DNA of 44,644 bases from a bacterium (lineage in GTDB: Bacteria; Acidobacteriota; Thermoanaerobaculia; Multivoradales; JAHEKO01). The position numbers and the translations under genes are program-made. Below, one piece after another: positions 1 to 44,644 of this stretch (position 1 is its first letter; every line of letters starts with the position of its first letter). The notes beneath the pieces were generated by a model. That model ran no database searches and had not been told where the DNA came from. It saw only the letters and a program-made list of their open reading frames with translations. The DNA lies in assembly GCA_024224155.1 (NCBI GenBank), contig JAAENP010000458.1:1-44644 (forward strand), given 5' to 3'.

Positions 1-1023
1 CAGCTCTCCGAGTCCGCCGCCGATCTCGATGTTGTAGCCGTTCAGCAACTCCCGACGAACCGCGGCATCGTCGACGCCCGCTGGGACATGGACCGCATTG
101 AGCATCGGTAGCCGGTGCTTCCGGGCTACAAACGGGGAGCAGCCGAGGGCCTGAAGCCCGGCCATCAGTGCGGCGCTGTTTCGCCGATGACGCTCGAACC
201 TGGATCCGAGACCTTCCTCCAATGCCAGCGCCAGCGCCTGATGCAGGGCGTAGTTCATCGAGATCGGGGCGGTGTGGTGGTAAGAGCGCTGGCCCTCGCT
301 CCAGTAGCTCCGGATCATGGAGAGGTCGAGATACCAGCTGGCGACCCGAGTCGTGCGGCGATCGAGCTTGTCGACCGCGCGAGGTCCGAGAGTGACCGGC
401 GCCAGCCCGGGCGGACAGCTCAGGCACTTCTGGGTCCCGCTGTAGCAGGCGTCAATCAGCCAGTCGTCGACGCGAAGATCCTGGCCGCCCAGGGACGTCA
501 CCGCGTCGACGACCAGAAGGGCCTCGTGGGCGCGACAAATCCTGCCGAGATCGGCGAGCGGTTGGCACGCACCGGTGGAAGTTTCGGCGTTGACGATCGC
601 GACCAGTTCGATCTCGGGGTGATCGGCCAGTGCCCGTTCGATCTCGGCCGGATCGAAGACCTCTCCCCAGGGCCGATCGATCCTGTGCAGGACCCCGCCC
701 AGCCGCTCGACGATGTCGGCCATGCGATTACCGAAGACTCCGTTGACGCAGACCAGAGCTTCGTCACCGCGCTCGATCAAATTCGTCAGAACGGCTTCCA
801 TACCGGCACTGCCGGTCCCCGAGACGGCAACGGTGAGGAGGTTTTCGGTCGCGAAGACCCCTCGCAACATCGTCTGGAGCTCGTCCATGATCTCGAGGAA
901 CTGGGGGTCAAGGTGTCCGACGAGGGGCTTACCCAGTGCCTCGTAGACGCGCGGATGAACGCTGGATGGGCCCGGCCCCATCAGCAGGCGGCCCCGCGGC
1001 TCGAGTTTCCATCGCTGACTCAT
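1..1023 (-). CDS. Class V aminotransferase (alanine-glyoxylate type), 3' end outside window
   Basis: PLP-dependent fold-type I aminotransferase of the alanine/serine-glyoxylate family, which moves an amino group from Ala or Ser to glyoxylate or pyruvate in the cytosol. I translated 341 codons. The N-terminus carries MGPGPSSVHPRV, as in this family, then SGTGSAGMEA (about 69-78) in the phosphate-binding region, Asp173 in VVDAVTSLGG, and the Schiff-base lysine Lys199 in SGTQKC. The ATG at 1021-1023 overlaps the stop of the upstream lipoprotein gene by four bases (ATGA), so the two are probably translationally coupled. The frame is still open at base 1, so the C-terminus is missing. The family is secure, the exact substrate pair is not. 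A 309-codon plus-strand frame here is a GC shadow. Confidence 0.88.
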   Translation of the reverse strand, partial: MSQRWKLEPRGRLLMGPGPSSVHPRVYEALGKPLVGHLDPQFLEIMDELQTMLRGVFATENLLTVAVSGTGSAGMEAVLTNLIERGDEALVCVNGVFGNRMADIVERLGGVLHRIDRPWGEVFDPAEIERALADHPEIELVAIVNAETSTGACQPLADLGRICRAHEALLVVDAVTSLGGQDLRVDDWLIDACYSGTQKCLSCPPGLAPVTLGPRAVDKLDRRTTRVASWYLDLSMIRSYWSEGQRSYHHTAPISMNYALHQALALALEEGLGSRFERHRRNSAALMAGLQALGCSPFVARKHRLPMLNAVHVPAGVDDAAVRRELLNGYNIEIGGGLGEL

Positions 1024-1793
1024 TTCGGCTCCGAAACCAGATAGGGCACCCAGTCGTCATCGGGCGGCCAGGGAATCAACAGGCCGCCGCCGACTCCAGC
1101 CGCAACCTGCTCTCCGTACAGCCTGTCGACGAGATACATCGCGGCGTCGAAACTGCGCGCCCCTCCCTGGGATGTGATGGTCTTTCCGGAGTGAACAAAA
1201 GACACGTTGATACGCAGGTCGAGCGCCGGAAAACGCTCGGTGAAGGTGTCGTAGTCGCTGGGGAACGTCGTGCAGGCGGTGTCGTCGAGAAGGCCGGCCT
1301 GCGCGAGAACGAATGCGCCCCAACAGAGAGACATGTTCCCGCCCGCCCGCTCGCCGGTTGCGGCGACCCATTCGATAAGGTCTTCGCGTTCGAGGTCCTT
1401 GTCTCGACTCGCTTCGGCGCTTGGAACCACGAGCAAGTCGATGGCCGGCGCGTTCGCGAAGCTGTGGTCGGCCTGGATGTTCAGGCCTTCCGCCGTGGTC
1501 ACGGCCCGACCGTCGGGAGAAATGGTGAAGACCTCGATGCCGAGGCCGTTCGGGGCGTGGTAAATCGTGTGCTGGAGGACGTCGAAAGGCGCAGTGAGCT
1601 CGGTGTTGTAGACACCGTCGACAATGAGAAAAGCGGCGGTGAGACGCCGTTCGCCGGCGGTCTTCACCAGGTCGTCGAGCATACTCGTCGCGGGTCCGCT
1701 CGACCAGTTGCCTTCGCCCGCGGGGGCGGCTTGGCAGGCGACGAGCGCCAGCAGGAGTGCCGAGCTCAGGATGGTCTGTCGCGCTCGCAGCAC
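1020..1793 (-). CDS. DJ-1/PfpI-family lipoprotein
   Basis: Predicted exported lipoprotein with a DJ-1/PfpI (class I glutamine amidotransferase-like) domain. The N-terminus is a signal peptide ending in a lipobox with Cys20 (LLALVAC). The domain runs from about residue 52 to 240. The nucleophile-elbow cysteine is Cys157 in SLCWGAF, preceded by LLVVPSAEAS. The arrangement resembles the ligand domain of GlxA/AraC-type regulators, but no DNA-binding domain follows, so it is probably a periplasmic or membrane-anchored enzyme or sensor of unknown substrate. The start is a GTG at 1791-1793. It is the first gene of a pair with the aminotransferase downstream (4-base overlap). The domain is well supported, the role unknown. 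Confidence 0.8.
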   Translation of the reverse strand: MLRARQTILSSALLLALVACQAAPAGEGNWSSGPATSMLDDLVKTAGERRLTAAFLIVDGVYNTELTAPFDVLQHTIYHAPNGLGIEVFTISPDGRAVTTAEGLNIQADHSFANAPAIDLLVVPSAEASRDKDLEREDLIEWVAATGERAGGNMSLCWGAFVLAQAGLLDDTACTTFPSDYDTFTERFPALDLRINVSFVHSGKTITSQGGARSFDAAMYLVDRLYGEQVAAGVGGGLLIPWPPDDDWVPYLVSEPK

Positions 1794-2160
1794 CAGGCGA
1801 TTCTAGCAGCGGTAAGTTCTGAAGAGCCGGTCCCGGCCTTGCCAGCACTCGAGCCTTTCGGCTCATGCGATCCAGTGGACTCGTTGCGGTGCGTAGGAGG
1901 AGAGAGCGGCTGACCAAAGGCGCGGAGGAGCCGATTGCCAGAGCAGCGGCCAGGGGACGCCTCGGGCAAGGAGACCAGAGGCGCGCAGGCGAGAGCCGAG
2001 CGCTCAAAGGCCTTCCAGCTCGAGCCGGCCCCTGGTAAATCGCCTGGCGGGGCGCGTCGACGCACTGGCCCCGCCGGCTGGTGTCGTCCGGCTCCTGTCA
2101 TACAATTGGCCGCGCCCGCGACGACACTGCGGGCGCCTTCAGCGAAAAAGGAGATTGCAC
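1794..2160. other. Intergenic region between divergent genes
   Basis: These 367 bases separate the divergent DJ-1-like and bacilliredoxin genes and must hold both promoters, but I could not pick a convincing -35/-10 pair. Around 1944-1990 there is GC-rich text (CCAGGGGACG followed by CGGGCAAGGAG) that loosely resembles the dispersed repeat at 7309-7490 and 33213-33302. An AAGGAG box at about 2149-2152 serves the gene starting at 2161. No tRNA or riboswitch was recognised. Confidence 0.4.
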
Positions 2161-2589
2161 GTGTACAGTCCTCTACTTGTCCAGCCGATGCGAGACGAGC
2201 TCACATCCATCGGCTTTCAGGAACTACGCACCGCCGAAGAGGTCGATGCCTTCATGGCCGACAAGTCCGGTTCGGCGTTGCTGGTCGTCAACTCGGTTTG
2301 TGGTTGCGCTGCCGGTCAGGCGCGCCCCGGCCTGCGGGCGGCGCTTCAGTCGGAAGTCAAGCCGGATCGGTTGGCGACGGTATTCGCCGGTCAAGATGCC
2401 GAAGCCGCGGCCAGGGCGCGCGGTTATTTTGCCGACATTCCACCATCGAGCCCCTCGATCGCTCTGTTCAACCAGGGCGAGCTGGTCTATTTTGTGCCCA
2501 GACACCGGATCGAGAATCGGTCGGCCGAAGAGGTGGCGGATGATTTGACCCAGGCCTTCGCCCGGGACCTCGGCGCCTCGGTTTCCTGA
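2161..2589 (+). CDS. Bacilliredoxin (BrxA/BrxB family)
   Basis: Small thiol-disulfide protein of the BrxA/BrxB (YphP/YqiW) family, about 142 residues, the usual length. The family signature CGC is at residues 47-49 (NSVCGCAAG) and the family opening YSPLLVQPMRDEL is intact. In Firmicutes these proteins remove bacillithiol from mixed disulfides; in other phyla the partner thiol is often unknown, so the substrate here is inference. I chose the GTG at 2161 because an AAGGAG box ends seven bases before it; a TTG at 2155 would have almost no spacing. The next, frameshifted small gene starts two bases after the stop, so the two were probably co-transcribed. Confidence 0.88.
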   Translation: MYSPLLVQPMRDELTSIGFQELRTAEEVDAFMADKSGSALLVVNSVCGCAAGQARPGLRAALQSEVKPDRLATVFAGQDAEAAARARGYFADIPPSSPSIALFNQGELVYFVPRHRIENRSAEEVADDLTQAFARDLGASVS

Positions 2590-2590
2590 G

Positions 2591-2879
2591 TTGGGCACCT
2601 TTCACCAGGGCAAGAGTGAGCTCCACGGCATTACCGTCGTGGTCGAGACCTCCGCGGAGGACCTCTACGTGGGATCGCTGCGAAGACGAGGATGAGCGCG
2701 TGGTCGTTCTCCTGGATGCCGATATGCACCGGCCGACGGATAAGATGAGCCGGGGCGATTACCTGAAACGGGCGATTCAGTTCGGGGTCTGGAACCGGCT
2801 ACCCAGAGTTGAGGTAGAACGCCGGGAAGTGACGTCGATCCGGCCGCTGGGCGAGTTCGAGGCACCCGGCGCCGGTTAG
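2591..2879 (+). pseudogene. Small conserved protein, interrupted by a 1-base frameshift
   Basis: Two frames together give one plausible protein of about 95 residues. The first frame starts at TTG 2591 (GTFHQGKSELHGITVVVE...) and reaches DLYVG at 2672-2674, then runs into a stop. The +1 frame continues from 2676 (RCEDEDERVVVLLDADMH...) to the stop at 2879. Deleting the T at 2675 joins them without a gap, giving YVGRCEDEDERV. The joined product resembles a small uncharacterised family I associate with Acidobacteria, with an HGITVVV strand near the start and an FGVW segment near the end. No slippery run is visible, so a true mutation or a sequence error is likelier than programmed shifting. Function unknown. 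Confidence 0.6.
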
Positions 2880-2895
2880 GCGGCGAGGCAATGTG

Positions 2896-3252
2896 ATGAA
2901 CTGGCTTGTGGCCGGAGCGCTCCTCTGCGCGGCTTCGATCGTCGCCGGCGCCTTTGGAGCGCACGCGCTGGCCGCTCGGCTGGCAGCGGACAGCCTTACC
3001 CTTTGGGAGACGGCGGCTCGCTACCTGATGTATGGCGGCCTCGGGCTGTCGCTGGTAGGACTCGGCGGGAAAGTGCTCGCTCAGCCTGTGGCGGCACCGG
3101 GCTGGTCGTTGTTCCTCGGCACGCTGGTTTTCAGCGGTACCGTGTTCGCTCTGGCGCTGGGCTCGCCCCGTTGGCTCGGAGCCGTGACCCCGATCGGCGG
3201 CCTGCTCATGATCGTCGGCTTTGTCCTGTTCGCGATCGCGGCCTGGCGCTGA
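2896..3252 (+). CDS. DUF423 family inner-membrane protein
   Basis: Short hydrophobic protein of 118 residues with about four membrane segments (roughly residues 3-23, 40-62, 68-90 and 95-117). It has the DUF423 hallmark AGAFGAHAL near the N-terminus, as in E. coli YgdD. The family is a conserved membrane protein without an assigned biochemical role. The ATG at 2896 has a GAGG box at 2885-2888 with seven bases spacing; the GTG one codon earlier is an alternative. It follows the frameshifted small gene by 16 bases. It converges on the ThDP-enzyme gene, with a hairpin in between. Confidence 0.88.
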   Translation: MNWLVAGALLCAASIVAGAFGAHALAARLAADSLTLWETAARYLMYGGLGLSLVGLGGKVLAQPVAAPGWSLFLGTLVFSGTVFALALGSPRWLGAVTPIGGLLMIVGFVLFAIAAWR

Positions 3253-3284
3253 TCGGGGGGACGCCTCGATACACAGAGTCGGGA

Positions 3285-3310
3285 GGAGACACCAACAGAA
3301 TGGTGTCCCC
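3285..3310. terminator. Hairpin between convergent genes
   Basis: GGAGACACCA (3285-3294) pairs with TGGTGTCCCC (3301-3310) around a six-base loop: nine pairs and one A-C mismatch. It lies between the DUF423 stop and the stop of the minus-strand ThDP gene, so it can serve both strands. There is no long T tract. I recall similar GGTGTCCCC text in intergenic DNA of related genomes, so it could also be part of a dispersed repeat. Confidence 0.55.
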
Positions 3311-3312
3311 GG

Positions 3313-5040
3313 CTACATCGAGATCGAGCCCTTGCGGAAGTCGCTCTTGCCGAGCAGAGCGTTGATCAGCACCGGCCGTCCCCGAGCGGCCTCCGCCTTG
3401 GCAGCGGCCAGAGTCGGCGCGATCTTGTCCGGGGAGTCCAGGAGGAGCCCTTTGCCGCCGAATCCCTCGGCCACGACGTGGTAGTCGCTGCGCCGGAGCA
3501 CGGTTCCGACGTCGTCTTCGAGGATCTCGATCTGCTCCCTGGCGATCTGGGCCCAGGAGGCGTCGTTCCCGACCACGGCGATTACCGGCAGTTCGTGCCG
3601 GACGTAAGTGTCGAACTCGGCGATCGAGTAGGCCGCGGAGCCGTCTCCGTAGATGATCCAGACCTCGGCCCCGGGCCGGCAGAGCTTGGCGCCGAGAGCG
3701 AAGCCGCCGCCGACACCGAGAGTTCCGAAGACCCCGGGATCCAGCCAAGACAGCGGACCCCGCGGCGACACGGAATAGGAGGCAGTGGCCACGAAGTCTC
3801 CGCCGTCGGCCACCAGAACGCTGTTGGAATCGAGATGGGTGTCGATCTCCCGGCACAGGGCCAAGGGGTTGATATGGCCGGTGGGCTCGGTGGCCCGTTC
3901 GGCGATGTCCTGTTCGCGCGCGAGGTCGCGCTCGCGCAGGCGTCCGAGCCATTCGCTTCGGTCTACGCTTCGCGGAGCCTCGGTCGCCAGCGCTTCGAGG
4001 AAGCGGCCGGCGTTACAGCAGACGCCGAGATCGGGATCCCGGTTCTTCTTCAGGCCTTCCTCGCTCAGGTTCGCCGAGATCACCTTCGCTTTTGAACTGA
4101 TCTGGCGGCCGTAGTCGAGTCGAAAGTCGAAGGGGACGCCCGCCAGGATGACCAGGTCGGCCTCCTTGAGAGCGACGCGCCGTTTATGCCGCATTTGCAA
4201 TCGGTGCCCGCGTCCCAGGAGACCGCGCGCCATGCCCGAAAGGTAGGTTGGAATCTCCAGCCGTGCCACCGCTTTCGCCACATCGGCGGCGCGCTCCGCG
4301 CGCACCAGAGCCTGGCTGCCCACCATCAGCACCGGCCGTCGCGCGAGCCCCAGGCGCCGCAGGGCGCGGCGAATCTCGAACGGTCGCGGACCCGCGGGTT
4401 CCGGGATCCCCAACTCGGCGGCACGAGGCTTTCCGGCTCCTCGAAACAACCTGTTGACGTGCCAGCCAAGGTAGGAAGACAGGGCGCGGGACGACAGGCT
4501 CTGCCCCTTGCCGCCCATATCGAGATAGAGCTTGCGCACGATCTCTTCCGGATAGAGCAGATCCACCGGGCACTCCAGGAAGACCGGTCCGGGCACGCCT
4601 TCGGCCGCTATGAACATGGCCTTCTCGAGCGCCGGTTCCAGGTCCCGCACCCGTGACGACGTGCCGGCCCACTTGACGTGCGGCTCGACCAGGGCGAGCT
4701 GATCGATGTCCTGGAGTGATCCACGACCCTTGAGGATCGTGCCCGTGGCTCCTCCCAGGATCACCACGGGGGACTGCGCCAGCTGGGCGTTCTTGACCGC
4801 CGTAATCGTATTGGTGAGCCCGGGCCCTGCGGTTACCGCCGCCACCCCGGGTATCCCCGTGAGCCGGGCGACCGAGTCGGCGGCGAACACCGCGCTGGCC
4901 TCGTCGCGAACATCGACGACTCGAATGCCGCGCCGCTTGGCAGCGACGAGGATCGGGGAGATGTGACCTCCGCACAGCGTGAAAAGAAATCGGACGCCGT
5001 GTCGGGTGAGAACTCGAGCTATGCGATCACCGCCGTCCAT
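3313..5040 (-). CDS. ThDP-dependent 2-hydroxyacyl-CoA lyase-like enzyme (HACL2/ILVBL type)
   Basis: Thiamine-diphosphate enzyme of the acetolactate synthase/oxalyl-CoA decarboxylase superfamily, 575 residues. Order: PYR domain with catalytic Glu47 ([13 protein letters not shown]) and [12 protein letters not shown]; a middle domain ([27 protein letters not shown]); a PP domain with GDFVATAS, the metal/ThDP motif GDGSAAYS and VVGNDASW; and the ending [11 protein letters not shown]. Residue by residue this follows human ILVBL/HACL2, recalled from memory ([28 protein letters not shown]-terminal DFR-GSI), more than true IlvB. HACL2 cleaves 2-hydroxy fatty acyl-CoA; that reaction here is inference. 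I prefer ATG 5038-5040 over a TTG at 5049. It lies 12 bases after a thioesterase gene, probably one operon with acyl-CoA chemistry. Confidence 0.85.
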
Positions 5041-5052
5041 GGCTATCAAGAT

Positions 5053-5457
5053 CTACTCGGCGTGCGGGCTCGGGACTTGTAGAACGTGATGGTCCAACTC
5101 GTAGCAGACCAGCTCGGCGCTCATGACGGTGTCGTTCCCACGGCGGACCTCAACCTGTACGGTCTTCTTCCGGCCGTCGCGTCGGACGATCTCGGCAACC
5201 GCGAGGAGGATCTCGCCTTCTCGGACCGGCTTGAGGAATCTACTGTTGGCTTGCCCCAGAACCACGTTGGGGTGGTTCACGGCGAGCATCGCCGCGTGGT
5301 CGGCCAGACCGAAAACGAAGCCTCCGTGCACGAGTCTGTGCTCGTCGACCACCATCTCCGGCGTTGCCTTGAGCTCGACCGAAGCGAAGCCTTCGCCGAG
5401 CTCGACCGGCTCGCCGCAGAGCCGCCGGTCGATGTCCGGGTGGGTCCTGAGATCCAT
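5053..5457 (-). CDS. Hotdog-fold acyl-CoA thioesterase (PaaI-like)
   Basis: Single-domain hotdog protein of 134 residues, the normal PaaI/4HBT length. The conserved segment around residues 44-60 (HGGFVFGLADHAAML) holds the helix and active-site loop of this family; VAEIVRRDGRKKTVQVEV forms the following strands. Such enzymes hydrolyse acyl-CoA esters in the cytosol, often to recycle CoA from dead-end intermediates. It lies directly upstream of the HACL2-like gene on the same strand, suggesting a shared acyl-CoA pathway, perhaps turnover of hydroxylated fatty acids. The start is ATG 5455-5457; the upstream region is shared with the divergent pruA. Confidence 0.85.
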   Translation of the reverse strand: MDLRTHPDIDRRLCGEPVELGEGFASVELKATPEMVVDEHRLVHGGFVFGLADHAAMLAVNHPNVVLGQANSRFLKPVREGEILLAVAEIVRRDGRKKTVQVEVRRGNDTVMSAELVCYELDHHVLQVPSPHAE

Positions 5458-5538
5458 TCCTGTTCGACTCTAGCAGCCCACACAGCGAGTCCAGACGGTC
5501 ATGCGTCCGTTGTACGATACGCCGACGGAGGAAACTCG

Positions 5539-7170
5539 ATGCCCAACGCAATTGCCAATCCGCCGCTGCCGAGAAACGAGCCCGTTCGCGACTACGAGCC
5601 CGGCTCTCCCGAGCGCGCTGCGATCAAGGAACGGCTCGCCGACATGATGATTGAAGAGGTGGAGATTCCGCTGATCATCGGCGGGGAGGAGGTTCGTACC
5701 GGAAACACCGCGCAGGTCATTTGCCCACACGACCGGAAGCATGTCCTGGGGGTCTATCACCGCGCGGGTGAGAGCGAAGTCAACGATGCGGTCGAGGCGT
5801 CTCAGCGGGCCTGGCGAGAGTGGTCCGAGATGGCCTGGGAAGACCGTGCCGGGGTGCTGCTCAAGGCGGCGGATCTCCTGGCCGGTCCGTGGCGCGACAC
5901 CGTCAACGCAGCGACCATGCTGAACCAGTCTAAGAGCGTCTACCAGGCCGAGATCGACTCGGCCTGCGAATTGATCGACTTCTGGCGATTCAACCCCGCC
6001 TTCATGCGCAGAATCTATGAGGACCAGCCCGACTCGGCGGCCGGGGTGTGGAACCGGGTCGATTACCGACCTCTCGAGGGCTTCGTCTTCGCGGTGACTC
6101 CGTTCAATTTCACCTCGATTGCGGGCAACTTGCCGACCGCACCGGCGCTCATGGGCAACACCGTCCTGTGGAAGCCCGCTTCGACCTCGGTTCTCTCCGG
6201 TTACTACGTGATGAGGGTGCTCGAAGCGGCGGGCATGCCGGCGGGCGTGATCAACTTCCTGCCGGGCAGCGGCAGCCAGGTCGGGGATCCGGCCTTGGCG
6301 AGCTCGCACTTCTCCGGCCTGCACTTCACCGGCTCCACAGCGGTTTTTCAAGGGATGTGGCGCACCATCAGCGAGCGCCTTGCCGACTACAAGACCTATC
6401 CGCGCATCGTGGGCGAGACCGGCGGCAAGGACTTCGTGTTCGTTCACGAGTCGGCTGACGTTCAGGCCGTGGTCACCGCGCTGGTCCGCGGCGCTTTCGA
6501 GTATCAGGGGCAGAAGTGCTCGGCGGCTTCGCGCGCCTACATTCCACTGTCGATGTGGAGTGAGCTGAGGGATCGCCTCGAGACCGAGGTCGGCAGAATC
6601 AAGACCGGCTCACCACTCGATTTCTCGAACTTCATGTGCGCGGTGATCGACGAGAGCTCATACGACAACATCATGGAGTACCTGGACCACACTCGTACGG
6701 CCCCGGATCTGGAGGTGCTCCTGGGCGGCTCCGGCGACAAGTCAGAGGGATTCTTCGTCGAGCCCACGGTCGTCATGTCGAGAGACGCGGGCTCGCGCCT
6801 GATGTGCGAGGAGATCTTCGGACCGGTCCTGTCGATTCATGTCTACCCGGACCACGAGCTGGAGGAGACTCTCGAGATCTGCGACCAGACGAGCCCCTAT
6901 GGGCTCACCGGAGCCATCTTCGCGCAGGATCGCAAGGTGATCGAGGCGATGTCGAACGCGCTCAGACACAGCGCCGGTAACTTCTACATCAATGACAAGC
7001 CCACCGGAGCCGTCGTCGGCCAGCAGCCTTTTGGCGGAGCTCGGGCCTCCGGAACCAACGACAAGGCGGGGTCGGCGGCGAACTTGCTGCGTTGGACCTC
7101 CCAGCGCTCGATCAAAGAGACCTTCTCGCCGCCGACCGACTTCGGCTACCCGTTCATGGGCGCGGACTAG
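5539..7170 (+). CDS. pruA: L-glutamate gamma-semialdehyde dehydrogenase
   Basis: NAD-dependent aldehyde dehydrogenase oxidising glutamate semialdehyde (from 1-pyrroline-5-carboxylate) to glutamate, the last step of proline breakdown. The 543 residues match the standalone P5CDH type. Landmarks: VTPFNFTSIAGNLP (187-200) and WKPAST for NAD binding, FTGSTAVF (263-270), the general base Glu293 in GETGGKDFVF, the nucleophile Cys327 in GQKCSAASRAY, EIFGPVLS, and the ending FGYPFMGAD. I chose ATG 5539 because GGAGGA sits at 5527-5532; the longer frame from 5086 is antisense to the thioesterase. No proline dehydrogenase lies in the window. Its last 60 or so bases recur twice just downstream (7188-7262 and 7963-8037). 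Confidence 0.95.
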   Translation: MPNAIANPPLPRNEPVRDYEPGSPERAAIKERLADMMIEEVEIPLIIGGEEVRTGNTAQVICPHDRKHVLGVYHRAGESEVNDAVEASQRAWREWSEMAWEDRAGVLLKAADLLAGPWRDTVNAATMLNQSKSVYQAEIDSACELIDFWRFNPAFMRRIYEDQPDSAAGVWNRVDYRPLEGFVFAVTPFNFTSIAGNLPTAPALMGNTVLWKPASTSVLSGYYVMRVLEAAGMPAGVINFLPGSGSQVGDPALASSHFSGLHFTGSTAVFQGMWRTISERLADYKTYPRIVGETGGKDFVFVHESADVQAVVTALVRGAFEYQGQKCSAASRAYIPLSMWSELRDRLETEVGRIKTGSPLDFSNFMCAVIDESSYDNIMEYLDHTRTAPDLEVLLGGSGDKSEGFFVEPTVVMSRDAGSRLMCEEIFGPVLSIHVYPDHELEETLEICDQTSPYGLTGAIFAQDRKVIEAMSNALRHSAGNFYINDKPTGAVVGQQPFGGARASGTNDKAGSAANLLRWTSQRSIKETFSPPTDFGYPFMGAD

Positions 7171-7187
7171 GGTCGGCGCGCGGCGCT

Positions 7188-7262
7188 GCGCCGGTTGATC
7201 AGGCTCCGATCAAAGAGACTTTCTTTCCGCCCAAGGACTTCGGCTATCCGTTCATGGGCGCC
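7188..7262 (+). repeat. Partial duplicate of the pruA 3' end, copy 1
   Basis: This 75-base segment encodes IKETFFPPKDFGYPFMGA, almost the C-terminus of the pruA product, but has no gene in front of it and lacks the stop. It differs at only one base from the copy at 7963-8037, and at many more from the true pruA end (7106-7170). The two extra copies are therefore closer to each other than to the resident gene. Confidence 0.9.
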
Positions 7263-7308
7263 CGGCGTTGGAAGTGCCACCCGTCTCTTGAGCGGGACGC
7301 GGAAAGAC

Positions 7309-7490
7309 CGGCGCTGCGGGGCCGTTCGGTGGCGACCCTCCAGGGGACGGCGCGAGCAAGAGGGCTGCATAAGTCGGGCTCGCGCCTGCGCGTCGCTCGC
7401 GCAAGTCGACGGGGGCCTACGACGGATCTTGCCGGCGCTCGCGACGAGCCCCCTGGGAGGGTCGCTACCGATCCGGCCGGTCCTCGCGCC
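7309..7490 (+). repeat. Left arm of long imperfect inverted repeat
   Basis: About 182 bases, from CCGGCGCTGCGG to GGTCCTCGCGCC, match the reverse complement of 7789-7969 at an estimated three quarters or more of positions. Shared blocks include GACGGCGCGAGCA, CTCGCGCCTGCGCG, CTTGCCGGCGCTCGCG and GAGCCCCCTG. Part of the arm (gcgaccCTCCAGGGG onward) recurs at 33213-33302. The 298 bases between the arms (7491-7788) hold nothing I recognise. Confidence 0.75.
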
Positions 7491-7788
7491 TATGTCCGCC
7501 AGGTGCGACCCATTTCTGAGAAGAACTCGAGACACTTCAGTTCATTGAGAGTTTCAGCAGTCAGCACTCGTGGAGTTAGGTGACCGGCCTCGATCGTCCT
7601 GTCCTTTAGGCGAGCTGGAGAGCTTCTCCGAGGCGGAGCCGCCTTTTCCAAAGCACGCAGCGACTAGTAATCCCCTGTTCTGAGGTGCCAGGAACCGCGG
7701 AGCGAATCGGCGTCGAGTTGCTGATCGAGGTTCTGCCCCCGTTGCCCTGGAGGTGCCATCCCTTTCGGAAGACCGCGCTCGCTCGCCG

Positions 7789-7969
7789 GCGCGAGGACCA
7801 GCCGGCTCGACGGCAAGGCGCTCAGGGGGCTCGACGCGAGCGCCGGCAAGCTTGTCGCAGTCTAAGGCTGGTTTGCGCGAGCGGCGCGCAGGCGCGAGTC
7901 GGACCCTTGCAGACCTCGTGCTCGCGCCGTCCCATGGAGCCTTGCCGTCGAACGGCGCCGCAGCGCCGG
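7789..7969 (-). repeat. Right arm of long imperfect inverted repeat
   Basis: Reverse-complement partner of 7309-7490; see that entry for the shared blocks. Its outer end (CGCAGCGCCGG) overlaps the start of the second pruA-tail copy at 7963, so inverted arm and direct repeat are physically joined. Confidence 0.75.
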
Positions 7970-8037
7970 TTGATCAGGCTCCGATCAAAGAGACTTTCTC
8001 TCCGCCCAAGGACTTCGGCTATCCGTTCATGGGCGCC
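7963..8037 (+). repeat. Partial duplicate of the pruA 3' end, copy 2
   Basis: Second 75-base copy of the pruA tail, encoding IKETFSPPKDFGYPFMGA followed in frame by Glu and a TAA stop at 8041-8043. It thus preserves a complete and plausible P5CDH C-terminus (MGAE) unlike that of the local gene (MGAD). One base differs from the copy at 7188-7262, 775 bases upstream. It ends just before the convergent PilZ gene. Confidence 0.9.
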
Positions 8038-8053
8038 GAGTAAGACTGCTCGA

Positions 8054-8377
8054 TCAGCCGAAGAAGACCTCGGCGACGAACCACTTGATTCGCTCTCGGT
8101 CCGCGTCGCTGATCTGGGTGAAGTGCACGCCCACACCGACCGCCTGATCGGTCCAGATGACCTCGCCCTTGCCTGTAACCGGCGCTTCGGCCTCGTCACT
8201 CGGCAGAGCGATCCAGAACTCGAGCTCGGCACCGACCTCCAGGGGGTGAGAGGTTTCGATGAACATCCCGGTTTCGCTCAGGTCTTCCAGCCGGGCCTCG
8301 ATCGGCGGCGACGAGCTCGAGTAGACGACGTCGAGCGCCTTCTTGACTCGTACAGCAATGCGACGGTTGTCTGCCAT
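8054..8377 (-). CDS. PilZ domain protein
   Basis: Stand-alone PilZ domain of 107 residues, a cytosolic c-di-GMP receptor. Both binding motifs are present: RxxxR near the N-terminus (RIAVR, about residues 5-9) and the D-x-S-x-x-G strand motif as DLSETG (about 36-41). I start at ATG 8375-8377 (MADNRRIAV); the frame extends upstream to 8461 but that part overlaps the divergent glycosyltransferase start and is not PilZ-like. It may act with the GGDEF protein at 18481, which could make the ligand; this link is inference. Confidence 0.88.
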   Translation of the reverse strand: MADNRRIAVRVKKALDVVYSSSSPPIEARLEDLSETGMFIETSHPLEVGAELEFWIALPSDEAEAPVTGKGEVIWTDQAVGVGVHFTQISDADRERIKWFVAEVFFG

Positions 8378-8451
8378 TGACGGCAGATTGTAGCGGAACC
8401 AGGATTTCCAGCGGCGCTCGCGCCGCCTCGGCTGGGATACGCTAGCCGCCG

Positions 8452-9282
8452 ATGAAGGCATCGATCTCGGTCGTGATCCCGACCCACAACCGCGTCGGGC
8501 CTCTGGAACGTGCTCTGAACTCGGTCCTACAGCAGTCGTATGCCGCGCGGGAGGTGCTGATTGTCGACGACGGCTCCGAGGACGGCACGAGCGAGATGGT
8601 CGCCGAGCGATTCCCGGGATTTACGGTTTTGAGCCAGCCGAACCGGGGCGTGAGCGCGGCGCGGAATCGCGGCGTCCGGGCGGCCGGCCATGAGTGGATC
8701 GCCCTTCTCGACTCCGACGACGAGTGGCTGCCGGGCAAGCTCGAAGCCCAGATCGCGGCGCTAGAGGCCGACCCCGCTCAAAGACTCTGCCACTGCGACG
8801 AGATCTGGATGCGCAACGGGATTCGCGTGAATCCACGCCTGCGGCACCGGAAGGCCGGCGGCTGGATCTTCCGGCAGTGCCTGCCGCTCTGCGCGATCTC
8901 GCCGTCGGCGACGCTTTTGCACCGCTCCGTTTTCGACGAGTGCGGGTTCTTCGACGAGAGTCTGCCGGCGTGCGAAGACTACGAGTTCTGGCTCCGGTAT
9001 ACGGCTAGGAACCCGGTGCTCTTCGTCGACCGGCCCCTGATGATTAAGCATGGCGGGCACGCCGACCAGCTGTCTCGGAGGGTCGAGGCCCTGGACAGGT
9101 ATCGTATTCGAGCGCTGGCCAAGCTGCTCGACGGATCGCCGTTGACAGCCCCCGACCGTGCCGCTGCCGTGGCGACTCTGCTCGAGAAGATCTCGATCTA
9201 CAAGTCGGGTGTGGTCAAGAGGGGGCGCTCCGAGGAGGTCGCGCGGCTCGAGCGGCTGGCCGCGAGGTTTCAAGCCGCATGA
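8452..9282 (+). CDS. Family 2 glycosyltransferase
   Basis: GT-A fold glycosyltransferase of 276 residues using a nucleotide-sugar donor on the cytosolic side of the membrane. Residues 5-14 give the first strand (SVVIPTHNR), DDGSEDGT at about 40-47 contacts the nucleotide, and LLDSDDEW at about 85-92 supplies the DxD metal motif. ACEDYEFWLRY later holds the catalytic ED. No transmembrane helix is visible. The stop overlaps the ATG of the phosphorylase-like gene by four bases, so the genes are coupled. The acceptor (O-antigen, exopolysaccharide or glycoprotein) cannot be told. Confidence 0.9.
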   Translation: MKASISVVIPTHNRVGPLERALNSVLQQSYAAREVLIVDDGSEDGTSEMVAERFPGFTVLSQPNRGVSAARNRGVRAAGHEWIALLDSDDEWLPGKLEAQIAALEADPAQRLCHCDEIWMRNGIRVNPRLRHRKAGGWIFRQCLPLCAISPSATLLHRSVFDECGFFDESLPACEDYEFWLRYTARNPVLFVDRPLMIKHGGHADQLSRRVEALDRYRIRALAKLLDGSPLTAPDRAAAVATLLEKISIYKSGVVKRGRSEEVARLERLAARFQAA

Positions 9283-10082
9283 CCTTCATCGTTACCGCGC
9301 TCCAGTCCGAGGCGCGCCCGCTGGTGAGGCATTTCGGCCTCAAGGGCTCGGACGCTCCGTCGCCCTATCGGATCTATTACGGCGAGGAGATCACTTTGGT
9401 GGTCTCGGGTGTGGGGCGCGTCGCGAGCGCCGCTGCGACGTCTTTCGTCTTCGCACGAGCCGGCGCGCCGCGCAACCGCCCCTGGATCAACGTCGGGATA
9501 GCTGGGCACCCGAGCGCCGAGATCGGGTCGGCGTGGCTCGCTCACAAGATCTCCGACGATTCGACCGGGCGCTCCTGGTATCCGAGCCTGGTTTTCGATC
9601 CCGGCGTTCCGACGGCTGAAGTGGTGACCGTGGATCAACCCGAGAATCGATTCGCGCGACATGCTCTCTACGACATGGAAGCGTCGGCCTTCTTCGCCGT
9701 CGCGTCCCGCTTTGCTCTGGTGGAATTGGTACAGGTTTTGAAGATCGTCTCTGACAATCCGAGCGCACCCGCCGGGGGACTCAAACCGGCGGATGTGGCG
9801 AGGCTTGTCGGGGAGCACGCCGAGGCGGTCTCGGAGCTGGTCACGAAGACCCGCACGGTCGCCGACGGGCTCGCGGAAGTGCCGGTGGACCCGGAGCCCT
9901 GGATGAGCGGCAGGCATTTCACGGTCAGCCAGACTCGCAAGCTCTTCGAGCTTCTGCGCCGTCTGACGGTTCTCGATGACGGGACCGGTTTCTCGGCCGA
10001 CGACTTCTCCGGCGCGGGAGACGCACGCGGCCTCTTGCTGGCGCTCGAGAGGCGCGTAACGCGGGGAGGCGTCGCCTTCTAG
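9279..10082 (+). CDS. Nucleoside phosphorylase/nucleosidase superfamily protein
   Basis: Member of the PNP/UDP phosphorylase (MTA/SAH nucleosidase) superfamily, 267 residues. Visible are a glycine-rich VSGVGRVASA (about 46-55) for the phosphate or water site, a VGIAGHP segment, and YDMEASAFF (about 130-138), whose Met-Glu pair binds ribose, followed by KIVSDNP, where the Asp would protonate the leaving base. The C-terminal 70 residues are extra and helical. It is too divergent to call MqnB or MtnN. The start overlaps the glycosyltransferase stop (ATGA), and the stop lies two bases before the radical SAM gene, so the three form an operon; a nucleotide-salvage or repair link is inference. Confidence 0.78.
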   Translation: MTFIVTALQSEARPLVRHFGLKGSDAPSPYRIYYGEEITLVVSGVGRVASAAATSFVFARAGAPRNRPWINVGIAGHPSAEIGSAWLAHKISDDSTGRSWYPSLVFDPGVPTAEVVTVDQPENRFARHALYDMEASAFFAVASRFALVELVQVLKIVSDNPSAPAGGLKPADVARLVGEHAEAVSELVTKTRTVADGLAEVPVDPEPWMSGRHFTVSQTRKLFELLRRLTVLDDGTGFSADDFSGAGDARGLLLALERRVTRGGVAF

Positions 10083-10084
10083 GC

Positions 10085-11137
10085 ATGGGCGGCCCGCGTT
10101 CGATGGCTCGGGTCTATCTCGAGAGCGAAGTCGCTGCGCATTCGCGATCACTGGCGATCTTGGACCGGCTGCCAAAAACCGAGCGAGTCGAGTGTGCGCG
10201 CTATACCGAGGTTTTCAATCGCAGGGCCCAGAATTTCCGTTTGCAGAAACTCCGGCCGGCCCTGATCCTGGCGCGCAAGCATCGCGGACTCGTGCTGCCC
10301 GCGCCACCCGGATACGGCGTCGGGGGCGAGCACAACTTCTATTTTTCGCACATGCTCAACTGTGTCTACGATTGCCGCTACTGCTTCCTGCAAGGGATGT
10401 ATCGATCGGCGAACTACGTTCTGTTCGTCAACTATGAGGACTTCTTTGCGGCGATCGACAGTCGTCTGGCGGAAACCGAATCCGACGCCGTCTGGTTCTT
10501 CTCGGGCTACGATTGCGACAGCTTGGCCCTCGAGGGCTTGACCGGTTTTGCCTCGGGGTTCCTGCCGTTCTTCGCCGCCCGCCCTCAAGCTTGGCTCGAG
10601 TTGCGGACCAAGAGCACGCAGACTCGATCGCTGCTGGAAACGGAGGCGATCGCGAACTGTGTCGTGGCGTTCAGCTTCACTCCCGAGGCGGCACACCGGA
10701 AGCTCGAAGCCGGCGTGCCGTCGATCGAGAACAGGCTGGCCGCGATGCGCAAGCTGGCGGAACGGGGTTGGCGGCTGGGCGTGCGTTTCGATCCGCTGCT
10801 CTGGAGCGAGCGGTTCGAGGAGGAGTATCGGAGGCTCGTCGATCGGGTCTTCAGCGTCGTCCCGGTTGCCAGTCTGCACTCGGTCAGCTTCGGTCCGTTC
10901 AGACTGCCAGCGGACTTTTTCCGCCGGATGGCGAAGCTGATGCCCGACGAGAGGCTCTTCGCCGGGGCGCTGGAGACGGTCGGCGGAGTGGTGAGCTATC
11001 GGTCGGGGCTGGAGCGCGAATTGGCGGAGTTCGTGAATGCCGAGCTGGCGCGGCGCGTTCCGGCGCAGGTCCTGTTCCCATGTGCCCCCGAGGGCGGCGT
11101 GGCCGCGGCTCAACGCGGCGAGGCTCGGTCCCCATAG
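10085..11137 (+). CDS. Radical SAM protein, spore photoproduct lyase-like
   Basis: Radical SAM enzyme of 350 residues with the 4Fe-4S motif CVYDCRYC (CxxxCxxC, about residues 94-101) after NFYFSHMLN. The overall pattern (RRAQNFRLQKLRPALILARKHRG before the cluster, FFSGYDCDSLALEG and LELRTKS after it) fits the spore photoproduct lyase family, which reverses a UV-induced thymine dimer in endospores. SPL homologues in non-spore formers are known but their substrate is unclear. It is coupled to the phosphorylase-like gene upstream. ATG 10085 is taken; ATG 10103 (MARVYLESE) is a good alternative. The 3' end overlaps the convergent lipoprotein gene by 28 bases (11110-11137). Confidence 0.83.
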   Translation: MGGPRSMARVYLESEVAAHSRSLAILDRLPKTERVECARYTEVFNRRAQNFRLQKLRPALILARKHRGLVLPAPPGYGVGGEHNFYFSHMLNCVYDCRYCFLQGMYRSANYVLFVNYEDFFAAIDSRLAETESDAVWFFSGYDCDSLALEGLTGFASGFLPFFAARPQAWLELRTKSTQTRSLLETEAIANCVVAFSFTPEAAHRKLEAGVPSIENRLAAMRKLAERGWRLGVRFDPLLWSERFEEEYRRLVDRVFSVVPVASLHSVSFGPFRLPADFFRRMAKLMPDERLFAGALETVGGVVSYRSGLERELAEFVNAELARRVPAQVLFPCAPEGGVAAAQRGEARSP

Positions 11138-12297
11138 CCGGTCATCTCGAGATAGCCTTGGCCGGCGACCGTGCCCGAGATGGCAACCGCGCCCTCCCAG
11201 TAGACGAAGGACAGGCGCAACTCCTGATCGGCCAGCAACGGCTCGATGTCGAGCGAAAGGCCCTCGTCGGGCAGCTCGAGCCGGAAGGCGGCAGGATAGG
11301 TGACGCCGGTCTCCGGGCTGGTCCAGTCTCCGCGCGGTATGAGCGCGAAGCCCCGCGTATCGAGAGTCCGACTGTTGCCGTCGAGCGCTACCATCGTGCC
11401 GTCAGCGCGCGCGCTGGATCCATCGCGGCGGCGGAGCCGGAAGAACATCAACTCGCGACCGTCTTCGAGCTGCGCTCCGAGCCAATCCCATCCGACCTCG
11501 TCCTGGGCGAGCAGAGACGTGCTCCACTCGCGATCGAACCAGCTGGCCCCTTCGACCTCGAGCGCGACGTCTCCCAGGAGGATGCTGCCGCGCGTGGGCA
11601 TGCGCGTTCGCGAGTAGTAGTAGGAGGCCGCCCCGGGGGCCGTGCCCTTACGGCTCAGGCCTCGATCGCCGTGCAGCACTCTCGGCTTGCCGGGGTCGAG
11701 AGTGAGCCGCAGCTCGACCGGACCGCCCGCCGCCCGCACGATCCAGGCCTCGCCTGATTCGCTCGCCTCGACCGACCAGTCTTCGAGCCAGACCCGGAAG
11801 GGATCTGACCGTGCGCCGGCCAGATCCAAGGCGCCGCGACTGAAACGCTCGAAGGACATGAAGCTGTCGCCATCGACGTCTGCGACCGCCAGGTGAGCCA
11901 TATAGAGCTGCCGGGTCGCCCAGTCCGAGGTAGCCGAGCTCTCCGAGCTCTCGTCGTCCGGGGCCGGTGGTGCCAGGGCGCTGCGAAAGAACGTCAGCTG
12001 GTAGCCGAAGCGGCGACCGTCTTCGGCCTCGAGGTTGCCGATCCAATACCACCACTCGGTTCTGTACTCAGGGTGGGGGCCGTGGTCCTCAGGAAAGAGA
12101 AGCGTACGCGGCTCGAGCGCTCTTGCGAAGCCCTCGACCTCGGTGGTGTCGCCGGCGCCCAGCGAGGCGGCGACCGAGAGCCGGCCGGGGGCGGACGGCG
12201 TCATTTGCTCTCGGTTCGGCGTCTTGCCAGTGGGCGGCGCGCAGGCGAGCCCTGCCGCGACTACGAGCGCCGAAAGCTCTCGTGGTTTCGATCTCAT
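11110..12297 (-). CDS. AttH/CrtC-like lipocalin-domain lipoprotein
   Basis: Exported lipoprotein of 395 residues; the signal peptide ends in GLACAPP with the lipobox Cys near residue 19. The body is the two-domain lipocalin-like AttH/carotenoid 1,2-hydratase fold: HPEYRTEWWYWIGNL (about 75-90), a YQLTFFRSAL strand, SWFDREWSTSLL and WDWLGAQLEDGRELM (about 255-285). True CrtC hydrates carotenoids, but AttH-type members travel with ABC transporters and probably bind or deliver a hydrophobic ligand. Here it is the last gene of such a cluster, its ATG overlapping the permease stop (ATGA at 12294-12297). I therefore infer a periplasmic or outer-membrane partner of the transporter rather than a pigment enzyme. 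Confidence 0.85.
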   Translation of the reverse strand: MRSKPRELSALVVAAGLACAPPTGKTPNREQMTPSAPGRLSVAASLGAGDTTEVEGFARALEPRTLLFPEDHGPHPEYRTEWWYWIGNLEAEDGRRFGYQLTFFRSALAPPAPDDESSESSATSDWATRQLYMAHLAVADVDGDSFMSFERFSRGALDLAGARSDPFRVWLEDWSVEASESGEAWIVRAAGGPVELRLTLDPGKPRVLHGDRGLSRKGTAPGAASYYYSRTRMPTRGSILLGDVALEVEGASWFDREWSTSLLAQDEVGWDWLGAQLEDGRELMFFRLRRRDGSSARADGTMVALDGNSRTLDTRGFALIPRGDWTSPETGVTYPAAFRLELPDEGLSLDIEPLLADQELRLSFVYWEGAVAISGTVAGQGYLEMTGYGDRASPR

Positions 12298-14860
12298 TCG
12301 CCGCGTAGGGCCTCGGCCGGCGAGGTTCTGGACATCCGGTAGGCGGGGTACAGGCCGGCGAGGAGCGCCGCGCCCACCGACAGGACGACCGCCGCCAGCA
12401 GGGGCTCGGGAGACACCGTCATCTCCAGCGACCACCCAAACGACCTGCGATTGATCACGTGGATCATGATGGCGGCCATCGTGAGTCCGACCGGTATCGC
12501 CAACACCCCGGCGACCGCACCGATCATTGCGGTCTGGGTCGTGACCAGGGTCCACACTTCCCTGGGCGTCAGGCCGAGCGCTCGGAGGACGCCCAGCTCG
12601 CGCCCACGCTCGAGCTGGAGCGCGGTCAACGCGGCCAGAACACCGACGAACGCCACCAGCACCGCCAGCAGACGCAGCACCCCGGTCACGACGAAGGTGC
12701 GATCGAAGACTCTGAGCGACTCGTCACGCAAAAGTCTGTTGGAGCGGATCACGAGCTCCCGGTCCTCGCCGAGCGTTCGAAGCGCCGCCGTTTCGACCGA
12801 CGCTAGATCCGCGGTGCCCAGATACAGGGCAGCCGCGGTGATCCCGAAATCGCCCCAAAGCTCGCGATAGCTCGGCTGCGCGAGCAACACGGAGCCTTCT
12901 TCGGTGGCGTAGTCGTAGAAGATGCCGGCGACGGGAAAGCCGCGCCGACCCGCCGGCGTCTCCAGGCTCAGAGTGGCGCCGAGCTCGAGGCCGTGCCGAA
13001 ACCAGAACGGCTCCGAGATCAGGACCGCGTCGCCGCGGTAGTAGGCGTCCCAGGCCTCTCCGTCGTCACCGGCCTTGAGCCGGAACGCGCTTTGGCCGAA
13101 CCGGCCCAGGTCGTGCGCCAGAAGTCGCACCGGACCGACGCTCGAACCGACCCGGGCCGTGCGTACCGTGGTCACTCGCGCGACCCCTTCGAGCGCTCGC
13201 AGCTTGGTGATGTCGGCCGCGGACAGCGCCGCCGGCGAGGCCGTGTAGCGGTCGGTGAGCGCGCCCTGCGACGTCAGGTAGAGATCCGCGGGCAGCGAGT
13301 AGGCGAGCCATCGGTCGACCGTGCCACGGAAGCTCCGGATCATCACATCTACGCCCACCGTCACCGCGACCGTCATCATGAGCGCGGCGATGGCGACCCC
13401 GGTTCGGCTGAGGGTGGCGACGACGCCCCTTGCCGACAGCCTGCCGAGGTTGCCGAAGACCCGCCCGGCGCCCGGAGTCAGAAGCCGCATCAGAACCAGG
13501 GTCGTGGCGGGCGTGAGGCAGGCCATGCCGACCAGAACCATGAAGAGGCCGGCGAAGCTGGAGATCAGCCCGGTCAGTGGAAGCGATAGGCAGGTCGCTC
13601 CGGCGATTACGACCAGAGCACCGAGGACCGTCACTGCCGGGATGGCTCGACGCGTCCGGCCTTCGAGCTCGGCCCGAGCCAAGGCCGAGCGTGGCACGGT
13701 CCTGAGTGCCTCGGCGGCCGGCCCCATCGCCGCGACGAGTGCGGCGCCGATTCCCAGGACGGAGCCGGCGACGAGCACACCGGAGGGTACCGCGACCTCC
13801 CTGACGTTGACGGCGAAGTAGAGATCGTTGACGGTCTGAGTGACTCGCGCCACCAGGAGGCGCGCAAGTGCGCTCCCGACTGCACAACCCAGGAGCGCCC
13901 CGATCCCACCGACGACCGCGGCCTCGGAGAGCACGATGGCGAAGAGCTCGCGCGAGGTCGCGCCCAGCGCGCGCAGCGTTCCCAGAGCCGGGCGGCGTTG
14001 AACGACCGCGAAGGTCATGGTGTTGTAGATGAGGAAGGCGCCGCAGAGGAGGGCCAGGAGACTGAGCGCCCGCAGGTTCAAGCGGAAGGCCCGGGTCATC
14101 TGCTCGGCGGCGGCCGAGCGCTGCTCGGGCCGAACGATCTTGGTTCCCGCCGGCAGCGCGGCTCGAATCGGGGCGAGCGGGTCCGTTGCCGACGCCCCGT
14201 CCCGGGTCCTGGGGGCGATCAGGTCGATGCGAGAGAGCCGGTCACCGAGTCGCAGCAGCGTTTGCGCCGTCGAGATATCGCAGATCAGCAGGTCCGCGGC
14301 GGCCTGCCGGTCGAAGTCGCTAGCAGGCTCGAAGAGACCGACGACTTCGACTCTCTCGAGCCGGCCGGCGATCAGCAGGCCGAGCTCGTCGCCGATCCCG
14401 ATCGATCTCACGCTGGCGACCGGAGCCGAGAGGACAACGCCGGGTCGAGTCATGAAGGCGGCCAGGTCGACAACCGTGCCCGGGCGGGCCTCGAGCTGGC
14501 CACGAAACGCGGCCTCGGCGAACGAGTCGACTCCGAGCAGGCGAAATCGAGGGCGAGAGTCGTCGTCGGCTACGAGGGAAACGAAGCCCTCGATCACGGG
14601 AGCGGACCAGCGGACTCCCAGGTCAAGCCGCAGCTTCCGGTAGAAGGACTCCGGGACTCCCGCCGATTCGCCGATGATCTGGTGAGTGGTGCGACCGGTG
14701 ATAGCCACGGTGGAAAGCTCGAATGCGCGCAGGGCGGACCCGTTGGCGCCCTCGATACCCACGAACACGGCGACTCCGAGGGCCACGCCGATCACCGCCA
14801 GGCCGGCCTGGAACGGGTGCTTCTTGAAGTGCCCGAGGGCGGCCTTGATCAGCAGAGGTT

Positions 14861-14864
<4 letters not shown>
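12294..14864 (-). CDS. FtsX-like ABC transporter permease (large, two FtsX domains)
   Basis: Integral inner-membrane permease of 856 residues in the FtsX/LolC/MacB superfamily. An N-terminal helix (about 15-40) precedes a periplasmic domain. Membrane helices follow near 265-290, 325-350 and 365-390 (first FtsX block), then 420-440, 445-470 and 490-515, a second periplasmic domain, and three C-terminal helices (about 725-750, 775-800, 815-840; second FtsX block, ending [14 protein letters not shown]). This ten-helix layout belongs to transporters that move lipids, lipoproteins or peptides by mechanotransmission. It overlaps the ATPase stop upstream and the AttH-like gene downstream by four bases each, so the three are one coupled operon. 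Substrate unknown. Confidence 0.9.
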
Positions 14865-15589
<725 letters not shown>

Positions 15590-15662
15590 GGCCGGTCGAT
15601 TCTAGCTCCGCTCGGCTCGGCGCCGGGAGACCTCGCCCGATGGCCCTCGCTGGTGGACTTCG

Positions 15663-17009
15663 CTAGTGGACCTCGTAGGCGCTGCCGCCGAGAAACTCGC
15701 GCAGCAGAGAGGTCGGCGGCACCATCGAGTCATCGGCAACATCTTCGATGGACTCGAGAAGGTCTTGGATCCGGCGGGCGCGAATGTAGCCGTCGAGACG
15801 CTTCTGATTGCCGCGCCATTTCTCCAGGAAACCCGGAAGATACTCGAAGAGCCGATGCTTCAGGAAGGGCAGCTCATAGGGCAGGGCGCTGTTGACCTTG
15901 AAGTCTGCCGACCCCTGGTTGGGGATGATGTGCTTGAGCTCGCTGCGGCGAACGTAGTGCCAGTGCAGAATCGTCTTCTCCGGCGGATAGGCACGGAATT
16001 GGCTGTCGCGAAGCATGCGCCGAAGGAGGCGAATGTCGGTCCAGCGGATGTACTGTCCGCTCACGTTCTTGAGCTGGCTGACGGTCTCGATGTAGATCTT
16101 GAACTTGTGCTCCGCCTTGACGCTTTCGGTGAGGCCGCCGTAGAGGCCGTGGAGGTTGTCGAGCAGGACCAGGCTTCCGGGCTCGGGCTCGAAGCGGGTG
16201 GTTTCACCGGTGCGTTTGCCGGTCTTGAAATCGTAGGTCGGCATCTCGACGGGTCTGCCGGCGTCGACCTCGGCGAGGTGCCGATTGATCAGTCTGAGAT
16301 CCAGAGCCTCAGGGGTCTCGAAGTCGTAGTCGCCGAACTCGTCCTTGGGATGAAGCTCGAGATCGAAGAAGTAGTTGTCGAGCGACATCGGGATCACATG
16401 GACGTCATGCGACTCCAGGTGTTCGAGGAGCTTCATGGTGGTGGTGGTCTTGCCGGACGAGCTCGGACCGGCGACGATGACGAAGCGAAGCTCGTCTTTG
16501 CGCTCGAGGACTGCCTTGGCGGCGCCTTCGATCATCGCATCGTACGAGCGCTCGGCGGCGCCGATCAGGTCCGGTAGCTTGCCGGAGCGAACGATCCGGT
16601 TGAGCTTGTCGACCGTGTGGCAGTCGTGCTCGACGTTCCAGTCAAGCGCGTGCCACATCATCTTGTACGGAATGTTGTCGATCTTTGCCGACTCGGTCAG
16701 CGCACGAATCTGTGCCCGCTCATAGCGATAGGTGTTGTAGGCCCTGGCGATCAGGGCGGCCTTGGGGTGCGCGCTCTTGATCAGAGCGCGCTCGACGATG
16801 TCCTGGATGTTCTCGACCGTGGGTGGCAGGTCGCTCGAGTAGGTGGCGCCGACCGCTTCAACGACTTTCTGGGTCACGGCGTCGGCGAGATCGCGGTCGT
16901 GGTGTCCGACACTGGCGCCGGCCTTGTAAACGGCGATCGCGATCTTGTCGCGGTCGAAGGCGACGACCTTGCCGGTGCGCTTGACGATCGAGCCGACTGA
17001 AGATGACAT
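15663..17009 (-). CDS. ATP-cone plus uridine kinase-like P-loop kinase
   Basis: Cytosolic protein of 448 residues joining two parts. The N-terminal 90 or so residues form an ATP-cone-like domain (IVKRTGKVVAFDRDKI, then YNTYRYERAQIRALTE), as in ribonucleotide reductase regulators. From about residue 175 follows a phosphoribulokinase/uridine kinase domain: Walker A GPSSSGKTTTT, the substrate segment MSLDNYFFD, a DYDFETPEALD stretch and a lid region with Arg residues. The family is widespread but its nucleoside substrate is not firmly known, so I give no symbol. The chosen start is ATG 17007-17009 (MSSSVGSIVKRTG); the frame extends to 17180 but that would cover the divergent methyltransferase promoter. 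Confidence 0.85.
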   Translation of the reverse strand: MSSSVGSIVKRTGKVVAFDRDKIAIAVYKAGASVGHHDRDLADAVTQKVVEAVGATYSSDLPPTVENIQDIVERALIKSAHPKAALIARAYNTYRYERAQIRALTESAKIDNIPYKMMWHALDWNVEHDCHTVDKLNRIVRSGKLPDLIGAAERSYDAMIEGAAKAVLERKDELRFVIVAGPSSSGKTTTTMKLLEHLESHDVHVIPMSLDNYFFDLELHPKDEFGDYDFETPEALDLRLINRHLAEVDAGRPVEMPTYDFKTGKRTGETTRFEPEPGSLVLLDNLHGLYGGLTESVKAEHKFKIYIETVSQLKNVSGQYIRWTDIRLLRRMLRDSQFRAYPPEKTILHWHYVRRSELKHIIPNQGSADFKVNSALPYELPFLKHRLFEYLPGFLEKWRGNQKRLDGYIRARRIQDLLESIEDVADDSMVPPTSLLREFLGGSAYEVH

Positions 17010-17094
17010 GGCCGATTCAGACTCTATGACACGAACGCGAGGTTTTTCTCTCGGAGCGGTTCCTTCCAGCCGCTCGGTCGAGTATAAAGAGGTC

Positions 17095-17874
17095 GTGACG
17101 AAGCCGAAGGCATGGCTCAGCGAGGAGGAAGACCGACTGACTCCGGAGAGGTCTCTGTGGCAGGACCCGAATGAGCCCATCAGCCACTACTACAGATGGA
17201 TCTGGGAGTACCTGGCGTACCTGCCACTGTTGTGCGACGTCGAAAGACACTCCTCGATACTCGAGATCGGCTGCAGCCACGGTCGGACCTCTCGCGGGCT
17301 CCTGCAGTATCTGCGCAGTCCCGGGAGGTACTTCGGCTTCGATGTCGACAGGGAGCAGATCGACGAGGCGGTCCGACGAATCACTGCGATCGCGCCCAAC
17401 TTCAGGTATTCCCACGTTGACATCTACAATCGTCACTACAACCCGGGCGGAAGCATCCCGGCCAGCGAGTTCGCGTTTCCACACGACGGCAGCACGTTCG
17501 ATTGTGTCTACGCGGCCTCGGTCTTCACTCACTTGCTGCCGGACGAGGTCACGAACTATCTTCGCCAGACAGCGAGAGTGCTCAAGCCCGGTGGCAAAGC
17601 GCTGTTCAGTTTCTTCGTGCTCGACTTCTACCAGGGGCCCGGGAGCACGATCGCCGCCGACTACCAGTTCGACCATCTTTTCGAAGGCAACGAGGGCGTA
17701 GCCGTGAAGGACCGAGAGTACCCGGACACGGTGATCGCTTACAGTCGAGAGACCATCGCGGGGTACGCCGCGGCTGCCGGCCTCGAGCTCGCTCGAATCG
17801 TCCCGGGTCTGTGGTCCAATGGCTCCGGCCTGGCGGTCAACGAACAGGACCTCGTGCTGCTCCAGGCGCGGTGA
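17095..17874 (+). CDS. SAM-dependent methyltransferase (class I)
   Basis: Class I methyltransferase. Motif I is ILEIGCSHGRTSRG, then FGFDVDREQID (acidic residue binding the SAM ribose), FDCVYAASVFTHLLPDEV and the post-motif VLKPGGKALFSFFVLDF. The N-terminal part WLSEEEDRLTPERSLWQDP is outside the core fold. The start is unsure: GTG 17095 (preceded by AAAGAGG), ATG 17026 or ATG 17008 are all in frame, and the last would abut the divergent kinase start, so I prefer the GTG. Substrate unknown. It converges on the GNAT gene with a hairpin in between. Confidence 0.8.
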   Translation: MTKPKAWLSEEEDRLTPERSLWQDPNEPISHYYRWIWEYLAYLPLLCDVERHSSILEIGCSHGRTSRGLLQYLRSPGRYFGFDVDREQIDEAVRRITAIAPNFRYSHVDIYNRHYNPGGSIPASEFAFPHDGSTFDCVYAASVFTHLLPDEVTNYLRQTARVLKPGGKALFSFFVLDFYQGPGSTIAADYQFDHLFEGNEGVAVKDREYPDTVIAYSRETIAGYAAAAGLELARIVPGLWSNGSGLAVNEQDLVLLQAR

Positions 17875-17880
17875 GGCGCT

Positions 17881-17905
17881 GCCGGGCCCAAGAGGAATGC
17901 CCGGC
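17881..17905. terminator. Hairpin between convergent genes
   Basis: GCCGGGC (17881-17887) pairs perfectly with GCCCGGC (17899-17905) around an 11-base loop. It starts seven bases after the methyltransferase stop and touches the stop codon of the convergent GNAT gene. No T tract, so it may be a bidirectional stabilising hairpin rather than a classical terminator. Confidence 0.5.
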
Positions 17906-18327
17906 TACAGATCCTTGCGCAGAAACAGCCGCGAGTGTCCGGTGGGATAGTCATCGAGAGCGGCAAAGACGGCGTAGCCATTGCTCTCGTAGAAGGCTCG
18001 TGCTTGGTAGGTGAAGGTATCGAGATGAGAGTGGCGGCAGCCTCGTCGTCGAGCCTCCGCTTCGATTCGCTCGAGCAGAAGCGAGCCAAGCCCGCGCCTG
18101 CGGTGCGCCGCCGCTACCCAGAGGAGGTTCACGGAGAGCCAGTTCCAGTTCACTTTGCCGGCCGTCCCGCCAGCGAGATCGCCTTCGGCGTCCGCGGCGA
18201 AAACCGACAAGCTCTGGAAGCCGGGTGCATCCACGAACGATCGCGCGTGTTCGGTCAACCCGGCTTGCAGTCGCGCGACCAGTTCGGGTCGCGGGGATTC
18301 GGATACCGTGATCTCGAAATCCTGCAT
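17905..18327 (-). CDS. GNAT-family N-acetyltransferase
   Basis: Single GNAT domain of 140 residues that would transfer acetyl from acetyl-CoA to an amine. The acetyl-CoA motif A is visible as VNLLWVAAAHRRRGLGSLLLERIEAE split over about residues 66-92 (the Q/RxxGxG element is RRRGLG), and motif B as FYESNGYAVFA (about 113-123). It starts with ATG 18325-18327. The substrate cannot be read from the sequence; the family includes antibiotic, polyamine and protein acetylases. It stands alone between convergent and divergent neighbours. Confidence 0.87.
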   Translation of the reverse strand: MQDFEITVSESPRPELVARLQAGLTEHARSFVDAPGFQSLSVFAADAEGDLAGGTAGKVNWNWLSVNLLWVAAAHRRRGLGSLLLERIEAEARRRGCRHSHLDTFTYQARAFYESNGYAVFAALDDYPTGHSRLFLRKDL

Positions 18328-18480
18328 GGCGAACAGCAGATGCTACCCGATTGCCCGAGACCGAATCCGTCGTCGAGCCCGCGCCTCGATCCGGGCGGTG
18401 TCGCCGTCACGATGGAAGCGGTACTATCTTCGACGTAGCAACTGCTTAGTAAGGTCGCGCTGCCGGAGCCAACATTCCCA

Positions 18481-19929
18481 ATGACATCCTCTCCCATGCT
18501 CTTGCCCGCCGTGGGCCTGGTCGCGCTCGTCGCCGTGGTGCTGCTGGTGCAGGCGCGCAGCCGAATCCGGGCTCAGAATCTCAGGCTCCGGGAGCTCGAG
18601 CGACTGGAAACGAAGGCGGCCGACCTCGAAAGGCAGCATCACAGCCTAGGCCAGTTGATGAGCGACTACCTGGCTTTCATGCGCGATCTCCACACTGCCG
18701 ATGCCTTGCGAGAGATTCCGGGCATGCTGCTCAAGTTCATGGCCTGGCTTTTCGATCCGGAAGAGGCCGTTGTCTTGATGAGGCGGCGACCGGCGGTCTC
18801 CGATAGCGACCGCGAGCGCCAGTTGATCGTTGCGTCAAGTCTCGGCACCAAGGTGCGCCGGGGTACGGTGCTACGGCTCGGAGTTGGGGAGCTGAGCATG
18901 GTGGCGATTGCCGGCGCCACGCTCGACGCGGACCGCGGCCAGGGCGGCGAGGGGGGCGAGTTGGCCGGGTTTGTTCCCGATCTCGCCGTGCCGGTCTCGA
19001 TCGACAACGAGAATCTGGGCGTCCTCGCGTTGATGAAGGCCAGGAAGCCGCGGATGCACTCGCGTCAATTGCTGTCCCTGTTCGCGCAATCCGCCGCTCT
19101 CGCGTACAAGAACGCCTCAGCGCTCAACCGGGTGCGCTCGCAGGCCGACATCGACGCCTTGACGGGAGTGCTCAACAAACGGGGCCTGTCGCAGGCGCTC
19201 GAGACCCTTTCCGAAAAGACCGCGGAGCACGGCCGGCCGCTTTCGGTCTTTCTATTCGATATCGACAACTTCAAGAACTACAACGACACCAACGGCCATC
19301 TGCCGGGAGACGACTGCCTGCAGGTGATGGCCAGGCTGGTGACCGAATCGATTCGAGCCGATGACACGTTCGGGCGCTACGGAGGGGAAGAGTTCCTGGT
19401 GATCCTGCCCTGGCGGGGCTTGGACGATGCGCACCTGGTCGCGGAAAAGGTCCGGATGGCGATCGAGCATTACGAGTTCCCGTTCGGCGAAAAGCAGCCG
19501 CTGGGGCGGGTCACGATCAGCGGCGGCGTCGCCTGCATTCCGGAGCACGCCGACAACACGACCGACCTGATCGAAGCCGCCGACCGGGCGCTCTACGAGG
19601 CCAAGAACGCGGGCAGGAATCGGGTCGTGCGCGCCAGAGCTCGGGAAGCCGTCGAGCCGATACCGCAGGACACCGACGAGCTCGAGCCACTGCCGTTCGA
19701 GGCCGACGATCTCGAACGCATCAAAGGGATCGGTCCTGCGAGTGCCGAGAAGCTCAGGGACCTGGGCGTGATCAGCTACCGGCAGATCGCGGAGCTCGAT
19801 TGGCCGGGCATCCAGGATCTGGCGCACGCCATCAGCACCAATGCTGAGCGGATTCTGCGCGAGGAATGGCTAGCCCAGGCGAGGGAGTTGAGCGGTCGTC
19901 TTGCGGATGTCTCTTCCGATCAGGACTGA
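18481..19929 (+). CDS. GGDEF diguanylate cyclase with GAF-like and C-terminal helix-hairpin-helix
   Basis: Inner-membrane signalling protein of 482 residues, predicted to make c-di-GMP from two GTP. Order: a short N-terminal membrane helix (about 6-23), a coiled coil (about 26-60), a GAF-like domain (about 70-215), then GGDEF (about 220-385) with DALTGVLNKRG, the metal site FDIDNFK and active-site GGEEF starting at residue 301. The inhibitory I-site RADD (292-295) stands five residues before GGEEF, as in feedback-inhibited cyclases. An acidic linker leads to a helix-hairpin-helix (about 409-450, ERIKGIGPASAEKLRDLG). That last domain is unusual for a cyclase and normally binds DNA or packs against proteins. 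The PilZ protein at 8054 is a possible downstream receptor. Confidence 0.92.
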   Translation: MTSSPMLLPAVGLVALVAVVLLVQARSRIRAQNLRLRELERLETKAADLERQHHSLGQLMSDYLAFMRDLHTADALREIPGMLLKFMAWLFDPEEAVVLMRRRPAVSDSDRERQLIVASSLGTKVRRGTVLRLGVGELSMVAIAGATLDADRGQGGEGGELAGFVPDLAVPVSIDNENLGVLALMKARKPRMHSRQLLSLFAQSAALAYKNASALNRVRSQADIDALTGVLNKRGLSQALETLSEKTAEHGRPLSVFLFDIDNFKNYNDTNGHLPGDDCLQVMARLVTESIRADDTFGRYGGEEFLVILPWRGLDDAHLVAEKVRMAIEHYEFPFGEKQPLGRVTISGGVACIPEHADNTTDLIEAADRALYEAKNAGRNRVVRARAREAVEPIPQDTDELEPLPFEADDLERIKGIGPASAEKLRDLGVISYRQIAELDWPGIQDLAHAISTNAERILREEWLAQARELSGRLADVSSDQD

Positions 19930-19953
19930 GCCCGTCCCCCGACCGGAGCGACG

Positions 19954-20289
19954 CTAGCGGTTGCCGTGGACGGCCAGCCACACCGTTGGCCGCTCGGGGT
20001 CGGTCCAGGTCACGCGATGCCGGCAGTTGGCCGGCAGGCTCAGCCAGTCACCGGCCGCCAGCTCGACGATCTTCGAGGGCTCGGCGATCTCCAGCCTGGC
20101 GCGACCCTCGAGCACCATGACCCACTCGTCCTCGGGCTGGTCGTACCAAAACCCGTCGGCCGAGGCCTGGCCCAGGGAAACGATCCTCTCGACGCGAAAG
20201 CCGAGAGACTCGAACAGCGTCTCGATCCGTTCGCTCTCCGTCGCCTCAGGAATCTGTTTGAAGAAGTTGGCACTTGTGGGCAGCTTCAC
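19954..20289 (-). CDS. Cupin-domain protein
   Basis: Small single-cupin protein of 111 residues. The double-stranded beta-helix motifs are DQPEDEWVMVLEGRARLEI (about 50-68) and GDWLSLPANCRHRVTWT (about 80-96), where Glu and His residues would bind a metal. The family is common and mostly uncharacterised. The start codon is GTG 20287-20289 (VKLPTSANFF). The 3' end lies 24 bases from the stop of the convergent GGDEF gene, and the 5' end faces the divergent peptidase gene. Confidence 0.85.
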   Translation of the reverse strand: MKLPTSANFFKQIPEATESERIETLFESLGFRVERIVSLGQASADGFWYDQPEDEWVMVLEGRARLEIAEPSKIVELAAGDWLSLPANCRHRVTWTDPERPTVWLAVHGNR

Positions 20290-20354
20290 CTCGCTAGGCT
20301 ATCCCAGCTCGCGGTTGGTGCTTCCAGGAGTGGAAGGCCGTTATTCTCGGCCGG

Positions 20355-21344
20355 ATGACGATGTCGGATCCAAGGAAGATCGCGCTGGTTGTCGCGCTAG
20401 TGGCGCTCTATCTGGTGGCGCCGGGTCGGGTGGCGTCGGTGGAGGGGAATCCGTCCGCGGATCTCGTGTCTGTGGAGATCGATGCGCCGCCGGAGTTGCA
20501 GGGCTTCGCCGATCGACTCGCGACCTGGGACTCGAGGCGGCTGGCCAGATTCGGCCATCTGCTCGGGCTGCCCGGGCCGAGCAGCGAGCCGCCGATCGCG
20601 ATTCGAGTGGTCCTGGCGCCGGAAAGCGCGGCGCTCGACCTCGGAGCGCCCCGCTGGGTAGCGGGCTACGCGCGCGCGGATTCTTCGATCGTAGTGCTGT
20701 TTCCGTCTCGAGTCCCGGTGTACCCGTACGGGTCCCTTGAAGAGCTGCTCGGGCACGAGGTGGCTCACGTGCTGATCTCGCGCGCAGCTGGAGGCCGTTC
20801 CCTGCCACGCTGGTTCCATGAGGGGCTGTCGATGCTGGCGGAGGAGGCTTGGGGTCTCGGGGACCGAAGTCGCGTCGCTCTGGCCGTGCTGCGGCAGGGG
20901 CGCCATGATCTGGCCGCTCTCGACCGTCGCTTCGGCGATCCGCGGCAGGTGGCGCGGGCCTACGCGCTTGCGGGAGCGTTCGTGCGCGATCTGGTCAATC
21001 GCTACGGCGGCGAGTTCCCGGCTGAGTTGCTGCGTGCCGTGGCTGCAGGCGAGGAGTTCCCGGTCGCCTTCGAAGCGGCGACAGGGAGCAGCCTGGGGGA
21101 GGCCGAAGACTCTTTCTGGCGCAGGTTTACCTTCTGGTACCGATGGCTGCCGTTCCTGACCAGCTCGACCGCCCTGTGGATGGCAATTGTCCTTCTGGCG
21201 CTTCTCGCCATCCGACGCCGGCGGCGGCGAGATCGCCTGTTGAAGGAACAGTGGGATCTGGAGGAAGCCTGGGAAGCCGAGCGGCTGCGGAGGCTCCGAG
21301 AGACGGCGCCTCCGGACGACGAGTCCCTGGGTCCGATTAACTAG
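20355..21344 (+). CDS. Membrane-anchored gluzincin metallopeptidase (peptidase MA-like)
   Basis: Predicted periplasmic metalloprotease of 329 residues. An N-terminal signal helix (about 8-25) precedes a zinc site HEVAH at about residue 134, with the downstream glutamate in FHEGLSMLAEEAWG, the pattern of the peptidase MA/gluzincin clan. A C-terminal membrane helix (about 273-292, ALWMAIVLLALLAI) is followed by a run of arginines and a charged cytosolic tail. ATG 20355 is used, ATG 20361 is possible. The last eight bases overlap the convergent msrA gene. Such proteins are frequent in Acidobacteria, substrates unknown. Confidence 0.8.
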   Translation: MTMSDPRKIALVVALVALYLVAPGRVASVEGNPSADLVSVEIDAPPELQGFADRLATWDSRRLARFGHLLGLPGPSSEPPIAIRVVLAPESAALDLGAPRWVAGYARADSSIVVLFPSRVPVYPYGSLEELLGHEVAHVLISRAAGGRSLPRWFHEGLSMLAEEAWGLGDRSRVALAVLRQGRHDLAALDRRFGDPRQVARAYALAGAFVRDLVNRYGGEFPAELLRAVAAGEEFPVAFEAATGSSLGEAEDSFWRRFTFWYRWLPFLTSSTALWMAIVLLALLAIRRRRRRDRLLKEQWDLEEAWEAERLRRLRETAPPDDESLGPIN

Positions 21345-21996
21345 GCGGCGGCCCCCAGATCCTCTCTAGCACCCGGTCCCGACCGCAGCCGGTGCGATAG
21401 CGCTTGTAGTGCGTCGGGTTCTTCTTGTAGAAGTCCTGATGGTACTCCTCGGCCGGATAGAACTCGCCGGCGGCGGTGAGCTCGGTGACGATCGGGCCCT
21501 TCAAGATCCCCGACTCTTCGATCTTGCGCTTCGACTCCTCGGCGAGGCGCTTTTGCTCTTCGTCGAGGTAGAAGATCCCGGTGCGGTACTGAGCTCCCCG
21601 GTCACAGAACTGCGCGGCTCGAGTCAGTGGGTCGATGTTGCGCCAGAACACCTCGAGCAGCTCCTGATAGCTGATCGTCTCCGGATCGTAAGCTATCTCG
21701 ACCGCTTCGGCGTGCCCGGTTCGACCGTACGAGACGTCCTTGTAAGTCGGGTCCTTCTCCGGTCCACCGGTATAGCCGGACGTTGTCGAGACAACCCCGG
21801 CGAGCTTGTCGAAAGGTGGCTCCATGCACCAGAAACAGCCGCCGGCGAAGATCGCCCGGGCGAGCGTTCCGTCGTGGGTGACGCCGGTGGCGGTTTCGGT
21901 TCGGGCTTCCTGGTCGGCGCTGGCGCCCGAACAGGCTACGACCAGGGTCGCGAGAACGGTGAGGATCAGGAATCCGCCGCGGGCGAGTCGGGTCAT
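21337..21996 (-). CDS. msrA: Peptide-methionine (S)-S-oxide reductase, lipoprotein form
   Basis: Reduces methionine-S-sulfoxide in damaged proteins. The MsrA core is clear: GCFWCMEPPF with catalytic Cys54, GYTGGPEKDPTYKDVSYGRTGHAE, DPLTRAAQFCDRGAQYR and YHQDFYKKNP; a C-terminal Cys in TGCGRD is a candidate resolving cysteine. Unlike cytosolic MsrA it begins with a lipoprotein signal (LVVACSG, Cys22), so repair is predicted in the periplasm. Its ATG overlaps the stop of the LolA-like gene upstream (ATGA), and its end overlaps the convergent peptidase by eight bases. Third gene of the propeller-LolA-msrA operon. Confidence 0.93.
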   Translation of the reverse strand: MTRLARGGFLILTVLATLVVACSGASADQEARTETATGVTHDGTLARAIFAGGCFWCMEPPFDKLAGVVSTTSGYTGGPEKDPTYKDVSYGRTGHAEAVEIAYDPETISYQELLEVFWRNIDPLTRAAQFCDRGAQYRTGIFYLDEEQKRLAEESKRKIEESGILKGPIVTELTAAGEFYPAEEYHQDFYKKNPTHYKRYRTGCGRDRVLERIWGPPPS

Positions 21997-23222
21997 GGCG
22001 CACCTTCTGCCGAATCGGCCGAGTCGGTCTTACGCGTGTAGGCGAGCTTCTGCATCACCGCCCAGGTCTCACCGCCGTCGATCGAGCTCTCTCGCTCGAT
22101 CTTGAAGGAGTCTCGTTCCAGATCGTAGAGGCGCATGCGCTCGTAGATCGTCAATCCGAACAACAGGCTCGGCGTTTCGGTCACCAGGTCGTCCAGAACC
22201 AAGGCGCCCTCCTCGTTCCAACCGCCAGCCAGGATGTCCATGGCGTTAGTGCTCGAATCGATCAGCGTGACCAGGTAGCGCTCGCGGAACTGGTCGTAGG
22301 AGAGCGTTCTCATGACTTGAGTGCCGTTCGGATTGGTCCAGGTCTCTTCGAACAGGCCGCCACGAAAGTGAGCCTCGATGACCGAATCGCCTTCGCGCTC
22401 GGTAAACGGTGCGGCTGGATTCTGTCGGGATTCGACCGCGATGGTCCAAGACCCGGCAAGGTTCTGCAGTTTCTCCATCCCGAACGGCGCCGGCATGAGG
22501 AAGAGTTCATCGTCTATGTCGACGTTCACCTCGATGGCCTGTGCGTCGATCACCCGATGGCGGGTGTACCACTGGGTCTCTGTGTAGTGGGGGATCATCA
22601 CTCCCGCCACCTCTTGAAAGCTGTCGAAAAAGGTCCGCTGGGTCATCGGCTGACCAAAGTCGGAGCCGGGAGAGTCGCGGGCCACCTCGAGGTAGCTGGA
22701 CGGATCCAGATACCAGGTCTCCTTGGATTCGTCGGCGCGCTGGAGCTCGATCGCGATCACCTCCTGGCCTTCGAGATCCTGCTTCCCGAGCAGGGTGGCG
22801 GTGTGGCCGGAGGCCTCCAGATCAAAGAACGGCGTGGCGAAATCGAGATCCCTTTCCAAGACCGCGCGGTCGGCGCCGTCGATCTTGCGGGCACCCTTGC
22901 CGAAGAAACGGTGGTCCCACCAAGGGGTCTCGCCGTCGAAGCCGATGACGACCGACTGGTCACCCCACACGTGGTCGATGTGGTACCTGCGGTCGCGGGT
23001 CTTGTGCACGGTGAACGGATGGACCTTGCTGAACGCCGTGAACTCGCCGGTCAGCTTGAAGGAGTCGATCGCGTTCCAGGCGTCTCGGCCGCCCTTGGCT
23101 TCGATGTGTCTGGCCACGATCTCGTTGACATCGCCGGCCGCCTCGTGATGCTCGGCGCCCGCTGGCACGGCCGCAAGCGTCAGGGTGAGCAGCAGCGCGC
23201 CGGTCGCGTGGTGTCGTTTCAT
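21993..23222 (-). CDS. Exported LolA-like plus DUF1579-like protein
   Basis: Periplasmic protein of 409 residues with a signal peptide (about 1-23, cut after PAGA). Residues 30-255 look like the half-barrel LolA/LolB-type fold: HIEAKGGRDAWNAIDSFKLTG, DGETPWW and EGQEVIAIEL are typical of outer-membrane lipoprotein-sorting homologues in this phylum. Residues 265-400 (MEKLQNLAGSWTIAVESRQ and onward) resemble the DUF1579 barrel. It sits between the propeller gene and msrA with 4-base overlaps on both sides, so the three exported proteins are made together. Function not established. Confidence 0.72.
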   Translation of the reverse strand: MKRHHATGALLLTLTLAAVPAGAEHHEAAGDVNEIVARHIEAKGGRDAWNAIDSFKLTGEFTAFSKVHPFTVHKTRDRRYHIDHVWGDQSVVIGFDGETPWWDHRFFGKGARKIDGADRAVLERDLDFATPFFDLEASGHTATLLGKQDLEGQEVIAIELQRADESKETWYLDPSSYLEVARDSPGSDFGQPMTQRTFFDSFQEVAGVMIPHYTETQWYTRHRVIDAQAIEVNVDIDDELFLMPAPFGMEKLQNLAGSWTIAVESRQNPAAPFTEREGDSVIEAHFRGGLFEETWTNPNGTQVMRTLSYDQFRERYLVTLIDSSTNAMDILAGGWNEEGALVLDDLVTETPSLLFGLTIYERMRLYDLERDSFKIERESSIDGGETWAVMQKLAYTRKTDSADSAEGAP

Positions 23223-24475
23223 GACGAACCTCCGTGCCGCAGGTCGTAGGCCACCAATTCGGAGTGTGACCTCAGATAGAGGATGCCGTTGGCGAGCGAG
23301 GGCGCGGTCCAGGTCTTGCCGCTCAGGGCCTGCACGCTGCCCTCCTCGGTGTAGGCCTCGGGGGTCGCTTTGATCTGCAGCAGGCGCCCACGATCCGAGA
23401 GCACGAAGAGATGCCCGTCGGCCAGGATCAGTGAGCCCTTGCCCAAGCCCCTCTTGGCCCAGGCCAGCTCACCGGTGTCGGCCGATACCGCCTTGAGCGT
23501 GGCGTTGTCGAAGCCGTAGATGGTGCCCTCGTGGGCCACCGCACTGGAGAAGTGATTACGCAGATGTGGCGCTTTCCAGACTTCGGCGACGCTGGCGCCG
23601 TCGTCGCCCTCACGGACCTCGACCAGCTGCGCCCCGACTCCCTGGGCGCCGGAGGCGTAGATCCGGTTGTCGCTGACCAGCACGGGCATCGCATGAGTTT
23701 CGCCCCGGGGCCACTCGTGCTGCCAGATCTCTTTGCCGTCCTCGTCGATGCAGCGAAGCTGGCCGCCGGCGATATAGACGTACCGTCGCTCGCCGTTCAT
23801 GTCCACCGCCAGAGGCGAGTTGTAGCCGGCGCCGCGGGCCTCTCCGGTGGACCACAAGACCTCACCGGTCGAGGCATCGAGTCCAGAATAGGACTTGCCT
23901 TCGGGCCCGCCGCCCTCGACGATGACCTTGCCTTGGTCGACCAGTATGGAAGTGGCGAACCCCCAGTTCGGCATGGAGCCGCCGAAGGTCTCCGTGAGAT
24001 CCAGTCGCCAGTTGATCGTTCCCTCGGCGGCATCGAGGGCCGCCAGGTCGCCGCGGGAGCCGAGCACGTATACGGTGTCGTCAACCACGGTCGGGGTCGA
24101 GCGGGGACCGTTGCCGAACTCGGTGTCGAGCTTGTCGCCAACCAGGGTCTTCCAGATCTCGTTTCCGGTGCCGGCATCGAAGACGACTGCGTACTCGACC
24201 GGCTTGCCGTCTTCCTCGCCCGCGTACATGGTGTAGAGACGGTCGTCGACGATCGAAGACGCCGAATAGCCTTCGCCGATTGGAATTCGCCAGAGCTCGG
24301 TGGGTCCAGCCTCGGGCCAGTCGTGTAGAAGACCGGTTTCGGCCGAGGTCCCGTCCCGGTTCAAACCTCGAAACTGCGGCCAGTCGTTGGCCGCCGCGGT
24401 GGTGGCGAGAGCCACGGCCAGGACCGCGGCAAGGGTGGCTGTGGGCAGTTGGCCCCGGAATGGGGATCTCCGCAT
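23219..24475 (-). CDS. Exported PQQ-like beta-propeller protein
   Basis: Periplasmic propeller of 418 residues after a signal peptide (about 1-30, ending TTAAAND). It opens with DWPQFRGLNRDG, the standard start of this subgroup, then shows repeated blades with A-x-D-x-x-x-G-x-x-x-W (VFDAGTGNEIWK, ALDAAEGTINWR, GLDASTGEVLWS, AVSADTGELAWA). Proteins of this kind resemble BamB and PQQ dehydrogenases but usually lack the PQQ ligands; role unknown. ATG 24473-24475 is preceded by AGGAGG seven bases upstream, which decides the start against TTG 24478. First gene of the operon with the LolA-like protein and msrA. A distant relative is at 36535. Confidence 0.85.
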   Translation of the reverse strand: MRRSPFRGQLPTATLAAVLAVALATTAAANDWPQFRGLNRDGTSAETGLLHDWPEAGPTELWRIPIGEGYSASSIVDDRLYTMYAGEEDGKPVEYAVVFDAGTGNEIWKTLVGDKLDTEFGNGPRSTPTVVDDTVYVLGSRGDLAALDAAEGTINWRLDLTETFGGSMPNWGFATSILVDQGKVIVEGGGPEGKSYSGLDASTGEVLWSTGEARGAGYNSPLAVDMNGERRYVYIAGGQLRCIDEDGKEIWQHEWPRGETHAMPVLVSDNRIYASGAQGVGAQLVEVREGDDGASVAEVWKAPHLRNHFSSAVAHEGTIYGFDNATLKAVSADTGELAWAKRGLGKGSLILADGHLFVLSDRGRLLQIKATPEAYTEEGSVQALSGKTWTAPSLANGILYLRSHSELVAYDLRHGGSS

Positions 24476-24551
24476 CAAGTGTCCTCCTGAGACATCTGAA
24501 TCATGGTCTGGGTACAGCTACGTTGGGCGCAGGACGAGGTTTCGCCGACAG

Positions 24552-24587
24552 AAAAAGGGCGGCTCGAGCAAGATGTGCCGAGCCGCC
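24552..24587 (-). terminator. Intrinsic terminator of the RRM gene
   Basis: On the minus strand GGCGGCTCG pairs with CGAGCCGCC (24558-24566 with 24579-24587) around a 12-base loop, followed directly by CTTTTT. This is a classical rho-independent terminator 33 bases after the stop of the RRM-protein gene, before the propeller gene. Confidence 0.88.
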
Positions 24588-24619
24588 TTCAATCGGTGAT
24601 GTCTTGCGGCGAAACGGAT

Positions 24620-24871
24620 TCAGCGGCGGGGGCGGGCCTCGTTGACGTTGAGCTTGCGACCGCCCATCTCGGTCTGGTCGAGAGCGGCGATCGCCGCGTC
24701 GGCCTGCTCACTGTCTTCCATTTCGACAAAGCCGAAGCCCCGCGGCCGGCCGGTTTCACGGTCGGTGATCAGGTTGATGGACATGACCGGACCGAATTCC
24801 TCGAACTTCTCGCGCATCTCGTCCTCGGTAGCGGTGAAGGGCAGGTTTCCAACGTAGATTTTCTTCGACAT
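24620..24871 (-). CDS. Small RNA-binding protein with one RRM domain
   Basis: A single RRM of 83 residues, like cyanobacterial Rbp proteins. RNP2 is IYVGNL (5-10) and RNP1 is RGFGFVEM (44-51), both with the aromatic residues that stack on RNA bases; the fold is complete (TEDEMREKFEEFG helix, ADAAIAAL helix). The C-terminal tail ends ARPRR. Such proteins bind single-stranded RNA and may act as chaperones, often at low temperature; that role is inferred from the family. It has its own AGGAG box ten bases before ATG 24869-24871 and its own terminator, so it is monocistronic. Confidence 0.93.
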   Translation of the reverse strand: MSKKIYVGNLPFTATEDEMREKFEEFGPVMSINLITDRETGRPRGFGFVEMEDSEQADAAIAALDQTEMGGRKLNVNEARPRR

Positions 24872-25126
24872 TCTTGCGGTTCTCCTAACTCGACTTGTGA
24901 CTGAAACGAAGACTGTGGTGGGTCTCGGGCTAATGTACGAATTCTACCTGAAAACCCGTTCGGCGGTCATTCGCGAGTCCAATGGACTGGCTGGGACGCT
25001 GGGACGGTTCTTGCAGCGAGGGGTGAGTTCGAAGGAACCGCGGGCCGGGAGACTCTAACAAAACATGAAGCCGTCGGCGGAACCGGTTCGTACATTCAGC
25101 GTATCGAGTGTTAAGGGAGAAACACC

Positions 25127-25273
25127 TTGCTAGAGCTATTTCGAGATCGCCGGCCGCTTTCGCAGATCGGCGGTCTTCGCGCCTATTTCCGGCAGGTGGC
25201 CTGGTCTTTCTGGTGGCGCTACGAGCTGCGCAGGCGCGCCCGATCGGCCAACCAGCCCGAGCCCTTGACTTAG
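25127..25273 (+). CDS. 48-residue small basic protein
   Basis: Short open frame with its own expression signals: AAGGGAG at 25113-25119, seven bases before TTG 25127, and a CG-rich hairpin 20 bases after the TAG. The product begins LLELFRDRRPLSQIGG, continues LRAYFRQVAWSFWWRYELRR in a Trp/Arg-rich amphipathic stretch and ends hydrophilic. I do not recognise the family; the FWWRYELRRRAR end suggests membrane-surface or nucleic-acid contact, which is speculation. About 36 bases (25164-25198) closely match 7471-7505 in the repeat patch after pruA, in a decayed context there. Confidence 0.5.
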   Translation: MLELFRDRRPLSQIGGLRAYFRQVAWSFWWRYELRRRARSANQPEPLT

Positions 25274-25293
25274 ACGCCGCCACGATTCGAGCC

Positions 25294-25312
25294 CGGGGAC
25301 TGAACGTCCCCG
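25294..25312 (+). terminator. Hairpin after the 48-residue gene
   Basis: CGGGGAC (25294-25300) pairs perfectly with GTCCCCG (25306-25312) around TGAAC. It follows the small gene by 20 bases and precedes TCTCTG rather than a true T tract, so termination strength is uncertain. Confidence 0.5.
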
Positions 25313-25402
25313 TCTCTGAACGCGAGCGTCACCTCGAGGCGGCGCCCTCCGAAGGTCCTGAGCAGGGTAGTCTCAGAGTCCCGAGGGGCCTCGGGGCGGC
25401 TC

Positions 25403-26224
25403 ATGACGATTCGTCGGACATTCGGCTTGGCGCTATTGTTGGCGTCGATCTGGTTCTTGACGCCGATGTTTCTCCGCCGTTTCACCGATAGCGCTCTTTT
25501 CTATCCCGAGCGCGGCCAGTGGCGGACTCCCGCGGCCCTCGGATTGCCCTTCGAGGAGATCTGGCTGGACGCCGAGGGCGATCGCGCTCAGAGCTGGTGG
25601 GTCGCCGGAGAGGAACCGGGCGCGGTCGTCGTGATGTTCCACGGCAACGCCGGCACCATTGCCGACCGGCTCGAGAACGTGGCGGAGCTCGTTTCCAGGT
25701 TCGGTGTCAGCGTCTTGCAGGTCGAGTACCCCGGCTACGGGGAGTCGGGCGGACATCCGTCGGAGCGGTCGCTCTATGCGGTCGGCGAAGCCGGCCTGCT
25801 CGAGGCCAGACGGCGAGCCGGAGCCCGGAAACTGGTGCTGTTCGGCCGTTCGCTGGGTGGAGCCGTTGCCATCGAGGCGGCGATCCGGCATCCGGTCGAC
25901 GGTTTGATCGCAGAATCCACTTTCACCAGTCTTCGTGACATGGCGTCGTCGAGCGGCATCCCGCTGGCTCGATATCTTGTGGCCTATCGCTTCGACTCGC
26001 TGGCGAAGATCGGCCGCGTTCGCGCGTCGGTGCTGCTGCTCCACGGCAGCCGAGACGAGGTCGTTCCCTACGCGATGGCGCCGCGGCTTCTCGAGGCGGC
26101 GACGAGCGCTTCCCGAAAGGCGCTGCACACCGTGGCGGGCGGCTCGCACAACGACACCTGGGTCCTTGGCGGAGAGGCGTACTGGGCGGCTTGGGCGGAG
26201 TTCTTGAACAGCCTGGCACGTTAG
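25403..26224 (+). CDS. Alpha/beta hydrolase (ABHD13/17-like), membrane-anchored
   Basis: Serine hydrolase of 273 residues. An N-terminal membrane helix (about 7-25) precedes YPERGQWRTPAALGLPFEE, the usual lead-in. The oxyanion strand is VVMFHGNAGTIADR, the nucleophile elbow GRSLGG (Ser at about 151), the acid Asp in LLHGSRDEVVP and the His in GGSHND, so the catalytic triad is complete. The family of serine aminopeptidase-like and ABHD13/17 proteins includes esterases and depalmitoylases; the substrate here is unknown. ATG 25403 follows a GC-rich leader. The stop is three bases from that of the convergent sulfatase gene. Confidence 0.88.
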   Translation: MTIRRTFGLALLLASIWFLTPMFLRRFTDSALFYPERGQWRTPAALGLPFEEIWLDAEGDRAQSWWVAGEEPGAVVVMFHGNAGTIADRLENVAELVSRFGVSVLQVEYPGYGESGGHPSERSLYAVGEAGLLEARRRAGARKLVLFGRSLGGAVAIEAAIRHPVDGLIAESTFTSLRDMASSSGIPLARYLVAYRFDSLAKIGRVRASVLLLHGSRDEVVPYAMAPRLLEAATSASRKALHTVAGGSHNDTWVLGGEAYWAAWAEFLNSLAR

Positions 26225-26227
26225 AGG

Positions 26228-27730
26228 CTACTGCAGGTAGCCCAGGGCCTTGAGCTGTTCGCGCGTTGTCTCGTCCATCTCACGCGCCTCACCGCCGTCG
26301 TCTTCGTCGATCTCGACTTCAAAGGCAGGAGCATTCCACCAGTCTCGAAGCTGGCGGCGCAGGCGCTGGAGCTCGCGCGGGAAGCGCTCGGCCACGTTCT
26401 CGAGCTCCTCGGGGTCGTTGTCGAGATCGTAGAGAATCCAGGGCACGCCCTCGCCACCGATCCAGCGCTGGTCGCTCGAAACGGTGGCGTTGGTCAGCTT
26501 GAATCGCCGGTCGCGCACGACCTTGAGCCACTTCCGATTCTCGCCGTAGCCGGCCTCGGTGAACGCAATCATCGGAGCGGACGGCGCCGGCGCTTCCTGC
26601 CACAGGCGCGGCTCGAGCGAGTGTCCCTGCATCCAGGAGCCATCGTCGAGATCCACGCCCGCTGCCTCGAGAAGGGTCGGCGTCAAGTTGATCAACTCCA
26701 CGGGCTCTCTGTCCACGCCGGGTGGGACGATGCCGGGGAAGTGGATGATGAAGGGAACTCGAACGCAGGTCTGGAACCCGAAGCGTCCGTGGTCGAAGTA
26801 GTAGTGGTGCTCGCCGAGCGACTCGCCGTGGTCGGAGGTGAACGCGGTCAGGGTGTTGTCGAGTAGCCCTTTGGCCTCCAGCGTTTCGAGAAGCCGGCCG
26901 ATGTGATGGTCGGCGTACGCGATCTCGGCGTCGTAGCGGGCGATGTAGAAGCCGAGGTCGTCGCGGTCGTCGAGGACCTGAGACGAGCCGATGCCGGTCA
27001 TTTGCATCCGCGGGCGATCGCGTCGGATCGCGATCTTGGGCTCATCGGAGTACCACTCGTCATCTTGGAACCGATCGCTCCACTCGCCGGGGGGAGTATA
27101 GGGCGCGTGGGGGTCGAGATAGTGAACCCAGAGGAAGTAGGGCTTTTCGCCGTTCAACCCCTCGATGATCGCGTTGGCCAGGGCGTTGACCGTCGCGGCC
27201 GCGGTGTTGTCGGCTTCCGGTGTGGGTGGTGGCGTCTTCCAACTTTCCAAGTAGGTGTCGAACCCCTGACCGAAGCCGAACTCGCTGCCCACGGCGCCGT
27301 TGGAGACCACGGCGTGAGTCTCGTAGCCCTGGTCCTTGAGAACCTCGGGAAGCATGCGGAAGCCCTGCGGCAGCGGAATGCCGACTTTCCGCACGATGCC
27401 ATTGTCCTTCGGGTACGTGGCGGTGAAGATGGATGCGAAGGAAGGGCCGGTTTTCGGCCACTGAACGGACGCGTTCTCGAAGAGCACGCCTTCGGCCGCC
27501 AGTGCGTCGATGACCGGCGATGTGGCCCGAGGGTAGCCGTAGCTCGAGAGATGGTCGGCGCGCAGCGTGTCGACCGTGATCAAGAGGATATTTGGACGCT
27601 CGGGAAAGCGCGATTTCGAGCAGGCCCCCATTGCCAAGACGCTCGAGATGCTGAAGAGGCCGAGCGTGATGCCCGCCACCGGGCTCGACTTCACGAAGAG
27701 CCTACGCAGGGAGAAGGACTGCTGATTCAT
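26228..27730 (-). CDS. Sulfatase-family (alkaline phosphatase fold) lipoprotein with Thr at the nucleophile position
   Basis: Exported protein of 500 residues, signal peptide with lipobox Cys37 (LAMGAC). The fold is clear: NILLITVDTLRADHLSSYG (metal Asp54), HYLDPHAPYTPP, and SDHGESLGEHHYYFDHG supplying Asp and His ligands. At the nucleophile position a canonical sulfatase has CxPxR, but here residues 94-98 are TGPSF: Thr replaces Cys/Ser and Phe replaces Arg. Formylglycine maturation is therefore not expected. Thr nucleophiles are known in phosphodiesterases and phosphoethanolamine transferases of the superfamily, so a phospho-ester substrate is possible. It ends LKALGYLQ, a tail common among Acidobacteria relatives. 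Confidence 0.85.
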   Translation of the reverse strand: MNQQSFSLRRLFVKSSPVAGITLGLFSISSVLAMGACSKSRFPERPNILLITVDTLRADHLSSYGYPRATSPVIDALAAEGVLFENASVQWPKTGPSFASIFTATYPKDNGIVRKVGIPLPQGFRMLPEVLKDQGYETHAVVSNGAVGSEFGFGQGFDTYLESWKTPPPTPEADNTAAATVNALANAIIEGLNGEKPYFLWVHYLDPHAPYTPPGEWSDRFQDDEWYSDEPKIAIRRDRPRMQMTGIGSSQVLDDRDDLGFYIARYDAEIAYADHHIGRLLETLEAKGLLDNTLTAFTSDHGESLGEHHYYFDHGRFGFQTCVRVPFIIHFPGIVPPGVDREPVELINLTPTLLEAAGVDLDDGSWMQGHSLEPRLWQEAPAPSAPMIAFTEAGYGENRKWLKVVRDRRFKLTNATVSSDQRWIGGEGVPWILYDLDNDPEELENVAERFPRELQRLRRQLRDWWNAPAFEVEIDEDDGGEAREMDETTREQLKALGYLQ

Positions 27731-27820
27731 TGTCGGTTGAGTTGCCCGATGCGCCGGGTGTCGGCGCTCTCGAGCGGGTAGGACGCGGCATCATACTACG
27801 CCTCCCGCGGGTGGCGCCGG

Positions 27821-27847
27821 CCGGACGAGCGACCAGCGCTCGTCCGG
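27821..27847. repeat. Perfect 11-bp hairpin next to the MITE-like element
   Basis: CCGGACGAGCG (27821-27831) pairs without mismatch with CGCTCGTCCGG (27837-27847) around ACCAG. It is three bases from the left end of the inverted-repeat element at 27851 and upstream of the sulfatase gene. No T tract follows on either strand, so it could be a terminator-like structure, an insertion-site feature or part of a repeat. Confidence 0.6.
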
Positions 27848-27850
27848 GGG

Positions 27851-28017
27851 CTAGTGGGCCGTAACAGAGGAATCGCTACTGCCTGAGCGGCCCTCAGCTC
27901 CGGTCTCGGCGTTGCGGCTCCTCGACATAGCTGCGGCTATGCCTGCGTCGCCGCGCCTTGACCCCGAAGCCGATGACTCGCCCATCCAGTAGCGATTCCT
28001 CTGTTACGGCCCACTAG
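27851..28017. mobile_element. MITE-like element with perfect 30-bp terminal inverted repeats
   Basis: The left end (27851-27880, starting CTAGTGGGCCGTAACAG) is the exact reverse complement of the right end (27988-28017). The symmetry stops precisely at CTAG on both sides. The 107 bases inside carry a second, REP-like palindrome: CATAGC-TGCG-GCTATG, flanked by imperfectly complementary GGTC/GACC arms. There is no room for a transposase, so it would be moved in trans. If the terminus is taken as GTGGGCC, each end is flanked by TA, the target duplicated by IS630/Tc1-mariner enzymes. The right end supplies the stop codon of the adjacent small gene. Confidence 0.8.
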
Positions 28018-28274
28018 TGTGGCTCTATAGGCTTCGGAGACCGGATACGCTTCGACACTTCGGAGTTCGTTCGGTGATCCGGGAGCCTGGCTGGCGCAAC
28101 TCGTTGGGGGCGGCCTCCAGCGCCGGGCTGGCGCAGTGAGCCACCCTGGCGCGCCGGCTGCGGGGGAGAGGTCTGTGAACCCTTCCGGAAGAGACGCGGC
28201 AAGATGCGCGTCAGCAACCATAGTGCGACGACGATGAACCAGATCCAGTCGCTCATTTGGCTCAGTTCGGGCAT
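28014..28274 (-). CDS. Small membrane-anchored protein, 3' end formed by the MITE
   Basis: Frame of 86 residues: a short N-terminus, one membrane helix (about 9-25, DWIWFIVVALWLLTRILP), then LFRKG and a Pro/Gln/Arg-rich cytosolic tail. A GAGGAG box lies eight bases before ATG 28272-28274, so the start is well supported. The stop TAG (28014-28016) lies inside the terminal repeat of the element at 27851-28017, so the original C-terminus may have been longer and cut by the insertion. Function unknown. It follows the VWFA gene by 109 bases on the same strand. Confidence 0.62.
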   Translation of the reverse strand: MPELSQMSDWIWFIVVALWLLTRILPRLFRKGSQTSPPQPARQGGSLRQPGAGGRPQRVAPARLPDHRTNSEVSKRIRSPKPIEPH

Positions 28275-28383
28275 TCGGCGGTCTCCTCGATTCTCGGCTG
28301 GCGGCGCAGCCCGATCTTCAAACTATATCTCGGGGGTTCGGGCCTCGTGGCACGACCACCGAGAGTCGGCCGAGAAGGCCGCT

Positions 28384-30396
28384 CTAGCGCTCGAGCACCA
28401 CGATCCTGGTCGACAGACCGCGACCGGTCACCGACACGTCGAGGGCTTCCAGCTCCTTCTGGGTCAGCCGCTCCGGGGTCGAGAACGCGAGCAGATACTG
28501 GCTGCGCAACTCCGCGTTGATGACTTCGTAGACGGCTCCGAGCTCGTTCATGTCGGCGATCGAGAAAACGCGCCCGCCGCTGTCTGTGCTGAAACCCTCC
28601 AGGAACGCGTCGACCGGGAAGGTCTTCTTGGGCTTCTTCTGCATCCAGGCGCCGGGGAGCCGGTTGGCCAGATCGCTGATCGCGATGACATATACCGGAA
28701 CCCCAAGGCGGCGGGCTTCTTCAAGAGCTCGCTTGGGGCCGAACTTGCTACCGTAGTCGCGGCCGTCGGTCAGGAGAACCAGAGCTCGCCGGCCCGGCTC
28801 GCGTTCGAATTGCGCCAGCGAATAGACGACGGCGTCGTAGAGCGCCGTGTTGCCACCGACGCGCAGACGGCCGAGAGCCGGCACCAGGATCCCGAGGTTA
28901 CCGCTCAGTCCCTGCGCCAGTCGAGGCTGAGTGTCGAAGTCGACCAGGAAGGCGCGGTCGTCGTCGAGGACGGTTTGCGACAGGAAGCGCGCCGCCGCTC
29001 GCTTGGTGTCTTCCATCAAGAAGTCCATGCTCTCCGAGCTGTCGATGATCAAACCCAAGACCAGGGGTACCTCGTCGGCCAGTGCGAAGCGCTCGATCGG
29101 GATTTCACGTCGTCCCTGGGTGAGACGGAATCGATCGCGATCCAGATTCTGGACCGGATTGCCCTTGGCGTCGGAGACGACGGCGTACACCTCGACCAGG
29201 TTGACCTCGATTCTCTCGCTCACTGCCTGCTCGGAGAAGAGCCTCGCGTCTTCGACGCTGTCACCGCTTTCCAGGTAGGCGACGACGCGCAGGAAATCCG
29301 AGGGGTCCTGGCTTTCCGCCAGCAGCACCTCGAACGGCGCCGCAGACAACGTCGCGACGAGCTCCTGGTTCTTGTAGAACTCGACCCGGTTCAACCTCTC
29401 GGCCGGTGGCACCGAGACGCTTGCCGTGACCCGTGTCTTGCCGTCGCCGACGCTCTCCAGATCGCCAATTCGAACCGCGAAAGGCTGCTGGTCGAGGTTG
29501 ACCGTGATCTCGTCTTCACCCAGCTTGAGGTCTTGGAAACCGAACGCCTCGACCCGGACCAGCCGGGCTCGCGGAGTCGGCCCCAGGTCGAGCGTGGCCG
29601 AAAACGGCGGGCGCTCGTCCTCGGCAACGCGCTCGCCGTCCAGATAGAAGACGGCGGAGCGAATGCCTCCCATGGTCGCAACGGTGCGAAAGCGGACTCT
29701 GCCGACCGCCGGCCGCTGAGTGGGGGCGATCAGCTTGATGATCTCCGGCCCGGCCTCGGGTTCGTCGGCGGTTGCCGGCGGCTCCGCAACTGGCTTGCCG
29801 GTCTCGTAGGGGGTGGTTCTGGGCAACCGCACCACGCCTGGCGGTGTCGTCCCCGGCCGGCTCGCCCCGGGAGTAGCGGAGGCCGATGCGCTCAAGACGG
29901 CCAGGCCGACCTCGACTTCGTTGAGCTCGTCGGTCAAATCGACCGCCGCTGCGCCCCAGCCGCCGGATGTCAGGTTCTCGACCGCCACCGCCGCGTCCTG
30001 AAGATCCTCCGGAACAGAGGCTCGGATGAGATACGCCCAGCCGGAGGTATTGCCAGTGGCGACGGCGTCCGAGCTCCATTCGACCAGGCTGTGAAGAACC
30101 AGTGGTTCCCGGTCCACCGCCGGCACCAGCAAAGTGATCGCCCACCGCGTTCCTGCCGCCGGTGCCTCGCCCGTGAACAGGCTGACTGCCAGTTCCGCTT
30201 CCGACGCGCCATCGTCGAGAGCCAGTTCCGCGTTCACTTCGAGCTCGCCGCTGGCCAGTTCACCCGATTCGAGCAACCGGTCGGCGCGGAGCAGATTGCG
30301 GCTCTGGGCGAGCGTCGCCCCGAGACCCTGCGCCTGGGCGGCGCCCGCTCCCGCGATCGAGAGCAATACGCTCAGAGCCGAGCAATAGCGACGCAA
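28384..30396 (-). CDS. VWFA-related secreted protein
   Basis: Exported protein of 670 residues, signal peptide about 1-22 (AGAAQAQG). Residues 30-200 are beta-rich with a low-complexity Ala/Ser/Pro linker, then Ig-like segments (about 225-400, FYLDGERVAEDERPPFSATLD; FYKNQELVATL). From about 445 it holds a von Willebrand A domain with the MIDAS motif DSSESM (DxSxS), GGNTALYDAV for the Thr ligand and LLTDGRDYG for the Asp. This matches the VWFA-related family abundant in Acidobacteria; a metal-dependent adhesion or binding role is inferred. TTG 30394-30396 appears to be the start, 13 bases after the preceding gene. Third gene of the barrel operon. Confidence 0.87.
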   Translation of the reverse strand: MRRYCSALSVLLSIAGAGAAQAQGLGATLAQSRNLLRADRLLESGELASGELEVNAELALDDGASEAELAVSLFTGEAPAAGTRWAITLLVPAVDREPLVLHSLVEWSSDAVATGNTSGWAYLIRASVPEDLQDAAVAVENLTSGGWGAAAVDLTDELNEVEVGLAVLSASASATPGASRPGTTPPGVVRLPRTTPYETGKPVAEPPATADEPEAGPEIIKLIAPTQRPAVGRVRFRTVATMGGIRSAVFYLDGERVAEDERPPFSATLDLGPTPRARLVRVEAFGFQDLKLGEDEITVNLDQQPFAVRIGDLESVGDGKTRVTASVSVPPAERLNRVEFYKNQELVATLSAAPFEVLLAESQDPSDFLRVVAYLESGDSVEDARLFSEQAVSERIEVNLVEVYAVVSDAKGNPVQNLDRDRFRLTQGRREIPIERFALADEVPLVLGLIIDSSESMDFLMEDTKRAAARFLSQTVLDDDRAFLVDFDTQPRLAQGLSGNLGILVPALGRLRVGGNTALYDAVVYSLAQFEREPGRRALVLLTDGRDYGSKFGPKRALEEARRLGVPVYVIAISDLANRLPGAWMQKKPKKTFPVDAFLEGFSTDSGGRVFSIADMNELGAVYEVINAELRSQYLLAFSTPERLTQKELEALDVSVTGRGLSTRIVVLER

Positions 30397-30409
30397 ATCG
30401 ACGTTCGGC

Positions 30410-30949
30410 TCAGTTGCCGATCTCCCTTACTTCTTCGAGTAGCAGGTACTTGTGGTTGTCGTGCTGAAGTCGCAGGTAACTGCCGTTGGAGCCCTTGACG
30501 TGGCCGTCGAGCTCTTCCCGGCCCGCGAAGGCGATCGAGTCGCCTTCGTCGATCCGTTTCAAGGCTCGCAAAACGGTTTGGTCCCTGGGCACGAGGTGCA
30601 GCGCCAGGATCGTTCCCTCCGGCTGTTTCTTGGCGGTCCAGTAGAAGTTGCCGCCACCGGAATCGCCGAGCTTGACGACGCCCGGGTCGCTGTATTCGCC
30701 GGTGGTCAACACCACGTGATGGGTGAAGAAGGGCGCGGGCTTGTACTTGGCTCGATCGATCAGCCGGACGTCTCCCGAGTGCGTGACCTGCGGCCCCCAG
30801 TCGGCTTCATAGCGAACGGCTTTGTACTGGATGGCTCCCGCCTCGGCGGCGATAACGGTGTTGCTGACGACGCGCCGCGCCGAAGGACCGCGCAGATAGA
30901 CAAACGCCGCTGCGACAACGAGGACCAGGAGTACGCGCCGGGTGGTCAT
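30410..30949 (-). CDS. Membrane-anchored hypothetical protein
   Basis: Predicted 179-residue protein with an N-terminal helix (about 5-19, VLLVLVVAAAFVYL) that anchors it or is cleaved, and a mixed alpha/beta periplasmic body (YSDPGVVKLGDSGGGNFYW, GTILALHLVPRD, SYLRLQHDNHKYLLLEEV). I do not recognise the family. ATG 30947-30949 is chosen because the frame upstream to 31021 overlaps the barrel gene. It begins four bases after the barrel gene stop and ends 13 bases before the VWFA gene, so it is the middle gene of an envelope operon. Confidence 0.65.
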   Translation of the reverse strand: MTTRRVLLVLVVAAAFVYLRGPSARRVVSNTVIAAEAGAIQYKAVRYEADWGPQVTHSGDVRLIDRAKYKPAPFFTHHVVLTTGEYSDPGVVKLGDSGGGNFYWTAKKQPEGTILALHLVPRDQTVLRALKRIDEGDSIAFAGREELDGHVKGSNGSYLRLQHDNHKYLLLEEVREIGN

Positions 30950-30953
30950 GGAC

Positions 30954-31544
30954 TCAATAGCCGAGCGTCGCGCCCAGCGAGACGGTTTCGAAAGTGTCGG
31001 CGATGCGCGAGACCTCCGCAAAGGCCCCGAAAGGTCCCAGAACCTCGAAGCGAACGCCCACTCCCAGGATGTACTCCTCGTCGTCGAGCTTCGCCAGCGA
31101 GGTGCCGGCGAAGGCCTCGGTGACGTCGCTTTCCCAGGTAGCGATGCCGAGGCGACCGTAGAGCGAAAAATGCTCGGTCAGCGGCCAGTGGGGGAGTACC
31201 GAGATGGCGATGGCCGTGGAGTCGACCTCTGCGGGTGCGACCAGGGCGGTGCACAGGACTTCGGGATCCGAACAGATACTCAACTCCTCGGCGGTGCCGA
31301 GGTCGTGGTACGTGCCTTCGATCGCCAGATGCTCGCTGATGTGGAATCCGATCCCAAAGCTCCAGCCTTCGTCGTCGTCGTCGATCAGGCGTTCGAAATC
31401 GGCTTGCACGTCGATATCGGTAGATGCGTTGAGGATCGCTCCGGTTACGTAAAGGGGGCCGGAAGCGCTCGCGGCCGCCGGCAGACCGGCTGCCAGGCCG
31501 GCCGCCAGGAGGCCTGCCGCCATCGTTGTCTTGAGTTGTCTCAT
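30954..31544 (-). CDS. Outer-membrane beta-barrel protein
   Basis: Porin-like eight-strand barrel candidate of 196 residues. The signal peptide (about 1-27, PAAASASG) is followed by alternating hydrophobic strands: LYVTGAILNAS, GWSFGIGFHISEHLAIEGTY, AIAISVLPHWPLTEHFSLYGRLG, EYILGVGVRFEV and the terminal strand ETVSLGATLGY, ending in an aromatic residue as BAM substrates do. Two Cys (SICSDPEVLC) may form a loop disulfide. An AAGGAG box precedes ATG 31542-31544. First gene of the operon with the hypothetical and VWFA genes. Confidence 0.83.
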   Translation of the reverse strand: MRQLKTTMAAGLLAAGLAAGLPAAASASGPLYVTGAILNASTDIDVQADFERLIDDDDEGWSFGIGFHISEHLAIEGTYHDLGTAEELSICSDPEVLCTALVAPAEVDSTAIAISVLPHWPLTEHFSLYGRLGIATWESDVTEAFAGTSLAKLDDEEYILGVGVRFEVLGPFGAFAEVSRIADTFETVSLGATLGY

Positions 31545-31645
31545 CTCGCGATCTCCTTGTTAACGGAAACGGAGGGTGTGCCGACGTCTGACCCGCTTCC
31601 CCGGATTCGTCAGCACGCTACGTGCCATCGAGCCCGATCTTCGCG

Positions 31646-32437
31646 CTACCCTCCAGCCCTGACCGCCGCCAGGACCAGATCGGCCGATTCCTCCGCGTCG
31701 TAGGCGCCTCCCGTCATGTCCCCGTAGCGCGCTGCGATCTCGAATCCGTTCTCGGGCAGGATCCGCTCCAGCTCGGCTCTCTTCCAGGCTCTCAGCCGAA
31801 CCTCCTTGGCGGCTTCGACCTCGACCGGCCGATCGCTACCTGGTTCGAGGGTAAACGTCGTCGGATAGAACCAGACATAGCGGTCGTCGCCATCGGCTCG
31901 GAGCAGCCGCAGGAACACGATCTCGCCCGGCCCCTCGGGATCTTCACGGAAGTTCACGGGTAGGTGCCGGATACCGCGCGAGACGATTCGCTCGTAGTTG
32001 AGCAGCTGGATCAGGAGCCGACCGTGTGGCAAGAGCACACTCGCCGTCTGGTGCAGGGTCTCCGCGAGAGCGTCGTCGTCGAGATGTGGGAGGACGTTGC
32101 CGAGGCACATGGCGAGCCCGAAGCGTTCGTCCGTGAGACGGCCAACCTCGGTCAGATTGCCCTCGATGAAGGTCGGCCCGTCCTTGAATTCGTTCTCGAA
32201 CTCGCGAGCCTTGCTGATCTGCGCCTCGTTGCGATCCACGCCCAAAGAGCGTACGCCCTCGGAGGCGAGATGCCGCGCGTGCTCGCCGGTGCCGCTGCCC
32301 AGGTCGATGACGCTTCTCTCCGGCGAGCGGCCGATCTCGTTTTCGAGAAACGGCCACTCGCGCCGGATCCGCTCAGGCCAGGCAATCAGGCGGCGATAGT
32401 TGAGCCGGCTGTACGGGCTGTCGGCTCGAGAGTGCAT
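31646..32437 (-). CDS. SAM-dependent methyltransferase
   Basis: Class I methyltransferase of 263 residues. Motif I VIDLGSGTGEHARHLA, the acidic residue in LGVDRNEAQISKA, motif II FGLAMCLGNVLPHL and a C-terminal beta segment (WFYPTTFTLEP) are visible. The closest feel is small-molecule methyltransferases of the UbiE/glycine type; the substrate is open. I chose ATG 32435-32437 (MHSRADSPYSRLNYRRL); the frame extends to 32566 but that part is Arg/Ser-rich and overlaps the upstream small gene. It is 49 bases downstream of that gene. Confidence 0.83.
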   Translation of the reverse strand: MHSRADSPYSRLNYRRLIAWPERIRREWPFLENEIGRSPERSVIDLGSGTGEHARHLASEGVRSLGVDRNEAQISKAREFENEFKDGPTFIEGNLTEVGRLTDERFGLAMCLGNVLPHLDDDALAETLHQTASVLLPHGRLLIQLLNYERIVSRGIRHLPVNFREDPEGPGEIVFLRLLRADGDDRYVWFYPTTFTLEPGSDRPVEVEAAKEVRLRAWKRAELERILPENGFEIAARYGDMTGGAYDAEESADLVLAAVRAGG

Positions 32438-32486
32438 CTTCGAGAGCTGGTCGACCCGGCGTGAGAAGCCCAACAGGTTGTTGGCG

Positions 32487-32756
32487 TTATCGGTCCCCGC
32501 GCTTCTTGACCGATGTGCTCGGATGGTGGCCACGGGCGTCCGGATGCCCGGACGCGACGTCGCCACCCGACGTCACCGGCCCGGACCCTTCGCCGACGAT
32601 CTCCACGTCGCCCGCCTCGACCAGTTTCTTGAACGATTTGCGGTCGGCATCCTGGGTCGCTATCTGGCCCTCTCTGCCCGGCCCCAGGTGCAAGACCCGG
32701 CCGCGCGACAGATGAATCTTGAGTGGCCTTCTGGATTTGTTGAGTATGGATTTCAT
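32487..32756 (-). CDS. Small conserved protein, 89 residues
   Basis: Begins MKSILNKSRRPLKIHLSRG, then RVLHLGPGREGQI and a LVEAGDVEIVGEGS segment, and ends in a basic disordered tail (HPSTSVKKRGDR). I recall this pattern (LKI-L-RGKVLHLGPG-GQI followed by EAGxIEI) from short uncharacterised proteins in several phyla, sometimes near phage-like genes, but here the neighbours are chromosomal. ATG 32754-32756 is the only sensible start. Function unknown. Confidence 0.7.
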   Translation of the reverse strand: MKSILNKSRRPLKIHLSRGRVLHLGPGREGQIATQDADRKSFKKLVEAGDVEIVGEGSGPVTSGGDVASGHPDARGHHPSTSVKKRGDR

Positions 32757-32847
32757 GAGCTCATCATACCGCTGGTGAAGACCGGCCGGTCCCCCACCTG
32801 CACCGGACGCGAGCGTTCCGCCGAGTTGACCGGGTCGGGTTTTCAGA

Positions 32848-33117
32848 CTACCGCTGCAGGAACAGGCGCCGGTACCAGGGGACGCCTTGCTCCTTGAGCC
32901 GCTTGCGCGCCTCCTTGCGATGCTCCTTGTCCTCCTTGCGCGCCAGCTTGGCCAGGAACGCTTCGCCGTCACGCTGGTGGCAGTCCTTGTACTTCGAGCC
33001 GCTGCCGCACGGGCAAGGGTCGTTGCGGCCGATCTTCTTGGTGTGCCGCGGTGCGGGGTTGTTCGAGAACCCCGGCCAGACGACCTTGCTGTGCTGTTTT
33101 CTGCCTCGGGTCGACAT
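32848..33117 (-). CDS. SEC-C zinc-motif protein
   Basis: Small protein of 89 residues with a central SEC-C motif, [18 protein letters not shown] (about 30-47): three Cys and a final His bind zinc, as in the C-terminus of SecA. The rest is a long basic helix ([25 protein letters not shown] in two halves). Free SEC-C proteins are common; some bind ribosomes or SecB. No partner is nearby. Start ATG 33115-33117. Confidence 0.87.
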
Positions 33118-33212
33118 ACCGCCATTTTAGAACATGCCTTCGGCGATTGGCCGGAGAATCCGTACGAGGCGGCTTGGGGCAAGAGCGCTGTGGCAGGTTG
33201 GCCAGCGCGTTG

Positions 33213-33302
33213 ACGGCGGCTCGGCAGGCGATTCTCCAGGGGCCGGCTCGGGCTTCCCAGACTGCCAAGTCCGGGCCCTCGCCTGCGCGCCGCTGCGCGC
33301 AG
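33213..33302 (+). repeat. Third copy of the dispersed GC-rich repeat
   Basis: In the 210-base gap between the SEC-C and AMP nucleosidase genes, this segment aligns almost without gaps with about 7325-7405: gcga..CTCCAGGGG.CGGC.CG.GC, then CTGCxxAAGT, CGGGC, CTCGCCTGCGCGCCGCT. Identity is roughly 75 percent by eye. It is 26 kb from the inverted pair after pruA, so the family is dispersed in the genome. Confidence 0.65.
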
Positions 33303-33327
33303 ACCGACCGCAATCTACGTCTCTCCT

Positions 33328-34098
33328 CTAGAACCGGAGGTGCTTCACCGTCAGCCCTTCGTTGATGAGCTGAGACAGCGAGTCGATTCCGATGCGCAGG
33401 TGGCGATCGACGAAAGACTCGGTCACCTGGCGGTCGCTGGCTTCGGTCTTGACACCCTCCGGGATCATCGGTTGATCCGAGACCAGCAATAGCGCACCGG
33501 CAGGTATCTTGTTAGCGAAAGCCACGGTGAAGACGGTCGCGGTCTCCATGTCGATGGCCATCGCCCGGACCTCGCGCAGGTACTTCTTGAAGTTCTTGTC
33601 GTGCTCCCAGACCCTGCGATTGGTCGAATAGACCGAGCCGGTCCAGTAGTCGAGATCGTGATCCCGGATCGTGGTCGAGATGGCCTTCTGGAGCGCAAAG
33701 GCCGGCAGCGCCGGCACCTCCGAGGGCATGTAGTCGTTCGAAGTGCCCTCGCCGCGAACCGCGGCGATCGGCAGGATCAGGTCGCCGATCTGGTTCTTCT
33801 TCTTCAGCCCGCCGCATTTGCCGAGGAACAGGCAAGCCTTGGGATTGACCGCCGACAGAAGATCGAGCACCGTGGCGGCGTTGGCGCTACCCATGCCGAA
33901 GTTGACGATCGAAATTCCGTCGGCGGTGGCGTTCGGCATCGGCCGGTCGCCACCGTGGATCTCGGCACCGTAGAGATCTGCGAACTTCTCGACGTAGTTC
34001 CCGAAGTTTGTCAGCAGGATGTATTTGCCGAAGTCGTCGACCGCCGTACCCGTGTAGCGGGGCAGCCAGTTTTCTACGATGTCCAACTTGGTCAACAT
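33328..34098 (-). CDS. amn: AMP nucleosidase (short form)
   Basis: Hydrolyses AMP to adenine and ribose 5-phosphate, adjusting the adenylate pool. The 256-residue protein lacks the N-terminal regulatory domain of E. coli Amn and matches the short form. Seen are the NP-fold core ISIVNFGMGSANAAT, CLFLGKCGGLKKKNQIGD, IAAVRGEGTSNDYMP, the AIDMETATVF segment whose Met-Glu binds ribose, and LLLVSDQPMIPEG with the catalytic Asp. Start ATG 34096-34098. It follows the APH-AAA kinase gene by 45 bases on the same strand. Confidence 0.92.
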   Translation of the reverse strand: MLTKLDIVENWLPRYTGTAVDDFGKYILLTNFGNYVEKFADLYGAEIHGGDRPMPNATADGISIVNFGMGSANAATVLDLLSAVNPKACLFLGKCGGLKKKNQIGDLILPIAAVRGEGTSNDYMPSEVPALPAFALQKAISTTIRDHDLDYWTGSVYSTNRRVWEHDKNFKKYLREVRAMAIDMETATVFTVAFANKIPAGALLLVSDQPMIPEGVKTEASDRQVTESFVDRHLRIGIDSLSQLINEGLTVKHLRF

Positions 34099-34143
34099 GG
34101 CGGCGGACAGTATCGCACGAAGTCCGGTCTGCCGCCGGGGAAG

Positions 34144-35811
34144 CTAGGCCGTCTCGACGAGCTGGGGCTCGCCCCTCGCCGGCCCGCCGGGAGGCGGATG
34201 CGCGGGTAGAAAGGCCCTCGGCAGAAGTCCTCGCTCCCTGAGGAGCTCGGCCGTTCGGCGATGGGTGGCCTCGATCGGGCCGTCGGTGAAGACCCGTGCG
34301 AAGAGCTCGCGGTGCTCGGGGTTCGGTGGCTCCCATTCCCGGCGCTGGCGCGCCATGATCTCGACGCGTCCGTCCGAGCGGGTGTCGTGGAGCTGACGGT
34401 CCTCGAGACGCCGCTGTTGTTCGTCCGGCGCGCAGGCGGCCTCCAGAAACAACAGCCGGGCGCCCGCCCGCTGGGCCAGCTCGAAGACCGGGAGCCGACC
34501 GCCCTGGGTTTTGAAGGCGCCGTCGACGGCGACCGGGAACCCCGCATGAAGCAGGTTCTCGGCCCGGTCGCATACCTCTTCGTAGGTGCGCCGGTTCATC
34601 TCGGGTGAATAGAGCCCGGCGTTGTAGGGCACGTAGACGCGCGTGTTCTCTCCGACGCCCGAGATCTGCTTGCGAACGGCATCGGTGGAGAGGACGTGCC
34701 ATCCGTAGTGCTCTCGCAGGTGTCGCGCGATAAGAGTCTTACCGGTGCCCATGAGCCCGTAGACGACCACCAGGGGTGGCTTCAACCGGCCTTGCGCGTA
34801 TCGGTAGGCCAGTCCGAAGTGGCGGCGCGCGAGGTTGCGCTGCGCGCGCCGACCCATATCGTCGAGCCCGGGATCCGCCGAGGTGAAGCAATGGACCTTG
34901 GCGCGCACGTAGGCTCGGTAGCACTTGTAGAAGTCGATCAGCTCGAGAATCCCGGTGTCGCCGGACGCGGAAACGAAGCCGTCGACGAAGCGGCTGGATA
35001 GGTCCGCTCGACCGCGAAAGTCGAGGTCCATGGCCAGGAAGGCCAAGTCGGCGGCGACGTCACCACAGCGGAAGCGCTCGTTGAACTCGATGCAGTCGAA
35101 GATGACCGGCGGATTCTCGAAGAAGATATTGCCGAGGTGCAGGTCGCCGTGGCTCTCGCGGATGCGCCCCGCGTTGACGCGTCGGGCGAAGAGCTCCGCG
35201 TGCTCCGAGTAGAAACGGTCGGTCCATTCGCGAATGTGCTCGTAGCGCTCGCGCGAGACCAGTTTGCCGACGTGATCCGCCGTCTGGGCGAAGTTCTCGT
35301 CGGTGTTGTATCTGACCGCCCGCAGAGCGCCGTAGGCATCGACTCCGGCTCCGGTGCGGGCGTCTCGGTAGAAGGACACCAGAAGCTCGAGCAGAGCATC
35401 GATGTGACCCTCGGAGATCTCGCCGCGCTCGATGACCTCGGTCCCCAGCCTCTTGACGTTCAGCTGTCTCATGACCACGAGCCAGTCCACAACCTCGGTG
35501 CCGGCGCTCGCCGTCCTGGAGGCGTCTCCCAGCTCCGGTCCGTCGTCGCGAAGGACGATCGGCGCGACTTCGAGGTAAACCTCGGGCGCCAGCCGCCGAT
35601 TCAGGTCGAGCTCGGCGCGACAGAAGTGCTCTCGTAGCTCGACGGTGGAGAAATCGAGGAAGCCGAAGTTGACCGGCTTCTTGAGCTTGTAAGCGCGCTC
35701 ACCGGTCAGAAAGACCGACGAGATGTGGGTTTGGAGAAAGTCGACCCTGCTGACACGCGGGCCGTAGAAGGACGGTACCCTCAGGGCGGCGACCAGGTCG
35801 GCGTGCTTCAT
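34144..35811 (-). CDS. Aminoglycoside phosphotransferase-like plus AAA P-loop kinase fusion
   Basis: Cytosolic protein of 555 residues with two kinase folds. Residues 1-330 are APH/choline-kinase-like: VYKLKKPV-type lysine segment (AYKLKKPVNFG), catalytic loop SHGDLHLGNIF (about 217-227) and the metal Asp in IFDCIEFNERFRCGDVAADLAF (split around residue 240). Residues 345-540 form a P-loop kinase: VVYGLMGTGKTLIA (Walker A, about 350) and LLFLEAACAPDEQQRR. The fused family is widespread and its substrate unknown; small-molecule phosphorylation is inferred. AAGGAGG six bases before ATG 35809-35811 decides the start over TTG 35814. Confidence 0.88.
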   Translation of the reverse strand: MKHADLVAALRVPSFYGPRVSRVDFLQTHISSVFLTGERAYKLKKPVNFGFLDFSTVELREHFCRAELDLNRRLAPEVYLEVAPIVLRDDGPELGDASRTASAGTEVVDWLVVMRQLNVKRLGTEVIERGEISEGHIDALLELLVSFYRDARTGAGVDAYGALRAVRYNTDENFAQTADHVGKLVSRERYEHIREWTDRFYSEHAELFARRVNAGRIRESHGDLHLGNIFFENPPVIFDCIEFNERFRCGDVAADLAFLAMDLDFRGRADLSSRFVDGFVSASGDTGILELIDFYKCYRAYVRAKVHCFTSADPGLDDMGRRAQRNLARRHFGLAYRYAQGRLKPPLVVVYGLMGTGKTLIARHLREHYGWHVLSTDAVRKQISGVGENTRVYVPYNAGLYSPEMNRRTYEEVCDRAENLLHAGFPVAVDGAFKTQGGRLPVFELAQRAGARLLFLEAACAPDEQQRRLEDRQLHDTRSDGRVEIMARQRREWEPPNPEHRELFARVFTDGPIEATHRRTAELLRERGLLPRAFLPAHPPPGGPARGEPQLVETA

Positions 35812-35873
35812 CAAGCGCCTCCTTGCCGAAATCGGCCTTGGGCGATCCTGCGGATCCCCTTCGAGGTTACGGT

Positions 35874-36416
35874 TCAGGCTGGCTCGGGGGAATACCCCTG
35901 CGGGTGGGCTTCAAGAAAGGTCCGATCCGTTGGATCGATCATCAGCCAGACGCGAGCCAGCGACGGCGTGGACGCTTCAGCGAGAGCACCGTCGAGCGCT
36001 GCGAAGGAGTCCTCGGGGCGGAGCCTTCCGTGGCGAACCCCGAGGAGCGGGACTCCGATCTCGCGGAAGCGGCGTCGCGCCGCCAGGTCGAGGAGTTCCG
36101 AGAGCGCACTCGAGATCCATTCAAGTCGACAGATCGGATCTTGGTCGACGTCGTAGACGACCGTGTGGACCCGCACTGGCGAGCCCTCCTCGACAAAGAT
36201 CGAGCCGGGAGCCAGAGGCCGGGCTGCGCGCAACTCGTTCATGAGTCGGATCGGGTGTTCCCAGGTGGGACGAAACTCGGGATCCGCTCCGAGTGCCCGC
36301 CAGGTGTCATTCTCGACCACCAGCGCGTCGAGCGACGGGATCGCGTGATTCCGAGCGACGATGCTGTAGCGCCAGCGCCGGAGAGGCAAGCCGCCTTCGG
36401 TCCCTCCGATGGACAT
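35874..36416 (-). CDS. Hypothetical protein, faintly macro-domain-like
   Basis: About 180 residues from ATG 36414-36416 (MSIGGTEGGLPLRRW), or 192 if GTG 36452 is used. Residues VVYDVDQDPICRLEWI and EIGVPLLGVRHGRLRPEDSFAAL, ending in ARVWLMID, recall the second half of a macro (ADP-ribose binding) domain, where a GTGxGGxP loop is followed by a helix, but the first glycine-rich loop is not evident. I treat this as a weak resemblance. It lies upstream of the APH-AAA kinase gene on the same strand and diverges from the propeller gene at 36535. Confidence 0.6.
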   Translation of the reverse strand: MSIGGTEGGLPLRRWRYSIVARNHAIPSLDALVVENDTWRALGADPEFRPTWEHPIRLMNELRAARPLAPGSIFVEEGSPVRVHTVVYDVDQDPICRLEWISSALSELLDLAARRRFREIGVPLLGVRHGRLRPEDSFAALDGALAEASTPSLARVWLMIDPTDRTFLEAHPQGYSPEPA

Positions 36417-36534
36417 GAAGCGAGAATACGCCAGCCGGACTCGCCCGGTCACGTGGTGTCGGCGCTGACCTGATCTCGAATCGAGTAACCTTCGTGCTGG
36501 TCTCGAAAGAAACGATCAAGCCCAGGGAGCTCTG

Positions 36535-38340
36535 ATGATCTCAGCCAGCCTTGCCCGCCTCACCGTCGTGGGTCTGATCCTTGTTACCGGCTCGGTGCAT
36601 GCTTCCGAGACGCCAGTTCTTAACTACGATGCACAATGGCCCCAGTGGCGAGGCCCCTTGGGAACCGGCGTGGCACCGAACGGCAATCCGCCCGTGACCT
36701 GGAGCGAGACCGAGGACGTGCGGTGGAAGGTCAAGATACCGGGTCGCGGGCACGCCAGTCCGATCGTCTGGGGGGATCGGGTGTACTTGCTGACCGCCGT
36801 CGAGGTCGAGCCGGAAGCGAAAGAAGAAGAGGTCTTAGAGCCCGAAGCACCCAAGGAAACCCAAGTTCGGATTCCGGGAGGCGGAACGCGTTTCCGCCCG
36901 AGTGGGATCCAGACCGAGAATCCAGTGCGATTCGTTGTTCTGGCGCTGGACAGGAGCAGCGGTGCCGTCGTCTGGGAGAGGACCGCCCGCACCGCGGTAC
37001 CCCACGAGGGAACTCACGCGACGGCAAGCTGGGCCTCGGCATCCGCGGTGACGGACGGGGAGGTGTTGGTCGCGAGCTTTGGTTCGAACGGCATCTACGC
37101 TTACGACCTCGACGGCGAACCTCTGTGGCAGCGGGATCTGGGTGATCAGCGCACCCGCAACGCCTTCGGCGAGGGCAGCTCGCCGACGATCCACGGCTCG
37201 ACAGTGATCGTCAACTGGGACCACGAGGGAGACTCTTTCATCGTCGCTCTCGACCGGGACTCGGGCGAGACGCGGTGGCGCAGTGAGCGGGACGAGCGGA
37301 CCTCCTGGTCGACACCCGCGGTGGTCGAGGTAGAGGGCCGCGCACAGGTCATCGTCAACGCCACGAACCGAATTCGCGCCTACGATCTCGAGACCGGCGA
37401 CATCGTCTGGCACGTCGGCGGCATGACGCTCAACGCGATACCAACGCCCACATATTCGAATGGTCTCGTTCACGTCATGAGTGGCTTCAGGGGCAACATG
37501 CTCATGGCGATCCGCGTCGCTGGAGCCCGAGGTGATCTCGACGGCACCGAACACGTGGTTTGGTCATACGACCGTGACACCTCCTACACTCCCTCGGGAC
37601 TCGTCTACGGCAACACCTACTATTTCCTCAAGAGCAACAACAGCATTCTCACGAACTTGAACGCGAGCACCGGTGAGGTTCACTTCGGGCCAGAACGCCT
37701 CGAGGGCCTGGAAGGTGACGGCAGGATCTACGCCTCGCCGGTGGGGGCCGCCGACCGCGTCTACATCGTTGCCCAGAGCGGTAAGACCTTGGTTCTCGCC
37801 CGTGGCCAGGAGTTCGAGATTCTGGCTGCAAATCAGCTCGACGACGGCTTCGATGCCTCACCTGCCATAGCTGGTAGCGAGTTGTTCCTGCGCGGCCGGG
37901 AGTATCTTTATTGCCTCTCGGAAGGGAGCGGAAGGGCAGCTGGGGACATTTCTCGCTTGGACTGGTTGAGCGGCTGCTGGCAGGGCGACGCGGGCGAAGA
38001 GTGCTGGCTGGCCCCGCGCGGCGGCACGATGGTGGCGGCCAGCCGCGGTCCGGAACGAGAAGGCAAGCAGCCTTCCTTCGAGTTCCTTCGCATCGTCGAG
38101 CGGGACGGCGGGCTCGCGTTTCTGGCGAGCCCCGGAGGGCGCTACCCGCCGACGCCTTTCGAGGCGGTCGAGCTCGGTGACTCCCGCGTCGTCTTCGCCA
38201 ATCCCGACCACGACTTTCCCCAACGCATCACCTATTGGCTCGATGGAGACGAAACGTTGCGGGCGCGTGTCGAGGCCGAGGAGGACGGCGAGTGGCGGGG
38301 CTTCGATGTCGCCTGGACGAGAGCCGGGGCTAGTCCCTGA
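36535..38340 (+). CDS. PQQ-like propeller protein fused to a DUF6265-type domain
   Basis: Exported protein of 601 residues. After a signal peptide (about 1-23, GSVHASE) a beta-propeller begins with WPQWRGPLGTGVA and shows blade motifs ALDRSSGAVVWERT, AYDLDGEPLWQRD, ALDRDSGETRWRS and AYDLETGDIVWHV. An inserted acidic, Glu-rich stretch (about 83-103) breaks the first blade. From about residue 470 a second domain follows: ISRLDWLSGCWQG, EECWLAPRGGTMVAASR, FEFLRIVERDGGLAFLASPGG and FANPDHDFPQRITY, the DUF6265 pattern, usually a separate protein. An AGGGAG box precedes ATG 36535. Binding partner unknown. Confidence 0.85.
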   Translation: MISASLARLTVVGLILVTGSVHASETPVLNYDAQWPQWRGPLGTGVAPNGNPPVTWSETEDVRWKVKIPGRGHASPIVWGDRVYLLTAVEVEPEAKEEEVLEPEAPKETQVRIPGGGTRFRPSGIQTENPVRFVVLALDRSSGAVVWERTARTAVPHEGTHATASWASASAVTDGEVLVASFGSNGIYAYDLDGEPLWQRDLGDQRTRNAFGEGSSPTIHGSTVIVNWDHEGDSFIVALDRDSGETRWRSERDERTSWSTPAVVEVEGRAQVIVNATNRIRAYDLETGDIVWHVGGMTLNAIPTPTYSNGLVHVMSGFRGNMLMAIRVAGARGDLDGTEHVVWSYDRDTSYTPSGLVYGNTYYFLKSNNSILTNLNASTGEVHFGPERLEGLEGDGRIYASPVGAADRVYIVAQSGKTLVLARGQEFEILAANQLDDGFDASPAIAGSELFLRGREYLYCLSEGSGRAAGDISRLDWLSGCWQGDAGEECWLAPRGGTMVAASRGPEREGKQPSFEFLRIVERDGGLAFLASPGGRYPPTPFEAVELGDSRVVFANPDHDFPQRITYWLDGDETLRARVEAEEDGEWRGFDVAWTRAGASP

Positions 38341-38413
38341 TCACCGGCAACCGGAGTTGGCTCGGGTACTCGGCCGAATGGTGCACCGTGTTGTGTCCTT
38401 GGCGCTCGAGGAG

Positions 38414-38443
38414 ACGTAAAGCGTGACCTCGCTTCTATTACGT
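38414..38443. terminator. Two-step hairpin between convergent genes
   Basis: ACGTAA (38414-38419) pairs with TTACGT (38438-38443), and inside it AGCG (38420-38423) with CGCT (38430-38433), leaving a four-base bulge. It lies between the propeller stop at 38340 and the convergent CRTAC1 gene, whose TAA stop is in the right arm. A weak candidate for a bidirectional terminator. Confidence 0.4.
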
Positions 38444-40126
38444 ATTGTGTCCCGGATAGACACTCAGGCGCACGTCGACCGGCAATCCCAACATCACCGT
38501 CCGCCGGCCGTTTGGCCAGGTGAGCTCGAGGCGGACGACATCCTCGGCTGGACCCAGGCCGAAGTGGAGACGCTGATCGTCGACCGAGACGTAGGAGCCG
38601 CCGATGACGCGGTGGCGAAAGAACGTCTTGCCGCCCGTCTCGACTTTCGCCCGGATCGCGCGCGGCGCATCCACCAGCAGCCAGCCGCCGCCGCCGGTCG
38701 ACTCGTTACGCAGCAGTGACGGCGGTGCGTCGGTGTTCCAGATCGCCAGATCGACGTCGCCGTCGTGGTCGACATCGCCAGCGGCGGCACCGCGGCTGGA
38801 CTCTTGGATCGCGAGGCCGGGTCCGGCCCTGGGACTGGCATCGACGAAACCGCCACCGGTGTTTTCGAGCAGCAGATTGGTCTGGCGAAAGCTGGTGTTC
38901 GCCGTCGGCGGCGCCCGGTCCGCTTGCGGGTAGATGTGGCCGTTGGCCACGAACAGGTCGAGGTCGCCGTCGTGGTCGAGATCGACCAGCTCCGGTCCCC
39001 ACGAAAGAGAGCTGTAGGTGGGCTGCGCGACACCCAGATCGACCGAGGTGTCCTCGAACAGGAAGTCGCCCAGGTTGTGGTAGAAGGTCGACTGATCCTG
39101 GGCGAAGTTGGTGACCAGCAGATCGGCGTTGCCGTCGTTGTCGAGGTCGCCGGTGGCGAGTCCCATTCCGGCCTGGGCGTTGCCCTTTGCGTCGAGGGCG
39201 GCCCCGCTCCAGAGTCCGACCTCCTCGAAGCGGTCGCCGTCGTTTCGGTAGATGTAGTTGGGGTTCGAGTCGTTCGCGGCGTAGATGTCGAGATCGAGAT
39301 CACCGTCGAGATCCAGCGCGGCGATTGCGAAGGTATAGAACAGGCCGACGTCCTCCAGCCCCACTTTCTCCGTGGCCTCGACGAACCGGCTCGGACCGTT
39401 GTCGCCGGTGTTCTCGAAGTACCGGTTTGCCAGCCCCTCGAGGCCGAAGGGGCCGAGCATGACCTGCATCCCTTCCCACTTGAGGTTGGGCACCGCATGA
39501 AGGACCTCGTCGAGTGTGCTGTCGACGTAACCGCCGACGAAGAGGTCGGCATCGTCGTCACCGTCGGCGTCGAAGAGAATGGCGGCCGCCGACCAGCCGT
39601 CGATGCCCGGTCCGTCGTCGACCCGCTCGAAGCTGCCGTCGCCGCGATTGCGATAGAGGACGTCGACGCCGAAGTTGCTGACGAAGAGATCGGCCCAGCC
39701 GTCGCCGTCGATGTCTCCGACCGCGATCCCCGTGCTCCAGCCATCGTCTCCAACCCCGGCTCGCACGGTCACGTCCTCGAAAGTTCCATCGCCGCGATTG
39801 CGGTAAAGGAAGTTCCTGCCACGCTCGGCGACCTCGGCGGGCTCGGCCCCAGCCAGGCGCCAACCGTTGCCGATGTAGAGATCGAGGTCGCCGTCGCCGT
39901 CGTAGTCGAAGAACGCGAGCCCGCCGCCGCCCGATTCGAGCAAGTGGGGCTTCTCGATACCGCCGCACCAGGTCGGTAGCTCGAGACCGGCCTCGGCGCT
40001 CGCGTCGGCGAAGCGCAGGCGCGGAGTCGTCTCAGTTTCTTGAGCCGGGGCGACCCCGGGCCATCCGGCGGTCACGACCAACGCCGCGACCGCCGTTATC
40101 GGAAGGAACAGAGACCGGGCGATCAC
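38438..40126 (-). CDS. CRTAC1-family FG-GAP/VCBS protein with ASPIC/UnbV domain
   Basis: Secreted protein of 562 residues, signal peptide about 1-28. It carries at least seven FG-GAP/VCBS repeats with calcium-type loops (FFDYDGDGDLDLYIGN, GDIDGDGWADLFVSN, FDADGDDDADLFVGG, GDLDNDGNADLLVTN, DLDHDGDLDLFVANG, GDVDHDGDVDLAIWN), forming a propeller. The last 85 residues are the ASPIC/UnbV domain (RHRVIGGSYVSVDDQRLHFGLG, RLELTWPNGR). The family is typical of Acidobacteria and Planctomycetes and is thought to bind glycans or act at the cell surface. GTG 40124-40126 overlaps the upstream stop (GTGA). Confidence 0.93.
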   Translation of the reverse strand: MIARSLFLPITAVAALVVTAGWPGVAPAQETETTPRLRFADASAEAGLELPTWCGGIEKPHLLESGGGGLAFFDYDGDGDLDLYIGNGWRLAGAEPAEVAERGRNFLYRNRGDGTFEDVTVRAGVGDDGWSTGIAVGDIDGDGWADLFVSNFGVDVLYRNRGDGSFERVDDGPGIDGWSAAAILFDADGDDDADLFVGGYVDSTLDEVLHAVPNLKWEGMQVMLGPFGLEGLANRYFENTGDNGPSRFVEATEKVGLEDVGLFYTFAIAALDLDGDLDLDIYAANDSNPNYIYRNDGDRFEEVGLWSGAALDAKGNAQAGMGLATGDLDNDGNADLLVTNFAQDQSTFYHNLGDFLFEDTSVDLGVAQPTYSSLSWGPELVDLDHDGDLDLFVANGHIYPQADRAPPTANTSFRQTNLLLENTGGGFVDASPRAGPGLAIQESSRGAAAGDVDHDGDVDLAIWNTDAPPSLLRNESTGGGGWLLVDAPRAIRAKVETGGKTFFRHRVIGGSYVSVDDQRLHFGLGPAEDVVRLELTWPNGRRTVMLGLPVDVRLSVYPGHNT

Positions 40127-40605
40127 ATCTTGGCCAGGAGCTTCTCCACGATCGCGTCGAAGTCGTTCCAGGCCGCCTGGCGCTCCTCGTCGGTGCCCGC
40201 CTGCCGCATCGCGGCCGAGACTGCGAGTATCTTCTTCTTCGCCTTCCGGGTGACCACTACGAACCCGGTTTCGTACTCGCCGTCCTCGCCGTCGTCGGCA
40301 TTGTGGTGATGGCCGCCCTCGACCAGCTTCTTGCGAATGCCGGCGATCGCGTTATCGCCTTCGGTGGCGAACAGCGCCATCTCGGCCGCGGCCCGCTCGA
40401 ACTCGCCGCGGGCCATCGAGCGCTTGGCGCCGCGATAGTGGTCATCCAGGACCACGCGGACGAAACCGTCCTCAGCCGCCCTCAAAGCGAGAATCGAGTC
40501 GGCCAGCGCGTCGTAGGCTTCGGCCATACTGGTCGGGCTCTTCTGCGCCGCCAGGGGCAGCGCGAACAGCGTCAGGCACATCACAATCAGCAACTTCTTC
40601 GGCAT
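40123..40605 (-). CDS. Exported helical hypothetical protein
   Basis: 160 residues with a signal peptide (about 1-20, LFALPLAAQ). The mature part is almost all helix (MAEAYDALADSILALRAAEDG, RSMARGEFERAAAEMALFA, KKILAVSAAMRQAGTDEERQ) with a His/Asp-rich turn GGHHHNADDGEDGEYE that could bind metal. I do not recognise the family. AAGGAGAT stands before ATG 40603-40605. Its stop overlaps the start of the CRTAC1 gene by four bases, so the two are coupled and probably work together outside the cell. Confidence 0.75.
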   Translation of the reverse strand: MPKKLLIVMCLTLFALPLAAQKSPTSMAEAYDALADSILALRAAEDGFVRVVLDDHYRGAKRSMARGEFERAAAEMALFATEGDNAIAGIRKKLVEGGHHHNADDGEDGEYETGFVVVTRKAKKKILAVSAAMRQAGTDEERQAAWNDFDAIVEKLLAKM

Positions 40606-40696
40606 ATGGATCTCCTTCCCGAGGTCAAGTCAGACCCACAACCTAAAGCAAGGGGGGCGAGTTGGCTCCACCCGAAAAGGTGGCTTTCGGATGCCC

Positions 40697-40874
40697 TTAG
40701 ACAAACAGCTGGACGTCGGCGTCGCCGGCGAAGTCGAGAAAGACCGCCGCCCCGGCGATGTCGCAGCCATCGATCAGATCTTCCTCGGCCACGCCCATGA
40801 CGCCCATTGTGGTTGAGCAGGCGAGGAACTTGCCCCCCAGCTCGCGGGCCATTCTTGCCGTTGCCGTCGCTCAT
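40697..40874 (-). pseudogene. Remnant of a DsrE-family gene with internal deletion
   Basis: An ATG at 40872-40874, overlapping the tusA stop (ATGA), begins MSDGNGKN, a plausible DsrE-family N-terminus. The frame then changes, and from 40852 a second frame gives MARELGGKFLACSTTMGVMG, continuing AEEDLIDGCDIAGAAVFLDF and ending ADVQLFV at the TAA 40697-40699, the C-terminal third of DsrE/DsrF-like proteins that accompany TusA. About 100 residues and one frame are missing between. It may be decay, an assembly error, or a 51-residue product from ATG 40852; there is no ribosome site for the latter. Confidence 0.72.
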
Positions 40875-41155
40875 GGGGTTCTCTCTGGAGCCGCGGCCTT
40901 CCTGAGCCAAAAAGTCTGCTTGCCTTCTCCTTCGAGGGTGCGCAGAAGCTTGTGGCCACTTTGGTTGGCGAGCGCGGGGATGTCGGCGAGCGACCCCGGG
41001 TCGGTGCAGATGAGCTCGAGCACCTCGCCCGGCGAGAGCTTCTTGAGAGCCACCGATGCCTTATAGACCGGAAGCGGGCAGAGCAGGCCCGAGGTGTCCA
41101 GGGTCTCGGAGGCGACGATTTCGGATTCGGTTTCGGCCTTGATTGTCAGTTCCAT
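40871..41155 (-). CDS. TusA-family sulfur carrier protein
   Basis: TusA/SirA-like sulfur-transfer protein of 94 residues. The signature CPLP is at 26-29 (LDTSGLLCPLPVYKA); Cys26 would carry a persulfide. The fold continues ALKKLSPGEVLELICTDPGSLADIPAL, and the C-terminus is extended by about ten residues. An AAGGAAA box precedes ATG 41153-41155. It lies 30 bases after the cysteine synthase-like gene and directly before the DsrE remnant, so it is the middle gene of a sulfur operon under the leader at 42302-42382. Confidence 0.9.
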   Translation of the reverse strand: MELTIKAETESEIVASETLDTSGLLCPLPVYKASVALKKLSPGEVLELICTDPGSLADIPALANQSGHKLLRTLEGEGKQTFWLRKAAAPERTP

Positions 41156-41185
41156 CGGGAGTTTCCTTTCAGTGTCTACTGCTTT

Positions 41186-42208
41186 CTAGAGTTGGGGAGT
41201 GCCTTCGTCGCCCAGCAGCTCGCCGAAGTAGCTCAGGTACTTGAGGCCGCTGTCGGGAGAGACCCCGACGGTCAAGCCGTCGATCTCGCCCTCGAGCCGG
41301 GTGGCGGCTTCGACGACCGCACCGGTCGAAGGCCCGACGATCAGACCTTCCTCCCGGAACAGGCGCTTGGTCATCTCGTAGGCCGGTTCGTCGTCGATCG
41401 GGATGACCCGGTCGATCACGTCCCAGTCCAGGATCTCGGGCTGCTTGGCCTCTTTGAAGTTCTTGAGTCCCGGCAGGCGGTGCCCCTTCTGGGGCTCTAC
41501 CGCGATGATCCGGATCTCGGGATTCTGTTCTTTCAGGAACCTGCCGACCCCAGTCAAGGTGCCGCAGGTCCCGAAGCCGGCGACGAAAGCTCGCACGCGG
41601 CCTTCGGTCTGATGCCAGATCTCGGGGCCGGTAGTTTCGTAGTGGGCCCGGACGTTGTCCGGGTTCTCGTACTGGTTGGGCATTACGTAACGCTCGCCGC
41701 CGGCACTCTCGGCCAGCGAGCGCGCCAGGGCGATCGCGCCGTCCTTGGGGTGATCGACCGGGCACAGATCATCCGGCGTCGGCCAGACCTCGGCGCCGAG
41801 CATCCTCAGCAGCGTCTTTTTCTCTTCCGGCACGCCATCCGGAATCGTGATCGTGAGCTTGCGGTCGTCGAGCGCGGCCAGCGCCGCGAGCGCGATCCCG
41901 GTGTTGCCCGAGGACGGTTCGACCAGTTCCTTGCCGTCGAGCCGGCCGGCTTCCTCGAGTCCGCGCAGGAGAAACGCCGCCGTCCGGTCCTTGATCGAGC
42001 CGAACGGGTTGAGCCACTCGAGCTTGAGGTAGAGCGGCGCGCTGTCTTCGGGCAGGACCCGCCGGATTCGCACCAGGGGCGTCGGGTTCTCGACACTGGG
42101 CAGCAGCTGCCGAATGTCCTCGTAGCGCCGCCGGGTGTCGTCCTGGCTCAGCTCTTCGGCTTGCCCCTCGGCCTGCCAATCTTCGATTCTTGCGATTTCT
42201 GGTTCCAT
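41186..42208 (-). CDS. Cysteine synthase/cystathionine beta-synthase family enzyme
   Basis: Fold-type II PLP enzyme of 340 residues that makes cysteine by sulfhydrylation of an activated serine. Landmarks: NPTPLVRIRR, the Schiff-base Lys73 in NPFGSIKDR, EPSSGNTGIALA binding the substrate carboxylate, FGTCGTLTGVGRF for the PLP phosphate, EPQKGHRLPGL and VSPDSGLKYLS. An N-terminal extension of about 40 residues and lack of CBS domains leave the donor open (O-acetylserine, O-phosphoserine or homocysteine-linked). The ATG at 42206-42208 is preceded by AGAGGA and lies 25 bases after a strong terminator, itself after a Cys-codon leader: expression should depend on charged tRNA-Cys. First structural gene of the operon with tusA. 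Confidence 0.88.
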   Translation of the reverse strand: MEPEIARIEDWQAEGQAEELSQDDTRRRYEDIRQLLPSVENPTPLVRIRRVLPEDSAPLYLKLEWLNPFGSIKDRTAAFLLRGLEEAGRLDGKELVEPSSGNTGIALAALAALDDRKLTITIPDGVPEEKKTLLRMLGAEVWPTPDDLCPVDHPKDGAIALARSLAESAGGERYVMPNQYENPDNVRAHYETTGPEIWHQTEGRVRAFVAGFGTCGTLTGVGRFLKEQNPEIRIIAVEPQKGHRLPGLKNFKEAKQPEILDWDVIDRVIPIDDEPAYEMTKRLFREEGLIVGPSTGAVVEAATRLEGEIDGLTVGVSPDSGLKYLSYFGELLGDEGTPQL

Positions 42209-42233
42209 GTCGGTCGATTCCTCTCAGAAAAAG

Positions 42234-42272
42234 AAAAAGACCCGCGCCGGGTGTGCCGGTGCGGGTCTTTTT
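42234..42272 (-). terminator. Intrinsic terminator (attenuator) in the cysteine leader
   Basis: On the minus strand AAAAAGACCCGC (42272-42261) pairs perfectly with GCGGGTCTTTTT (42245-42234), extended after one A-C mismatch by CCGG/CCGG around a CACAC loop. CTTTTT follows. It lies 29 bases after the leader-peptide stop and 25 bases before the cysteine synthase start, so unless prevented it would end transcription ahead of the operon. Its 5' arm is also complementary to 42316-42327. Confidence 0.93.
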
Positions 42273-42301
42273 GAGATCTAGCGGTCTGTACTGCCTAACG
42301 G

Positions 42302-42382
42302 CTAATAACGGACCTCCCCACCGGCACGGCTCAGAGCCATACAAGCGCAACAACAACAGCAGGTGTTCTGGGAGGGCGTCAT
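42302..42382 (-). CDS. Cysteine-rich leader peptide, 26 residues
   Basis: Frame of 27 codons, MTPSQNTCCCCCACMALSRA and six more residues (GGEVRY), TAG at 42302-42304. Cys codons stand at positions 8-12 and 14 (TGC TGT TGT TGT TGC GCT TGT). ATG 42380-42382 is ten bases from the -10 box, leaving a 5' end of about two to four bases and no ribosome site, so translation would be leaderless. I read it as a regulatory leader whose ribosome stalls on the Cys run when tRNA-Cys is uncharged. The Cys density is far above chance and the location, before a terminator and a cysteine synthase, supports this. It was too short and nested to stand out as a gene. Confidence 0.85.
   Translation of the reverse strand: MTPSQNTCCCCCACMALSRAGGEVRY
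42316..42327 (-). promoter_or_regulatory. Antiterminator segment inside the leader frame
   Basis: In the minus-strand RNA GTGCCGGTGGGG (codons 19-23 of the leader) can pair with CCCGCACCGGCAC in the 5' arm of the terminator (42253-42265): nine consecutive pairs, one G-G mismatch, two more pairs. The GGGGAGG that ends this segment can also pair with CCTCCC in codons 3-5 (42371-42377). These alternatives match segments 1, 2 and 3 of a trp-type attenuator. Confidence 0.75.
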
Positions 42383-42392
42383 CGGGGGTCTG

Positions 42393-42421
42393 AATCTAAG
42401 ATACGCGGCTCGGTCCGTCAA
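42393..42421 (-). promoter_or_regulatory. Sigma-70-type promoter of the cysteine leader operon
   Basis: Minus strand: -35 TTGACG (42421-42416), a spacer of exactly 17 bases, -10 TAGATT (42398-42393). The expected start point is about 42385-42387, only a few bases before the leader ATG at 42382. Confidence 0.75.
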
Positions 42422-42937
42422 GGTTCTCAAGGTCGGTCGAGCCGCTTGGTGTAGGTAACGGTTGGGCTGGCTGACTAATTCCCGGCGGATTGAAGCCCAA
42501 GGCCGCGGCGTTCCGGGCTTTCAGAACCGGTGCAGCAAGGAATTCCGGATCCGGTAGGAAAAAACAGCCGGTCTTGAGTTGTCGCGGCACAGTGATCGTG
42601 TTGCTTGATACGAGTCCGTCGTTCGCCTTACCAGTCTCTCTGCCAGGAGGTTAGCTTGTGCTGAGCTGCTGTATCCGCGCCGGCTCTGGGACTCACCGGC
42701 ACCGGTTCGTTTGGCTGGCAGATCGCTTGCAGAGAGCGATGCCCGATCGAGTTCTCTGGTTCCCGAAGCTACCTCACAAGAGGATCGTCGACGGGCCCGT
42801 GCGGCCGAGGACGTTTCCGTGAAAGGCCCGGTGAGTGCTCTTGTGCGGTCTCCGTGGGACTTACAGTTTGTTGGGCAAGAGTGAAATCCTTCACAGTCGT
42901 GAGAGTTGAGCCGCCCCTACGCTCCTCCGCAACCCGT
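42422..42937. other. Intergenic region upstream of the multiheme cytochrome
   Basis: About 516 bases without a convincing gene. Short perfect stems occur (ATCGCT/AGCGAT near 42722-42740; GTGAA/TTCAC near 42882-42895) but no known riboswitch consensus; I looked for a c-di-GMP/cGAMP (GEMM) motif, as precedes cytochromes in Geobacter, and did not find it. A 64-codon minus-strand frame (42396-42590) looks spurious. The cytochrome promoter must be here but I cannot place it. Confidence 0.5.
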
Positions 42938-44644
42938 ATGCATAGGAGCGTCTGGTGGGCCTGCATAGTTATTGGCGTATGCGCGGCGATGCTGTGCCTC
43001 GGTGGATCTCAGGTGATCGTTGCGGCCCAGGCAGCAACCGTGAGCCCACACGGTTCGCTCGACACCGAGTGCAGCGAGTGTCACACCGTCGGTGGGTGGA
43101 ATCAGTTGCGCGAGCCGGTTCTCTTCGATCACGCAACGACCGGTTTCCCGCTGCGTTTTGGTCACGCGAAGGCGTCGTGCGTGAGTTGCCACGAGAATCT
43201 CGAATTCAGTTTCGTAGCGACAGCCTGTGCGGACTGTCACGAAGATCCGCACGCCGGGGATCTTGGTTCGAATTGTGAGTCGTGTCATTCGGCGGACAGA
43301 TGGAACAACCGACGACGGATCTTCGATCTTCATAGCGCCACGCTGTTTCCGTTGACCGGGGCCCATGCGATTCCCGACTGTGCCTCGTGCCATCGGGAGG
43401 AACCGCCGTTCGAGTTCGCCGCAACGCCGACGAATTGTTTCGCTTGCCATGCGTCCGACTACCAGAACGCGGCTCGTCCCGATCATGTTCAGCAGCGCTT
43501 TCCGACCCGTTGCGAGGAGTGCCATGCGCCTACTCGATGGCAGGAGTCTTCGTTCCTAGGTGGGGCTGATTTCGACCACGCACTCTTCTTCCCGCTGGTA
43601 GATGCTCATGAGCGTGTTGAATGTGCTTCGTGCCACGTGGGAAAGAGCTTTGCTGGAACTCCCCGCGACTGCTTCTCCTGTCATCGGCAGGCCTTCGAGC
43701 AAGCCACCAATCCGAATCACCGGTCGGCGGGATTCCCGCAAGCCTGCGAGCAGTGCCACGGGATGATGGCATGGGACCCCGCGGACTTCGACCACCATGA
43801 GTTTTTTGAGCTGAAGGGAGCCCACAAAGAGACCACCTGCGACTCCTGCCACACGGGTGGCCCGTATGCCGGAACGTCGACCGACTGCTACTCGTGCCAT
43901 CGGGCGGACTTCGAGGAAACTAAGGATCCCGATCATCAGAACGCGGGGTTCGCCCCGACTTGCGCGAGTTGCCACGACGAGTCGACCTGGCTCGGGGCGT
44001 CGTTTGAGCACGACAGTTTTTTTCGACTCAGCGGAGCCCACAGGAAAGCCGCATGTGGCGGCTGCCACCAGAACGGCGTTTTCGCGGGCACACCAAGGGA
44101 TTGTTTTTCGTGTCACCAGGCCGACTACGATCAAACCACCAACCCGAACCATGCCGCGGTGGGCTTTTCAACCACCTGCCAGAGTTGCCATACACAGAAG
44201 AACTGGGAGGGGGCCGAGTTCGACCACGATCTGGTTTTCAAGCTGACCGGAGCTCACAGGTCAGCGGCGTGCGAGTCGTGTCATCAGGGCGGTGTCTACA
44301 CGGGAACTCCGCGCGACTGCTTCTCGTGCCACCAGTCGGACTACGACGGAACGACGGACCCGAACCATATGGCAGCCGGGTTTCCGACGAGCTGCAAGAC
44401 CTGCCACGGGACCGACCGCTGGAAGGGCGCCGCGTTCGACCACGATCAGCTCTTCCGGCTGACGGGCGCTCACCGCAAGGCGGACTGCGACTCTTGCCAC
44501 CAGAGTGGCGTGTACAAGGGGACACCGCGGGATTGCGTCTCGTGCCACCAATCGGAGTACGACGGGACAGCGGATCCGAACCACGTGGCGGCCGGCTTCC
44601 CGACGAGCTGCGAAACCTGCCACGAGACGGACCGCTGGGAGGGG
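42938..44644 (+). CDS. Multiheme c-type cytochrome, 3' end outside window
   Basis: Open frame of 569 codons running off the end. An N-terminal signal helix (VWWACIVIGVCAAMLCLGG, about 5-23) ends near VAAQAA, so the protein is exported. I count 22 CxxCH heme-binding motifs, the first CSECH near residue 48, the last CETCH just before the edge. The first seven are irregularly spaced; from 43571 they follow a 72-residue module with three motifs each: FDHD-LTGAH-CxSCH, GTPRDCFSCH, then PNH-GFPTSCxTCH-W. High heme density with nothing else suggests long-range electron transfer in the periplasm or outside the cell. Start ATG 42938 has no clear ribosome site. Many plus and minus frames of 60-200 codons here are shadows. 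Confidence 0.93.
   Translation, partial: MHRSVWWACIVIGVCAAMLCLGGSQVIVAAQAATVSPHGSLDTECSECHTVGGWNQLREPVLFDHATTGFPLRFGHAKASCVSCHENLEFSFVATACADCHEDPHAGDLGSNCESCHSADRWNNRRRIFDLHSATLFPLTGAHAIPDCASCHREEPPFEFAATPTNCFACHASDYQNAARPDHVQQRFPTRCEECHAPTRWQESSFLGGADFDHALFFPLVDAHERVECASCHVGKSFAGTPRDCFSCHRQAFEQATNPNHRSAGFPQACEQCHGMMAWDPADFDHHEFFELKGAHKETTCDSCHTGGPYAGTSTDCYSCHRADFEETKDPDHQNAGFAPTCASCHDESTWLGASFEHDSFFRLSGAHRKAACGGCHQNGVFAGTPRDCFSCHQADYDQTTNPNHAAVGFSTTCQSCHTQKNWEGAEFDHDLVFKLTGAHRSAACESCHQGGVYTGTPRDCFSCHQSDYDGTTDPNHMAAGFPTSCKTCHGTDRWKGAAFDHDQLFRLTGAHRKADCDSCHQSGVYKGTPRDCVSCHQSEYDGTADPNHVAAGFPTSCETCHETDRWEG
43571..44644 (+). repeat. 216-bp tandem repeat encoding three-heme modules
   Basis: Units start at 43571, 43787, 44003, 44219 and 44435, always exactly 216 bases apart (72 codons). 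The fifth unit is cut by the window end after 210 bases. Later units are more alike than earlier ones: the units from 44219 and 44435 share long runs such as GGGACxCCGCG-GATTGC-type text and ACCGACCGCTGG, so amplification seems more recent toward the 3' end. Confidence 0.92.

Follow-up and report, generated by a model that had tools for sequence, protein, structure and literature searches.

A predicted cysteine-sensing leader-peptide attenuator precedes cysM-tusA in an Acidobacteriota bacterium and in uncultured Acidimicrobiia

In the attenuators of the trp, his and leu operons, a leader peptide rich in the operon's own amino acid is combined with competing hairpins. Mycobacterial polycysteine short ORFs are reportedly the subject of a 2020 study by Canestrari, whose title calls them leaderless. 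Passages of an earlier survey place cysteine leaders before cys operons of Mycobacterium and Propionibacterium acnes and before cbs of Bifidobacterium longum, and give no conserved terminators for them (PMC1262725). According to sections of two papers, the polycysteine case of M. smegmatis acts on translation (PMC9031893; PMC13236596), and an extract of a third describes conserved Cys-rich regulatory short ORFs in Mtb (PMC9094748). Attenuation has been predicted for uORFC-8-2 of Rhodobacterales, for which excerpts report two tandem Cys codons and an intrinsic terminator before cysS (PMC8632094). In Mtb, a transcription attenuator controls ilvB1, and a ribosome at the stop codon masks one arm, as set out in one section of PMC13236596. 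Almost all attenuators predicted for Acidobacteriota in a 2010 survey were without an associated function, in the words of one of its passages (PMC2965389). The initial annotation of the locus described here had taken Cys attenuators to be known mainly from mycobacteria; mycobacteria do have such leaders, but the excerpts above add P. acnes and B. longum (PMC1262725) and the cysS gene of Rhodobacterales (PMC8632094), so that the restriction was too narrow. In a literature search that covered few subscription papers, a Cys attenuator was found neither for Acidobacteriota nor for Acidimicrobiia, and neither an attenuator of cysM-tusA nor one with a methionine leader came up.

We analyzed a contig of 44,644 nucleotides from an Acidobacteriota genome (JAAENP010000458.1; the whole stretch is hereafter called the window). 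A minus-strand promoter, a 26-residue Cys-containing frame with its stop, a strong intrinsic terminator, and a cysteine synthase-like gene followed by tusA had been annotated, and all of them were recovered (Table 1). The promoter is the sole sigma-70-like site in a scan of 40500-43500 (shuffled mean 0.3). The terminator hairpin lies 29 nt past the leader stop and folds at -26.6 kcal/mol. The next long upstream ORF is divergent (start 42854, plus strand), hence the terminator does not close any upstream gene. This ORF (42854-44644) runs off the window and, by eye, holds many CxxCH motifs, resembling a multihaem cytochrome. The best NCBIfam model for the synthase ORF is TIGR01136 (cysKM; E 1.7e-81, 273.9 bits, under the cut-off of 344), and the tusA-like gene matches its model at E 3.2e-12, also under the cut-off; we assign the synthase to cysM, with subtype and sulfur donor putative. 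An antiterminator pairing, a near-leaderless start and a dsrE2 remnant as third gene go beyond the initial annotation. An Rfam search of 41500-43500 listed 12 matches, none of which reached its gathering score (best E 0.026); neither a T-box nor a SAM riboswitch was among the 12, and we set both aside.

Table 1. Features of the cysM-tusA leader locus in the window (positions in window coordinates)
Feature	Position	Strand	Details
Promoter	42421-42393	-	-35 TTGACG 42421-42416, 17 nt spacer, -10 TAGATT 42398-42393
Leader ORF	42382-42302	-	26 codons, predicted near-leaderless, reads MTPSQNTCCCCCACMALSRAGGEVRY; stop TAG 42304-42302
Cys codon run	42361-42341	-	codons 8-12 and 14: TGC TGT TGT TGT TGC GCT TGT
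Predicted antiterminator 5' arm, inside leader ORF	42327-42311	-	GTGCCGGTGGGGAGGTC
Predicted antiterminator 3' arm (coincides with 5' arm and loop side of the terminator)	42267-42253	-	GACCCGCACCGGCAC
Intrinsic terminator hairpin	42272-42234	-	AAAAAGACCCGC...GCGGGTCTTTTT, T-rich tail to about 42228
cysM, CysK/CysM-family cysteine synthase	42208-41186	-	presumed regulated gene
tusA-like sulfur carrier gene	41155-40871	-	NF001423
dsrE2 remnant, C-terminal third only	40852-40697	-	NCBIfam NF047629 DsrE2, model positions 111-159 of 159

We consider it highly likely that this locus is a ribosome-mediated transcription attenuator that would sense charged tRNA-Cys and control the cysM-tusA operon. 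This reading, already proposed in the initial annotation, draws on layout, conservation, terminator covariation, complementarity and masked-folding geometry; in particular, the layout is conserved, the antiterminator pairing stands out in most loci, and the folding geometry fits stalling at Cys codons.

A run of Cys codons might instead have arisen by chance beside an unrelated terminator. Four TGY codons in a row are not rare in the window's own genome: the pattern of four consecutive Cys codons, which leaves looser clusters outside, matched 28 times, although the same pattern read backwards matched 68 times. Among those 28 matches only that of the window is, by eye, a short ORF followed by a terminator. 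The window leader carries Cys at six of seven codons, and exactly one short ORF (≤60 codons) with at least six Cys in seven codons occurs in the window, whereas none of 150 dinucleotide shuffles of the window gave a short ORF with even five in seven. Given also the retention of the layout in 28 of 51 close loci and in all seven loci found later (see below), a chance origin has a vanishingly small likelihood.

Conservation was assessed by scanning contigs of genomes with the window's cysteine synthase, and the best 80 of 104 confirmed stretches were taken. Fifty-five of these, at ≥57% identity, formed the close set; four had too little upstream DNA (L033, 207 nt; L047, 119 nt; L048, 130 nt; L056, 135 nt), leaving 51 testable. 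In 28 of the 51, a Cys-run leader of 20-28 codons is followed by a hairpin, and 23 have no such leader. A strict short-ORF test detected 28 of 51 on the sense strand; as controls, the opposite strand gave 2 of 51, and downstream regions 1 and 0 of 46. A further locus, L085, passes a loose Cys filter (29 of 51 with L085) and was dropped before counting: its start would be TTG or far upstream, and its hairpin is weak. The 28 leaders hold three to eight Cys codons; 27 start with ATG and one with GTG (L080). Most of these loci come from metagenome-assembled genomes titled Actinomycetota or Acidimicrobiia. Within the window's own lineage, the genus sister (L032, genome G001) keeps the Cys run and the terminator, and a member of the family whose sequence differs greatly (L058, genome G009) has the leader MNAQNNVLSCSCCCPGPNRRLGACN followed by two tandem hairpins. 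The Cys run and terminator of the initial annotation are thus kept both in these relatives and in Actinomycetota-titled loci.

A later search of 395 genomes in the class of an Acidimicrobiia record found a close homologue in 36, giving 30 loci; two (L148, L166) were left out for similarly short upstream DNA, and all of the remaining 28 bear the leader. Seven of these loci were new and serve as a hold-out, with the leader layout in seven of seven, which brings the total to 36 leader loci (the window, the 28 and the seven). A quick tree built from 82 protein rows places the leader-bearing genes in a single clade, whose 31 rows comprise 29 with the leader and two without upstream DNA (SH-aLRT 93), and the leader trait amounts to one change. 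Below the close set, L005 (G035, 54% identity) has a TCACT motif only, and L006/L185 (G039, 49%) has the terminator and the arm on a contig that ends before the leader.

Cys-run short ORFs were also found among 25 more distant cysM homologues, in seven on the sense strand and none on the other strand (downstream, 2 and 1 of 25). These seven loci (L101, L102, L103, L105, L107, L109, L110) belong mostly to Phycisphaerales or relatives. Their ORFs end 80-183 nt before the synthase match, with the Cys run often near the stop, and often no obvious terminator could be seen by eye after them. They are perhaps independent cysteine leaders of the mycobacterial kind.

Upon inspection of the leader starts in the window and the 28 close loci, TANNNT was found 6-10 nt upstream of the chosen start in 29 of 29 (0.214 per position versus 0.002 further up), and 12 of these loci also have TTGAC a further 16-18 nt upstream. 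A Shine-Dalgarno-like motif before the leader was seen in none of the 29. Since the window ATG follows the -10 box by 10 nt and has no Shine-Dalgarno sequence, its leader would be leaderless or nearly so, and very probably the same holds for the other leaders, the transcription starts being predicted from the promoter motifs. Thirteen of the 29 leaders offer a further in-frame start codon, ATG or GTG, ahead of the Cys run, and the start was picked by eye. We also noted, in 12 of 29 loci including the window (42319-42312), a Shine-Dalgarno-like GAGG within the final 12 codons of the leader; it is partly used in the predicted antiterminator and might also slow the ribosome ahead of the stop.

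The hairpin lies 19-35 nt past the leader stop in all 29 loci. A T-tract hairpin was found automatically in 23 of them, whereas in the other six, where the T tract is weak, the hairpin was assigned manually; for L058 and L064 a manual choice replaced the automatic pick. Across the 36 aligned loci the helix of the terminator shows covariation: both sides change in 9 of its 12 pairs, with 25 such cells, and none of 500 shuffles scored as high. These observations bear on an alternative in which the leader acts by translational attenuation, the leader ribosome gating the cysM ribosome-binding site with the hairpin secondary. The window leader shares the polycysteine run and the (near-)leaderless start with the mycobacterial elements, and in the full-length fold of the window the bases of the cysM Shine-Dalgarno sequence are partly paired (unpaired probabilities 0.16-0.80; computed for the window only). 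However, a covarying hairpin follows the leader in every counted leader locus, albeit with a weak T tract in six, and we regard control at the level of translation as very unlikely.

Transcription attenuation by competing structures would require an alternative partner for the terminator stem. The leader 3' part and the terminator 5' side of the window can form a duplex of -26.7 kcal/mol (shuffled mean -17.7, p 0.012), next to -26.6 kcal/mol for the terminator; since the 3' arm overlaps the terminator stem, the two pairings compete. In 22 of 29 loci the equivalent pairing is stronger than in dinucleotide shuffles (p≤0.05), and in seven it gives p>0.05 (L052, p 0.44; L054, p 0.49). Own arms pair better than swapped arms (mean -21.1 versus -18.0; p 5e-5, the minimum for 20,000 permutations), and on fixed columns 79% of positions are paired versus 33-47% when the arms are slid. 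No covariation of the antiterminator was detected in the aligned loci, where 220 of 500 shuffles match the pairing and 271 of 500 the covariation score; the case for the predicted antiterminator is one of complementarity and position. A trp-like 1:2 pause or protector hairpin was not supported as a general feature, with p≤0.05 in 6 of 29 loci and p 0.083 in the window.

We next asked how a ribosome on the leader would affect this choice in folding models. In equilibrium folding of the full window leader, the terminator wins in every ribosome state, hence the choice must be kinetic and made during transcription. A partial-transcript model was adopted only after this full-leader folding had not shown switching: the transcript was cut just past the terminator 5' arm, and a ribosome footprint of 14/11 or 12/10 was masked. 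For the window, the antiterminator probability is 1.00 whichever of its six Cys codons the ribosome occupies. With the ribosome at the stop it falls to 0.05 for the 14/11 footprint, and is 0.76 (7.1/11.5 pairs) for the 12/10 footprint, which would make for a leaky switch. Over the 29 loci, a ribosome in mid-run leaves on average 11.6 antiterminator pairs and one at the last Cys codon 7.4; the mean is 2.3 or 1.65 for a ribosome at the stop codon and 5.3 with no ribosome. Stalling exceeds the stop position by at least two pairs in 27 or 28 of 29 loci, with the poorest separation in L038 and L083. In the window without any ribosome the antiterminator probability is 0.99, so that an untranslated leader should read through, unlike in trp.

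Under the preferred reading, of which transcription start, translation, stalling, readthrough and the response to cysteine are the parts that we infer, a ribosome would start at the 5'-proximal ATG. When Cys-tRNA is ample, the ribosome would reach the stop codon and cover the leader 3' part; the terminator would then fold and transcription end before cysM. When Cys-tRNA is scarce, the ribosome would stall in the Cys run and leave the leader 3' part exposed, so that it could base-pair with the terminator 5' arm once that arm is transcribed. The antiterminator thus formed would let RNA polymerase read on into cysM and tusA.

The genes downstream differ between loci with and without the leader. 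In 26 of 28 leader loci tusA directly follows cysM and in one it is fused to it, hence 27 of 28 in total, whereas tusA is adjacent in none of the 20 close loci that have no leader and whose downstream DNA is long enough (L070, L078 and L085, for which downstream DNA is missing, were left out of the tusA count). The fusion is, by eye, a natural CysM-TusA protein (L058/L004, G009), and the leader locus without an adjacent tusA is L083. In the leader-less L034 a nitrite/sulfite-reductase-like ORF comes next, and likewise by eye in L140 and in L033, one of the four loci with too little upstream DNA. The ORF after tusA is a near full-length DsrE2 in L068 (model positions 4-159) and DsrE2-like by eye in L039, L054, L060 and L075; the window retains the remnant only.

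To look for related leaders, a covariance model built from the 36 leaders was applied to 16 genomes, the majority of them with a locus of the training set. It recovered the cysM site in 14 of 16 genomes (E 8.2e-15 or better). Beyond the training loci, it found the G039 site at the contig end (E 5.1e-8), sites before metY in G436, G437 and G642 (E 1.1e-6 to 5.8e-6) and a site before a trpE-like gene in G439 (E 1.5e-5); in G035 it found terminators only. The metY gene matches TIGR01326 above the cut-off, and the trpE-like gene matches TIGR00564 below it. Of 296 genomes 80 then gave a match, and the best 30 metY loci were taken from these. A leader containing M(M/I)CMA or LMCMA was found in 17 of the 30, with TANNNT 7-10 nt before the start in 17 of 17 and a T-tract hairpin in 15 of 17 (L188, L189, L190, L201-L211, L213-L217 and L222, in the class of G436, with three places doubled). 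These are candidate methionine/cysteine leader-peptide attenuators. Upstream of the trpE-like gene, L192 (G439) has the leader MSQTSTSPTSQWWWPFP, with Trp-Trp-Trp, then a hairpin and a T run, and is predicted to be a Trp attenuator of similar architecture. With Met/Cys codons before metY and Trp codons before the trpE-like gene, codon identity follows the pathway. Methionine is usually sensed by riboswitches or T-boxes, and we know of no methionine-codon ribosomal attenuator elsewhere.

It is possible to imagine that the leader peptide, not its codons, is the sensor, with a Cys-rich nascent chain arresting the ribosome in response to, for example, metal or sulfane sulfur. Neighbouring Cys residues could coordinate a metal or undergo persulfidation, and TusA works on sulfane sulfur. 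However, the Cys patterns are diverse across leaders (CCCCC, CACACAC, CTCTCC and CICSCMC); what is retained is a cluster, with a pairing arm close by. Moreover, Cys codons in the 29 leaders are enriched in TGT (TGT 86 : TGC 58, versus TGT 9 : TGC 41 in their own cysM genes), which fits slow decoding without being proof of it. Lastly, the Met- and Trp-codon versions sit before genes of the Met and Trp pathways. We therefore judge a peptide sensor to be extremely unlikely, and return to sensing of charged tRNA-Cys through the codons.

The leader element looks centred on Acidimicrobiia, with close cysM homologues rare in Acidobacteriota. A close synthase was found in 3 of 18 genomes of the window's family (E≤1e-70) and in 2 of 396 genomes of a sample of the Acidobacteriota phylum (E≤1e-100), one of which, G068, has no leader. 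L055 is titled Acidobacteria and was not counted as Acidobacteriota, since its genome, G439, groups in one class with G435, to which an Acidimicrobiia record belongs. Along the tree path, after the genus sister, the nearest to the window are four loci titled Acidimicrobiia or Acidimicrobiaceae. The operon and its switch were probably gained by horizontal transfer, presumably from an Acidimicrobiia-like source. Contamination of the window's contig is not suggested: in a search of relatives only, a flanking protein matches well in the window's own genus and family. It seems to us rather more plausible than the opposite that the loci represent a near-leaderless attenuator family centred on Acidimicrobiia, in which sensor codons are swapped per operon (Cys for cysM-tusA, Met-Met-Cys-Met for metY, Trp-Trp-Trp for the trpE-like gene) and whose cysM version entered Acidobacteriota as a cassette.

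Collectively, our results add a predicted terminator-based, cysteine-specific leader-peptide attenuator at 36 loci of uncultured Acidimicrobiia and Acidobacteriota. They predict that CysM and TusA, with one natural fusion, form a cysteine-regulated unit, and point to a sulfur-carrier route to cysteine. They also suggest that operon and switch move together from one phylum to another, and the metY relatives suggest that methionine, too, can be sensed by leader peptides.

The mechanism is already known; what is new is the gene pair, the lineages, and a near-leaderless start combined with an intrinsic terminator. With the trp, his and leu attenuators the window shares a leader rich in the operon's amino acid and competing hairpins; it differs from them in sensing, as predicted, cysteine, in its near-leaderless start and in that no general 1:2 hairpin was found. 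The leaders of mycobacteria, P. acnes and B. longum likewise place a Cys-run short ORF before cysteine genes, with slowing of the ribosome at Cys codons, and the mycobacterial elements also share the leaderless start predicted for the window. Unlike the mycobacterial elements, which in the excerpts cited above are without a conserved terminator and, in M. smegmatis, translational, the window has a conserved terminator with a predicted antiterminator, and its genes are cysM-tusA. The uORFC-8-2 element is alike in its predicted ribosome-mediated attenuation, Cys codons and intrinsic terminator, but has two tandem Cys codons, precedes cysS, belongs to another phylum and is described in the excerpts of PMC8632094 with no mention of a leaderless start. 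The ilvB1 attenuator of Mtb, as given in the section of PMC13236596, has branched-chain amino acid codons and operon, and shares with the window the uORF, the terminator, the antiterminator and an arm masked by the ribosome at the stop codon.
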